DNA of 64,000 nt, taken from the NCBI RefSeq assembly GCF_036711975.1, contig NC_091972.1, forward strand, positions 35,035,001-35,099,000, given 5' to 3'. How positions within the stretch are numbered: position 1 is the first letter of the stretch; each line of letters begins with the position of its first letter. The DNA is from Onthophagus taurus. Its lineage: Eukaryota; Arthropoda; Insecta; Coleoptera; Scarabaeidae. A program made the position numbers and the translations under genes. The notes beneath the pieces were generated by a model. It saw only the letters and a list, made by a program, of their open reading frames with translations, ran no database searches and was not told the DNA's origin. Shown here one piece after another: positions 1 to 64,000 of this stretch.

Positions 1-276
1 CCATTTATCAGGTTGGGCAGTAATACTTCTTTTCCTTCCTTCCGTTATATTGCCATGATTGATATCATTTTCTGTTAATGTCTCATCCTGTTTTGTTTTT
101 TCATCTTTTTCAGCATTATTTCCTTGCTCTTCGTCGCTATCTGATGTACCATTTTCCTTTTTAGGTTCGTAGTCATCGTCATTAAAATCATTGTTAACAC
201 ATTCTTCGTCTTTTCGTGCATCTAGCTCCAACATTTGAACAACTCTTAATTCCTCAATTATAATATTTTCAACAGG
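1..276 (-). CDS. Partial acidic N-terminal coding piece, runs off left edge
   Basis: The minus strand is open from 276 to the window edge, with the first ATG at 234. The peptide is very acidic and polar (runs of D, E, N and K) and ends in a basic stretch reading GRKRSITAQPDKW. I do not recognise it as a host gene. The basic stretch resembles in spacing and composition the GRKRERDEDSWKQN stretch encoded by the transposon at 6.66-9.78 kb, where it also follows a low-complexity leader. My inference is that this may be the N-terminus of a related transposon protein. It could equally be the start of a nuclear host protein or an internal exon. No signal peptide or membrane segment is seen. Confidence 0.4.
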
Positions 277-3200
277 TTACAGATGGCTTATATCCTTCAG
301 CTCCTCTAGCTTCAAATTCGTAATTACATTCAAATTAATTAAAACGCAAACAATGTTAGCATAGTAATGCAAAATAAATAAGTACAAATATTTTTTGTTA
401 AATATAATAGACTTCGTTATTATACATAATAATTTAATATACTTACCGTAACTATTTTCATTACTCAGTAAATTTATAGATATCAAGTACTAGTTTAAAC
501 ACACTTTTGACACAGAAATCCACATGTATAATTCTGTAGATTTCATAAAAATATAATAACACAATTTTGGATTTTTTGTGGGTTACAAGGCATTAGAATT
601 TCACAGACGATATGATTCAATAAATAAATAAAACAATATTAAATAATATTAAAAACAGTCAAAATAAATATGTATGTCACAAATTAAAATTTTGACGTAA
701 GTTATATCTTTATAACGATTTGTTAATTTGTGATTTTTTGTTTTCACTTACATAGATTTTGGCTGATGATGATTTAAAAGTTGAAACCTGTACCAATAAA
801 CATTAAAATACAAGCAGTAAGAAGTTTTATATAAAATAATTTACTTCATACATTTGGATTAACTCCAACAAATTAAAACGTAAATTAAAATAACGTAATC
901 TTTCAAATGAACCATAAAGAATAGGTTCATTAGTGTCATTTCTAAACGTGATGTGTGCTTTAAAGGCTACAAGAGTAAAGTAGCGCCAATGTACGAGATC
1001 GTCTAACAAAACGGATGAGGTGAAAGTATTGGTAAATCTCTTTTAGATAGGGCAACATTACTTGACCTTAGCCCCCGCATCAACTTTCGTGAGCAACCGA
1101 AAATTGATACGACACGATGAACGCGTCTTAAAACGATTTATTACCTCATTTACATCCGATTCTTGAACCTATCCCCATATAGTTCTATTCGATTATAGAG
1201 GAAGTAACTATGAAGTTTCACTTTGAATCGGGTAATCAATAATAAATCTATCACGATTCCTACCACGATCCAGTTTATTGTATAACGAGTCGTAAATGCT
1301 AAATTATAATGTATCCTAATTAAGATATATGATATTCGGAAACATTTTTGTCAGTCGAGTCTGACGTTTTTTAAAAATGTCTTATACTTTTTGGGCCATA
1401 ATTTTAGCCGTGTTAATATCGTTAACTTTAGGAGAATTTGTATTTCACATTATCTTATATATTTCCGAATATATTTCTTAAAAAATCAAGAATGATTGGA
1501 ATTAACACCATTTCCTATTTTGCACTTAATTTATAATTTACACTTATATTAAACATCTATTTCCTTAATACCCTCTTCGAACGATTACAATTTCCCACAT
1601 ATTACGTTAATTATAAACTCATACAAGGAAGTATTTAATGAAGACAATTCGCACCAATCCAAATCAACCAATCCGCTTGTATTAGATGGAGTTTACTTGA
1701 TTATATTCACCTGTAATTAAAGATCTCGAAGCAGTGAAGAAATCAATTTGCTTTGTCCGATGCCCTCTTAAGCAATACTTACTTATACAAAAGTGATGAT
1801 TCGAAGAAGTAAAAGAAGAGAATGAAATCGAACTAAGCCGCAAATGCTTATTGCGTGCAACACTGCGTAAGTAATCATATAATAGCTGAATGTTAACGCA
1901 ATTCACGAACGTTCGCCTTGCAAATATCGCGTTCTTTTACGTCTATTTAACGGCAGATTAACAGAAGAAAATGGAGTTTTCTATTTGTTGATTGGTCCGC
2001 GGTAAAGAAGGATTAAAGTCATTCAGTCGTTCGTAGTTTGTAAGATTGCAAAGTGTTCCTCGGATAATTAATGGTCATTTAAACATCTTGGTCACTGTCT
2101 AATTATCTGCTTTCGTATTTGGACGTATGCTGGGAAGTAATCATCATTAAAATACTAAAACGTCGAAGCACTCTCAAAAACATCTCGATTCGGTCATGTT
2201 TTACTTATTCAATTTAATTTCAAATGTGTTAAGCAATAATTTTAAATAAAATTTTAAACACTTACAATAGGCTCATCTTTGTATTGTATCTTTAACATTC
2301 TTTTATCCCATTTAAATGTTAAGAAAAGAAAAGGGTAATGTTCTTCGACATTTACCATTTACCTATTTCTTTTGTAAAGAAATCATTTAGTTAGTAACCT
2401 TTTTTCAATCAATCAATTGACGGATGACTAAAATTAGAAGGTCGACAGATTGACTCATCCTTCACCTGATTCTTTTAAGTCGCCGGTGATGCGCATATTG
2501 ATGGGCATTTCTCAACGTCTTTTACGGTACCCAAATGCTTTACAGAAGATCCGAAAACGACGCGCGGATATTTTCGCCATAAGTAAATTAATGAACGTCG
2601 AACCGTAATTGGTTTGTTACAATGAGTCGTACGTCTGGTAATTGACGATTTGTATGCGCAAGAACTCAAGAAAAACCAATAAGGAAGTTAAAATCGGACA
2701 CAATTGTCATCAGACTGGAAATGTCGCGTCGATGCAATGATTAATGATCACCAGATGTGGTTTGCTTTATTGAGAAGAAATGTTAAAAGCTTCTAAATTG
2801 ATGTTTAGGAATATTGTAAATTTGTTTTCTTTAATTTTCTATATATATTCAATGAATAAATTACCCTTAAAATTTCATCGCTATATCTGCAACGTATAAG
2901 AAATATATGTATATTGATTAAAAATAGAAAGATTAAACTTAAACTATTCGAAATATAGAGGGTGCCCATTATGTATGGAAGGGAGATACAGGATGTGGTC
3001 AGATGGACAAGATAGAGGAGATGCTGGGGTGATCATATTGAAAGGGAGGGTGAGGAAAGATTGGCAAAGAAAATCCAAACGGAAAAACCAGGCGACTCCC
3101 AGAAAGACCACATAAACGCTGGCATTGGCAGAATTGGACGTCGTCATCACAAGATAACAATCCATAGGAACGGAAGTGGGAAGAGAAATGAAAAAAAAGG

Positions 3201-3364
3201 CAGGGCTACTCTCTAAAGTAAGAAGAATTTAATGTTTCATTCAAATATTAGTACAATATACTAATATATAATCTGATCCATTGTTGATCAGAATGTTTTG
3301 CTTAAAATGTCAATACTTAGCGGCATTGTGAAAAACGTGTGTCAAGCTATTTAGTCTGTTATGA
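277..3364. other. No gene seen
   Basis: AT-rich DNA of about 3.1 kb. The short open frames here have no recognisable domain and no coding-like continuity. I see no RNA gene. A promoter or leader exon for the piece at the left edge could lie here but nothing marks it. Confidence 0.5.
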
Positions 3365-3449
3365 GAACAGAGCAGCATTTCTTAAACTTTTTGATGAGTG
3401 AACCCTTTTTAATGACCACATTTATCGTGAAACCCTGTTATCATTCAAT

Positions 3450-4364
3450 AGCTTTGTTCGTTGGGACTGCACTACTCTGCACAACATGGCACTCGTATGA
3501 CGTCATAGTGCAATGAAGTGGAAGTCAGTGCAACGTCATGTCAACTTAGTGTCGGTCAGAAAAGTGTATAAACCGTGGTCGCAACGAACAGATTTTTATA
3601 AAAAAAAATGTATAATATTTGAAATGAACGAACAGGAGATTGTCAGCGAAATACTCGTGGAAAATGAAATCATTGCAGAATGTTTTTTAGTAGCGATTCA
3701 TCAATTATTATTATATTATTATTATTATTTTTTTCAATTATTAGCGAAATATATTTTCTACACCAAACTACTAACCCTTATTAGTTCTTTTAAAAGTACT
3801 ACTTAACGTATAAAGAAATCACATGCTAAATTGCACCAAAATCGATAAGCAGTACTTGAAAAAAAAAATTGGGGTGGTGAGGGTAGTTAACCCCAGCCAC
3901 CCTTAAATGAGAAAAAACACATAATTAATATTTTTAAATGTACTATAAGTGTATTTAATGAAGCCAAAATCGACAGGGTAGTTTTTAAATTATTCCAAAA
4001 AAGTAGGGGTAGTTTTCTACTGCCTCTACTGGGATTGAATGTACTATGTTCTCTAATACAACAAATATTAATTATTATAAGGTTTTATTTCTTAATATTT
4101 AATATTAATATTAATTATTACAAAACACGCTTTCAAATATTCCGCCATTTTAGTTACACTGCATTAAACTGCACTTATTGAACTTAATCGAAAACAGGTG
4201 CAACAAAATCTGCACTAACTTGCACCGGCTGCACTAAATTGCACTGCACATGGCCTAACGAACAGTATGAGTGCAACTGCACTATCCCCAACGAACACAT
4301 AACATCTGCACTAAACTGCTTAGTGCAAGTGAGTGCAAGTAGTGTAGTCCCAACGAACAAAGCT
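3450..4364. mobile_element. Non-autonomous TIR element nested in the hAT element
   Basis: About 0.9 kb bounded by inverted copies of AGCTTTGTTCGTTGGGACT. The subterminal regions carry many TGCAC/GTGCA repeats and extra copies of the AACGAAC core (for example near 4257 and 4293), a usual arrangement of transposase-binding sites. The AGCT at each end is self-complementary, so the exact boundary and target duplication cannot be fixed. The open frame at 3513-3806 has no recognisable domain, so the element looks non-autonomous. Superfamily not identified. Confidence 0.6.
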
Positions 4365-4452
4365 TATAATTAGAGTTATTTTAAATAATTTGTATTTGCT
4401 TCAAAAAGTACTTTCAAAATTAATACAAAAGTTATTAAAATAACGTTTAATA

Positions 4453-6089
4453 GGAAGAATGGCGCTGCGTTTTATTAGCGCAGATATACTTAATATTACG
4501 CTTTATGGATGAAAGTTGAATTCTCATGTCAGGTTCGGCGTCAAGTTTGTTTCGATATTTATTTTTTATCGACACATAAGGTGATAATTCCATTTCACAC
4601 ATATATGTAGTAGCAACACGCCCTTTTGCGACAATAGAGGATATTCATCATTTAAGCTGCACCAAAATTGCACTAACACCATTGATTTAAATTTTTCTTG
4701 CAACGATGAATAAGATGTCATTTCAATCAAAGTTTCATATTTTTTTGACGACATGGTTGAAGGTACTGTAGATAATGAATGGATTTTCAATCCACAGTTC
4801 TTGTTGATATTTAATCTGCCCGTCATTCGGAAAATATTCATTAAAAGCTTCACTTAAAAACCTTTCAGATGTTGAAGAACTTCTTCAATAAATGTCTGCC
4901 CTATTTCAATCTTTTCCTCTTCCAAAAAGTCTTTTATAGTTGGGAAGCTATCATATTCATTGGAGCAAATTATTCAAAATTCTATCTTTTTCTTGAAAGC
5001 AAGAATTTTTTCGGTAGCAATAAATACATTTACCTGTTTGCTCTGAAGTATTAAATTAAAATTATTAATCTTCGTAAAAATGTCGCTTAAACATGCAATT
5101 TTAAGCAGCCAATTTTTATCAAATAATCGATCTTTCAATTGGAAATTATGTTCTAAAAAAAGCATGTAGTTCGTCCCTTAGTTTCAACAAAACGGGTTAG
5201 TATCTTTCCTCGTGACAACCATCTGACTTCAGTATGTACAGAAGAGATATCGAATAAACGATTATTTAGAGGCCGAGATTTTATGAAGTTAATGATTTTG
5301 ACCACCTCATCGAGAGCCTTCTTACAACTGGGGGATAATTTCTTTGCAGCAAGTGTATATGAAGCACACAGTGACTGCTAGAACAGTTTTTTGCGATATT
5401 TTTAATAAGCTGTACAGCCGCATTAATTGTGCCACTTATGGTTTTTGCTCTATTTGTACAGATATCGATGCAGTTGTCTCATAGTATTTCATTGTGTTCA
5501 AGAAAAGAATTTAGGAGACTAAATATTTCTAGTCCAGTAGTATGTGTTGCCAGAGATTTCCATAACAGAAGATCCTCTGATATTGCGTTTTCATGCTGGT
5601 ACCTAACGATGACAATTAATATTGCGAGACCAGCTACATCGGTAGATTCGTCCATTTGTAATGCAAATTTGCATGATTTCAGGCGAAAAGTAAGTTCATT
5701 CAACTTCTGATGCGCTGAACTATCGTGTCATTCGATAGTGGGATCTTACCTATTTCTTCTGCTAATTTTTCATCTAACATACATTTTACCATATCGCAAG
5801 GTTTTATTAGATTTTCCGCAATTGAGCAGGCTTCACCGCGTTGAGCTATTTGATAACTGACCAAGTAAGAAGCCTCAGTTGCTTTTTCATTAATCGTTTT
5901 TGTGGTTTGAACCATAAATGTTTTTAATTTTACAAATTCGTCACAATTTCGCTTGAAAAATTCAACATTTTTTTCTTTAAGGTCCCTATGAACAGATTCC
6001 AAATGTCGACGCATCTTAGCTGGAGCCATAGATCTATTTGGAAGAACAATCCTGCATATAACGCACTGCGGATTAGCATTACTGTTCAT
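4453..6089 (-). pseudogene. hAT transposase pseudogene (BED finger to hATC domain)
   Basis: Read from 6089 leftward, the frame starts with a BED-type zinc finger (C..C then H....H spacing in the first 40 residues: CVICRIVLPNRS..., HLESVH). It continues with a region typical of vertebrate and insect ZBED/SCAND3-like hAT transposases, including LQMDESTDVAG, the D-containing start of the RNase-H-like core. Further left come SVHTEVRWLSRGK-like sequence near 5215-5260 and the hATC dimerisation block (FWCSLNDEYPLL) near 4640-4680, with a stop at about 4453. Frames break near 5700, 5420, 5170 and 4860, so no full protein can be made. Family knowledge: hAT transposases cut and paste the element in the nucleus. 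Confidence 0.75.
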
Positions 6090-6776
6090 AAATCCTAAGG
6101 ATATGTAACTTTCATTACACCTCCTGTTTTTTAGTAACTATTTTGGATTCAACACTTGTAGAAGCATTTATAACTGGCTTATTTTCTTTTGAGGCGATTT
6201 GATTTGTATCGGTGTCATTGTTTTCATCACTATGTTTTTTAAAACAGCTAGACGTTAAACCTGATGTTATGTAAAAAGTATCACGTACGATTCACGGAAC
6301 CCTTAAGTGTTTTCCACGGAACCCTGGGTTCCGCGGAACAGTTTAAGAAACGCTGGATTAGAGTGTATAACCATACCTGCACATACAAACTTTAAATCCT
6401 CTTACAATTAGTTTCATGCGCTGGGTAAATACCCGGCGGGTAGGTATTTATCCGGGTATTTACCCCGGTCCAGGGTAAATACCCAAACCGTACGTATAAA
6501 AATAATGCAAGTAAACATATAACAGATTCGGAAAAAAATTAAGAGTAAGATCATAGACGTTGAAGACGAGGAATGGTCAACGATCGAAGACGTATTTATC
6601 ATCACAGAAATATGTTGTAATTTAGAGATAGACAATGGATTTATTTTAGACAATTAAAAGCAATATGAGTGGGTCAGAAGGAAAGTGAACCAAGTCTATT
6701 TTTTTCTAAAATTTAGTTAAGAGTATACTTAGGTCCATTTGAATAGTTATAATTTTATGTGCTGACTTATTCAATA

Positions 6777-7101
6777 CAGTAAAACCTCGACTTACGCGAC
6801 CCCGTCTTACGCGACCCCGTACTTACGCGCTTTGAGCGTGCTTTGAACGCGCTTTGAGGTTTTCGACATAGGAATTTATTTTTGATCTAAAAAAAGAGAT
6901 CGAGACATGTTAGCTACTTTTTTTCTAACTGGTATAGTTTTTGAGATAGCCTATTCGGACATCAAATTTGAACCATCCTGTACATACATTTTTTACATCC
7001 TTGATTTTATAATGTGTATTTATCGAATTTAGACTTACACGATTTTCGATTTACGCGGCTACTGTCAGTCCCACCTATCGCGTAACTACGGGGTATTACT
7101 G
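6777..7101. mobile_element. pogo/Tigger-like MITE
   Basis: A 325-bp segment with inverted ends: CAGTAAAACCTCGACTTACG on the left and CAGTAATACCCCGTAGTTACG read inward on the right, flanked on both sides by TA (6775-6776 and 7102-7103). The CAGTA start and TA duplication are typical of pogo/Tigger-class Tc1-mariner elements. No transposase inside. Confidence 0.75.
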
Positions 7102-7315
7102 TACTTAATTCATCAGGTTACTAATAATGTACGCTAGTTCACTTTAATACTGAATGATTTGTACCATTTTTCATTGAAAAAATGAACCAAGTCCAAGTAG
7201 CTTAAGATTCTGTGATAAAGTGGGCTAAGTCAGAACTCTCAACTATCGCTGACAGCTCTGTTTATAATCTGTCATTGCAATCTTCATGTGAATTTCTTGT
7301 GTGGTTAATTTAGTG

Positions 7316-9373
7316 ATGGATTTGAACACAGGTTCTAATAAAGAATTCGAAGACTTAAGTCTTTCTGACCATGGTATGTACATAAACAGTAAAAATTCGT
7401 TATAACACTCTTCTAAGGACATAAGAAAAAGAGCGCCATAACCGGGAAAACGCTATAACCGAGAAATCATAAAGATGCTAAAACTTACTTTTAAATTTCT
7501 ATCCGTTTAAACAAAAAGTTTACTTTTGTAAAATCCGAAAACCACAACAGATATGTTTATTTTCAAAAAGAGACGGTAACAAATATCTCCATCGAAGCAT
7601 TATAACCGGGAATTCGGAGCGTTATAAGTTATAACGAATTAGTTTTGTGTGGAAAATCATCATTTGGGTCCGGGATCACAGAATAAGAGCGTTTAAAACC
7701 GTGAAAACTTATGAACGGGAGCGTTATAACGAAATTTTACTGTGTAATACACACGTTTCCAACATAATAAAACTACTATAGATACTATTTTAGATTTTTG
7801 TAATAATAATAATAAAGAAACAGTATCAACTATTATTTCGTCAGTTTCGCTGTTAGATATAGAAGAATGTAATAGTGCTGTTGATGATGTACCTTCTACT
7901 TGCACTAGTATTAGTAGAAAGAAAAGATATAAGCAAATAGGTCGTAAGCGAGAAAGAGATGAAGATTCTTGGAAACAAAATGTTAATAAGTTACTCAGAA
8001 ATAGTGGTCAAGCCTACACTACGCGTAAAGGTAAATCCATGCCGACAAAACAATTTAAACAGAATTATGATTGTAAGTGTCCAGCGAAATGTAAAGATAA
8101 AGTGACAGAAGAGCAGCGCGAAATGTTTTTCACTTCATTTTGGAAGCTTAAAGATTATTCAAAGCAAAATACATTTCTACGAGGCGCTATAAAGATCAAA
8201 GTACCACAAAGATCTCGTATTAGGGATGGAAGTAGAGGCTTTCGGTCACGTACTTTTGAATACCATAAACCTCAGTTGGGGTAGGGTGTACAGGTGCTTA
8301 ACAAAACATGAGGTACACGCTGTATTGGATTCACGTAGGAGGCATCCGTCAAGTAACAAAATTGATCAAACTGAAATCCGATCACATATTCAGTCATTCC
8401 CTGCATTTACCAGCCACTACACACGTCATCAGAATCCTAATAGGAAATATTTAAATTCCGAATTGTCAATAAAGAAAATGTACGAGTTGTATGTAGACAA
8501 ATGTCAATTAGAAGGAAAAATTCCATGTAAGGAAAAATATTACTATAATGTTTTCACTACAAAGTATAATTTGCATTTTAAAATACCCTACAAAGACACA
8601 TGCAAGAAATGTGACCAATGGAATATTGCTTTGGCTTCAGAAAAAGATCTATCTATTATAACAAAAATAGAGACTGAAAGAAAAATGCATTTGTCTCAAG
8701 CAGAAAAAATTAGAAATGAGTTGAAGAATGAGGCTTCACAAGTTTCAGAAAATTATTATGCTTGTACGTTTGACTTGCAGAAGGCTCTAGCATTTCCAAA
8801 ACTAACCACGTCCGTCGCTTATTATAAACGAAATTTGTACATGTATAATTGCGGTGTTCATCCTTTAATTAATTCCGGACCACCTGAAATGTTTGTATGG
8901 AATGAAACAGAGTGAGGCAGCTTAAAAGCTCAAGAAAGAAAACGCCATATAAGGTCACTGAGCTTAAATTCAATGATTTTTTGTCAACCAAAAATTTATT
9001 AGAGCACATTACTAATAGAAAAATAAATACCAACAAAGCACCTGTAAATTGGTTGAAGATTCAACGACTTCAGTTCAAAAGAGGACACCCATTTTCAATA
9101 TTTTATAAGGACACAGCTGATAACTTACTTCCATTCAAAGAAATTAACATAAAAAGAAACAACAAAAATGGTAGAAATCTTTCTTCGTTGGCATCAATAG
9201 ATCAAAAACCGCTCTACAACGCTAGGCGCCGTATAACTGATATTAAGAAAAAAGATATGATTTCATTACTTCCTTTCATACCTCCAATCTACCACAACTT
9301 TTATAAGTCATTACCTGTTCAAACGAATACTAGATCGAGTAAAATTCCAGAGGAGCACATACTTTATGAATAA
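7316..9373 (+). pseudogene. Orphan transposase-like gene of the 3.1-kb TIR element, broken
   Basis: ATG at 7316 begins a short acidic exon that runs into a possible donor (GTATGT near 7374). Coding resumes after the second MITE, near 7743. It reads through a basic block (GRKRERDEDSWKQN), then a Cys-rich block (YDCKCPAKCKDK, about 8070-8100), to a frameshift near 8225. The second frame (to 8914) has KIPYKDTCKKCDQWN and CTFDLQKALAFPK. The third (to 9373) has a C-terminal tail ending near LLPFIPPIYHNFYKSLP. I recognise this as a protein type found in many copies in arthropod and cnidarian genomes, usually annotated only as uncharacterised. The piece between VWNET (about 8910) and YKVTELKF (about 8950), where an RNase-H-like core would be expected, is missing. 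A transposase role is inference from the TIRs and copy number. Confidence 0.65.
7387..7742. mobile_element. Second pogo/Tigger-like MITE
   Basis: About 356 bp with inverted ends CAGTAAAAATTCGTTATAAC and, read inward from the right, CAGTAAAATTTCGTTATAAC. Internal copies of cgttataac and ataaccggg motifs recur. No coding capacity. It splits the 5' part of the orphan gene that starts at 7316, so it is younger than that gene or sits in its first intron. Confidence 0.7.
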
Positions 9374-11345
9374 AATTGTTGTTTTTTCTAGTATTTTAAT
9401 TTATTTTGTGAGGTTAACTCTAAACTGTACTACTTTTCTTACATTTTCCTTAAGAAAAATGTTTCTATAAAAGAAATTGTCATTACTTTTTCACACCGTA
9501 TTAATAGTTGGACTTGATCGAATTGCGGTAAAAAAAAATCAGAGTAAAAGTAAACTAAGTCCACATTTCTTTCTTTTAACCAGTTGTATAGCTAAAATAA
9601 TGAAGTTTCTTTTAAATAACACCTAAGTAACAATAGTGTAGATACTTATTTATAAAAAATATCAACTTTAAAAATTTCGTTGCCTATTACAAAAAATTAG
9701 TAAATGGATCGAAATCAAACGGTCCGTTTTCTCGAAACGAACTTAAGTGGACTTGGTTCACTTTACTTCTGACCCACTCATATATAACATAAACAACAAC
9801 ATAATGTACATTCATTAAGTCTAAAAAGGGTTATCGACCAAAGTCCTTCCGCCCATTGTAATTTAGATTAGATCAAGTTATTATGATTAAAACTTTATAT
9901 TATTTAGCGATTATTGTTTTATTTGTATGAGTTTTTATATAAATACCATTATTATTGCTTTTTATTAAAATAAAACTTTTAGTTTTGAATTAAACTTGTT
10001 TATTTTTTTAGTGGTCTTTGTACTGTTTTTAAATTTTATAAATACCTCTAAATACCCATCTTGGGTAAATACCCGCGGGTATATATCCAGGGAATTTTAC
10101 CTTGAAAATAAATACTCGATGTGGTACGCATACCATTTATTTATTGTTTTGGTATTAAAATAGAAATTAATAATATTACTAATTGTTTTTTATAAACATG
10201 GTAACAAATATCTTAGAAATATTAAAAGGTAATTTGATAATAGAATACACTAATAGCAATGAAAATGCTCCGGACAACTATTCCCCCTTTCTATGAAAAA
10301 GAACATTTATTGAAATTAAAATGAACACGCCTTTTTTTGGCTATATCGTTAGTAATAATGCCACTTCTTAAATTGTTATTTAATATGAAGGCAGGCTTCA
10401 AAAGATCAATATTTACTGAAAATTTTATATTGTTATGACGCATAATAAAGGTTTTTGGAAATTTTTTAATAACTTTATAAGGTCCTTCGTATTTACTTCT
10501 AAGCGTATATTTCGAACCTTCAATTTTCAGAAAAATGTAATTAGAATTAAATAAATCTTTTTGAATGAAAGGATGATGGAATAGGTTTTAGAGAAAAAAA
10601 GGTTTGGCTTAAACTAGAAAGGAGTGGTTTAATTTCTGCTGTGGAATGTGAATCCATAAAAAATTTGCCGGGTAGTTTAAGCGGCTAGCCATACAATAGT
10701 TTTGTAGAAGAGCAACCAAGATCTTCTTTTAGAGAACACCGAAGTCCTAAAAGAATAATGGGCAGATCGTTATTCCATCTGTTACCAGCTCCGCGGACAG
10801 TAATGGCTGTTTTGAGAGTTCTATGAAATCTGTTCAACATACCATTACCTTGGGGCTGGTAAAAGAAAGCTCGAATTTGGTTGGTCCCTAAAAGGTTATT
10901 GAATTGCCGAAACAGTTTGGATTCAAATTGCCTTCCCTCATCATGTGTTGCAGGGTGAGATACCAAATCTCGAAAAATAGTTGCGTAGAAGTGTGTGAGC
11001 GATAGTAAAAGTAGTGTCTTTGACAGCATAAACAAGGCAAGGTACTCGAGGGCCTACTAAATCTAGGTGAATGTGTTCAAATCTGCCTCTCGGAATAGGA
11101 ATTTTCTGAAGAGGAGGATTTGGTATATTTTAACTTTTGCACGTTGTAATGTAGGCAAGTTTTTGTCTATACATTTACACTTCTGGCCATGTGAGGCTAA
11201 TAGAAACGGGGGTTTAAACTGTAAAGGGTTGAACCAAAACCAGGATGAGAAATATTGTGAAATTGGTCAAATATAATTTTTCTTAATTTTTTAGGTACAT
11301 ATAGTATCGTGATTCATCAAAAGAAGTTTCGCATCAAACCTTATA

Positions 11346-12601
11346 GAGGGTGTTTTTTTAAGCTAGATAGAACTTACGAAAGGGTTAACTGTCAAACGAA
11401 CTGTGATACTGCGCTCACTTTTTGATATTTATGATCACTATACTCTGGCAAATCATCATGAACAGATTGACGCTTGAACAACGTTACCAAATTATCCAGA
11501 TTTACTTTGAAAATCAGTCATCAATTCGCATAACTTATAGACGACTTCGTGATTTGTATGGCACACATAATCGTCCATCTGAGCAAGCCATCCGTCGAAC
11601 TGTGGATAGATTTCATACCACATACTCTCTAAATGATGCAATAGAATCAACACGTCGAAGAAATGTGCGTGCTGAAGAGAATATCGCCGCTGTAAACGAA
11701 TGCGTGGAAGAAGATTCAAATTTATCGATTCATCGTCGGTCGCAGGAATTAGGGCTCTGTCCGTCCACTAAGTGAAAAATTTTGCCCAAAGATCTTGGCC
11801 TACACCCGTTTAAGATCCAGCTGGTGCAGGAATTAAAACCACGAGACCATCATATGCGTCGTTCTTTCGCCGATTGGACTCTAAAGCAGTTAGAAACTGA
11901 TCCGATGTTTTATCGCAAAATTGTGTTCAGCGATGAGGGGCTCATTTTTGGCTTAACGGGCCGCATATGGAGTGAAACCAATCCACAACAGACCCTACAG
12001 ACTCCATTACATCCAGAAAAATGCACCGTTTGGTGTGGTTTGCACGCTGGTGGCATCATTGGACCTTATTTCTTCAAAAATAAAGTCGGAGCTCGCGTTA
12101 CGGTCAATGGTGATCGTCACCTCACCATGATCAATGATTTTTTGTTTGAAAATATGGATGATATTGATCCGGGCGAGATGTGGTTTCAACAGGACGGCGC
12201 TACGTGCCATACAGCGACCGCAACCATTGACTTATTGAAATCAAAATTTGGCGATAAGTTGATTTCGAGAAATGGATATGCCAATTGGCCTCCAAGGTGG
12301 TGCGATTTGACACCTCTCGATTATTTCCTTGGTTGCTGATAAACCAACAATAAACCAAAACCAACATTGTTCGTGTTATTCGTGACATACGGCCAGCAAT
12401 GCTCGAAAAAGTGGCGCAAAATTGGACTTCCAGAATGCGCTTCGTCAAGAAAAGCCGCGGTGCCCATATGCCCAAAATCATTTTTAAATGTTAAATGCCA
12501 TGAATTGATCTTTCGATCAAAAAAATTTTTTGGTTTAACATTTAATTTTTTGTGTTACTTTTTTCAATTTAAAGTTCTATCGGGCTTAAAAAAACACCCG
12601 T
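11346..12601 (+). mobile_element. mariner-type element (DD41D, rosa-like) inserted in gypsy
   Basis: A 1,256-bp element with inverted ends sharing GGGTGTTTTTTTAAGC, then GATAGAACTT, flanked by TA on each side (11344-11345 and 12602-12603). It carries one transposase frame. Nearly perfect ends and only a few lesions suggest insertion after the gypsy copy had arrived. Confidence 0.88.
11458..12339 (+). pseudogene. mariner DD41D transposase, inactivated
   Basis: From ATG 11458 the protein opens with an HTH region (LTLEQRYQIIQIYF, HNRPSEQAIRRTVDRF), then a second DNA-binding part (SIHRRSQELGL). The DDE/D core follows: IVFSDE gives the first Asp, MWFQQDG the second, and CDLTPLDYF the third, with 41 residues between the last two, which identifies the DD41D (rosa) class. 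One in-frame TGA at 11773-11775 stands where the family usually has Trp; both halves are in the same frame. The region after FSDE is shortened (GLIFGLTGRIW) and the tail stops early at FLGC. Family knowledge: cut-and-paste transposase acting in the nucleus. This copy cannot make an active enzyme. Confidence 0.88.
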
Positions 12602-13910
12602 TATTTGCAGTTGGAAACCTTTTTAAAAGATAATTGAAAAGATGTTTTATTAGAAAATTGTTTCTTAAGAAGGTGATTTAATTCTTCATCGTTGCTCTGT
12701 GCATTTTGAATAGTTTCAGCAGAAGGATAGGAATTCGAAAAGAATTCAATATTTATTCTTGAAAGGGTATCAACAACAATATTTAAATCTCCTTTAATAT
12801 ATTTAATCTCTGATGTAAATTAAGTAATGTAGTCTAAAATAGCGAGATTAACGAGGAGATTTTTCTGAACTGGAACGAACAGAATTTATCAAATGTTTAT
12901 GGGCGGTATAAATGATAAAACGATTACCGTAAAGAAAATGTTTGAAATATTTTATTGCTGAAAATATTGCTAGAAGTTCACGATCGTAAGTAGAGTATTT
13001 CGTTTGAGCGGTAGAAAATATTTTAGAGAAGAACGCTATAGGAACGGTATTGTCATCCATTGTTTGAGAGAGTACTGCTCCCAGGGCAGTATTAGAAGCA
13101 TCTATAGTTAATGATTTTCTAGATGGATGAGCTGAAATTACTGATTGTCACAAAAGTTCTTTTGCTGTAGTAAACGATTCGATTTAGTCTTTCGACCAAT
13201 TTCTAAGAGAATTTGCCAAATCATAAAGAGGTCGAAGAATATCTAAAAATTTTGAAACTAATCTGTGATAATAGTTAATCATACCTAAAAATCTTTGCAG
13301 CACTTTTAAATTTTCAGGTTGTGGAAAATCATTAATTGCTTTAATTCTTGATTGTGAAGGAAGAAATCTTGTGAAGAAGTCTAAAGAAAAAACTCCATAA
13401 AGACATTTTGATGTTGATGCCGAATTCGCTTAATCTCAAACAATAATGTTAAATGAACGGTGTTCATCTTCAGTTTTACTAGCGATAAGAATGTCGTCTA
13501 AGTATACGAAAAGAAAATTTAGACCAGAAGGTACTTCATTAATAAAACGTTAGAATGTTTGAGCAGAATTTCTTAAACCGAAAAACATTCTGGTAAATTC
13601 ATAAAGACCAAATGGGGTGGTAATTGCCGTTTTGTGAACATCCTCTTCCGCAATAGGTATCTGATGGTATGCCCGTACCAGATCAATTTTGGAGGGGAAA
13701 TCAAGGTGTAAATACTCGTCGAAAAATGCCTTCAAGGTGCAGATTCTAAGATACCTTAGCTGAAGTAATCTTGCACAATTTAGTTCGTGAGAGAAATGGA
13801 TTTCAAGACGACACTATGACAATACTTCGATTTGAAGACTTGGATAACGAGTAATTAAGGCGCAGAGGATTAGCAGCTAATAACATCAGAGTATGTTATA
13901 GTACAGTGTG

Positions 13911-14035
13911 TTAATTAATTATCGTACCCAACGTCATCATTGCAAGTATACAACCATTATCGCAAATCGCGTATTGCAATACCAATATTGTGATATTGGT
14001 TGCATACTTGGACGTCGGGTACGATAATTAATTAA
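13911..14035. repeat. 125-bp palindrome (MITE-like hairpin)
   Basis: Both ends read TTAATTAATTATCGTACCC inward, followed by ACGTC and imperfect pairing almost to the centre (cgcaaatcgcg). The unit lies about 250 bp downstream of the DPP3 stop codon. No coding. It could be a tiny MITE or a solo fold-back. Confidence 0.7.
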
Positions 14036-14198
14036 TACAGTGTATATGTTATTTAGTTTTCTGTTCGTATGATTCGACAATTTTAAGTAAACTATTTCAA
14101 AACAGAAGTGTTAGAACGAACTTGTTTTCGCTAATTATGGTGACATGCAGTTTTGATCTAAAATATTTTGTTATAAAGATTTACCTTATATGAAACTT

Positions 14199-14204
14199 TT
14201 TATT
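14199..14204 (-). promoter_or_regulatory. Candidate polyadenylation signal of DPP3
   Basis: AATAAA on the minus strand, about 80 nt after the DPP3 stop. Position fits a short 3' UTR. Not proven. Confidence 0.4.
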
Positions 14205-14285
14205 AAATGTAAGAAGATAATTATATAAATATAAAACATTTATATTATATAAAAACATGAAACAAATAATATATAAAAAATAATT

Positions 14286-17200
14286 TTAAGCACTTTTCTT
14301 TTTATCCCCTTCAGCACTATTCACAAAATGATGCTCGTCTTTATTGGTTAAACTAATAAGAGCATCATAAATAAAATCGCAATTATCAAAACGCTCCACC
14401 CAGGATTGAATCAATCCTTCCGTGTTCGGTTCATAACCATGCAAAATTGTATTTTCACCATCTCTAATGATATTTGGCTGAGCAAACATTTTTCGCGGTC
14501 TCTTATTTGCTAAAACAATTTCTCTCCAATCAATCCAAGGTTCAACAACGTTTGTGTATGTATCAAAAAGATTATTGGCAGCTTTTATATCGCTTGTTGA
14601 TTTGTAAATTTGTAGTTTCAGCAAAAAATCTCCGATCGCTTTCTTTCCGGCAGTTTTCAAACTTTCACGATCTAACGTAAGCAGTAAATCCTTGGGATTT
14701 GGTTGAGTTACGGTTGCTACACCTGCTTCAATTAAAACTCTAACCAAAGCAAATCTCGCTCTGGAATGAGCTTGTAACCAACCACGTTTTGAATCCCACA
14801 TTTCCAAAGAACAAATCCCCGTCCATGCAAGCGACAACCAATTTACATAAAGAACATCTTCAGCATCAGAATCCTTATGACCAAAAATAGATAATACCGT
14901 TGGTTCTAAACTTAAATATAAACCAACGGCTTCTGCTCGACATTCTTCGTAAGCAGAACTAAGTGGACCAAAACGACTATCGTATGTGTCACCTGGTCCA
15001 TACCAAGAAGTAGGAGGTTTTCCCGTTAACGGATCGATTAATGTGTCAGGATAATTTACGGTTCCATCAGCTTGTTTTTGAAGTAACTTACCAGATCCGT
15101 GTCCAAGTAATTCATGAAGACCTACTTGCACTTCAAATGCAGTTACTCTATATTTTTGTAAGAGATCTTTATCAGAATCACTCAAAAAAGGAGTGTTTGA
15201 TTGTTGATAACTTGCTGGAATTACGTTACCCAATGAAACGTTCTTGAAACCTTCGGTTTGACGAATGTCATCATCTGAAAAAATACTTCAATTTTTAATT
15301 TATTTTCAAATAGGGTTTGAATTAATTAAGAGGGATTCCGGTCTAGAGAACTTTACATAAATGTTAAAAAAGCGCTTTTTTTTTGTATTCTGATACAAAA
15401 ATGTTTTCAAAAATGAATTCACATGTATTAACTCAATAGTATTTTTAAAATTTATCATATAACGATCTCACAATTCTAACGTTGTTTATTGGAATATTTT
15501 CAAATGGGTAGAAAAGGATCAAGAAATCCACCAAACCATCCGAAACGCAATAAAAAGCGTCGATTTTCCGGAAACTGTTATACGACTGAAAAAGACGACA
15601 AATTCAAGGGCATGTCAGCAAAAATTTTAAATATACCTAAAAATACTGATTCGGTTTAGAAAGAATTTGGTTATTTTACTAGACTTTTTTACCGCTTTTA
15701 GCACCACTCTTGTGATGTGTAAGGAGTGTAAAAGCGATATATTAGTTTTGCAATTAGATGGCAAATAGCATACTAAGCCACTAAGCAATTTTTATTTTTT
15801 GCTTGTTGGGCATTGCAAATGACGGAATATCATTATTTTGTGACTTTATGGACTTTTATAAGGTACCTCTAAAGATACATATTACAGTTGCCTTAATAAC
15901 ATTCATGTGGCCGCGCAGTCGGTTTGTGTAGCTACTTTGAAAAGTGCTGTAGAAGAGGACAACATTTTAAATAGTCAATCGGGGTATACTAAAAATCGTC
16001 TTACAATGTTTGGTGATGGTAGACTCTACAATGTAAGCTGTTAGAAAGTTAGGAGTTGAGGCTGTACAATCTAAGCTGTTATAGACATAGACTCGAGGTC
16101 GCTTGTGGCCGAGGCATTTCTTATAATTAGAGCTGAGGTTGCTTGCCGCCGAGGTATTTCGATGTAAGCTATTAAAGAGTTGACAAAGTTTATTGTATAC
16201 AACAATCTGTCTACAATTCTTTACATTATTAAAATCATATTTTCACCCTCTACCCTCTTCCTCCACTTCAACACCTTCGGCCCAATCATCCCCTCATCCA
16301 TCCCTTTGTCTCCTCACCCCCACAACCATTCTCATCCATCGTTTCCCCTCTCCCGCCTCTCCTAAGATCTGCCCTCGGTCCATCTCCTCCTCCCTCAACT
16401 CACTGCACCCATTCAACATATGTTCCAACGTTTCCCATTCCCCCAGGCACAGCCTACACCACCTCTCCTCATCGGCCAACCAGTATCTGTTAGCTCTATC
16501 CTCGTTTCCACAACGGAACCTAGCCACCAACTTCTTCCCTTCCTCATCTCCTTCCAATAACAAGTATCTAGGCAGCCCCTCCATAATTAAGTCCCTGTAC
16601 ATTCCGTTATACCTTCCCTCTTTTATTTGTGTCCTTCTTTCCTTATTAAGAAGGTAGTAGTTGAGACTGTACAATCAAAGAATATGACGATAAGATGACG
16701 AGCCTTTTGGGCTCAGCCACCTATAAGAAAATAAAACAGGACCCAAACGAGAAGATAGTAAGGAAAATGAAAGAATTGGTAAATCTACAGGAATGCCAGA
16801 AGAACAACAGAAAGGTTGTACGTACAGGCCCCAGTACGAACAAATATGGATTACCTAAAATCCATAAAACGGATGTTCCGCATTGCCAGTGCCATAAATT
16901 CTAGTCCGTATCAGCAAGCAAAACACTTTGCCGAGATTCTGTTTCCTTTTACAGGTAAAACAGAATCATATCTTAGCGTTTCTACACATTTTGTGGAATC
17001 AATTAGGAGTGTAAAGTTAGATCCCCAGAATATCTTGGTAAGTTTCGACGTGGAATCTCTATTCACAAGAAAAACTCATCCCGGAGGGCTTGCAGTAGTA
17101 TGTTCCAGGGCTAGTGGAGTACTGCCTAGTATCAACATATGTTAGCTGGAAGGGAGAATTCTATGAACAATGCGAAGGGACAGCCATGGGATCACCTCTG

Positions 17201-20200
17201 ACATCAATTCTTGCATCAAAATTTTTGAAGAGGAAGCGTTAAGGAAGCGCGCGTGGACACCGAAGCTATGGCTCCGTTACGCCGATGACACTTTCGTGAT
17301 CTGGTAATACGGAAAAGAGCGACTCCAGGAATTTATAGGCTACCTAAACTCAAAAGTTCTCATAACACTTCTTGATTAAATTTACCATGGAAACGGAAGC
17401 TGCAAACCAGTTACCATTCCTGAGTCCTGAGTTCTTGGGAGTGTATCGGAAGAAGACACAAACGAACAGGTACATGCAGGATTCATTCTATTTCCACCCA
17501 CAACAGAAAACTCAGTGATCCAAGCCTTGTTCCAATGTGCAGAAAGGTTATGCGATAAAGAGAACTTAAAGAAGAAAGATTTCTACAAGATGTCAACAAA
17601 CCACGCAAACAGAGGAAAGACTCGATAAGTACTACACCATCCGGTTTTATGTTTCCAACCTTCCTTATGTTTTAGGTCGTGAACAGTGCAGATTTCGCAT
17701 TTGTATGCCCAAAAAACTTGGTAAATATGGCATAAAGTTTGTTGAAATCACTGATGCTCGGATAAGTTATCTTTTGAATCTACACTGATAAAGACAGCGA
17801 TGGCAAAACTTTAAATCAAAAGGAACAGACACTACCAATACCATGCCAGTCTGTAATTAGACTCAGTAAATCTATACATGGAACAACAGAAATATAACAG
17901 ACAATTGGTTTTCGTCAATGCCTTTAATTGAAGAATTGAGAAAAAGGCAACTTACGTTTGTAGGTACGATGAAAAAAACAAGGCCAAAACAATTTTTGCC
18001 AAACATGGCAAAATGGTAGATACGTCCCTATTTGGATTTCAAAATGATGTAACCATTGTATCATTTGTTCCTCGAAAAAGTTCTTGTTTCGTCTATGCAC
18101 AATACACTATAAGACTATTTATAGAGATAGACGGAGCCACTAAAAAACCAGAAATTATAATGTTTTATAACATGACTAAAGGTGGCATCGATATCATGGA
18201 TCAAAAAATTGCAAACTATACGTCAAACAGAAGGTCACGTCGATGGGCAATGAAAATTCCAAAGAATTATATATTCTTTATAGCTCGTATAAGGACATTA
18301 ATGTAGGAAGTCGACTGGATTTCATAAGATCATTGGTGCATCCATTTTTGTAGAAAGATATAATTGGCTAATATACTTCAATCTTTGAGAATAAATATTC
18401 GCGAAATCATACAATTGCCTTTAGAAGAGAATATTTGTACTAGAAATGCTGAAGAGAAACTTGCGACCCGAAAATAGCGTGTGATATGCCCACCACGAAT
18501 TCGTAGAAAGACAGCTTATGTATGTGTTTGTTGTACTAAGGAAATCTGTTTAAGTCATGTAAAAAAAGTTTGGGAAAACTGTATAGCCAGAATTTAGTCT
18601 TTGTAAAAAATTGTTGTGTACATTTTTATTTGGGTTTCTGAAATAAACTTTTTTTCATCAATTTTTTTGTTTTCTTTGGTACTTAAACATATATTTTAAG
18701 ATTTAAATACTTTATAGAAGATAATCTAAATTTAAATAATTGACAAACAAATAATAACAGCAGAGAGTCTGTCAAACTCCGCATGTCGGTATAATATGTT
18801 CCAAGAAAAGCACGTGTTGGGTTAAGGGTTAAGTAGAAAATTATTGTTCCTTATTAATTGCAATGTTCAGATAAAGCCATGTTATCGTTTACCCGAAATA
18901 AAATAGTAACAGTATTTTTTAACTGTAATTTTTTCGGACAGATGAATATCGACATAGAGTGTGCTACATGAAAAATACTCAGAATTATTCTAGTCTAAAA
19001 TTAACTGATAATTTTTTTTAAATAAAAGTAATATAGTAGTAGTAAAAATATTACAGTATTTTCAAAATTCTTTGTTTATTCCGGTATCCTAGCAACGCGA
19101 TCACTTAATTTATCACAGCTTACTTATAAAATAATGTATTTTTTAAATTTCGAGGTTAATTATAAAGTTAAGTATAGAGTTAATACTCTATATCTTTGAA
19201 AAGCTTGAAAAAATTCTAGTTCAATAAAAAATAAAATATAGGTGGTTCCATTCAAAAAAAACATAAGTTGTGTTTATAACTTAAAAACCGTGATGACTAG
19301 AAAAATAGTAAGTGCACCGTTGAATTCTACGTGCAAAAATCTATTAAAATCCTTTTTTACTAAGTTTCCAGATAGCCGCGATACAGGGGGTGTCTGAAAA
19401 CCGTAAATTTTGAATCACTCCCTGTATATCAAAAACGAAGAGGGCTATGAAAATTTGGTTTGCGCCTTTTTTTTTCACAAAAAAGTAGCTCAGGTTAGCG
19501 AAAACCGCAACTTTCTATCTTTCATAATAACTGAGATACCCTACAAACCCATCGAAATTTAGACATCCTGTACACAGTATACAGGTGTCCCGTTAAGGGT
19601 ACGGAGCGGCTGTATCTCGACAACGGTAAGGACTAGAGGTTTGGAAAAAAATCTTTATAGGCAAAGTGGGCAAGAGAAATAGCTGGAAATTATTTTGAAG
19701 TTCGTAATTCGACCGCTAGGGGGCGTAACTGCCAGAGAAACATAAAATTCCCGCTATCTCAGAAAGTTAGGCGATGAGCTATAACTTTGACAACATCATT
19801 TAGTACCTTGGATAATACCGCATCGCTTTTGTTTTGCTATATTTCTCATATCTGTTATAATAAGGGTGGGGGAGGCAAATAAGCTAGATGGCGTTATCTG
19901 CAGCAAATACATATTTTTGTGATTTTGAAGAAAAGTTAAATGGAACGGTACTATTTACTTCACAGACCCTTAGTCACCATAAATTTTGCTAAATATTAGT
20001 GAAAACCGTATCTCGATATCTCTATCCATTCTCGAATTATAGAACAGAATGTTAAAAACTCGTATATCTTAATCCAGTTACTTTAGCAAACAAATAAGAG
20101 AGCACAAAAATGTTATTACCTACAACCTTCCTTCACACTTTATCCAAGCTAAGAACTCTTTCAAAACTATTCTTGAGGCGTGTTTAAAGCCAACGGATCA

Positions 20201-22944
20201 ATGAAACATCAACAAAGATAATAAAACAAAATAAACCAAAACAATTAGAATTACTTAAATTTTTGGCAAAAACAGCTCACAAATGTTCGAAATATCTTCC
20301 ATAAACCTCGATGCATTTATTTAATCTAGTTTCGACGAAAAAAAAAACGCTGTTTATGTCTCAGGCCTAGACACGTTTCTAATAGCATTTAGTATTTTGT
20401 CATATTTTCCCTGATTATTGGTTTTTCTTGAAAAGTCAGGTAGTTTAATCTACCCCATAGATAAAGGGGTGAAAGCAATGTGGGTTTTGCTCGAACAAAG
20501 AATGCATACTATGCAAGTTTACACCAGCTTGTTGAAAGATGCTTCATGCATCCATAGCAGTTGTTATAAAAGGTTTGGAATTATTTTGCGTATTTTGCAA
20601 ACAAAAATTAACTGATACATTTTTTTAATAAGTCAATAATTAAATAAAAGTAATATAGTAGTAAAAATATTATAGTATTTTCAATATTCTTTGTTTATTC
20701 CGGTATGCTAGCAACGCTTTCACTTAATTTATCACAGCCTACTTATAAAATAATAGATTTATTATATATCTTTGAAAAGTTTGAAAAAATTCTAGTTGAA
20801 TAAAAATTAAAATATAGGTGGTTCCATTAAAAAAACGCATTGGTTTATTGGCATTGGCCCTTATTATAACAGATATGAAAAATATCACGAAACAAAAGCG
20901 ATGCGGTATTATCCAAGCTACTAAATGATGTCAAAGTTATAGCTCATCGTTTAACTTTCTGAGATAGTGGGAATTTTATGTTTCATGTTACGCCCCCTAG
21001 CGGTCGAATTACGAACTTAAAAATAATTTACAGCTATTTTTGTTGCTCATTTTGTCTATAAGGATTTTTTTCGCAAACCTCTAGGCCTTACCGTTGTTGA
21101 GATACAGCCGCTCCGTTCCCCTAACGGAACACCCTGTATGTACATATAAATTATAACTCGCACGTTATTTTCAGCAACGTCTAAATCGGGAGATTATCGC
21201 GATAATATGAACACCAATCTATACAAAAAGTGCAGTGTACGCTAAGCGTATTTGGTTGCCTATCTTTTAAAAATGCTTTTATCTAAGTCCTACATCCAAA
21301 ACTTATAGCATAGTTTTTAACAATGAGTCATTCGCGTTTTTCGTGGTAGGGACTATAGTTATCCTCTGAACTAGAATCAAATTAAAATATTCATATTTAA
21401 TTCTACAACTCTTTGAAATGTAAAAAAACCGCAAATAAATTAAATTCAATCTTCAGAATGACGCCATTTTGCTTCTATCGAGGTTTTTTGATTTACATAT
21501 TCTATTTCAGAGGATCTCATCATGGTTACCATAAAAAATGAGGTGGTTTTAATACAAAACCATTTAATTATTACCCTTGTAAAAACTACTGTTGAAAGAT
21601 AATGAAATAAAAACACATTTTATAGGTGCTAGAAAATATCATGGTATCAATGAAGGTACCTAAAAATCGGGACTCTAGACTGGAATTCTCCCTTAATTTA
21701 TTTTAATTACATTATTTTATTCCATGAAAAAAAAATACTTACAATTTGGAATGTTAATACCCGCAGGAATTCCACTACCAGCAAATGTAAGAACATCTAA
21801 AGATGTAAAATCAGGTCGCAAAAACTTATCCTTTTCAAAACCTTTAGGCCAAGGAAGTAATGTGAGCAAATTTTCAGCATTATCAACCAAAGTAGCAAAT
21901 TTCTTTGACATTTCCTTATTAACAGCAGCAACAAATCCTTCAAATTCCCCTCTAACCCCAGCAGGATCTCTGTACGTTTCAATAAAACCTATATAGGACT
22001 CTATTGTAGGTAATTTGTCTTTAATCCAAAACCTAGATCCAGTTTTGTGGTCATCTAAAGATCCCTTTCTAAATGACTCAACATACGCTTTGAGCATATT
22101 TTGTTCAGTTTCATTAGCAGCATAAGGTATTGCTTGTTCTAAATAATTTGCAACTTCCCCCATTAAAGGGGAGTAATCTCCACGGGTTGTTCGGAAATCG
22201 ATATTTTCAGTACTTTCAACTGTTACCTCTCCTCTTTCTTCACTAGCTAAGCGTATTTCATATACAGTTCTTCCCTTTTTTTCAGTTTTAAAACAACGAG
22301 TATTATACAGTTCTAATTGTTTCTTGAACCTATCTTGTACTATATCGTTATCAGCAGCAGTGAAATTTGATGAGAAATAAGTGGTACAACCATGCGGTGG
22401 ATAACCTAAACAAGTTTTTCCAGGTGATAAATCATAAATTGCTTTTTTGTATTTATGCCATAAAGATTCAAAGGTTTCCCACCCTAATGATAATTGAAGT
22501 AGTTCTTCCATACGATCCATATCAATTCCTGGGATAAATTTTGAATCACCAAATCCCTATAAAGATAGATAACAATTAATAAATTGAAAAAAAACTCTCA
22601 AATTTTATTACCTTGTAATTTCCTGCATTACTAAAAATGCCACAAGCATAAACATAGAGTGCATTAATTTCCTCTTCGGAAAACCCACATTTTAAAGCAG
22701 CCGTATAAAATTCTGACACACTTTCAGATTGAAATAATTTATGTAATATAACAAATATTGGTCCTGATTCGGGGCTAGTTTGTAGTAAAGTTATCAAACC
22801 TCCGGTCCACGAAGCTTTGCTTAAGAAATAGGCGTAAAGTTTTTCTTTTTCGGTTAATCCTTTAAAAGCAGTACCGGCATCCAAGTAAACGATAGGTTGA
22901 TCTTGAGGTAGGATATGATGGGTTTTATCGACTTCGTTGCTCAT
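14286..22944 (-). CDS. Dpp3: Dipeptidyl peptidase III (M49 zinc peptidase)
   Basis: Three exons join exactly: 22944-22612 (333 nt, ATG at 22944), 22556-21743 (814 nt) and 15274-14286 (989 nt with stop), giving 711 aa; the family is usually about 710-740 aa. Junctions are GT-AG: NYK|GFGDSKF across a 55-bp intron, and a split Tyr codon (T|AT) giving INIPNYDDIRQ across a 6,468-bp intron. The M49 signature HELLGH falls near residues 436-441 and EECRAE near 492-497; the two His and the second Glu bind zinc and the first Glu is catalytic in this family. Known role: cytosolic release of dipeptides from the N-terminus of short peptides, including enkephalin-like and insect proctolin-like peptides. 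No signal peptide at this start. The frame is intact despite several transposons in intron 2, all of them spliced out. Identification is very secure. Confidence 0.96.
15504..16021 (+). pseudogene. Mutator-like (MULE) transposase remnant, N-terminal part
   Basis: In DPP3 intron 2, plus strand. Starts ATGGGTAGAAAAGG with a basic leader (NKKRRFSGNCYTTEK), then a Cys pair block (MCKECKSDI near 15715-15740), then in other frames SVCVATLKSAVEEDNILN and LTMFGDGR, which matches the SGDGTW start of the RNase-H core in this arthropod MULE-type family. Frames are broken many times and the rest of the core is missing. Same family as the remnant at 23370-23967. Confidence 0.55.
16294..16674 (-). pseudogene. 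LINE ORF2 C-terminal fragment
   Basis: The 126-residue frame contains RYNGMYRDLIMEGLPRYLL and WLADEERWCRLCLGEWETLE followed by HMLNGC, a C..C...H....C zinc knuckle of the kind that ends non-LTR retrotransposon ORF2 proteins in insects. No reverse transcriptase is attached. It lies in DPP3 intron 2, in DPP3's own orientation. Confidence 0.6.
16695..17640 (+). pseudogene. Penelope-like element reverse transcriptase remnant
   Basis: Plus-strand pieces in order: KYGLPKIHKTDVP (about 16845-16885), SSPYQQAKHFAEILFPF and VKLDPQNILVSFDVESLFT (about 16905-17070), EQCEGTAMGSPLTSILAS (about 17165-17220), then RYADDTFVIW (about 17278-17310) and FLGVYRKKTQTNRY (about 17435-17475). This order and wording are characteristic of Penelope-like RTs. 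Several frameshifts and stops. The GIY-YIG endonuclease is not seen; the sequence changes to piggyBac after about 17640. Confidence 0.78.
17673..18597 (+). pseudogene. piggyBac transposase remnant
   Basis: Plus-strand fragments include EQCRFRICMPKKLGKYGIKF (17680-17745), ITDNWFSSMPLIEELRKRQL then TFVGTMKK (17890-17975), and IIMFYNMTKGGIDIMDQKIA with RRSRRWAMKI (18150-18255). At the C-terminus is a Cys-rich finger (YVCVCCTKEICLSHVKK, 18510-18565) before a stop at 18595. These are conserved piggyBac blocks, including the TKGGID.MD part of the catalytic core. A deletion near 17790-17880 and frameshifts inactivate it. I did not find its TTAA ends. Confidence 0.85.
19013..19250. repeat. Direct repeat, copy 1
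   Basis: A segment with aaaagtaatatagtagta, then ctttgtttattccggtat and ctagcaacgc, recurs in the same orientation at about 20640-20850. Copies differ by scattered substitutions and a gap of about 60 bp near 19145-19190. Function unknown; it flanks and partly overlaps the fold-back element at 19579-21139. Confidence 0.7.
19579..21139. mobile_element. Fold-back element with about 290-bp inverted ends
   Basis: The first 290 bp (to about 19865) and the last 270 bp (from about 20870) are inverted copies. They start ATACAGG then GTGTCC, followed by ggagcggctgtatctc, cgaccgctagggggcg and gcgatgcggtatta read from either end. The centre has no recognisable transposase; it carries the second copy of the 19.0-kb repeat. 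Superfamily unknown. It lies in intron 2 of DPP3. Confidence 0.72.
20640..20850. repeat. Direct repeat, copy 2
   Basis: Second copy of the 19.0-kb repeat, inside the fold-back element. Ends with aatataggtggttccatt, also seen at about 19236-19255 before a run of A. Confidence 0.7.
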
Positions 22945-23369
22945 CTTCACAAGAAATTGTCGAATACTAAAATGATTTGCAAGAAATGGACTTTTTAGAG
23001 GTTAAGATGAATCGACCGGAGAAGACAGTTGTCAAGTCACCTGATAATTACAGATTTCTGTAATAAATTTGTTGGGTTTAATTTGAAATAATTTATTAAA
23101 ATTTTTTATTGTTTAAATTGTTTATGTATTTGAAACAATTTGTTAAAGTGAATTTGGAAGACATTAAAAAAATAATAAAAATGTGTATGTTGGTAAAAAT
23201 GACAAATTCTTTTTATTTATTTAATTTGATATCTAACGTTGCTATGCAAGTTAATATTTTTTATATAGATGTCACTACCGAAGAGTTGTCATTAAAGTTT
23301 AAATTTATTCTTATGATTCGTAATTTTATATAAAATGTTATTACAATTTATTATTTTTTTATTTGTACT

Positions 23370-23967
23370 ATTTTTTATTATAAACCCATCTAAGCAAATG
23401 CTTAATTCTTTGTGAATAGGTTTTATGCCCTCAACAACTTCAGTTAGCATTGCTGGATCATGCTTGTGATTATAATTTCATATCCTGCAACTGCTTTTCG
23501 TAATTGCCAAACATCCACAATCTTGGACTCTCCGGACAAAAGTGATGTTGAGGTTTCTCATTGGTCAAAATTTTGTGGTATAAAGTGACCCAAATAGCTT
23601 TTTTCATGTCGTCAATAGAGTTGCAGTGTCTACGTTTGCCGTCCAACATTTTCTGAACATGATCAATGCACTCTTTTTTATCTACACTTGGATTTTTTTT
23701 TCAACATTTGCCTTAATTAATATAAGTAATGCCATTTTTTTAATTTGCAAGTGAAAACCTGTCAACTAACATCTTTCGTGAGCCCTCGTGATTCACCTCG
23801 CACACAGTTTCATGAGATTTTTTGCATTCAATGTACTCACCTCTATCTTCCGTACTTTTATATGTAAAGCATGCCTTACAAAATTTACTTTTTATCCATC
23901 GCCTGTAGAAAGTGATTCCATTATTTTCGCCATTATCAACAGTCTTCTCTATCTTGCTGAGTAGCAT
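23370..23967 (-). pseudogene. MULE-like transposase remnant, core to C-terminal part
   Basis: Minus strand. It begins FCKACFTYKSTEDRG and CEVNHEGSRKM, a conserved Cys/NHEGS block after the first catalytic region. It continues in another frame with KKECIDHVQKMLDGK (about 23655-23700) and KPQHHFCPESPRLW (about 23515-23560), as in the C-terminal third of arthropod MULE-like transposases. The stretch between VDRF and the ECIDHVQ block is deleted. It lies 0.4-1.0 kb upstream of the DPP3 start. Confidence 0.6.
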
Positions 23968-24765
23968 TTTTTGTTTACGTATTCAACAAATAGAAATTTC
24001 TCGCATATTTGCCAAAAGAGAAAAAATTTACTGTGTCAACAATAGCACAAAAATACTAGCAAGATATACCAAACAATTAGTAAGCTATAACTGTTAATTA
24101 AAATTACTTATAAATTATTTCAAATCTCATTTTGGTAACGGATTTTTCTTAGAATCGAAAATCACACTTCTCAACTCTTCTCTTCTACATTTTCTCTGGT
24201 TTTCGACTCTTGTTGTCTGCGTTTACTCTCTGGTTTCTGGACTGCTATATATTGAGACCTCCATCGTGACTATTTAGGCTATGAACTGCTTACAAATTGA
24301 ATTGCCTTGAAAAAACTTCACGGTTATTTCTAGCGTTCGAGATTTTTAACCATTACTACCTTCTCTTCCAACGCTTTTAACTTAAACAATTGTTTCCATT
24401 GGCTAAAAGGAACTCGGACCACTGAAAACATTCTGATGCAGAGAACCCTTCTTAAAGTAATAAAACAAAGATGGAAAGATAAAGACAAAAAAAGCTATCA
24501 ATAAAATTAACCGAACCCGTGATTCGTTACATTGCTTGCTATCAATTGTAATCCTCTTTTGAGTTGTGTCTTCTAGTCATATCATTACTGCTTTTTCCAT
24601 TTTTTCCGTAGTAACATCTCTTATGTATCAAGTAGTGCTCATACTCGTAGGAGATCCAGCTGCTACACATTTTCTAATGTCGTCTTCTTTAATAAGGACC
24701 ATTTCTACTACTCTTTATCGATTATGTAGACAGTCCAAAATTCTAATGCTAATTGATATTCTGCT
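23968..24765. other. No gene seen
   Basis: AT-rich DNA between the MULE remnant and the LINE. Short frames only; possibly decayed 5' sequence of either element. Confidence 0.5.
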
Positions 24766-24769
24766 GCTT

Positions 24770-27573
24770 ACTCTGCTTGTCATATAAATTCGCAAAGTTT
24801 AAACGCGCACATTGATGATTTCCTTGTAACATTCGAATCTAGTATCTTCGATGTTATGATGGTGAGCAAAAACATGGCTTAAACCGTCCGCCTTATTGAC
24901 TTTACCTAATTATCGGCTTATAACAAATAATCGTATGTTCTCGCGCGGTGGGTGAGTAGCTATGTACATTAAAGACAGTTTATATGCCACCATTGTTGAG
25001 ACCTCGGACGGGTGAACGCAGGGTGCCGAGTCTTGTGGAGATAAAATGTGCAGGCATTGCGGTTTTATTTGGCGCCTTTTATTGCCCTCCTCTCGCCACT
25101 TACTTTGATCAGGTGGAGGAATTCCTTGAGAAACACTCTCTTCATTTTGATACAATCCTTTTAATGGGTGATTTCAACACCTGCTTATTGAAAAATGATG
25201 CACGTTGTGAAAAACAACAATTTATAACTTCATCACTAAATCTATCGATCTTACCCTTCCTGCCGACTCACCGCTCGTTATCCTCTCATACTCTCCTTGA
25301 TCTTATTATCATGTCTCGTCCGGACAATATTCTTAAGCAGGGTCAGTTGCCTGCACTTCAAGTTTCAAACCATCACTTGATTTACTGAGCGTTCCAGTTA
25401 CGATGTTAGGTTGCTTGCGGGAGGATGAAAGACCTAGTTATTGTTCAAACGTAGCCCTTCTGCTGACAATCGGGAACATTATCGTGTGCTGCGTAACCGT
25501 TATAATCATCGATGCAAAGACGCTAAAAGATTGCACTACTGTCAGAGGTTGTCTGGAGCCAGTAACAAGACATTTTGGAAAACAATGCGGTCACTTGGTG
25601 TTATGAGTCTCCCACAGATCTACCCACTCTTGATGCTGCTGGTCTAGCGGAGTATTTTGCGGATCCTCCTGTGGTGGTTGGTAACATAACTAGGCAGAAT
25701 ACTATTAATGAAATCCTTGCATCTACCAACGTGCTTTCCTTTTCATTCAGCTTGGTTACAGATGCTGAGGTCCGAGATGCTTTAACTTACTCCAAGTCCA
25801 GTAGTGTCGGAACAGATGGTATTGGACTCAGATTTCTCTTACCTATTCTGGATATACTTATTACTCCTCTAACACATATTTTCAACTGTTCAATCTGGCG
25901 AATTGCCCATATTATTCCTATCCCAAAAATTAAATCTCCGTCCCATGTTGGTGACTTTCGACCTATTTCTATTCTATCTACGTTGTCAAAAGCTATTGAA
26001 CGTTTAGCTTATTTACAGATTCAGAAATATGTTGAGGAGTTTAATTTGATTAACAAGTTCCACTTTGGTTTTCGTGAAGGGCATGGTCCTTCACGAAAAC
26101 CGTTGATATTAGATCTGCTTGTGATAAGCGTTGTGTTACCTTGCTAGTGTTACTTGATTTTAGTAAGGCCTTTGATTCTGTGGACCATGCTCTCCTGTCA
26201 ACTAGGCTTTCTGCTATTGGTTTTACCTCTTCTTGTGTATCTTGGTTCCAGTCCTACCTTTCCTATCGGTCTTTACGTGTCCGCGTGGAATCTGTACTTT
26301 CTTCTCCTGTTGACATCAAAAGTGGAGTTCCCCAGGGCAGTGAGCTGAGTCCTTTGCTCTTCTCAATTTTCGTAAATAGTATTAGTGATGGTATCTCGTG
26401 TAACTGTCATCTCTCTAGCGTGCTTGACTGGTCTAGACGTCATGGACTTAACCTGAATCCAGGTAAAACAAGAGCCATTGCATTTGGCACTCGCCCCTTG
26501 CTGGTACAATTTAAGTCCTTAACTATCCTTTAACTGAGGCTTGGCGACATCGTTATTTCGTTTTCTAATACGGTCAAAAATCTTGGTGTGGTAATGGATT
26601 CGGCGATGTCTTAGCGGCCACAAGTTCAGGAAGTCTGTAGGAGAGTTTACTTCAGTTTCCATACTTTGAAGAAACCTCGCTGCTACCTTCCTCCTGTTGT
26701 ACGTCGTAGTCTTTGTTATTCACTCATTTTCCCACACTTTCATTATGGCGATGCTGGGTATCCCGATCTGTCCGTAGCCCTCTTGGGTAAACTGGAAAGA
26801 CTTCAGAACAATTGTATACAGTACATTTTTGATTTAGGAAAGTTTCAGTACATTACCCCATATCGTAACAACCTACAGATGATGACTTGCCAGAATCGTA
26901 GATCATTTCGTATGCTTACTATGTTGTACAAAATTGTCCATACCCACACTCCTGCTTATTTGTCTGATGCCTTTCACTTTTAAGCATCACAAGACTTGCC
27001 CACTCGATTAATGTCGGACTCTACACTCATGTTTCCAGTCCATAGTACTGAAATCTACCACAGATCTTTTACAGTACAGTCCATTGCGTTGTGGAACGAT
27101 TTGCCTGCCGTTGTTCGCAATGCAACTAGTTTAATAAGTTTTAAAAATGCCTTGAGGCGCCATCTGCTATCTTTTCAACTATCTTCTTCTTGACGTATAC
27201 GTGTTTGTTGTCTTCTCTGGTCTGCCTTTCATCTATCTTTTACGGCACTTTGTTTTTGTGTCTATTTCCTACTATAAGTAGGAAACTACTTATAGTAGTT
27301 TACACTACTGACACTACTGACTGTCGATCCATTACATAACTCAAATATGCTCATTTGCTCAGTTTTATTAGCACATCATTTAGTATTACTTTTTTGGTAG
27401 CCATAATTTATTTATTTAAAATTACATATACACTGTTACCAGTTGGGTCTCTTGGAAGATATCGTTTATTGCGATAAATTGATCCGTTTGTCTTGATGTC
27501 TATATTTGTTATGAATGTATATATTTATGTAAATATTTGTTTTTGAGGCAATAAACATTATTATTATTATTAT
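24770..27573 (+). mobile_element. LINE (Jockey/CR1-type) with decayed ORF2
   Basis: Plus strand. Endonuclease pieces: LNAHIDDFLVTFESSIFDVM near 24805-24865, and FDTILLMGDFNTCLL (25147-25192) with LLDLIIMSRPDNI. Reverse transcriptase: VGTDGIGLRFLLPIL, IIPIPKIKSPSHVGDFRPIS, LLDFSKAFDSVDHALL (26150-26200), SGVPQGSELSPLLFSIFVNS. The YADD block is deleted just after this, and WSRRHGLNLNPGKT follows. C-terminal part to 27193 (FPHFHYGDAGYPDL, TPYRNNLQMMTCQNRRSF). The 3' end is caataaac followed by (ATT)n at 27551-27573, a usual tail for these LINEs. Multiple stops: not functional. Confidence 0.85.
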
Positions 27574-27638
27574 ATTTGCATGGAAATAATGATTGAATAA
27601 TTTGCCGCTACTATTCTCAAACAAGAATGAACAGCTGA

Positions 27639-27855
27639 TTAAGCCGAGAAATTCACAGTATGCGATCTTTTCCAAAAAATGAACCTGCTATTAAGGAAAT
27701 TCAAACCTAGAACAGACGAGATGGTACTTCACCAATGTAAACAGTACTGTGAAGTGCTGTATTCTGACAATAATGCGTCTGGAGCAGAGCAAATCCAGAC
27801 AGATATTCTCAAAGTGCTGGACGATGCTTCTGTCAAAATGCTTTTAAATTGTTAA
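27639..27855 (+). CDS. Short unidentified open frame
   Basis: Open from 27639, with an ATG at 27679 giving 58 aa and a stop at 27853. Composition is protein-like and codon use is less AT-biased than the flanks (KPRTDEMVLHQCKQYCEVLY, then ASGAEQIQTDILKVLDDAS). No domain recognised. It directly follows a LINE tail, so a transposon fragment is more likely than a gene. A lone exon cannot be excluded. Confidence 0.25.
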
Positions 27856-28229
27856 ATGATTTTTAAATCTTAAAAACCAACAGTTTTTTACAATTTTTTA
27901 TGCTAAATTATTTGAGTTACCAGAAAATAAGAATCGAAGTGTTTCGGCTCATGACGATATCTCAAACTGTTTGCAAATTAGACAGGGGGATAGTATTTAT
28001 GGCGCATATTGTATATTTATATTTAATGATATGTAGTAAATATACAGGATGAGTTATTAGAATTCCGGTGGTCGATAGTTACTAAACCGTTTGAAAAACA
28101 AAAAAATATTTTATACAAAAGTTGTTTGACTGATCACTTTCTATTACGTAAAATAATTTTCACTTATACAGGATGTTCCATTTACGCGTAACGGAGAATA
28201 CGTCAATTTATTTAAGTGGAACAGCCTGT

Positions 28230-28559
28230 TTATTTTATCATATTATGAATACAACCATCAATTTTAAAACATTTCATAAATATATAAGATTTTATCATGT
28301 TTGGATGATAAGTAATAGCTCTTGTTTTTAAATACTCAACTAACTCGCCCTTACGCCATTTTAAGTTAGGCAGTCTTAGCTTTAACCTTAATCTATAAGA
28401 TACATTTTCAAGGATTAAATATTGTGTATCTAAATTTGTGTGATACACTAAGCTATGATTATATACCAATAAATTTTTTTCTATATATGAGTTCCAATTG
28501 AAGCCTCTTGGTCCAAATGTGTTTTCCGAGGTTAAATGGTTGTTTAAATGGATTTCCAA
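28230..28559 (-). pseudogene. Possible transposase C-terminal fragment
   Basis: The minus-strand frame ends with a block LPNLKWRKGELVEYLKTRAI then YHPNMIKS, which resembles the (K/S)WRK..(I/L)..WL segment near the end of some insect DDE transposases. The upstream half is unrecognisable and no catalytic residues are visible. Tentative. Confidence 0.3.
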
Positions 28560-28649
28560 GTATTTAATTTCAGTTTGAATTGGGAGAGGAACTTTGTCTA
28601 GACTTACTTGTTGGCACGTCCCTCAATTTAGTGTGAAGGTGACCTGTAC

Positions 28650-28880
28650 AGATCTTTTGCAGTTTACTTTAATTCGCCATCGTTTGTCTATTCACCCAGT
28701 TTGAGTAAATGCTTTTGAAGATGGCAAGAAGCAATTATGATATCCCTATGTGATGCCAAGATAACAGTATCATCAGCGTAGGTGGCTGTGGTGGTGTAAA
28801 TGCAGTGTATATGATGTATAATGTTGGATTCAAAACGCTGCCCTATGGGACTCCAGCTTGTAAAGGTAGAAGATTAGGTT
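28650..28880 (-). pseudogene. Jockey-like LINE reverse transcriptase fragment
   Basis: Minus strand: LQAGVP, a stop in place of the expected Gln, then GSVLNPTLYIIYTAFT; one frame away TYADDTVILASHRDI and HLQKHLLKLGE. These are RT motifs B and C (YADD catalytic box). Only this core survives. Confidence 0.65.
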
Positions 28881-29724
28881 GACCTTCCTGTGGCATAAAG
28901 AATTACCTCTCCTTCAAATATGATCGCAGCAGGGAATAGTATTGGTGAGGTAGTTGCTTTTTTAAGTTTAGTGATTAAGTCATAATGCTAGACTATCGAA
29001 AGTCTGCGAGATGTCCAAGAATTCTTAGTTATCATAGTAATGTGCATACCTTTATCCTTCTGCAATGAAACATTTTTTAACAGACTTTTATCTTCATCAT
29101 TCAAATTTTTACGTGGAAATCCTCTTCCAAAAATTCACATTTTGTTAAGATTAATAGGATTAAGCAGTCTTTCTTCTTTATTTTCAATATATTGTGCCAC
29201 AAATATTGCAATATGAGCCTGTTACAGCAAATCTCTACGTAGATAGATGATCAATCGTATAGCAGTACCAAGATAATTTCAGACTCATTTTAGAAAAGTT
29301 TAACACCTCAACTAGAAACATTATTACTTCCGAAATAAATTAAAAAAGTTGTTAATTGCAATAATTAAAATGATGTAACTAAAAATTATTGAATCTTTGA
29401 TTATATAGTTTAATGAATTTTGTATAGATGGCACTACCGTATAAATCATTTTATACATCGTATTGTTGGTTGCCTATATAATTTATTTAAATTAATTGTT
29501 TAATTTTTAGATTAACAATAAAATAAGATTTATTTTCTATAATGTAGCGATTAAAATAATTAAACATTTCATTCGTTATTAAATAATTACATTAATTATT
29601 TATTTCATTTAACTATTTTACATTCTAAGCAGATTTCTTCAGAGAAACAAACTTTTAATTAAGTTTACGGTATCTTCAAGTTAACATCAGTTTTTGTATC
29701 AAATTAAACGAATTACATTTAATC

Positions 29725-32700
29725 TTAAACAATATGTACAAACGATTCATCATCAACAATCTTATATCTATCAGATCTATACGTCATTAAGTTTTCATAA
29801 AATCTTTTAAAACTACAATCCCTAACTTTAGCAATAACTGGTGGTAAAGATTTAATCCCCGCCAAATTTGCTAAACTATCATAATACTCTTGTTGAAAAC
29901 ACCCCATTTTATGAAAATCTCTTTCACGATATCCCTTAAGCATTTTAGTGTTAATTTCGTTTTCCTCTTCCTTTCTCATTACTTCTAACGATGGAAGATG
30001 CATTTCGCCGTTTAAATATTTCATGTAGAAGCGACATTGTAGGTCGAACATGGGAAAAGCACACACATGTACGGGAATCCCGATCATGCACATAGTCGGT
30101 CGTTCCATGTGGATCATGTGTTTGTAAAGAGGTGTTATGTGATTATCGTTAATTCGGATTCCGCACGATTCGTGCAGATACGGGTAGCTGTAGTTGAAAC
30201 CTACAATGAAAACGGTGTGGCTAATTCGTTTTATCTTCTCGCTTTTGTTAAGACGGAAAGAATGCTCGAAGACGCAATAAGTTAAATTATTCGAATTCTT
30301 ACAATAAGGAACTTAAGGAACAAGTTAAATTCTAAAAGCACTTGCAATTAACTCGGTAATTTTATCGTACCTGTACAATAAAAGATAACATCAACTTTCG
30401 AAACGTTTCCATCAACAAATTCGACGTCGTTTTCAAAAATTTCTTTAATATCCGGTTTTCGATGCACGTTATCTGGGTATTTAGAAGTTAAAATATCCGA
30501 ATGGTTACTTAATAACACTGCTTTTGCTGTTGTAGAAATTTCTAATGCTAAATCGACTCCGGATGGCCCAGCTCCGATTATTAAAACGATTTTGTTTTTG
30601 TAATTGTCTGGAGATCTGTATTGTCTGCTATGGAATTGGTCCCCCTTGAAAATATCCGTTCCTTTTATATTTTTTGGCATGTTTCCTTCGTTATAATTCC
30701 CACTACATAACATAACAACATCAAAAATTTCGGAATAATTTAATTTTTTAACTTTGTCTGTATAATAGGTCATCCATTGGTGTTTATTAATTGGTTCAAT
30801 TTTGGTTACTATACAATTAAACTGTAAAATAATAAGAATTAAAATAGATTTGTCAAATATCGTGGTTAGGATACGAAATTAGTTATTATTAGAGCATATT
30901 TATGGTATTACATTACATTTACAAGTTTTGTATATCGAATAGGAATTAATAAGATAACTCTCATAATTTACTGAGGAACCTACCAAAACTTAAGATCTTG
31001 CTTAGTAAAGCATTGCTATAAAGCAATTATTTTGTTTAGTTTGCTTAACTTTGTAGATTTTTTCATTTAAGGTCGGTTTAATACCAGTGATTTTAACAAA
31101 TACAAAGTTTGTGCTGAACAATTCCTTGTGCATAAAAGGTTTTTTGGCTGCTATGTATGGTTGACTAGTTTAGTGTCAGCAAAGATGATTTTAAACTTGA
31201 TGCTAATGGTTCAGTTTCAATTGATCTCGTTAATCTGAGTGGCTGACCATAAACCAATTCTGCAGATGAACAACCTAACTCCTCCTTCAGAGATGATCTG
31301 AGACCAAGTAGTATTAAACGAAACAGCTGAAGTAATGTCTGAAAAGAGTCTCCGCAATAGAGGCTACAGAAATATTTTTAGAGGAAAAGCCTCTGCCCAC
31401 CGTGTAAAACGCTCAATGACCGTGAGCAGATAAGTACATCCGAGGGATGGAGCGAGTGGGCCAACCAAATTAATGTGTATGTGTTCAAACCGAACTTTTT
31501 GAATCTTGATTTTGAGAATTGGCGATTTTGTATGCTATGTATTTTTACTTTCTACCATGGCAAACATGATTTTGTCTAAATACGAATTTGTTTTGACATA
31601 TGAGACCAAAAGAATTTTGTTTTTATTAAATGAATGGTTGCTCGTATATGAAGGTGAGATAAACCATGCAATTTCTTTATAACTAATTCTCTGAATTGCT
31701 GTGGAATATAAATTCGCGGAGATTTCGTTGACATTTCACACCATCATCTAATAAGTGATAGGGAGATAGGGGATATCCGTGAGTTGAGCTTTGTAAAGTG
31801 TAAGTGTGTCAGGGTACTGAGAATTCAGAGTTTCAATATTTATCCTGGACAAAGTGTTTGCAACAATATTGAAATTTCCCTTAATGTATCTCACATCAGA
31901 TGTATATTGTGTTATATAATTTAGGTACCTGGTTTGTCTTGGTGTTTTTTCTGTTGATGAAAATATTGCCATAGTTATAGGTTTGTAGTCGGTGAAAACT
32001 GTAAAATGATTTCCATGTAGGAAATGTTTAAAAAATGTTATGACGCTTCTATTTGCTCTATTTGCTTCTCTTGTTGTTGTTTTTACATGTTTCAACTTTT
32101 TTGTTTTTCTAATATAACATTAGTTGGCGTGTCATAGCACGCTACAGTATTTAATAAATAATAATTTATTGAGCCAAATTAGAAAAAACAAAATACAATA
32201 ATAAGGAAAAGTACAATAATATTAAACTTAAATTATAGCTCAAAGGGTGCAAGGGCAGAAAAGGCAAAACAATGCCACTGATTTTACTTGCACCTAATGA
32301 GAACAGCAGCAGAAAATAAAATAAAAGTTAAATCAAAACTGAGCGGTATCAATGAAAATGAGATAATAAAAATAAAAACAAAAATAAAAACAAGTGGTTA
32401 GGATTATTAGATTACCAAAAGAATCAAAAGCAACATTATATCAATTATCACAAAAACCGATCAAACACCCTCTCGCGCAAAACAATAGATCTAAACAACT
32501 GAACCGAGCGGGCACACCTCGTAGAACTGGGAATCGCATTCCAAAAACGAGCTACTTGATAGGAAAACGAGCACTGAAATTTTGACGATCTATGCAGCGG
32601 AACTGTAATACAAAATCCATGCCTAAGATTCAAATTGTGTACATCAGTTCTGAAGGTAATTTTGCGAGAAAGATAAGGAGGTTTACCAGAATAAATAATC

Positions 32701-34370
32701 CCATGAATAAAAGACAAGTAATGAAAAACAAATCTCTGTCGCATATTCAGCAAACCACAAATCTGAAGAGCTTGTGAGACGTGATCACCTCTCCTCAATT
32801 TATAAATAAAGCGAAGACACGAATTCTGCACGACCTGAATTCTTCGCCAACTCTCAAAAGATAGACATGGACCAAATACAACGTTACAATAATTAAAGTG
32901 AGACAAAACTAGAGCATCACAGAGAAGGCGTTTGAGCTTTATCGACAAAAACATTTTACTAAAATAGAGGCTTCTAAGGGACCCATACGCGCGCCTACAT
33001 ATCAACCTAATGTGATCACCAAAAGTAAGCCTATCATCAATGACAACACCCAAACTCTTGACCGAGTCCACCACTTTTAATTGCTCCCCTAGCATACTAA
33101 TGTTAATGTCATTTTTATTAACAGATAAGTTACCCTTTTTAGTAAATAAGATGCATTGGGTCTTGTCAGGATTGATCACAAGAGCATGCCTTTGTATCTC
33201 CACACATAAGTGACCCAATTCCTCAGTAATTCTGTCACATGCATGAGGCAACTCACCAGGTATGAGGTCGAAATAAAGCTGTGTATCATCCGCATATAAG
33301 TGATAGGAACATAAGGTTAACTTTGAAAATAAATTGCTGGTGAATATACTAAATAAAAGTGGACCCAAAATAGAACGTTACAGTACATCTGCTACAATTG
33401 TAGAAGGATCAGAACAAACGGATTTAACCTTAACCGATTGCATCCTGTTAGAAAGATAGCTCCGAAACAAGGAAACAGCACAATCAGAAACACCAATAAA
33501 CCTCAGAATAGCCAACAAAAGGTTATGATTCAAAATATCAAATGCCTTGCTGAAATCAAGAAGCACAAGTACAGTAGATCTTCCCCCATCCAGAGCTCTA
33601 AATACGTCATCTGTCAGATCAAGAAGTGCCGTGGCACAGCTATACTGTCGCCTAAAGCCAGATTATTTCTGAGGTAAAATATGATTAGAATTTAAAAAGG
33701 ATTGTAGTTGTTCCGCCATAATCCTCTCCAACATAAGTATTTGATTAATATTTTGATGTTTTGGTACTTTGTTTTTGGGTTTTGTATTCCGGAAAAAGAT
33801 TTCAGAATGATAACCTACATAAAAACAATATTTGATAAAGCTACGCTTAGAACTTGTGTTTCCTTGCACTTTATTCTGAAAACGGCTTCGTTTTTGGGAT
33901 TTCAGTATTCTTTAGTGCTGTTAATTGTTGAACATATTCGATTCGCGTATCGTCTGTGACTGTTTAAATACAATTTGCGGATTTTAACATTACCTTAAAT
34001 AATTTATTTAAGTTATTATAATCGGCGTAATCTTTCAAGAATTCTTTCATTTCATTATTCGTGGGATAAGTTGGAAGTTTGTCACTAATTGGAAAATCTG
34101 GGTAACCCATTACTTCTTTGGGAATATTTGCTCTGTAAGAAACAAATATAATATAGATTTAACTTAATATAAAAAGCCTTACTTTAAACTCTTATATGTT
34201 GCGGAATAAACCGGAAATCCATATTTATCCAAATCGACATCATCTGTATAAACCCAAGTTCCTCCTAATTCTGACCTCATATCAATTACAACGCAATCGT
34301 GATTGTTTTGCAAAGCATATTTAGCCGCTACTAATCCTGCTGCGCCAGCGCCAATCACAAGAATTTTCAT
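29725..34370 (-). CDS. Flavin-containing monooxygenase E (417 aa)
   Basis: Four exons: 34370-34183, 34132-33994, 30821-30371 and 30200-29725 with stop, lengths 188, 139, 451 and 476 nt, all with GT-AG junctions and matching phase. Motifs: FAD-binding VIGAGAAGLVAAKYA at residues 5-19, then GGTWVY; FMO signature FKGDQFHSRQY at about 167-177; NADPH-binding IGAGPSG about 191-197; YCTGF across the exon 3/4 join. Known role: FAD- and NADPH-dependent oxygenation of nucleophilic N or S atoms; insect relatives detoxify alkaloids (senecionine N-oxygenase type). No clear signal peptide or C-terminal membrane anchor, so probably cytosolic. Intron 2 (3.2 kb) holds a gypsy piece and a LINE. Compared with gene A it lacks introns 3 and 5. 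Substrate unknown. Confidence 0.93.
31170..32095 (-). mobile_element. Ty3/gypsy remnant in FMO-E intron 2
   Basis: Minus strand: an RNase H tail region (TFFKHFLHGNHFTVFTDYKP, SSTEKTPRQTRYLNYI, VRYIKGNFNIVANTLSRI, 31850-32060). Further on is an integrase piece (LILLGLRSSLKEELGCSSAE, LVYGQPLRL, about 31220-31310). The integrase wording closely resembles the gypsy copy at 10.7 kb, so they are probably one family. Confidence 0.78.
32150..33740 (-). mobile_element. LINE (Jockey/CR1-type) ORF2 remnant in FMO-E intron 2
   Basis: Minus strand from about 33740: SGFRRQYSCATALLDLTDD, LVLLDFSKAFDILNHNLLLA (33520-33575), GPLLFSIFTSNLFSK, then the intact catalytic box YADDTQLYF (near 33290) and a long uninterrupted frame 33368-32448 with HALVINPDKTQCILF, VVDSVKSLGVVIDDRLTFGD and a C-terminal FRTDVHNLNLRHG block. 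A frame break near 33375 separates the two frames. 5' truncated in RT; the 3' end is AT-rich near 32150. Relatively young by its long open frame. Confidence 0.85.
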
Positions 34371-35235
34371 GTTAAACCTAGGTTTTAATAAAAAAAATCA
34401 TAAGACAAACATGAAATAATTAAAATTTAATTTAATTACAGAAATATATACAGAAATAACTAAATGTATTTTGATAACTCTTATCAAATGATATTTTATC
34501 ATAAATAGACATTAATTATTCTATATAAGATAACCTAAAACGTTTTTAATATTAAATTGAAAATAATTATAAAATGAATAGACTTACTGAAATAGAAACG
34601 TTTTGTTGCTTGAACGATCAAACGGAAACTAAAATAGTTAGTTTCGACTATCTTATAATTTAGACGTGAATACGATTCGTCCTTACTTAATCTTTATGCA
34701 GTTTCATGTGACCTTTAAAAGGAAATAATTAAGTGTGATCGCCTCGAGGTTTATGGTGAAACTACTTAGTTGGTCGTTGAAATCGTCGTCTTAGTTCAAT
34801 GATTTTTAGTCGGTCAATGCTATTATTTATATGCCTTAAAAAGAAATTATATATTAAGATTTAGAATTAAGAATGTTAAAAATTATTAAAAATGTGTGGT
34901 CCACTATTTTATTTTTTTAATGACACATTAACGATGTAACTTGACTGAGGTATCTAACGTACATGTCGAATTTGTAGACTTAATGAAAGATTAAAACGTT
35001 AATAATGAAATAATTATGCTAAAAGATGTAGCAACCTCAAACACACTTGGTTTGTGTGCTTTTAACTGCTACAACATACATCATAATTAACAATTTTAAT
35101 GTTTTAGATGTACATGTAAAGAATTCCTTACAGCTAATTAAAATAACAATGAAGATGAACTTACCGATAAAAATGAACAAAAGATAGATTGATGTATTAT
35201 TTCAAGTATATACATTTATAATCATAACTTAATCT
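34371..35235. promoter_or_regulatory. Upstream region of FMO-E
   Basis: No other gene is seen. On the minus strand a TATA-like ATTATAAGA sits near 34660 and a good donor (CA|GTAAGTC) near 34588, about 220 nt before the ATG, suggesting a short non-coding first exon and a 5' UTR intron. This is inference from motifs only. Confidence 0.3.
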
Positions 35236-35249
35236 CGGGTGTAGGCGTT

Positions 35250-37594
35250 TTGCTTGTAATGGATCTTACTGGTGGCTTTACCATAGCGCATCTTAACGTT
35301 CGATCAGTGCAGCCTAAAGTTGATCAAGTTGGTTCACTATTGAGCGAACATAAATTTGATATGCTTGCGTTAACAACCTTACATTTGCAACAGTATAAGT
35401 TAGCGCGTAACATAGTTACTAATATGATTCGTAATTGTAAAAAAGATTATTTGCAAAAGTTTTTGGATACAGGTAGCGTGGCTGGGTCTTGGTCTGCGTT
35501 GAAGAAGACTAATTTAGTTAAATCTAAACATAGAGCATTATCTAACCATTTTGCGGATGCTTCTGTCATTAATGACTATTTTATTGACTCGATTCTCAAC
35601 ACTAATAATACAGTTATTGGAGATACTTACATGGGCGCAAATGAAAACTTAAATAGTTCTCTTAAACTGTCAACGGTGTCGGAGGATGACATTTTCAGTT
35701 CTCTGCAATCAATTAGATCTAATGCAATTGGATCTGACGAAATATCTATTAAGTTAAAATAAATTAAGACATTGTATGCCATTTTTATCGTCTTACATCA
35801 CCCATATTATCTTTTGTATTAAAAACGGCGTTTTCCCTACTGCATGGAAACTGGCGGTTGTGCTTCCGATACCGAAAGTAATGAATCCAATTCTGCGTCC
35901 AATAAGTATCCTAACCGTAATGTCAAAGAATTGAAATGAATTTTTGGTTTGCAGAAGAAGGCGGTGAGAGCTTTATGCAATCTTAAAACTACTGACAGCT
36001 GCAAAGATGTATTTAAAACAGAATGTATACTTACCGTACCAAGTGCATACATTTTGGCTACCTTGATGTATGTTTATGACAGAAGAAAATATAGAAGTAA
36101 ATTTAATGCGAATGCAAACTTTCACACACACGACACAAGAGGCTGAAAGAAGATCAACTGAGATTACCGTTACATAGGATAGAAGCAACTAAAAGATATG
36201 TTGATTTCTGGGGAGTTAAATTTTTCAACAGTTGCCAAAAGAAATGAAAACTATGGAACGAGGACACTTCAAAAAATGTGTGAAGTCTAATCTGGTCTAG
36301 AAAGCCTACTATGTATGGTCTGATTATATGCAGGATCAGTTTGTGGAGTAACGAAGTTAATTTGTTTTATTACTATACTTATTGTTTTATTACATATTTA
36401 TTTTTGTATTTGCTATTGACTTTTCACTATAATACTGTATTACTTACGTGAATAAACATTATTATTATTAAAAAATGGTTTTAGAAAAAATTGTTAATAT
36501 ACAATTGCAGCAACACGTCGAAGTAAACAAGATTCTGCCAAACGTTCAATCCGGTTTTAGGCAAGGTCATAGCTGTACTACTGCTTTATCGAGTGTGTAC
36601 TGACGATATATTAAGTGCGACAGATAGCGGTTTTATGACCATTCTTATTTTGTTAGACTACACAAAGGCTTTTGACACGGTAAATCATAAGCTTTTGCTA
36701 ACAATTCTTAAATACTACGGTTTAGACGCTTGAGCGATTTCTTTCTTTGAAAGTTACAGGAATGGTCGACAACAGTTTGTGCAGTTGCCGAACCATCGAT
36801 CCACGGTGCGACAGCTCAAGGCGTTGTTTTCAATCTACATAGCGCCATTAAATAACATATTTAAGCACAGCAAAGTACATTTTTATGCAGATGATACACA
36901 AGTATACATATCTTACAAGCTGCAAGAACAACAACACTACCTTAACTTATTGAATATAGAGCTAAGACAACTTGTATTAGCTGCCACCCAACATGGCTTG
37001 GTATTCAATCCCAACAAATTAAAGGTTATGGTATTTGGCCGTGGGGTGGATGTGCAGCGGTATAGTGGGGATATCCGGGTTGTACTCAACGATACTACAC
37101 TCCCTATTGTGACGGAGGTGCGCAATTTGGGTCTGGTTTGGATACAAATTTGCGATTTCGAAAGCACGTGTTTACTATGCTACAAGGAGTATATGCTAAG
37201 TTAAAATCTCTTTACCCTTCTCGTTATCTTCTTGACGTTAAAACTAAAACCTTACTTTGCAACACGTTGATTTTATCTAAATTTAACCTTGGAGATGTTG
37301 TGTATGGATCATGTTTGCTTAAGTTCGGTGAACAACGGATTCAGAGCGATTTATTTTTGGCGTTGCAAAATTCAGTACCGCACTGATGTTCACAATTTGA
37401 ATTTGAGATTCAGGGAGACTTTATCACCGCCGTTTCACCACACTGAACTATTCAAGAGGAGTTTTCATTATCAAATTGTAAAACTGTACAATAATCTAAT
37501 CTCTGAAACAATAAAACTGGCAAGCATTTCCACCTTTAAAAAGCATATTTTTGGTGACTTATTTGGTCAACAAATGGTTCAATTAAATTCTTAA
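35250..37594 (+). mobile_element. LINE with internal deletion, split by a second LINE
   Basis: Plus strand. Endonuclease start (FTIAHLNVRSVQPKVDQVGS, FDMLALT) jumps by deletion to the RT N-terminal linker (LHLQQYKLARNIVTNMIRN, AIGSDEISIKLK). RT resumes around the insertion (PISILTVMSK before; NIQLQQHVEVNKILPNVQSG and FRQGHSCTTAL after, 36500-36590), then LLDYTKAFDTVNHKLLL, VHFYADDTQVYISY (36870-36915) and a C-terminal part ending near 37594. Many stops and frameshifts. Confidence 0.82.
35925..36472 (+). mobile_element. 5'-truncated LINE 3' end nested in another LINE
   Basis: Carries only a LINE C-terminus (QKKAVRALCNLKTTDSCKDV, YILATLMYVYDRRKYRS, VDFWGVKFFNSLPKEMK with frameshifts), a short 3' UTR and the tail aataaac plus (ATT)n at about 36452-36472. 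It interrupts the RT domain of the surrounding LINE between the TVMSK and LEKIVN blocks. Typical target-primed insertion with 5' truncation. Confidence 0.75.
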
Positions 37595-37599
37595 TTTTT

Positions 37600-37960
37600 G
37601 CGACTGATGGCAGTACTGAAATGGATACCAGTACGACCCTATGTCCGCATTTGCTTCTTGTGTTTTATTATTTTTTTTGTTTTTCAATTACTGTACGAGT
37701 ATCTAGGTTTAAGTTCGGGTTAAGTCGAGCAGTGCTTAAGCACTGAACTTCGCCTTTTCATACCTTATATGCCAGTCGATCGCGATCGACTGGTGATCGT
37801 AAAGTATTTTTGAGTCGATCGCCAAGAAAATCATGAATCTGAAATATCTATATCTGGCCAAAAAAAAGCAAAAAAAAGGAAGGTTACTTTAAACCCTTAG
37901 GTCGATCTTGGTAAGACATTTATATAAAAAGTCGCTTTTGATCAAAAATTAGTGGACACC
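37600..37960. other. Short unassigned spacer with a small palindrome
   Basis: No gene. Contains the short perfect palindrome CCAGTCGATCGCGATCGACTGG near 37771-37792 (shown as AGTCGATCG and its complement), whose AGTCGATCG arm recurs near 37813. Possibly a LINE 3' UTR remnant. Confidence 0.4.
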
Positions 37961-37963
37961 ACA

Positions 37964-39664
37964 GCTCTAAATCCATTAAACGTCAACATTGTTAACTTTC
38001 GAAAATTAACTCAATCATAACTCAAAAACTAAAAGCAATGGAGAAAAACTTTTTATACATAAAACCTTAGTATTGGACCATAAAGACTAGATCCATGAAA
38101 AGATTGAACCCAATTATTACCATTTTTTATTTATAAGCTCTAAATCGATTAAACATCAAAATTGTTGATTTTCGAAAATTAACTCAATCATAACTCATAA
38201 AATAAAAGCGATGGGGAAATATTTTTTATACATAAAACCTTAGTGTTGGGCTATAAAGACTAGATCCATAAACAGATTGACCCCAATTATTACCATTTTT
38301 TAATTATAAGCTCTAACGATTACACATCAAAATTGTTGATTTTCGAAAATTAACTCAATCATAACTCATAAAATAAAAGCGATGGGGAAATATTTTTTAT
38401 ACATAAAATCTTAGTATTGGACCATAAAGACTAGATCCATAAACAGATTGAACCCAATTATTACCATTTTTTATTTATAAGCTCTAAATCGATTAAACAT
38501 CAAAATTGTTGATTTTCGAAAATTAACTCAATCATAACTTATAAAATAAAAGCGATTGGGAAATATTTTTTATACATAAAACCTTAGTGTTGGACTATAA
38601 AGACTAGATCCATAAACAGATTGAACCCAATTATTACCATTTTTTATTTATAAGCTCTAAATCGATTAAACATCAAAATTGTTGATTTTCGAAAATTAAC
38701 TCAATCATAACTCATAAAATAAAAGCGATGGGGAAATATTTTTTATACATAAAATCTTAGTATTGGACCATAAAGACTAGATTCATAAACAGATTGAACC
38801 CAATTATTACCATTTTTTATTTATAAGCTCTAAATCGATTAAACATCAAAATTGTTGATTTTTGAAAATTAACTCAATCCTAACTCAAAAACTAAAAGCG
38901 ATGGGGAAATACTTTTTATACATAAAACCTTAGTAATGGGCGATAAAGACTAGATCCATAACAAGATTGAACCCACTTATTACCATTTTTTATTTATAAG
39001 CTCTAAATCGATTAAACATCAAAATTGTTGATTTTCGAAAATTAACTCAATCATAACTCATAAAATAAAAGCGATGGGGAAATATGTTTTATATATAAAA
39101 CCTTAGTATTGGTCCATAAAGACTAGATCCATAAAAAGATTGAACCCAATTGTTACCATTTTTTATTTATAAGCTCTAAATCGATTAAACATCAAAATTG
39201 TTGATTTTTGAAAATTAACTCAATCATAACTCATAAAATAAAAGTGATGGGGAAATATTTTTTATACATAAAATCTTAGTATTGGACCATAAAGACTAGA
39301 TCCATAAACAGATTGAACTCAATTATTACCATTTTTTATTTATAAGCTCTAAATCGATTAAACATCAAAATTGTTGATTTTCGAAAATTAACTCAATCCT
39401 AACTCAAAAACTAAAAGCGATGGGGAAATACTTTTTATACATAAAACCTTAGTAATGGGTGATAAAGACTAGATCCATAACAAGAGTGAACCCACTTATT
39501 ACCATTTTTTATTTATAAGCTCTAAATCGATTAAACATCAAAATTGTTGATTTTCGAAAATTAACTCAATCATAACTCATAAAATAAAAGTGATGGGGAA
39601 ATATTTTATATACATAAAACCTTAGTATTGGACCATAAAGACTAGATCCATAAAAGACTGAACC
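37964..39664. repeat. 173-bp satellite array, about 9.8 copies
   Basis: Head-to-tail monomers start (gctctaa) at 37964, 38137, 38310, 38481, 38654, 38827, 39000, 39173, 39346 and 39519; spacing is 173 bp except one of 171. Copies are highly similar in the middle of the array and more diverged at the left edge. Shared variants show local higher-order structure (see findings). It lies between LINE sequence and the FMO exon-1 fragment. Not coding. Confidence 0.95.
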
Positions 39665-40194
39665 TTAAAAGAAACGAAAAGAAAAAAATAATAAACGAGG
39701 AAATAATAAATTATTCTAAACTAACCTTGAATAAAATGTGTATTATTTATATTATTTACATTATTTATAATTTATTACGACAAAATTATACCTAATTATT
39801 ATTGCTAATACAGAAATGTGTCAGAAATATTATTATTACATATGGAAAAACGGCGAACAACTCAAAAGTATTCATTTAGAGTTATGCATAAAAACTGTAA
39901 ATTAATAAAAAATTTATTTTTATTATTTTTTTAATAGTGCAACTATTCTTGCCGTGGTGCGATGTAATATGCTATTTGTTGAAAGTGTTTGTTAATAATT
40001 TGTTAAATTATTAACTTAAGTTAGTAAGAAAAAGTCGACAATACTTATACAAGCTTAAAACTTCCAAGTTATTAACGTGTACGTACCGAATAATATTCTT
40101 AATAACAAAAATCTTGAATATTAAACTGTAAACTGAAATTACATTTATTATAGTAACAATTTCTAACCACTTCCTACATCTGATATTAATCGAA

Positions 40195-40310
40195 AGTAAG
40201 ATGAGATTAAGAAATGGAGAACCGTATTGATCGAAAATCGGTGTAATCGTTGTAAGATCATCCGCCATAACGCCACCAATTTCAGACCATTGTTCATAAA
40301 CCACACAATC
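40195..40310 (-). pseudogene. Orphan FMO exon-1 fragment
   Basis: Minus strand encodes CVVYEQWSEIGG, matching residues of FMO-D exon 1 (CVVYEQWSEIGG followed by LWVYTDYTDFDEYGYP). The continuation is shifted and mutated (VMADDL, IFDQYGSPF). The 5' part with the FAD GxGxxG motif and all other exons are missing. It lies about 0.26 kb downstream of the FMO-D stop. Confidence 0.75.
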
Positions 40311-40518
40311 GAATCTTAAGGTTCTTTGCGGATGTTAAACTCCCTACCCTGGTCTCAATAAAGGTTAAACACGCATATTTCTTACCGCAACCGTGTATCT
40401 CTCACGATTGAAACCACAATTTTTTCGATATTCATTCTTATTTTTTGATGGATGATTTTGGTGATTATTTTCTTCAATTAGGTATTAAGTAAAAAAAGGA
40501 TTTTAATAATACTGGATA

Positions 40519-40524
40519 TTTATT
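40519..40524 (-). promoter_or_regulatory. Candidate polyadenylation signal of FMO-D
   Basis: AATAAA on the minus strand about 45 nt after the FMO-D stop. Confidence 0.45.
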
Positions 40525-40568
40525 AATGAAATTCGGCTAAATATAATTACCTACGATAAATATTAAGA

Positions 40569-42022
40569 TTAATATTTATCTTTAAAACTACCGCGTACAC
40601 TAGTAAATATTTTATAATTTTTAATGTAACTCTCGATTAACTCTTTCGAAACTCCGAAAGTATTTCCGAGGCGTGCCAATTCAGAGGAATACTCTAGTTG
40701 ACGATCGTGTATTTTATGATATTCTCGTCCGTTACAACCATTGGGAAAACGAATTTGTAGATCTAATTTATAATCTTTTCGCATTTCTTCTTGAGAACAA
40801 AGTTTTGCAATTCCCAAGAGACAATTTATGAAAAATCTTGCTTGTAATTCGAACGTTACAAACGGACACACATAGATTGTTACACCGATAAAAGCCATCG
40901 TTGGGTTATTTATATTGATTACATGCTTGTAAAGTGGTTGAACAAAGTTTCCATCGGTTATTCCACACGATTTATCAAGAAATGAGTAATTGTAATAGTA
41001 GCCTAAAATTAAATATAAATCAATTCATAATTTGATTATCAAATAATTTAATATTATTTATTACCTGTACATAATATGATTGAATCTATATATATTGTTG
41101 ATTTATCGCTAAAAGTTACCGATAATTCATTGATTTTAGCGATGTTTCCTTCTTTAACGATGACATTATTTCTGTAATCTATTTGCCTTATTACTTTTTT
41201 GAAATTAAAAACGACCTATAATAAAAAAGCGAATTAATTTTTTATGTATATTCGAAATGTTGATAAGCTTACATTTTTAGCAACAGCAGATACTTGATCG
41301 GCTATATCTACGCCTGAAGCGCCTCCTCCAATCACTAGTACAACTTTTCCTTTATAATTGTTGGCCGATCTGTACATTCTGCTATGAATTATCGTCCCTT
41401 TAAAAGAATTTATACCGGGTATATCCGGAATTTTTGGGGTGTGATGATGTCCGGTGCATATCATAACAGCATCGAAAATATTAACTGTTGTTTCGCCATT
41501 TAATTTATATTCAGTTTCAATGATCCATTTATTATTATTATTTTCATCTGGTTTTATGTAGTTAACAAAAGTGTTGAGCTGAAATACAAATAAATTTATT
41601 TTAATATTAAATAATCCAAATGAATGCATTACCTTTATTAACGGTTTTAATTGAAAATGATCAGCATAGGAATGAAGAAACAGTTTAAGCTCATTGTGTG
41701 TTAAGTACCTATTCTTATCATCTGGAATTGGGAAATCAGAGAAACCCATTAGATTCTTGGGCAAATTTGTTCTAAAAAATTCAAAGCTTCATTTATAATA
41801 ACTAAGCTATTTTAATAGATGTTACGTTAATCCTTGATACATAGCTGATAGAACTGGATATCCATATTCATCAAAATCCGTATAATCCGTATAAACCCAA
41901 AGTCCACCAATTTCGGACCACTGTTCGTAAACTACACATTCTAATCCCATTTCTTTTGCGTACTTTGCTGATGCCAAACCGGCCGATCCAGCACCAATTA
42001 TAGCAACACGAAGTTTTGTCAT
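40569..42022 (-). CDS. Flavin-containing monooxygenase D (408 aa)
   Basis: Five exons: 42022-41826, 41771-41633, 41578-41273, 41215-41065 and 41002-40569, lengths 197, 139, 306, 151 and 434 nt; all junctions GT-AG and in phase. Motifs: AIIGAGSAGLASAKYA (residues 7-22) for FAD, GGLWVY, FKGTIIHSRMY at about 171-181, LVIGGGASGVD at about 193-203 for NADPH, LCTGYYY at the exon 4/5 join. Same enzyme class as E, B and A. The last two exons of gene A are fused here (no intron 5) as in E, while intron 3 is present as in A. Introns are short (51-75 bp). Its promoter region is duplicated at 48.0-50.9 kb. Probably cytosolic; substrate unknown. Confidence 0.94.
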
Positions 42023-42320
42023 TTTTAACTAATAAAGGAATAATGATTTCAGATATAATAAATTTAGTAATTAATAATATTGCTGATAAAAAATTAAGTA
42101 AAACATATCTAAAAAACATGGAAAAAGCTTAACGTTGAATATGAATGCACAAATGCAAAATGATGATTTATGATTCAATGATGAAGAAAAAATCACTTAG
42201 ATTTTTAAATAAAATGTACTGAAGTGGAAGTAACAGCAGTAACTTACACTGGCCTAACTAAAAAACAGAAAACAATGATTGTTTAGAAGTCCAAACGATA
42301 TATATATATACAGTCGATAC
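42023..42320 (-). promoter_or_regulatory. FMO-D 5' UTR, predicted leader intron and TATA region
   Basis: On the minus strand a TATATATATA tract (about 42299-42310) is followed about 50-60 nt later by a strong donor, CCAGT|GTAAGT (near 42244). An acceptor-like TTATTAG sits 7-13 nt before the ATG at 42022. The same TATA-like tract and donor are kept in the duplicate at about 48243-48325, which supports function. Inference. Confidence 0.4.
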
Positions 42321-43699
42321 GATATTTGTTTGTTGATCCAAAATTCCTCAGAAAGGAAAAAAACCAATAACGAATCAGAAAATATAGTTCGAATATTTGT
42401 TGATTCTCTGAAAGCAACGGTTGGTCACGGCTTGATATTTATAATAATAGTAATAATACTTTGCAACTATAAAAACATTCTTGCTGTGCCGTCGCCAATG
42501 ACTTTAGGGTATTGAACGTTATGGATTGCAAAAATCTGACGTAGTTGGCTTCTGGGAAATTTTGACTAAACAAATATCGTACCGGTTGTTCAGGTAATGA
42601 AAATAATAAGGAAATTCTCAAAAAAAGGTTTTACGTAGAATTAATTATAATTTATTGCCAAGTGCAACGTGAGTCAAATAATAGGAAATATCGATAAAAT
42701 CATCGTGAATGTTTTAAGAATAAAAAATCGTTCAAATAATTTATGTTTTAATAGGTTAACTTTTATAGCTCTTATGCTATATGTTATATTAAAGTAACAA
42801 TAAACAATACGTATAACACAACAAGAAGAACATGGTGATACATAGGTAGATATCAAGTTACATTTTTTTCTATAGTATAAGGTCTGGTGGGTATATAGTT
42901 TTTTATTGCAATACTTCAGATTGAAAACGTTGGAGTTTTAGTATATGAATTTTATTGGCAGTCACTGTACAAAGTATATTACTCTTCACCAGCTTTTTGA
43001 AATAGCTTCTTTTGAGGTATAGACAAGAAATATAGTATAGAAATATCCGGATACTTATGAACAGCAGTTAATGCAGTTTGAAACAAATAAATGATTTTGA
43101 AAAAGTGGTGGCAGAGTAGATGACATCGTGGAATCTGCATTATGGTACTTTGAAGAAGTGTTTTGTGTTTTGATATAAAATTTTCTCTTTTAAAGTAATT
43201 GCAGTCAGAGATGACGATTTTTGCATGTGTTGGTGAATTTCTGGAGTAGAATTCATGACATTGACTGGATACTGGCTCTCCAAGTTCCATCAACAATATT
43301 GTCAGTGTTCAACATTTCATTGTCAACGCAGTCCCTTAAAATATATATATGTGTCTGATTTCATCTTAAATAATTCTTCGAATAGCAACAATTTTTGGAC
43401 AATTATTTGAGGCTTTTTCAGGACATACTGTAATTAGTTCTGGAATTACACCAAATCGCTACAGTGTAGTATTTATGATAGGCCAAAAAACGTTTGCAAA
43501 GGGAATTTGAAAATATTGTTTTTAGTTGGGCACACAATTGTTTGTAAAAGAAGCAATTAATGACATTTATTTGAAGGACAATGGGCACTTTGCAGAGGGA
43601 TTTTGTACTAATTAATATGAGTCGTACATCTACCCGACACTATTATACAACAAGCCCGATGATGTATCATTATGAGTATTCAATACAAAATAAACTTCG

Positions 43700-44130
43700 T
43701 TTATTTGAAAATCGTTCTTCTTCTTCCGGTGTTCCAATCCCTGGTAGGTTTTAACCTGCTCAGTGATTTATTTTCTATCTGTCTTCTCACCAAAGGATCG
43801 TTTCCACCTCTTAACTTCGATTCTTCCATCTTTTTCGCAGTCTGCTCCTTGCTCTTCGTCCCATTGGTCTCCTTCAATTATTCTTGTTGTACTCTCATTC
43901 GTACCACGTGCCCATTCATCCAACTGGATATGGATCTACTTTTAATGAACCTGACAATATCAGCACTGTCTATTAATTGGTCTAATTCGTGATTCATTCG
44001 GCAGCCATCCTCATTTTGTAAAGCTCCAAATATTTTCTGTACAACTTTTCGTACAAATGTCTTAAGAAGTTGTTCGTCTGTGATTGTTAAGGCCTGGGCT
44101 TCGCATCCATATACAAACTTTACTTACAGT
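43700..44130 (-). pseudogene. RTE-type LINE C-terminal remnant (copy 1)
   Basis: Minus strand: VRKVVQKIFGALQNEDGCRM, NHELDQLIDSADIVRFIKSR and WMNGHVVRM, as in the tail after RT in RTE-clade and related LINEs. It continues with a decayed tail (SRLKPTRDWNTG). The RT part lies beyond the inserted element, at 47330-47900. Confidence 0.6.
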
Positions 44131-44888
44131 TCTCTTACACTGCTACTGATAAAATCATACTTCAATGTTTTAATACCAATATACCCAGTGGTTTCTAATT
44201 TCACTGTGGAACATTTTCGGGGTCATTGTCTGGGGGGTGAGAAATTCCAAGTCAGGATGAAAGGACTTGGTCAGTATAGTAAAACCTCCAAAGGGTTTGG
44301 CGTTCTCAGGCCAAACTTTTTTTTTATGACCTTTTATATTTCTTTCCTTACCTTGATGTTTGTTTGCTTAGTTTTTCAGTTATAACTCAAGAATCATTGA
44401 TGATTTCTCATTTCATTCTTCAGCAAAGGCTAAAGCCTAGATAATGCTTAAATAAATAATTTTCATTAATATATCCATGTAAAAAATTAAGTTGGAATAA
44501 TTTTATCGACTGAAATCTTCAAAAAATTGTCAAATTTCGAAAAAAAAATTTTTCTTTGAAAAATAACGTGTTTACTTGAGAGTTCTACGAATTGTAACTA
44601 TAAAAGAGTATTTTAATATAAGTATATAGTAATATAGTAGTACTATATTAGAGAAAGCGAACAATATTTATTTGGAATATAAAAATAATAACTATAACAA
44701 ATATGAATAAATAAAAAGAAAATACATATATAAAACAAATATAAGATAAGTCCAGAAGGGAGACCTAAGTTTTCCTGTCCGAAAAAAAAATCATAAAAAA
44801 TTGATTTTATGAAAATTAACAAAAATTAAGGCCAAACTTAGTTTAAAGAAGAACAAAGTTTATATGTTCATAAACATTGCTTTAGAGT

Positions 44889-45955
44889 TTAGGCCTTTTC
44901 GATGGTGATTCGTTCGCCTTGTTCATCAGATTCAGTGGTCAATTGTCTGCTGAAGTAGTCCAGATGATGATGTAAATAGTTAATTTTCAAGGATATGTGG
45001 ACGCCAATTTTCGAGAACGATGTTAACATCCTTACGACAGAAACATCGTAGTTGCTAGAACGATGCTTTCCCAACAAGCCCTCTATTACTTCTTTAATTG
45101 TCTTCCAAGCATCCAATTCAGCGTCAATCAAAATATTGTTGAATGCGTCACTTTTAATAAGCTTTCGTATATCTGGAGCATTTAGTACGCCTGATGAAAA
45201 AATTAATTTATTGCAATAGTAAATCATGAAAAATATGTTTGGAAAAGTTGGAAGTTTCCACGAAATTGAACAAATGAATGTTATTGTAACTACCTTCATT
45301 AATTTTACTTTTGCTGAGTCTCGGGTAAATTAATTTCAAACACAAGAAAACTGTATCTCGTTTGGCGACAGTTGATGAAATTCTTAACAATTCCAAGTTT
45401 AATGTGCAGTCGAGGCAGCAATATCTTCTCTTTCGGCACCAGAGGTTCACGAATAATATTGGCCATTTCTAACCTGCTGTGCTCTCTATGTTTCCATTCG
45501 TGGCATACATATTGGTCTCCGGTAAATCTTGTGTCCCAATCGCACAAAAAGCACATATATTTTATATAGCCGCTTCGAAGACCGCAAACCAATGCTACAA
45601 CTTTTAAATCGCAGCATGTGCGCCACATATTTTTAGCGTAGTTAACTATTTTTAAAATATGTTGTAGTGTATCATATGTTTCTTTCGTTTCTGTACTATA
45701 CGCGATTGGAACCAAAGGTTTTTCATTGGTCTTATGCAGCAAAACCGCTTTCAAGCTGAGTTTTGAACTGTCAATAAATAATCTCCAGTCATCTACTTCA
45801 TATTTTATTTCCATTGCGTTCATCAATTTTCCTACATTTGAGCAATATGCAGAAGTTTTTTCATCATTCACAACAAATAAACTTTGGAGTGTTGCCTGAC
45901 GACTTCGATAAGCTGTGACTTTCGTACCGGGTGCCAAAAGATTGTTTGATTTCAA
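44889..45955 (-). pseudogene. Orphan transposon protein (left copy, frameshifted)
   Basis: From 45955: DDWRLFIDSSKLSLKAVLLH, RTCCDLKVVALVCGLRSGYI, FLCDWDTRFTGDQYV, LLPRLHIKLGIVKNFI. Then a frameshift near 45370 to FLCLKLIYPRLSKSKINE. A well-formed intron (GTAGTT to TCATCAG, about 45191-45294) joins E|GVLNAPDIRKLIKS to the last part, which ends SDEQGER. I recognise it as a repetitive, usually unannotated protein family seen in many arthropods. Spaced Asp/Glu residues in FIDSS, CCDLK and SDEQGER would suit an RNase-H-like nuclease, but that is inference. The C-terminus after GER is deleted here. Confidence 0.6.
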
Positions 45956-46039
45956 AAACGAAGCCAGCTGGTCTGATTTATGCTGTGTTCATTCCAATTT
46001 AGCAACAATGGAATCAAGCTGATTTTGATTTATTAAAAT

Positions 46040-46715
46040 AGGAATTGTTAAGAATTTCATCAAAACTGTCGCCAAACGAGATACAGTTTTCTTGTGTTTA
46101 AAATTAATTTACCCGAGACTCAGCAAAAGTAAAATTAAAGAAGGTAGTTACAATAACACTCATTTGTTCAATTTCGCGGAAAATTCCAACTTTTCCAAAC
46201 ATAATATAAATTCATTTTTTGCATGATATACGAAAGCTTATTAAAAGTGACGCATTCAACAATATTTTGATTGACGCTGAATTGGATGCTTGGAAGGCAA
46301 TTAAAGAAGTAATAGAAGGTTTGTTGGGAAAGCATCGTCCTAGCAACTACGATGTTTCTGTCGCAAGGATGTTAACATCGTTCTCGAAAATTGGCGTCCA
46401 CATGTCCTTGAAAATTCACTATTTACATCATCATCTGGACTACTTCAGCAGACCATTGGCCACTGAATCTGATGAACAAGGCGAACGCAACCATCAAGTT
46501 GCTATGCCATTTGAAATTAGATAATATCTATGAGATTTTTTTTCAAAGTCATTTTAATAAAAAAACAAATCACAGATACAGAGGAAAACAGTTGCCAAGT
46601 GCAATACTTGCTGAAATTTGCTGGTGGAGCAGACATGTCTTCGAAGACATGGATTATCCTGATGATGAAGAATTTCCAGAAGTTGCAGTAGTCAGCAATG
46701 GAGTCACATGTTGAC
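46040..46715 (+). pseudogene. Orphan transposon protein (right, inverted copy of 3' half)
   Basis: Plus strand mirror of the left copy: GIVKNFI, AKRDTVFLCLKLIYPRLSKS, a diverged intron, then DIRKLIKSDAFNNILIDAEL, YLHHHLDYFSRPLATESDEQ and GERNHQ. Unlike the left copy it keeps the C-terminus: YRGKQLPSAILAEICWWSRH, then an acidic tail (DYPDDEEFPEVAV). The intron acceptor is lost (TTTTTTGCATGATATACG near 46213-46230), so splicing would fail. Confidence 0.6.
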
Positions 46716-47329
46716 ATTATGTGTGGCTTAGAAACTGATGACAGTGATGGTTGCGATAGCAATGACTAGAGCAATGTTTATGAACATATAAACGTTGTTC
46801 TTCTTTAAACTAAGTTTGGCCTTAATTTTTGTTAATTTTCATAAAATCAATACTCTTCGGGCAGGAATACTCAGGTCTCAGGTCTCCCTTTTGGACTTAT
46901 CTTATATTTGTTTTATATATGTATTTTTTTTATTTATTCGTATTTGTTATAGTTATTATTTTTATATTACAAATAAATATTGTTCATAAAAAAATGTTTT
47001 TTTTTTTTCGAAATTTGACAATTTTTTGAAGATTTCAGTCGATAAAATTATTCCAACTTAATTTTTTACATGGATATATTAATGAAAATTATTTATTTAA
47101 GCATTAGCTAGGCCTTAGCCTTTGATGAAGAATGAAATGAGAAATCATCAATGATTCTTGAGTTATAACTGAAAAACTAAGCAAACAAACATCAAGATAA
47201 GGAAAGAAATATAAAAGGTCATAAAAAAAAAGTTTGGCCTGGGAACGTCAAACCCTTTGGAGATTTTACTATATTGACCTAGTACTTTCACCCTGACTTA
47301 AAATTTTTCACCCCCCAGAATGGCTGTTG

Positions 47330-47900
47330 CACTGTGATTTTCTGATGGCTGCACATTGAACAGTGTAGTTGACTGCGTATCACATTTACGCACTCCAGTA
47401 GCAATGCTAAATGTAGATGATAGTTTTACATCAACATTTCTTGCAACCCTAGAACAGGTTAAGGTTGCTTCTATTAATCTGAACGTAAGACGAATTTGAT
47501 CAGATGTTAAGCGGTTAGGGCAAAAGCCGGACTGATATTAGCCCAGAATTTCATATGTATACTCAACTATTTTATTGTTTAAAACACATGTTAATATATT
47601 ATGTGCTATATTTAACAACGTGATTCCTCTGGTCCATTATTCTGAGAATGTCTTATTGATCCATATCGAAATTATTAAATCATATATACTTTTCTATAAT
47701 ACTTCCCTCTAAATTAGACTCCAACGTTATTCCATCACTTTCTGATGCTTTATGATTTTTGAGGGTTCCAATAACATTTTTTATTTCTTCATAGCTAGTT
47801 TGTTAAATGTATGTTTCGATTATATAGTTATCTTCACAAGCGTCGTCATCACGATGACGAGTCTTGACTATATAGTCAAAACATGTGAAAGGAACTTTTA
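47330..47900 (-). pseudogene. RTE-type LINE RT fragment (copy 1, second part)
   Basis: Minus strand shows YQSGFCPNRLTSDQIRLTFR and LLTCVLNNKIVEYTYEILG-like sequence, the QxGFRPNRST(T)DQI block of RTE reverse transcriptases. Matches the same block in the second duplication copy (about 50430-50930). Confidence 0.5.
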
Positions 47901-47970
47901 TTAATAAACCAGTAGAAAGTACAAATTTTCAATAATTAAAAAAATTTATTTTAATTAATATTGATCAAAT

Positions 47971-48025
47971 TAATCCGTATAAACCAAAAGTCCACCAATT
48001 TCGGACCATTGTTCATAATCTATAA
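47971..48025 (-). pseudogene. Second orphan FMO exon-1 fragment
   Basis: Minus strand encodes DYEQWSEIGGLLVYTD then a stop, matching FMO-D exon 1 (YEQWSEIGGLWVYTDYTD). The ATG and FAD motif are deleted on one side and exons 2-5 are absent on the other. Directly upstream lies the duplicated FMO-D promoter-side sequence. Confidence 0.78.
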
Positions 48026-48029
48026 ACTG

Positions 48030-50950
48030 TAAAACAAATCTAAAAAACATGGGAAAAGTTTAATATTGAATATGAATGCACAAATACATTATACACAAAT
48101 GAATGTATAAAATGATGTGAACTCAAATTCATATTATAAATCTTCAATAATTTGGAAAATAAGCACATTTTTGTTTTGATTGTAGTTGATATTCTATGAT
48201 TCAATAATAAAGAAAAAATCACTTACATTGTTTAAATAACTTGATGTACTGATGTGGAAGTAACTTACACTGGCTAAGACACAACAATCTTTCTAATGAG
48301 TGTTTTGAAGTTTAATCAATATATATATAGGTTCAGGTAGTGAAAATTATAAGAAGTATAAAAGAAGAATTATAAAAAGAAATTCTCAAAAAACGGGTTT
48401 ACGTCGATTTAATTAAAATTCATTGCAACGTGCAACGCGTGTGTTTAGTGTATGTTAAATAATGGGTAATATCGATAAAATCATCGTGAACGTTTTAAGA
48501 ACAAAAAATCGTTCAAATACTTTATGATTTATGTAATAGGTTAAATTTTACAGTTTTGAAACGTTTTTTTTATGCCATATGTTATATTAAAGTAACAATA
48601 AGCAATAGGTATAAAGCAACAAGAAGAACATGGTGATACATACGTCGATATCAATTTCCATTTTTTTCTATAGTATAAAGACCGCGGGATATAATTTTTT
48701 TATTACTGGGGCGGGGCGGTCTGTCAGATCGAACCATTAGGGTAATTTTTCAGGCGTTTCATATTTGCCGCAACACTTTAAATTGAAACCGTTGGAGTTT
48801 TAGTATATGACTTTTACTGGCAGTCCTCTAAATTTGTATGCTGTGGATCCATATAAGCTTTAATATAAAATTATACACAAGCAGATTTTTTTGGTTAGGT
48901 ATGAATTTCTTCCCATAAATCAATACTTCTATAGACCAGTCTCACTTGGAGTATTTTAATCCAGATATGCTTTCTCCAGTTTTTTTCCACATAGAAAATT
49001 GATATTTCCAAACGATGATACCAGTTGGCTAAGAAACTTGTTATCTCACATTGGGAGAGAATAAGTTAACATGGGCAAGCATAAACAGGACTTCGAAAGC
49101 AAAAGAGGATGGAAGAAAATTTATTTTAGAATGTATCGAAGTATATCACTCTTTACCAGCTTTGTGGAATATCAAGAGTAAAGATAACAACAGAGTTAAT
49201 AAAGCAAACAGTTAAAGCAAAAATTTTGAAATATAATAATAATTCTATAATATAATAATAATAATTCTAAAAAAAGTTTTAAAAGTCCAGGTAGATCACG
49301 AAGTGAAATGAACGAAGAATATGATAAGGAATACGAATTTAATTTGCAATAAAATTTTTTCTTTTAAAGTATTTACAGTAATCATCTCTGACAACATGCG
49401 ATGTCGCTGACTAGACACTTATTAATATGCCAGTGTTCAACTGTTTACTATCAACGGAGCCCCTTAAAAGATCCATATGTGTATGGTTTCTTCATAATAA
49501 TTGTGCAAGTAGCAATATGCTAATGCAATTACTTTGTCTAATATCCGTTTATTTACAACAGAATCCACTGTAATGTACTAAAAATTTCTTTGACACTGCA
49601 GTAATATGAGTGAGCAATTGCTATTAAATTTAGAACATTTCATTGATCATTGAATCCACATGAAATAACTTATCAGCCTCTATCTTTGGAATATGCAATT
49701 TCGAAGTACAGGTATATAACAGGTATGAACACTTACGTTAATGTACAATGCTTCTTCTTCCAGTGTTACAACCCCTGGTGGGTTTTAGCCTGCTAAATGA
49801 CCAGTGAACCTCCTTTCTGTCCTCTCACCATAGAATCATCTCCACCTCTTAACTTCTATTCTTCCATCTTTTTCGCAGTCTGCCTCGCTTCGGTCCACTG
49901 GACTGCAATCTTCAATTCTCCTTGTTGTCGTCTTATCGCTCGTATCACGTGCCCCATCCATCCTACTGTATGTGGACCTATTTTTAATGAATCTCACAAT
50001 ATCAGCACACTGTCTATCAATTGGTCTAATTCGTGATTCATTCAGCACCCATCCTCATTTGTAAAGCTCCAAGTATTTTCCGTAAAACTTTGCGTACAAA
50101 TGTTTTAAGATATTGCTCATGTGTAGTTGTACCAGGCTTCTCATCTATATGTTATCAGTGGTCTAATAAAGCTTGATTTAAGCAGTTTTGGGATCTTATT
50201 TCATTACTACATAAGTTATTCTGTGTTATCTGCATACCTAAGTAGGAGAACTGTTGTGACTCCAGATCTACATTGTTGTTCGTTGCTGTGTTCCGTTGCT
50301 GTTGTAGGTATTTGGTTGCTTCTTCGCTTATTTCTAGCCCTCTTCTGTGCGCTACGCTGGCTAATACATGAAGTTTTCTTTCAGTTCTTTCAAACTTCTA
50401 CTGATAATCGCTACTTTTATGATGTCTGTTTCCAGCATTACATTGAACAGTATAGACGACAACGGATCGGATAGATGGTAGCTCTCCATCAACACTTACT
50501 GCAACCGTGGAACCGGCTAAGGTGCTCTATTAATGTGACTTATTTCATCGGTGTTCCCAATAGGAACCCTATTGAAGGCTGCATATAATAAAAAGAAAGT
50601 CAGTCTGATGCTCGCCCAGAATTTCCTCGGAATACTCAACTAATCTATTGTTTAAGACACATGATAATATCTTATATATTACATTAAGCAACGTGACTCC
50701 TTGCGTTTATTCTATTGGGATTTTAACTTACAATTAGATCTATATCGAAATTATTAATTCATATATACTCCTTCATAATACTTCCGTCCAAATTTGAGCA
50801 GTTCTAACGTTATTCAATCACTTTCTGATGCTTTGTGATTTTTTATGGTTCCAATTATATTTTTAATTTCTTCATAGCTAGTGTGTTCAATATATATTTT
50901 TCCATAGTTGCATCTTAGGTTTACAAACATTCGTACATTCTTTCAGTTAC
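48030..50950. repeat. Segmental duplication, copy 2
   Basis: Same order and orientation as copy 1, without the 3.1-kb palindromic element. It contains the leader donor CCAGTGTAAGT (near 48270), a TATATATATA tract (about 48320) and the RTE remnant. Only a scrap of FMO exon 1 remains at its left edge. Confidence 0.85.
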
Positions 50951-51150
50951 CTAAAGAATCTTCTATTCTCGTTTTTGTTGAGATATTTTACAATTTCCTG
51001 TACCTTTCTGATGAAGAGTCTCTCTCTTCTTTCTTCTACATCTTTAGACATCGTATTTTTTTTTTAATTACAGTTGCTTATATTTGGTTTGGCTTATCTG
51101 TTTTCTTCTACCTCGCCTCTCTATACTCGTCATCATATTGCTCTTCCTTT
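49750..51150 (-). pseudogene. RTE-type LINE remnant (copy 2)
   Basis: Minus strand keeps ADIVRFIKNRSTYSRMDGAR with MLNESRIRPIDRQC-like decay at 49836-50048, and RT-like sequence at about 50430-50930 parallel to 47330-47900. More eroded than copy 1; no open frame. Confidence 0.45.
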
Positions 51151-51159
51151 TAAATACCA

Positions 51160-52850
51160 AATGGGTCCTTGTGATTTCTTAATAGGAAACACACGATACT
51201 TTTTCATCTAAATCAGGGCGATTCAACTCGCGACAGATCACTGGTTCTTCTTTAATGATTGTTGATTTGAGGCTATGCAGAAGTTTTATGGCACGCGATA
51301 ACTCTAGAAAAAAACGATATACTAAAGTTTTGATTATATATTTGGCAAATAAACATAATAATTTGTCGTAACCATGGAATTTTTTTCAAATACTTTTTCG
51401 GGTTTCAAATATCAATGGGGATCTTATCTAAAAAGTATTAGATGATACTGGTGTCTGTGATGGTGGAGGGTATGCAATTCTAGACATTTTCTGGCAGTTT
51501 AAAGTTTGGCCAAATACGAACACAAGGGTTTTTTAAAAAAGATAATGTGTTCCATAGTAAGATGAAATTTATCTTGCTTCAAAGAGATGGAAAAAGTGAG
51601 GGTTATGCAGAAGTCGCTAATGCGCAGTATTCTGATGTTGACGGCAATATCTGATTTACTTGATGTTCGGTCAGTTTCCGTGGTTTATAAGTTACACACC
51701 AAACCAAGCCAGCTTTCACTGAATAAATTTGGATCTTTATGTTATATTTAGTTTTGGTTGAATACCTTACTATATATGTGAAGTAAAGACAACAGTCTGC
51801 AAAATGGTTACACTTGAACTGGTTACTGATGAAGTAGTTTGGAAGTAGTAGTTGTAAAATGTCAGGAATCACGCTAATTATTAGAATATCACTTAATGAA
51901 GGAAGAATTAAAAATCTTCAATTGGATCAAGAAAACACCTATACATAATATGTACTACCGTAAGTCTAGCTTGCTAAAACGTCTGTCGATTCCAAATGTC
52001 ACCAACACCAAAACCATGTGAAATCTGATTTGGATTGACATGTAAAATTGAAAATCCGAGAAAGACACTAGAAGATCCATGAGAGCCACAAAATCCTCAT
52101 CATCACTCTCTAGCGGACGTTTATTGATCTGCGGTGATATTAATACAGCTTTGCCAGTCGTCCTATAATTATACAGTTTTATAAAACGTTTTTAAAGACT
52201 ATAATCACAAGAGAACATGTGAACCTTTTTTGAAAAGTGATTATAATGGCTGTTTGAGTCTCTTTAACGATCTTTTTTCTTCCGTTATAAAGATCAGACT
52301 AAAACTTTGTTCAAATCATTAACATTATTTAACTACACGCTATTTTATTAAGCAATTTTCTAGTTTTCGATCATACGGTAAGTATCGCTGCTTCGTCGTA
52401 CAAAAAAAAATTAATATTTTCTCGAATTAATAATTAACATTGAATACTATATCGATATAGATTTATTTCCTGCTTAATTTTAATTTTAAATTATTGAAGA
52501 TTTTAAGATCGGTCTACGTTTCTAAGAATCTCCACTTTATGATTGATTTACAGTGAACTTAAAAATTGTACCGCCTTTTTTAATTGAAAGTGATTTATAC
52601 GAGTTGAAGCCAGAAATGATTAATTACTTCAGACAATGATTAATAATGGTAATATAGTCTTGCTTTTGTTTCTGGTACACTTTTCTTTTAAGCACGTATT
52701 TGGCAAGTTGTTATGAAAGTTTTAGAAATAAAGATATAAGAAGCGATAGCCTATAAAAGAGGAGCTATTTAATACGAAATTGAAACCTCATTTTTGGGCT
52801 ATTAATTTTCAAGGGGGCTCTATTAACCAATCATTTCAGGTGTAAATTAA
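51160..52850. other. No gene seen
   Basis: AT-rich spacer between the duplicated block and the 3' end of FMO-B. Short frames only; no recognised domain or repeat. Confidence 0.5.
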
Positions 52851-52951
52851 ATTTTTATTTAAAAGGTTTTTGATTAATGGGTTAAAATTAATGAAAGATA
52901 AAATAAAAAAATTTGGTGATGAATATTTTTTTAATGCAAGAAAATGTTTTT

Positions 52952-55900
52952 TTATAATAATTGTGTTTGTATAAAATTATCATCATCAATGACTTTATAA
53001 TAAACTTTGCGATTCGAACGATCTTTTCTAACTTGCAAATAAAGTTTATGAAGAACAGATGGAACTTTTTCAATCCGTGCAGTCGAAGTTACGTCGTCGA
53101 AATATCTTCCTTGGTCCACGCCACATCTGTGCATATCTTTTTCAGTCCAACCTAGTGATTTAATGTACTTTAAATGATTATTAATGTCTTCCATCATTTC
53201 TTCTTTACTTGGAAGCGGAAATGTTTGTTTTAAAGATGCCACGAAAAATCGAACCTAAAAGCAATTTTTTTAATTGTTTAGTGGGTAACTTAATAGTACA
53301 TATTTTGATGTAAATAAATTAATAATTATAAATTATAAAATAAAATAAATCGTAGCTTATGCAACCCAAAATTATCGTCTGTGAACTAAAACAAATAACA
53401 TTTAAATAAAAATATGAAATATTAAACATAAAAGAAATTAAAATATAAGATATCCCGTTAATTAATGTGTGGCTAATTTTCTTTCCACTGTTTCTTTTAT
53501 TTAAACATTTCTCTACCTCGTTTTCTGTCTTTGCCATAAAAATTTCTGTTTCATTGCTCATCTTTTTATATTTGCTCCTCTGAGGGATGTGAGATGCGAG
53601 TACATGCATTAATTAATTCTTCTGCCAGACATTTCACTTTCTTTTGCCAAATCAACAGTCTCAATTTTTTAATTTGAACACCTACTCACTTTTTCCGTGT
53701 CTACCCCTTCTGTCCTTTTGTTGTTCGTTAAAATATAGTGTCCTTTAAAAGCATTTCTCGTTCAAACCGCATACGTTGTCATTTGAGCATTGTTGATAAC
53801 ACGATCCATCTTTATGCATATATGCTTCCCTGAGGGCAATCTAATCTTTGAGTACATGAAGAAATGAGAAAGATTCAAACATTAACCCTGTAAATATAGT
53901 TCTTGTAGTTGATATATTGGTCAATAGATTTCTTCTTTCATCGGATACAGACCGTGACCCATCAATAAATGGTTCAGCCTTTGGCACTGTAACATCAATG
54001 TTTGACAATGCATCTATTCTTTCTTGTTACGTGGTAAGTTCCTGTATGAGTGTTTCGAATTCTTTACCTTTTTCATTAATTTTGCAGTTTTTTTTATAGA
54101 GTTACCATAAATCTTCTCTTATTTTGTTTATATGGAGATGTATGTCATCTTCTAATTGATATAGCTAGTTTATGATCTTTCAAAGATATCTTTTGATAGA
54201 ATTCCGATACAGACTCATCAAGGTCGTGTTGAAGTCCACCGTTATTAATTATGAATTTTTTTCACAAACTCCCAGAAATCTTCCTGACACAGTTTAGAAT
54301 TCTTGTATTGAGACAATGTCGAAGTTCTTTTCTTCCACTAGTTTGAGTAGTTCAAATATGACTGTTGAACTTCCTACTGCTTTTATTTGTCAACTATTCA
54401 GCTATGACGTTGTGGATGTTGTGTATCGATGTTCTCTACCCTTATTTTACCCTTAGCTTGTTTTGCACCAGTTTTGTGTACTTGGTCTGTTTGTGAATTA
54501 GTCATGGTCAGTATTTTCGATCAAAATTTCCATAAGCATTTTATATGTTGAACAGTGTTTTTAGTTTTTTGCACACTTTTTTTCACTGTTATTAAACGTT
54601 ATACAGAGCTGTGGTCTTTCCATCTGATCACACTGGTTATGTTTATAAATTCTTCCTTCTTTTCCTGAGTCTCTTTTCTTTGAGTCTCATTCTCTGGAGA
54701 CTCATTCACACTCATTCACGACTCATTCGTCGTTACAAAGTCGACAAGTTTGATCCTTAGCTTGTCCAATGTGGAAGAGATGGTATTTTAGGGACGCATA
54801 ATTTTATCATTTTATTTTTTTATCATACTCTTCGCTGGTTTGTGTCCTGGAAGTGTTTTCCAGCACAAGGCTACCTTTGAGGTTTCCCATGTATTAATTA
54901 CGTGGCTTTTTTGTAGTCCACAGTTGGGTTGGGGTCCAATGAGGTCCGCCTTTTCATAGCCTACAATGACTTTGTGAGTTCTCTCAGTTTACTGGTACAC
55001 TCTCTGATCAGTGCGGAGTCACATGTGTAGACCTGAATTGCCTTTAGGATGGCCCCACTATCTGTGAAAATGTTTATAGACGCACCTTTCTATCTGACGG
55101 CCAGTTTAATACGGCTATTTGGTCCATTAATGGCCACACCTACTCCTGTTCCAACTGTTTTTGAGGTATCAGTGTACCAGGCAAGAGCTCTTCTTTGAAG
55201 TTGAAGCTCACCCTTCGTTCAATCATCCCAGCTTCTAAATATGACCTTATACGGCTGGTCGAAATTATATTCTGTCGGTATAAGGTCCGTTTTAATTTCA
55301 ATCAAATGGTTTAGACATGAGTCCTTGAGGATTTTGAGGTGCCCTCTGAGGTTACCCTGCATCAATTTGTATGAAGAACATGTTTTCAGTGATAAGGCAC
55401 ATAAAACTGCCCCCTTTTGTATGCATGATCGAGATCTTACTTCTAGAACCAGTTTTGAAGTTTATGTTCTAGTCTTTTTCAAATTCCTCATACATGAATT
55501 TTTTACCCTTTGTGTTAAGCTAGCGGTGTTCATTTGCGTGATGATTTTATATTCTAGAACTTTATCTCAATCCTTTTTCTCTTATAAGTACGAAGGCTTT
55601 CATGGCCGGTGTGAATTGAACTAAAACTACCCTCTCAGGCAAAACCTGAAAGTTTCTAGTGTTGGTTCTAGTTTTAGTTCTAATTGTAGTCCTCTTTCTC
55701 TTCTTTTATTGTTTTGTGATGTCCTTCATGTCCTGTAAATTGAGATACCCTTTATCATGTTGATTTCCGGCTTTTCTTAGATCCTTAACCGTTTGAATCC
55801 CAAGCAGCGCGATTGCGCCGTTCATATTTATCCCCTGGGACTCAAATGGTTCCCTGGATCCCCTGGACTCAATGGTTATAGGAGAAAGTCAAACATTTTA

Positions 55901-57579
55901 TCCAATAATTCCTTTTTGTAATAATACTGTTAATAACACTGGACACAGCTCGTGAGACTATACTTTGTTCCATCTTTGGCTCTTCCCGATGGGTTGCTTT
56001 TCTTGAACCAAGAAGATACCTTCACAGATTTTCATTTTATGAAATAAAATCAGTGCACCTCAATATTTTTCAGATTGTCATAAGAATGTATTTGGCAACC
56101 TTTAAATAGAAAGATTTCGAATAAAAAGTGAGCTTTCACTGTATGCATTACTTTTGATATTTGAAGTAGATAGCTAGATTTTGTATTGCACGGAGTGAAA
56201 TATTAGTTGATGGTATTGCAAATAATTAACATTTCAAAGAGACTAACAGTGCAGAACCACAAAAGACAACTTTTTCTGGTTAAATCTTTAGTAATATTAT
56301 TGAATATCTTGCCTCGATACCACTTGTTGTTGCTGGAGCTACCATTTGGTCAATTATTGTTGTATAGTTTTTAGTCATGTTACTGTGCAAGAATTCCGAA
56401 CTCATTTCCGATTTTTAATTGTTCGTTGCAATTATATTAGTTATTATCTTTATAGTGGTTGATTGATAGATACCCAAAAGGCAATTACAAATAAAGTATA
56501 AAATTGTGTGTATCAAAATATAAATTTAAAAAGTCATTTCCTTACTTGAGTTTCTGTTACTGGAACAACACAACATTCCCAAGTAATTCCAATAAAACCC
56601 ATCGTAGGATATTCAACATTGATCACACTTTTATACAAGTACTTCACCCAACGATTATCAATTTTAATTCCACATCTTTCACTTAAAAATGGAAATTTAT
56701 ATAAATACCCTGTGCAGTAAATGATAACATCAACATTTTCATTGGTTCCATCAACAAATATAACCCCATCTTCATAAATTTCTTTCACTAAAGGTTTTAA
56801 GTTTAACGTTTTAGACAGCTTAAACAAATTTTCTTTATTAAAGCTGATGATAACTTTTTCGGCAACCTTTTCGACTTTTTCGGCTATATCAACTCCAGAT
56901 GCCCCGGCACCAATAATCAGGACTTTTTTATCTTTAAAGATATCCGGCGTTCTGTATACACTACTATGGAGTTGTTTCCCATTAAATTTTTCTTTTCCAG
57001 GAATATTTGGATATCTCGGGGAATGATAATGTCCATTACAAACCATAACAGCGTCGTATTCTTTAGTTTGGATCATTTTGGTTTTTAAATCTTTTATTGT
57101 TATTTCCCATTTGGTTGAGTTAGTCGGTTCCACTTTAATTACTTGGCTAAAAAACTAAAAATTTAATGTAATAATTAAGATGTTAAGAAATTAAAATGTA
57201 CCTTAATGTGGGGTAGTAAATTAAAATGTTTTGTGTAATCTTGGAAATATTTAAGAACTCTTTCTTGGGGTAAATAAGATGGTGGATGATCCGGGTATGG
57301 AAATTCGTTTAGAGTCATTAAATCTTTCGGTAAATTCGTACTGAAATAAATTATTTTTGAATTATTTAATTTGAATTAAATTTAAACTTACGTTAAATCT
57401 TTATACATAACTGTATGTATAGGAATTCCATCTTCATCAATTCCATATTGATCTGAATAATTCCAAACACCTCCAATTAGACCGGTTTGTTCGAAAACAT
57501 CCACAAAGTAATTTTCTGCCATACAATGTTTTAAGCTGGTTAACCCAGATAATCCAGCTCCAATTATAGCGACTTTCAT
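52952..57579 (-). CDS. Flavin-containing monooxygenase B (412 aa)
   Basis: Four exons: 57579-57392 (188 nt), 57340-57202 (139), 57154-56546 (609) and 53254-52952 (303 with stop), all GT-AG and in phase. Motifs: VAIIGAGLSGLTSLKHC (residues 3-19), GGVWNY, FNGKQLHSSVY at 166-176, IIGAGASGVD at 190-199, YCTGYLYKFPF. Its 609-nt third exon equals exactly the sum of gene A exons 3, 4 and 5 (300+145+164), so introns 3 and 4 were lost precisely. The last exon is 3.3 kb away, across an intron with a LINE piece. It is assigned to B because the phase fits (TETQ|VRFFVASL), exon 6 of A has its own gene, and no other acceptor-led FMO 3' exon is present. Same enzyme class and probable cytosolic location as A. 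Confidence 0.92.
54880..55480 (-). pseudogene. LINE fragment with RNase H domain, in FMO-B intron
   Basis: Minus strand: CALSLKTCSSYKLMQGNLRG, then RRALAWYTDTSKTVGTGVGV with ASINIFTDSGAILKAIQ, the D...D pattern of LINE RNase H (I/R1-like elements), and ECTSKLREL. Stops occur in between. The rest of intron 5 (53255-54880 and 55480-56545) shows no recognisable gene. Confidence 0.55.
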
Positions 57580-57688
57580 CTAAAGACAAATATTGAGATT
57601 TAATTATCTTAAGTATTAAATCGTGAAGGATTTAATGCTTAATGGATTAAATGTGGTTGGGTTAAATCAAAAAGGATTTAACATGCAA

Positions 57689-57698
57689 TTTATTTATT
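57689..57698 (-). promoter_or_regulatory. Candidate polyadenylation signals of FMO-A
   Basis: Overlapping AATAAATAAA on the minus strand about 16-25 nt after the FMO-A stop. With FMO-B starting at 57579, the room for a 3' UTR plus promoter is very small. Confidence 0.45.
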
Positions 57699-57713
57699 TA
57701 AAAAAGGAATTTT

Positions 57714-59747
57714 TTAACAATTTAGTTGTATAAAATTTTCATTATCGACAAATTCGAAACAATCAGCAATGTTTCTGTCGGCTCTAACTCTAGCGAACAA
57801 CTTGTGTATGGCCTTTGGTAGAGGTTCAACCTTTGCCATTGTCGCGATATCTTCGCAGTACGCTTCCTGACCTCCTCCTAATTTATGAATTTCGCTTGGT
57901 CTCCCGCCTGATTTCACCTTACGGTCCATTTCATTAAGAATGTCTTGCTTCATTTCATCTTTTGATGGAATAGTAAAATTGTTTAACAAATATGAAATGT
58001 AGAATCTCGCCTAAAATAAAAAATAAATCGGTTTATAATGAAATTTATTGTTATTAATTACCTGTAAATCATAAACTGGGAAATGAGTTACTAAAGATGT
58101 AAAACCAATGAAACCCATGGTTGGATGAGATATGTTGATGATGTGCTTATAGAGATATTGAATCCAACGATTTTTAACAACAATGTCGCATTTTTCGGAT
58201 AAGAAGGGAAAAATTAATTGATATCCTAAAAGATTAATAAATTATATGATTAATATCTTAATACAAATTTCAGTTAAAATGCAATATACAACAATATATT
58301 TCCATAGAAACCAAGTACCTACTTACTTTGTCCCACATAAATGCAACATGTCTGAATATTTCTAGTTCTAGGTCTTATGTTAGTTATAGTGACAGTAGTA
58401 GATAGGGTTAGTTAACATAAGATATCACTATGTTGCATATTTTTATTGAAATAAAACTAGAACTAACACTAGACCTAGAACTAGAATCATTCGGGTTTAG
58501 CAGTCTTGAGAGACGTGTGGCTAAATCCGAATGTTTCTAGTTCTCGGTAACTAACAGAACTAACACTAATACTAGAATTCTAACATTGCACTAGCACTAT
58601 CACTAGAACTAACAGAAGACCTAGAACTAGAATCATTCGGGTTTAGCCGTCTTGAGAGACGTGTGGCTAAACCCGAATGTTTCTAGTTCTAAGTCTTGTG
58701 TTAGTTCTAGTTTAGTTAGTATTAGTTATGTGGGACAGTGCAAGTACATAGTAGATTCGTAACTATGTTTACTGCATTCATATATTGCAAGTTATATGAA
58801 ATTCCCAATATAATTAATATTACCTGTTGCACAAACGATAGCATCGAACTCCTCAACAGAATCGTCAATGAAAACAGCGTTTTTTCCCACGAATCTTTTA
58901 ACCACATTCTTTTGGATTACTTGGGATGATGTTTTAATAGGCATATTAAATTTGTGGCTAAGAACAACCTAAAATCCGACATATAAAAGGATGAACTTTA
59001 TTAAATTTTGCAAATACTTTATTAGCAACAGCAGCAATTTTTGCTGCTATATCAGTTCCAGAAGATCCAGCTCCGATTACTAAAACGTTTTGCCCTTTAT
59101 ATTCATCGGGAGTTCGATAAATATTGCTATGAATAATATTCCCGGTGAAAGTATCAATTCCGACAATATCCGGCATAAAAATCTTGAAATTACTTCCAAC
59201 ACACACCATAACTGCATCAAATTCCAAGATTTCTTGTACTTTACTTTTTATGTCTTCAACAGTGAGCTTCCAACGGTTATTTTCAATGGGTTCCACCAAA
59301 ACAACACGTTTATAAAACTAAAATTAATTTATCTCAATGATTTTTTATAATAAATATTAATTAATTACCTTAACACTTGGTAAAATGTTAAATTGTTGCA
59401 CAAACCCCTTAATATATTCAGTAACTTTAGGTTGGGGTAAATAAGATTGAATTTGTTTCGGATAAGGATATCCGGGATAACTCATAATCTCCTTCGGCTG
59501 ATTAGTTCTAAAAAAATCGAAACTATATTTAAAGTGCTTTTGTAGATGTGTTTACGTACACAAGATCTTTGTACATGACACTGTGAAGACGAACACCTTC
59601 CTCATCCACTCCCACACGTTCATTGTAATTCCAAACACCACCGACTCTTCCTGTCTGCTCGAAAACGGTACAATCAAAACCGTTTGCTCTCGCATATCTG
59701 GCACTCGCCAAACCGGATGGACCCGCTCCAATCACAGCTACTTTCAT
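57714..59747 (-). CDS. Flavin-containing monooxygenase A (410 aa)
   Basis: Six exons: 59747-59560 (188 nt), 59507-59369 (139), 59317-59018 (300), 58968-58824 (145), 58225-58062 (164) and 58010-57714 (297 with stop), all GT-AG and in phase. Motifs: [17 protein letters not shown] (residues 3-19) for [20 protein letters not shown] at 166-176, [11 protein letters not shown] at 189-199 for NADPH, CATGY over the exon 4/5 join. The most intron-rich copy, so probably closest to the ancestral layout. The first intron donor is read as GT|GTACGT; DLV continues as TNQPKE. Intron 4 (598 bp) contains a hairpin-rich MITE. Its 3' end is only 135 bp from the FMO-B start codon, so the two are tightly head-to-tail. 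Role as for the other FMOs; substrate unknown. Confidence 0.95.
58329..58737. mobile_element. 409-bp MITE with two strong hairpins, in FMO-A intron 4
   Basis: Ends are inverted copies of TGTCCCACATAA. Inside are many CTAGTTCTAG/GTTAGTTCTAG-type repeats. A hairpin unit (ATTCGGGTTTAGCC, a 16-nt loop containing GTCTTGAGAGAC, then GGCTAAACCCGAAT) occurs twice, near 58489-58532 and 58635-58678; the second copy pairs perfectly. A related CTAG-type run lies near 55650-55680. Confidence 0.75.
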
Positions 59748-59791
59748 GGTTAGGATTCTATTAAATAAGTCCAAAATGATTGATTCAAATA

Positions 59792-59800
59792 CTATTTATA
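59792..59800 (-). promoter_or_regulatory. TATA box of FMO-A
   Basis: TATAAATAG on the minus strand, 45-53 nt before the ATG at 59747, leaving room for a start site about 30 nt downstream and a 5' UTR of about 15-20 nt. Confidence 0.5.
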
Positions 59801-60269
59801 TGTTTCTGTTCCAACCTTAATTGTATAATTATAGTTTTCAAGAAATTCTAAGATATGAGAAGTTCTTTACGTGCTTAAAGACGATTCGCGTGATATTAAA
59901 CAATTTGTAAAATGTTGCGCATTTCTTTCATTGCAATAAAATCGTGTATGAGTAATTGTTTTTAAATAGTAAGTTTCAGTAGTTTAAATGAATCGAATTG
60001 ATCACGTCGTGCTTTCAAATGTGGCACATCTTCTTCTAAATTGAGAAGGTTCGTGTCTATTTAAACGCAATAATTTGTTGTTTTATTTCAAAACACGTTA
60101 TTTGATATAAATGAAATTATTTGAAAAGATGTTATTTTTAGAGACCTAAGTAAAAAGATGAGTAGTAAGAGATAAACTTGCATATCTTCAATATTTTTTT
60201 TTTTTTTACTTTATTAACATTAATTAATAATTAATGTTAGTCTTTTATTGAACTCCAAATGTCTTTCAA

Positions 60270-60800
60270 TTCGATTTTGCCAAATATTGCTTAAAAACTG
60301 TTATCACAAGATAACCCTTCTGCAGAACTAAACTCAGCTAGAAAACTGTTGAAAATATATCAAACCATCTAGCAGCAGATTGAAAAAGTCAACCAATCTG
60401 CCGATATTTCGCAGTTTTGGACAATATGTTCAATGGTCTAGATTTCTCTACCACAATCACACGTAGTGTCCAGGCTTTGTTCCATTTCTGGAACATAGTG
60501 AGTCTCTGCATAAACCATGCCTTGTTCGAATCTTGTTAGCGATTTTCCAGATGCAACGACCCAGTTCTAAGTTAAAGTTCTTATTGTGTAGAGTCTTAGC
60601 TGTCCTTATCGCAGAGTGTCTAGATTTGAGCCTGGTGGATGAGATTGCTTGGTTGTTGTTGTGGATTGGGAGTTGTCCATCGTCAATATTTTTGGTATTC
60701 TCGGGCCAAAGCGTCCTATCTTCTCAACTTTGCAGTGGAATGGTCTCAGCGCAGAAAGCCAGAGTATACAAGTAATCTTTAATCAGCCAGTGATTGTTCG
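60270..60800 (-). pseudogene. LINE ORF2 C-terminal fragment
   Basis: Minus strand: STRLKSRHSAIRTAKTLHNK, NKIRTRHGLCRDSL, then in another frame TTCDCGREI, a stop, and TIEHIVQNCEISADW. This is the RT-(R/G)HG..C block and CxC..H....C knuckle that close many insect LINE ORF2 proteins. No RT core attached. Confidence 0.6.
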
Positions 60801-60809
60801 TATGCTGGA

Positions 60810-63340
60810 GTTTAATTGAGCATCTAAGCTGTCATAAATGATTATGTAGACCATACAGCATATAACCATAATGAATGTTGGGGAGCACCAAACAATAACT
60901 GAGAATGTGTCGATTTTGAAGCTCTGCGTTACATAATAACTTTTTCTCAACAGATCTGTCAGGATTTTTGACTTTTGACAAAACAGTTAAACTCTCTTTA
61001 CGTTGACATAACACCATCAATAAGACCAAAACAAGAAATATTACACTTAGAATTATATGTAATGCAAATTTTCTTTCTTTTTTCATTCGATTAAGCTGGT
61101 AAATCCTAACATTCGATATTGATTAAAGGTTTTAATAGAAACTTGAATATCTTCGATAATTTAATTTACTAACTCGAAGTACTTTAGTTATATCTTCAAG
61201 GAAAGCTTAAATAATGATTCAAAGGTGATATGAAGTTTCAATTGAATTTCTATAAAACCATCAAATCCGGTTACTTAAAAGATCTTGGTTGTTCTGCGGT
61301 CAGCGAACGTAAAAAAGTCGTAATTTAGTATCATTCGTGTGATTTATAGAGGTCAGATGGTAGATAAAGGAGTTATAAAGGAGTTATTACTAGTATCTGA
61401 GAGTTATTGGATTTGCGAGGTTTGAAATAAAAATGTTGGAGGTTATTTATTACACTTTTATACGTATTGTTGCGAAGGGACGTTTGTTTTCTACACTCTC
61501 TGTACATGACGTTTACGTTTCTGGTTTGATCGGGCGTATAAAACAAATTGTGAAACGATTATGAAAGAATACGAAAATTTCCTTTCGAAAGGATTCTGAA
61601 AGGATAATCATTCTTTTTAAAGTTAACAATAAAATTATTGAATGCTACTGAAGTAGGAAGGTCGAAGTAGCCGATGGGGACTAATCGAACGTTTTCAGTG
61701 GCACCGTTCGTCTGTCAGAGTTGATTCTTAATGGTAACGGGGCGATCCTTTGTGTTTTAGTCGAAGATTGATCGTCCTGTATATCGGTTTCAATGTAATT
61801 AACGTACATGGACATCGTGTTACCGATTAATCGTGCCGGAATCAATAACGGACGCCAACCTTCGGGCTGGATTTAATAGCGACAAAGGGAACGCGCCTCC
61901 AGAGTATAATAGGAAGCGTGATCTACGTGCTCCGTTTCAAAAAAGGAAACATTAAGAATCTTTACAGTCTGTATGAACTGTTTCTGCCATAATAAATTGA
62001 TGCAATATTTTAGATGATTATTACATTATCATCAAGACATTCACTTTAAATTAGAATGTTCAAAGATCTTGAAAACGAATGAATACAAAAAAAAGATTTA
62101 GCTACTGGTTTGTATAGTTTTCCATAGGGGGTAATCGTTTAGTTACAAGATATACGAAGATGTTAAGTCTTCGTACAACGGCAAAGATAATGGAACGAAC
62201 GAACACGGTTAGCAGCAAAAGCAGACGATGGTAGGTAGGTGTAGATGAGTCCACAATAAAAGTTTATTAAACCACGTGCAGCGATAGTAATCCATTAGTT
62301 CGATTTCTTGTTCCACGAAGCTGACGGCCTGAGAGACGTCGGAGAAATTGATTAGGACGCCGGGTCTCGAGGAATCTACGAGGCCATCACTCAATGCTGA
62401 TGTTATCTGTGTTGATCAATCATCGTAACCGATAGCCGGTGGTGAGCGGCGTCCTCTCTCACAATCGATGAGCGCTATATGAATATATACGAGTATGTAT
62501 GTTGAAAATGCCGACGGTCATTATTTTAAATAGAAGAATTTTCATTGTTGAAATTACGAAACTAAGACCTACTTTTGAAAAAAATTGTAATAAAATCTGA
62601 ATAATAAATATTTTTCTGGAAATAGTGTAAATTCCTGGATTGCAACGGAAAGTTGTACATATCTTGTATCAAATACTTACTACTTTGTATGTCTAATGTC
62701 TAAGAATCTAAAAGTGAACAACGAGAACCAACAGAAACTCACAATCTAAGTAAGCCATCATTGTCAACTTCGAATTTTGTCCCAAATCGGAGTTTTTACT
62801 ATACACCTCTTGGGTTAGATACTATGAATCCATTTTCATTACAACCTGAAATTGTTTATGGAATGTTAGATCAATAATCAGAATTTGAACTGAAAATCTT
62901 AACCCGCTTGCTACTGAATTCAAATTCATCTTCGTTCAAACCTTCTTCAAGGATAGTTAATACATCCATCAAAATTTCGGGGTCTAATTCTTGTATGATT
63001 CTTATCATATGCTTCGTATATGAGAAAGTAAAAACATATTGAATACTTAAAGCAGCCCCCTTAAAAATGTAAGTATTTGTGGTCTAAAATCAAGAGTTGG
63101 GAATTCTCAAAATTAGTCTTCAATCCCATATCTCACCATGCGAACAAGAATCATTTGCGTGAGAGATAATCATGTGTGTTTCAACATGTACTAGATTATA
63201 AAGTCTATTTAGCATTTATTATCTTGCCATCCAGTGAATAAACTTTAGATTGCTTACTATAACCTTAAAAACTTAAAAAATATTACGTGGTAGAACATTT
63301 TTAAAGTGCCAATAAACTTCTACATTAGAATAACAGTTCC
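60810..63340. other. No gene seen
   Basis: About 2.5 kb. Open frames at 60832-61086 and 62209-62394 have no recognisable domain. The 61.6-62.5 kb part is less AT-rich than its surroundings but shows no coding pattern I can support. Confidence 0.45.
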
Positions 63341-63342
63341 TG

Positions 63343-63576
63343 ATGGTCTCCAAGCTTCAATCTTATTGTCACAGTTGTTTACGTGCTGAACAACCTCAGC
63401 AACATGGTGAATCTTCTAATAATTTCAAAAATAGGAAAAATTTGGGATGTAGACTACATGCTACTAATGAAAGACTAGATACTGTTAATGGAAGACTAGA
63501 TACTGTTAATGGAAAACTATATACTGTTAATGGAAGGCTAGATACTGTTAATAGAAGACTATATACTGTTACTTGA
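63343..63576 (+). CDS. Short frame containing a heptad-repeat minisatellite
   Basis: ATG at 63343, 77 codons. The first 35 residues are unremarkable (SKLQSYCHSCLRAEQPQQHG). The rest is the 7-residue repeat RLDTVNG and variants, because the DNA repeat period is 21 bp. It ends at a stop formed inside the array; later units are frame-broken. It may be an expanded non-coding repeat rather than a gene. Confidence 0.2.
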   Translation: MVSKLQSYCHSCLRAEQPQQHGESSNNFKNRKNLGCRLHATNERLDTVNGRLDTVNGKLYTVNGRLDTVNRRLYTVT

Positions 63577-63762
63577 AGACTAGATACTGCCAATAGATGA
63601 CCAGATACTGCTAACAGAAGACTATAGTGCTTTCAGAAGACTAGATACTACTTGCAGACGACTAAATATTTTGACAGAGAACTCAATACTGCTAATATGA
63701 GACTATATGCTGCTAATGGAAGACTAGCTAATATTAATGGTAGACTAGAAAGCTAACTAGCT
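63451..63762. repeat. 21-bp minisatellite, about 14-15 units
   Basis: Units of AGACTAGATACTG followed by TTAATGGA start at 63451, 63472, 63493, 63514, 63535, 63556, 63577 and 63598, then continue with 19-21-bp degenerate units to about 63762. The 5' half is most regular. Confidence 0.92.
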
Positions 63763-64000
63763 GATGGATATTTCTAATAAAAGACTGTAGAGCTTTCAAA
63801 AACTACATATAGCTTACAGAAATTCTGATGCTGATGTCAGAACTAACTGTATGTAGACTACTAGGTACTGTGTAATAAAATTATTTATCCTCATAAAAAG
63901 TTGTCATAATTAAATTATTTTCTGCGTATTATAGTAGCCTAACCCACTATAACAATATGTACGTTTCCTTATGAGAAAAGTACCTACTGCTTATGGAACA

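Follow-up and report, generated by a model that had tools for sequence, protein, structure and literature searches.

A palindromic transposon family in Onthophagus taurus, probably of the Chapaev3 type, with inverted arms that carry the end of its transposase gene

The window, the whole 64,000-nucleotide stretch of Onthophagus taurus DNA analysed here, contains an unstranded 3135-bp element at 44202..47336 that is very likely a Chapaev3-like DNA transposon, in the form of a palindromic deletion derivative. The inverted arms claimed in the original prediction are borne out by repeat pairs at 44229-44548/47000-47319 (the longest, 320 nt, 96% identity), 44911-45173/46225-46487 (263 nt, 97%), 45234-45373/46064-46203 (140 nt, 96%) and 44800-44885/46766-46851 (86 nt, 98%), with smaller pieces besides. 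Since 320 nt match at 96%, the palindrome is not due to chance. Overall, the left arm (plus strand) runs from 44229 to about 45403 and holds a subterminal region, the 3′ untranslated region, an exon 2 fragment, intron 1 and the end of exon 1. The right arm (about 46032 to 47319, minus strand) has the same content, with indels between the two, and keeps the gene end (exon 3); the corresponding stretch of about 290 bp is missing from the left arm at 44910/44911.

Between the arms lies a single-copy centre (45404..46031, minus strand) with exon 1 from about position 177 of the frame of locus L012, including the motifs FIDSS, DLK and CFLC; PRLHIKLG straddles its left edge. An open frame of 227 aa (45305..45988, minus strand) covers the catalytic region of the transposase, with its 3′ end out of frame, and is followed in the left arm by a predicted intron 1 (45191..45293, minus strand; GT..AG sites placed by inspection). 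As had been predicted, the C-terminal coding part is present on both strands. On the minus strand it lies in the left-arm open frame with exon 2 (44889..45329), in which an H(4)H motif is damaged to NYLHHH and which ends SDEQGERITIEKA, and on the plus strand in open frames at 46210-46524 and 46412-46714. The first of these is the right-arm exon 2 (46210..46524), with HYLHHH (H(4)H) and SDEQGER, and exon 3 (YRGKQLPSAILAEICWW...) is placed by inspection at 46576..46748 on the same strand, broken near its end. The fold-back junction at 46032..46042, where exon 1 position ~177 faces ~390, is common to two other copies, C7_35829907 and C2_23442206. In the window copy the junction sits at a GG identity inside a 9-of-11-bp match, which we take to fit template switching. 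This copy lacks roughly the first 170 residues, its exon 1 is frameshifted and both coding halves are broken. It is a non-autonomous relic, unable to make a full transposase because of the N-terminal loss, the frameshift and the loss of the ~290-bp gene end from the left arm.

The ends of the element lie outside the palindrome. Comparison of copy ends places a left tip, CACTGTGGAACATTTTCGGGGTCATTG, at 44202..44228 (plus strand) and a right tip, reading inward CACAGTGCAACAGCCAT, at 47320..47336 (minus strand). The terminus proposed earlier, TCTGGGGGGTGA, is not the end and lies 27 bp (left) and 17 bp (right) inside CAC...GTG ends. In the end comparison of merged loci, agreement among copies runs past the TCTGGGGGG terminus by these same distances, and outside them the flanks diverge. 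The tips, CACTGTGG... and CACAGTGC..., are common to the window copy and 19 other copies with two known ends, so that 44202 and 47336 are the true ends. The insertion site is spanned by six uninterrupted paralogues of the surrounding repeat (L102-L107; 69-80% identical), in which the empty site reads AATTTTCT in five and AATTCTCT in one. This indicates a 4-bp target duplication, ATTT, at 44198..44201 and 47337..47340 (both plus strand); the immediate flanks are TTT and ATT, that is, without an exact 3-bp duplication. The host sequence (43878-44123 and 47298-47537, minus strand) is, as we take it from its motifs, a degenerate LINE-like reverse-transcriptase relic.

Searches of the genome (291 Mb, 33 contigs) returned at least 102 matches to the left arm, at least 44 to the centre and at least 156 to the 227-aa open frame (150 of 769 candidates scored). 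Twenty copies have two ends, always one L tip and one R tip; two of them contain sequence gaps (5608 bases in C11_9724241, 2340 in C11_31836048), and 13 unpaired ends were excluded, two of L032 type and the others without a partner in the sequence examined. An exact 3-bp duplication flanks 18 of the 20 (12 TAA, 3 TTA, 2 TAT and 1 TTT), with TWA in 15 of the 20, A before the duplication in 19 and T after it in all 20. One of the two copies without an exact 3-bp duplication is C13_423153, whose unequal flanks (TTA/TAA) count against the pattern. The fixed-length target duplication that had been expected thus exists as a duplication, but its length is 3 bp in 18 of the 20 copies and 4 bp in the window copy. 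CAC begins 39 of the 40 ends, the exception being a single right tip with CAT. The original prediction is right that the element is a transposon.

The palindrome is also, as had been suggested, the structure of the mobile unit itself: 18 of the 20 two-ended copies carry exons 2 and 3 of the transposase gene on both strands, and C6_29646474 and C7_39999871 have them on one strand only. Among 14 further family loci, which lack an end or are clipped, these exons were found within the sequence examined on both strands in three, on one strand in nine and not at all in two. The result for these loci counts against our reading; the nine one-strand loci include C6_15040, the deepest branch of the tree, which is cut off at position 99 of the first open frame of L012.

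To describe the anatomy of the 20 elements we placed on them two open frames of L012, E1 (454 aa) and E2 (198 aa), the latter spanning exons 2 and 3 and itself partly out of frame. In a full copy the order from the L tip onward is inverted gene tail, E1, E2 and finally the R end. The many copies share ends, duplications and motifs, and the inner edge of their arms, which involves the 3′ end of the transposase gene, varies by lineage in at least five classes. Class a (C13_423153 and C7_39216284) keeps ~250 bp of unique 5′ region and has a shorter coding arm that reaches only about E2 position 122 or 101. Class b comprises six copies whose edges agree to the base, at E2 position 31 and ~47 bp ahead of the ATG, and three more in which the edge was placed by tblastn (C6_18965471, C8_7398542 and C11_7646625). 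In this commonest class an inverted copy of the gene tail has taken the place of ~250 bp of the 5′ region. In C1_26211754 (class c) the inverted arm extends into intron 1. Class d is the window copy with C7_35829907 and C2_23442206, which have the common fold-back junction in E1, and class e (C2_24759357 and C7_30456403) has another common junction. C11_9724241 stands between the classes, having retained part of the 5′ region.

A tree of the centre was built from 22 rows picked from the 44 centre matches (the longer ones, with three sister-family rows). On it class e groups at 100/99, the class a copies group with C7_23318 at 100/96, and class d groups at 91/77, within which the window copy and C7_35829907 are joined at 97/90. 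Class b shares a weakly supported group (83/77) with C11_9724241 and C2_23866, which counts against class b as a single clade and leaves it unsupported as one.

A sister family (L017, L019, L020 and L021), at 62-64% protein identity, has a single gene and tips related to those of the palindromic family. Its inverted repeats measure 80-110 bp in the five loci where they were found, and among six loci examined it has 3-bp duplications in four of the five with both tips. In L017, L020 and L021 the gene reads towards the L-type tip, whereas in full palindromic copies it reads towards the R-type tip, an observation to be set against our reading. In a more distant family (L029, L030, L031, L033, L034 and L035) the inverted repeats are 243-514 bp at six loci, clipped by the locus edges; in L029 and L034, the two loci checked, they do not overlap the open frames. 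The short repeats of the sister family and the position of the repeats in the distant family suggest that the coding palindrome belongs to the lineage of the window element.

Because the inner arm edges differ by lineage, and the sister family has short repeats and one gene, we infer that the terminal repeats of the palindromic family grew repeatedly into the gene. The driver may have been break repair, as modelled for the Drosophila transposon Galileo in the available parts of PMC3573991 and PMC4168063. If the element was broken, for instance while an excision gap was being repaired, one end would be mended from the other, and copying would continue beyond the former terminal repeat into the 3′ untranslated region and the last exons. 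The outcome would be an inverted copy of the gene tail left at the 5′ side. In later rounds, helped by their length, the arms could have grown again; the centre could have been inverted in some copies, and fold-back deletion derivatives, the window copy among them, could have arisen.

Several details of the copies bear on this scheme. Bases diagnostic for the L as against the R end occupy 14 columns, all of them in the outer ~73 alignment columns, which is what one would expect had the old short terminal repeats survived and the interior been copied from one end to the other before the copies spread. The left end of C11_9724241 has right-type sequence just inside the tip, which is likely a conversion tract. 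Genes that read towards L (C3_21166889, C6_17639494 and C6_31000912) occur as well as genes that read towards R, which would follow if the arms recombine and thereby invert the centre. The window subtype occurs in three places with the same junction, indicating that the derivative itself has moved, and since fold-back derivatives keep both tips, they were presumably mobilised in trans by transposase made elsewhere. We also considered continuing homogenisation of the arms. It is unsupported: mean arm identity within a copy (0.863) is no higher than that of L with R arms of different copies (0.859), the means for L with L and R with R being 0.858 and 0.874.

The arrangement of the copies raises the matter of regulation. 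Because the commonest class lacks the 5′ region, its transposase gene could be driven only from the final ~47 bp upstream of the ATG or from the inverted copy of the gene tail. An inverted copy of the gene's 3′ end also stands, facing inward, at the other end of the element. From this layout one might propose that terminal-repeat growth has built a self-regulating or self-silencing transposon, which we consider unlikely; if it were so, matching promoters could yield transcripts of both senses, or a long hairpin could form, and the element would limit its own family. A related explanation of why the arms persist, to which we give rather little credence, is that a read-through transcript may form a hairpin and so supply small-RNA silencing of the family, as has been suggested for maize Mu killer. 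The structure does resemble Mu killer, described in the accessible part of PMC3440606 as a partial transposase gene duplicated in inverted orientation, with two copies of the terminal repeat. But Mu killer is a single locus with demonstrated silencing, whereas the present elements form a family of insertions; structure by itself shows no transcription, and growth by repair explains the arms without selection.

A palindrome could also arise if two separate copies inserted head to head and were fused by a deletion, in which case it would have no meaning for the mobile unit. The window subtype, with a fold-back junction inside exon 1, speaks for this view, and its junction is common to three copies. 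The original suggestion of two copies joined head to head does not hold as a general rule, and we reject it, because in all 20 two-ended copies an L tip is paired with an R tip and never with its own kind. Arm edges are common to many insertion sites, palindromic copies have their own target duplications and, directly against such a fusion, junctions common to different insertion sites were found. Head-to-head fusion is therefore very improbable as the origin of the arms, and we retain growth of the terminal repeats into the gene.

The original prediction had described the protein as one without an accepted superfamily name. This is not borne out. According to the text available from PMC4079192, the hallmarks of Chapaev3 (for example Merrow, Garfield and Conan) are CAC/GTG termini, TWA duplications between A and T, and the motifs C(2)C, LH and H(4)H, and Chapaev elements in general have 3-4-bp duplications; C(2)C and H(3-4)H are given as common to the CMC(T) clade in the excerpt of PMC12730594. 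The window family has CAC...GTG ends and a preference for TWA duplications between A and T, and the 4-bp ATTT of the window copy falls within the 3-4 bp of Chapaev. CFLC and PRLHIKLG occur in the 227-aa frame, HYLHHH in the right arm and NYLHHH in the left, and in the relatives L032, L037 and L038 all three motifs are present in order. The H(4)H pattern is short, and two further matches to it elsewhere in the 563-aa relatives count against its weight. Candidates for the conserved D, D and E of a DDE core are present, with RNase H matches below threshold only. The relatives here have a transposase of about 560 aa and the gene is spliced, comparable to Garfield, whose 556-aa transposase is encoded in two exons, as is that of Merrow (PMC4079192, same text). 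The differences are the two introns inferred here, as against two exons in Merrow and Garfield, and the long inverted arms with the 3′ end of the transposase gene. The accessible text of PMC3630058 names Chapaev3 copies in a fly and adds nothing further.

Thus the termini, duplications and motifs place the family, on features rather than on alignment to a named member, as a Chapaev3-like cut-and-paste transposon of the CMC clade with short terminal inverted repeats expanded inwards, an assignment of which we are quite confident. With it, an abundant 'orphan' protein can receive the annotation of Chapaev3-like transposase. No match above cut-off came from sequence searches of the transposase frames against Pfam, NCBIfam and PDB, and a profile search to E = 10 listed neither RAG1 nor Transib chains. 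No relative turned up in viral contigs or in prokaryote genomes, each scanned with two peptide patterns, and the peptide motifs of the transposase had no match as text in the open-access literature. TWA duplications are typical of PIF/Harbinger elements. An element of that type, for which the TWA duplication in 15 of the 20 copies and the 3-bp duplications of Harbinger (PMC12730594, excerpt) might speak, is extremely unlikely in view of the CAC...GTG ends, the C(2)C, LH and H(4)H motifs and the finding of no Pfam DDE family up to E = 1 in nine frames scanned.

Growth of terminal repeats into a gene is known from Galileo, a member of the P superfamily, and here it is found in an unrelated superfamily. 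In the parts of PMC4168063 and PMC3573991 available to us, Galileo has many deletion derivatives and long terminal repeats that recruit internal sequence, among it the last 69 bp of the transposase ORF, or in one copy more than 500 bp; in 2014 the absorption of transposase ORF by terminal repeats was called unique to Galileo (PMC4168063). Galileo differs in its 7-8-bp duplications, which are 3 bp here in 18 of 20 copies and 4 bp in the window, and in its THAP domain, for which the nine frames scanned gave no match up to E = 1 and weak zf-AD matches instead. In the present family most two-ended copies have arms with a large coding part, and these arms fall into several distinct classes. Among the matches listed from titles and abstract openings of the open-access literature there was no report of coding palindromes in Chapaev3. 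Together with Galileo, the family suggests that repair between transposon ends leads, as a general result, to terminal repeats that grow into the gene, and its differing states at separate sites, with the non-palindromic sister family as a reference, provide material for ordering the steps.

The related family of L032, L037 and L038 (919-2607) has uninterrupted 563-aa frames. L037 and L038 are 98% identical to L032, and the family is probably young. The L032-type right tip is CACAGAGCAACAGTGAT, which follows ATAA, and in one copy it reads CACAGAGAAACA. At the N terminus of the transposase, sub-threshold matches to the zf-AD zinc finger (L029 871-1158, L012 1378-2742 and L034 1204-2766; best E 0.00082) mark a possible candidate DNA-binding domain.
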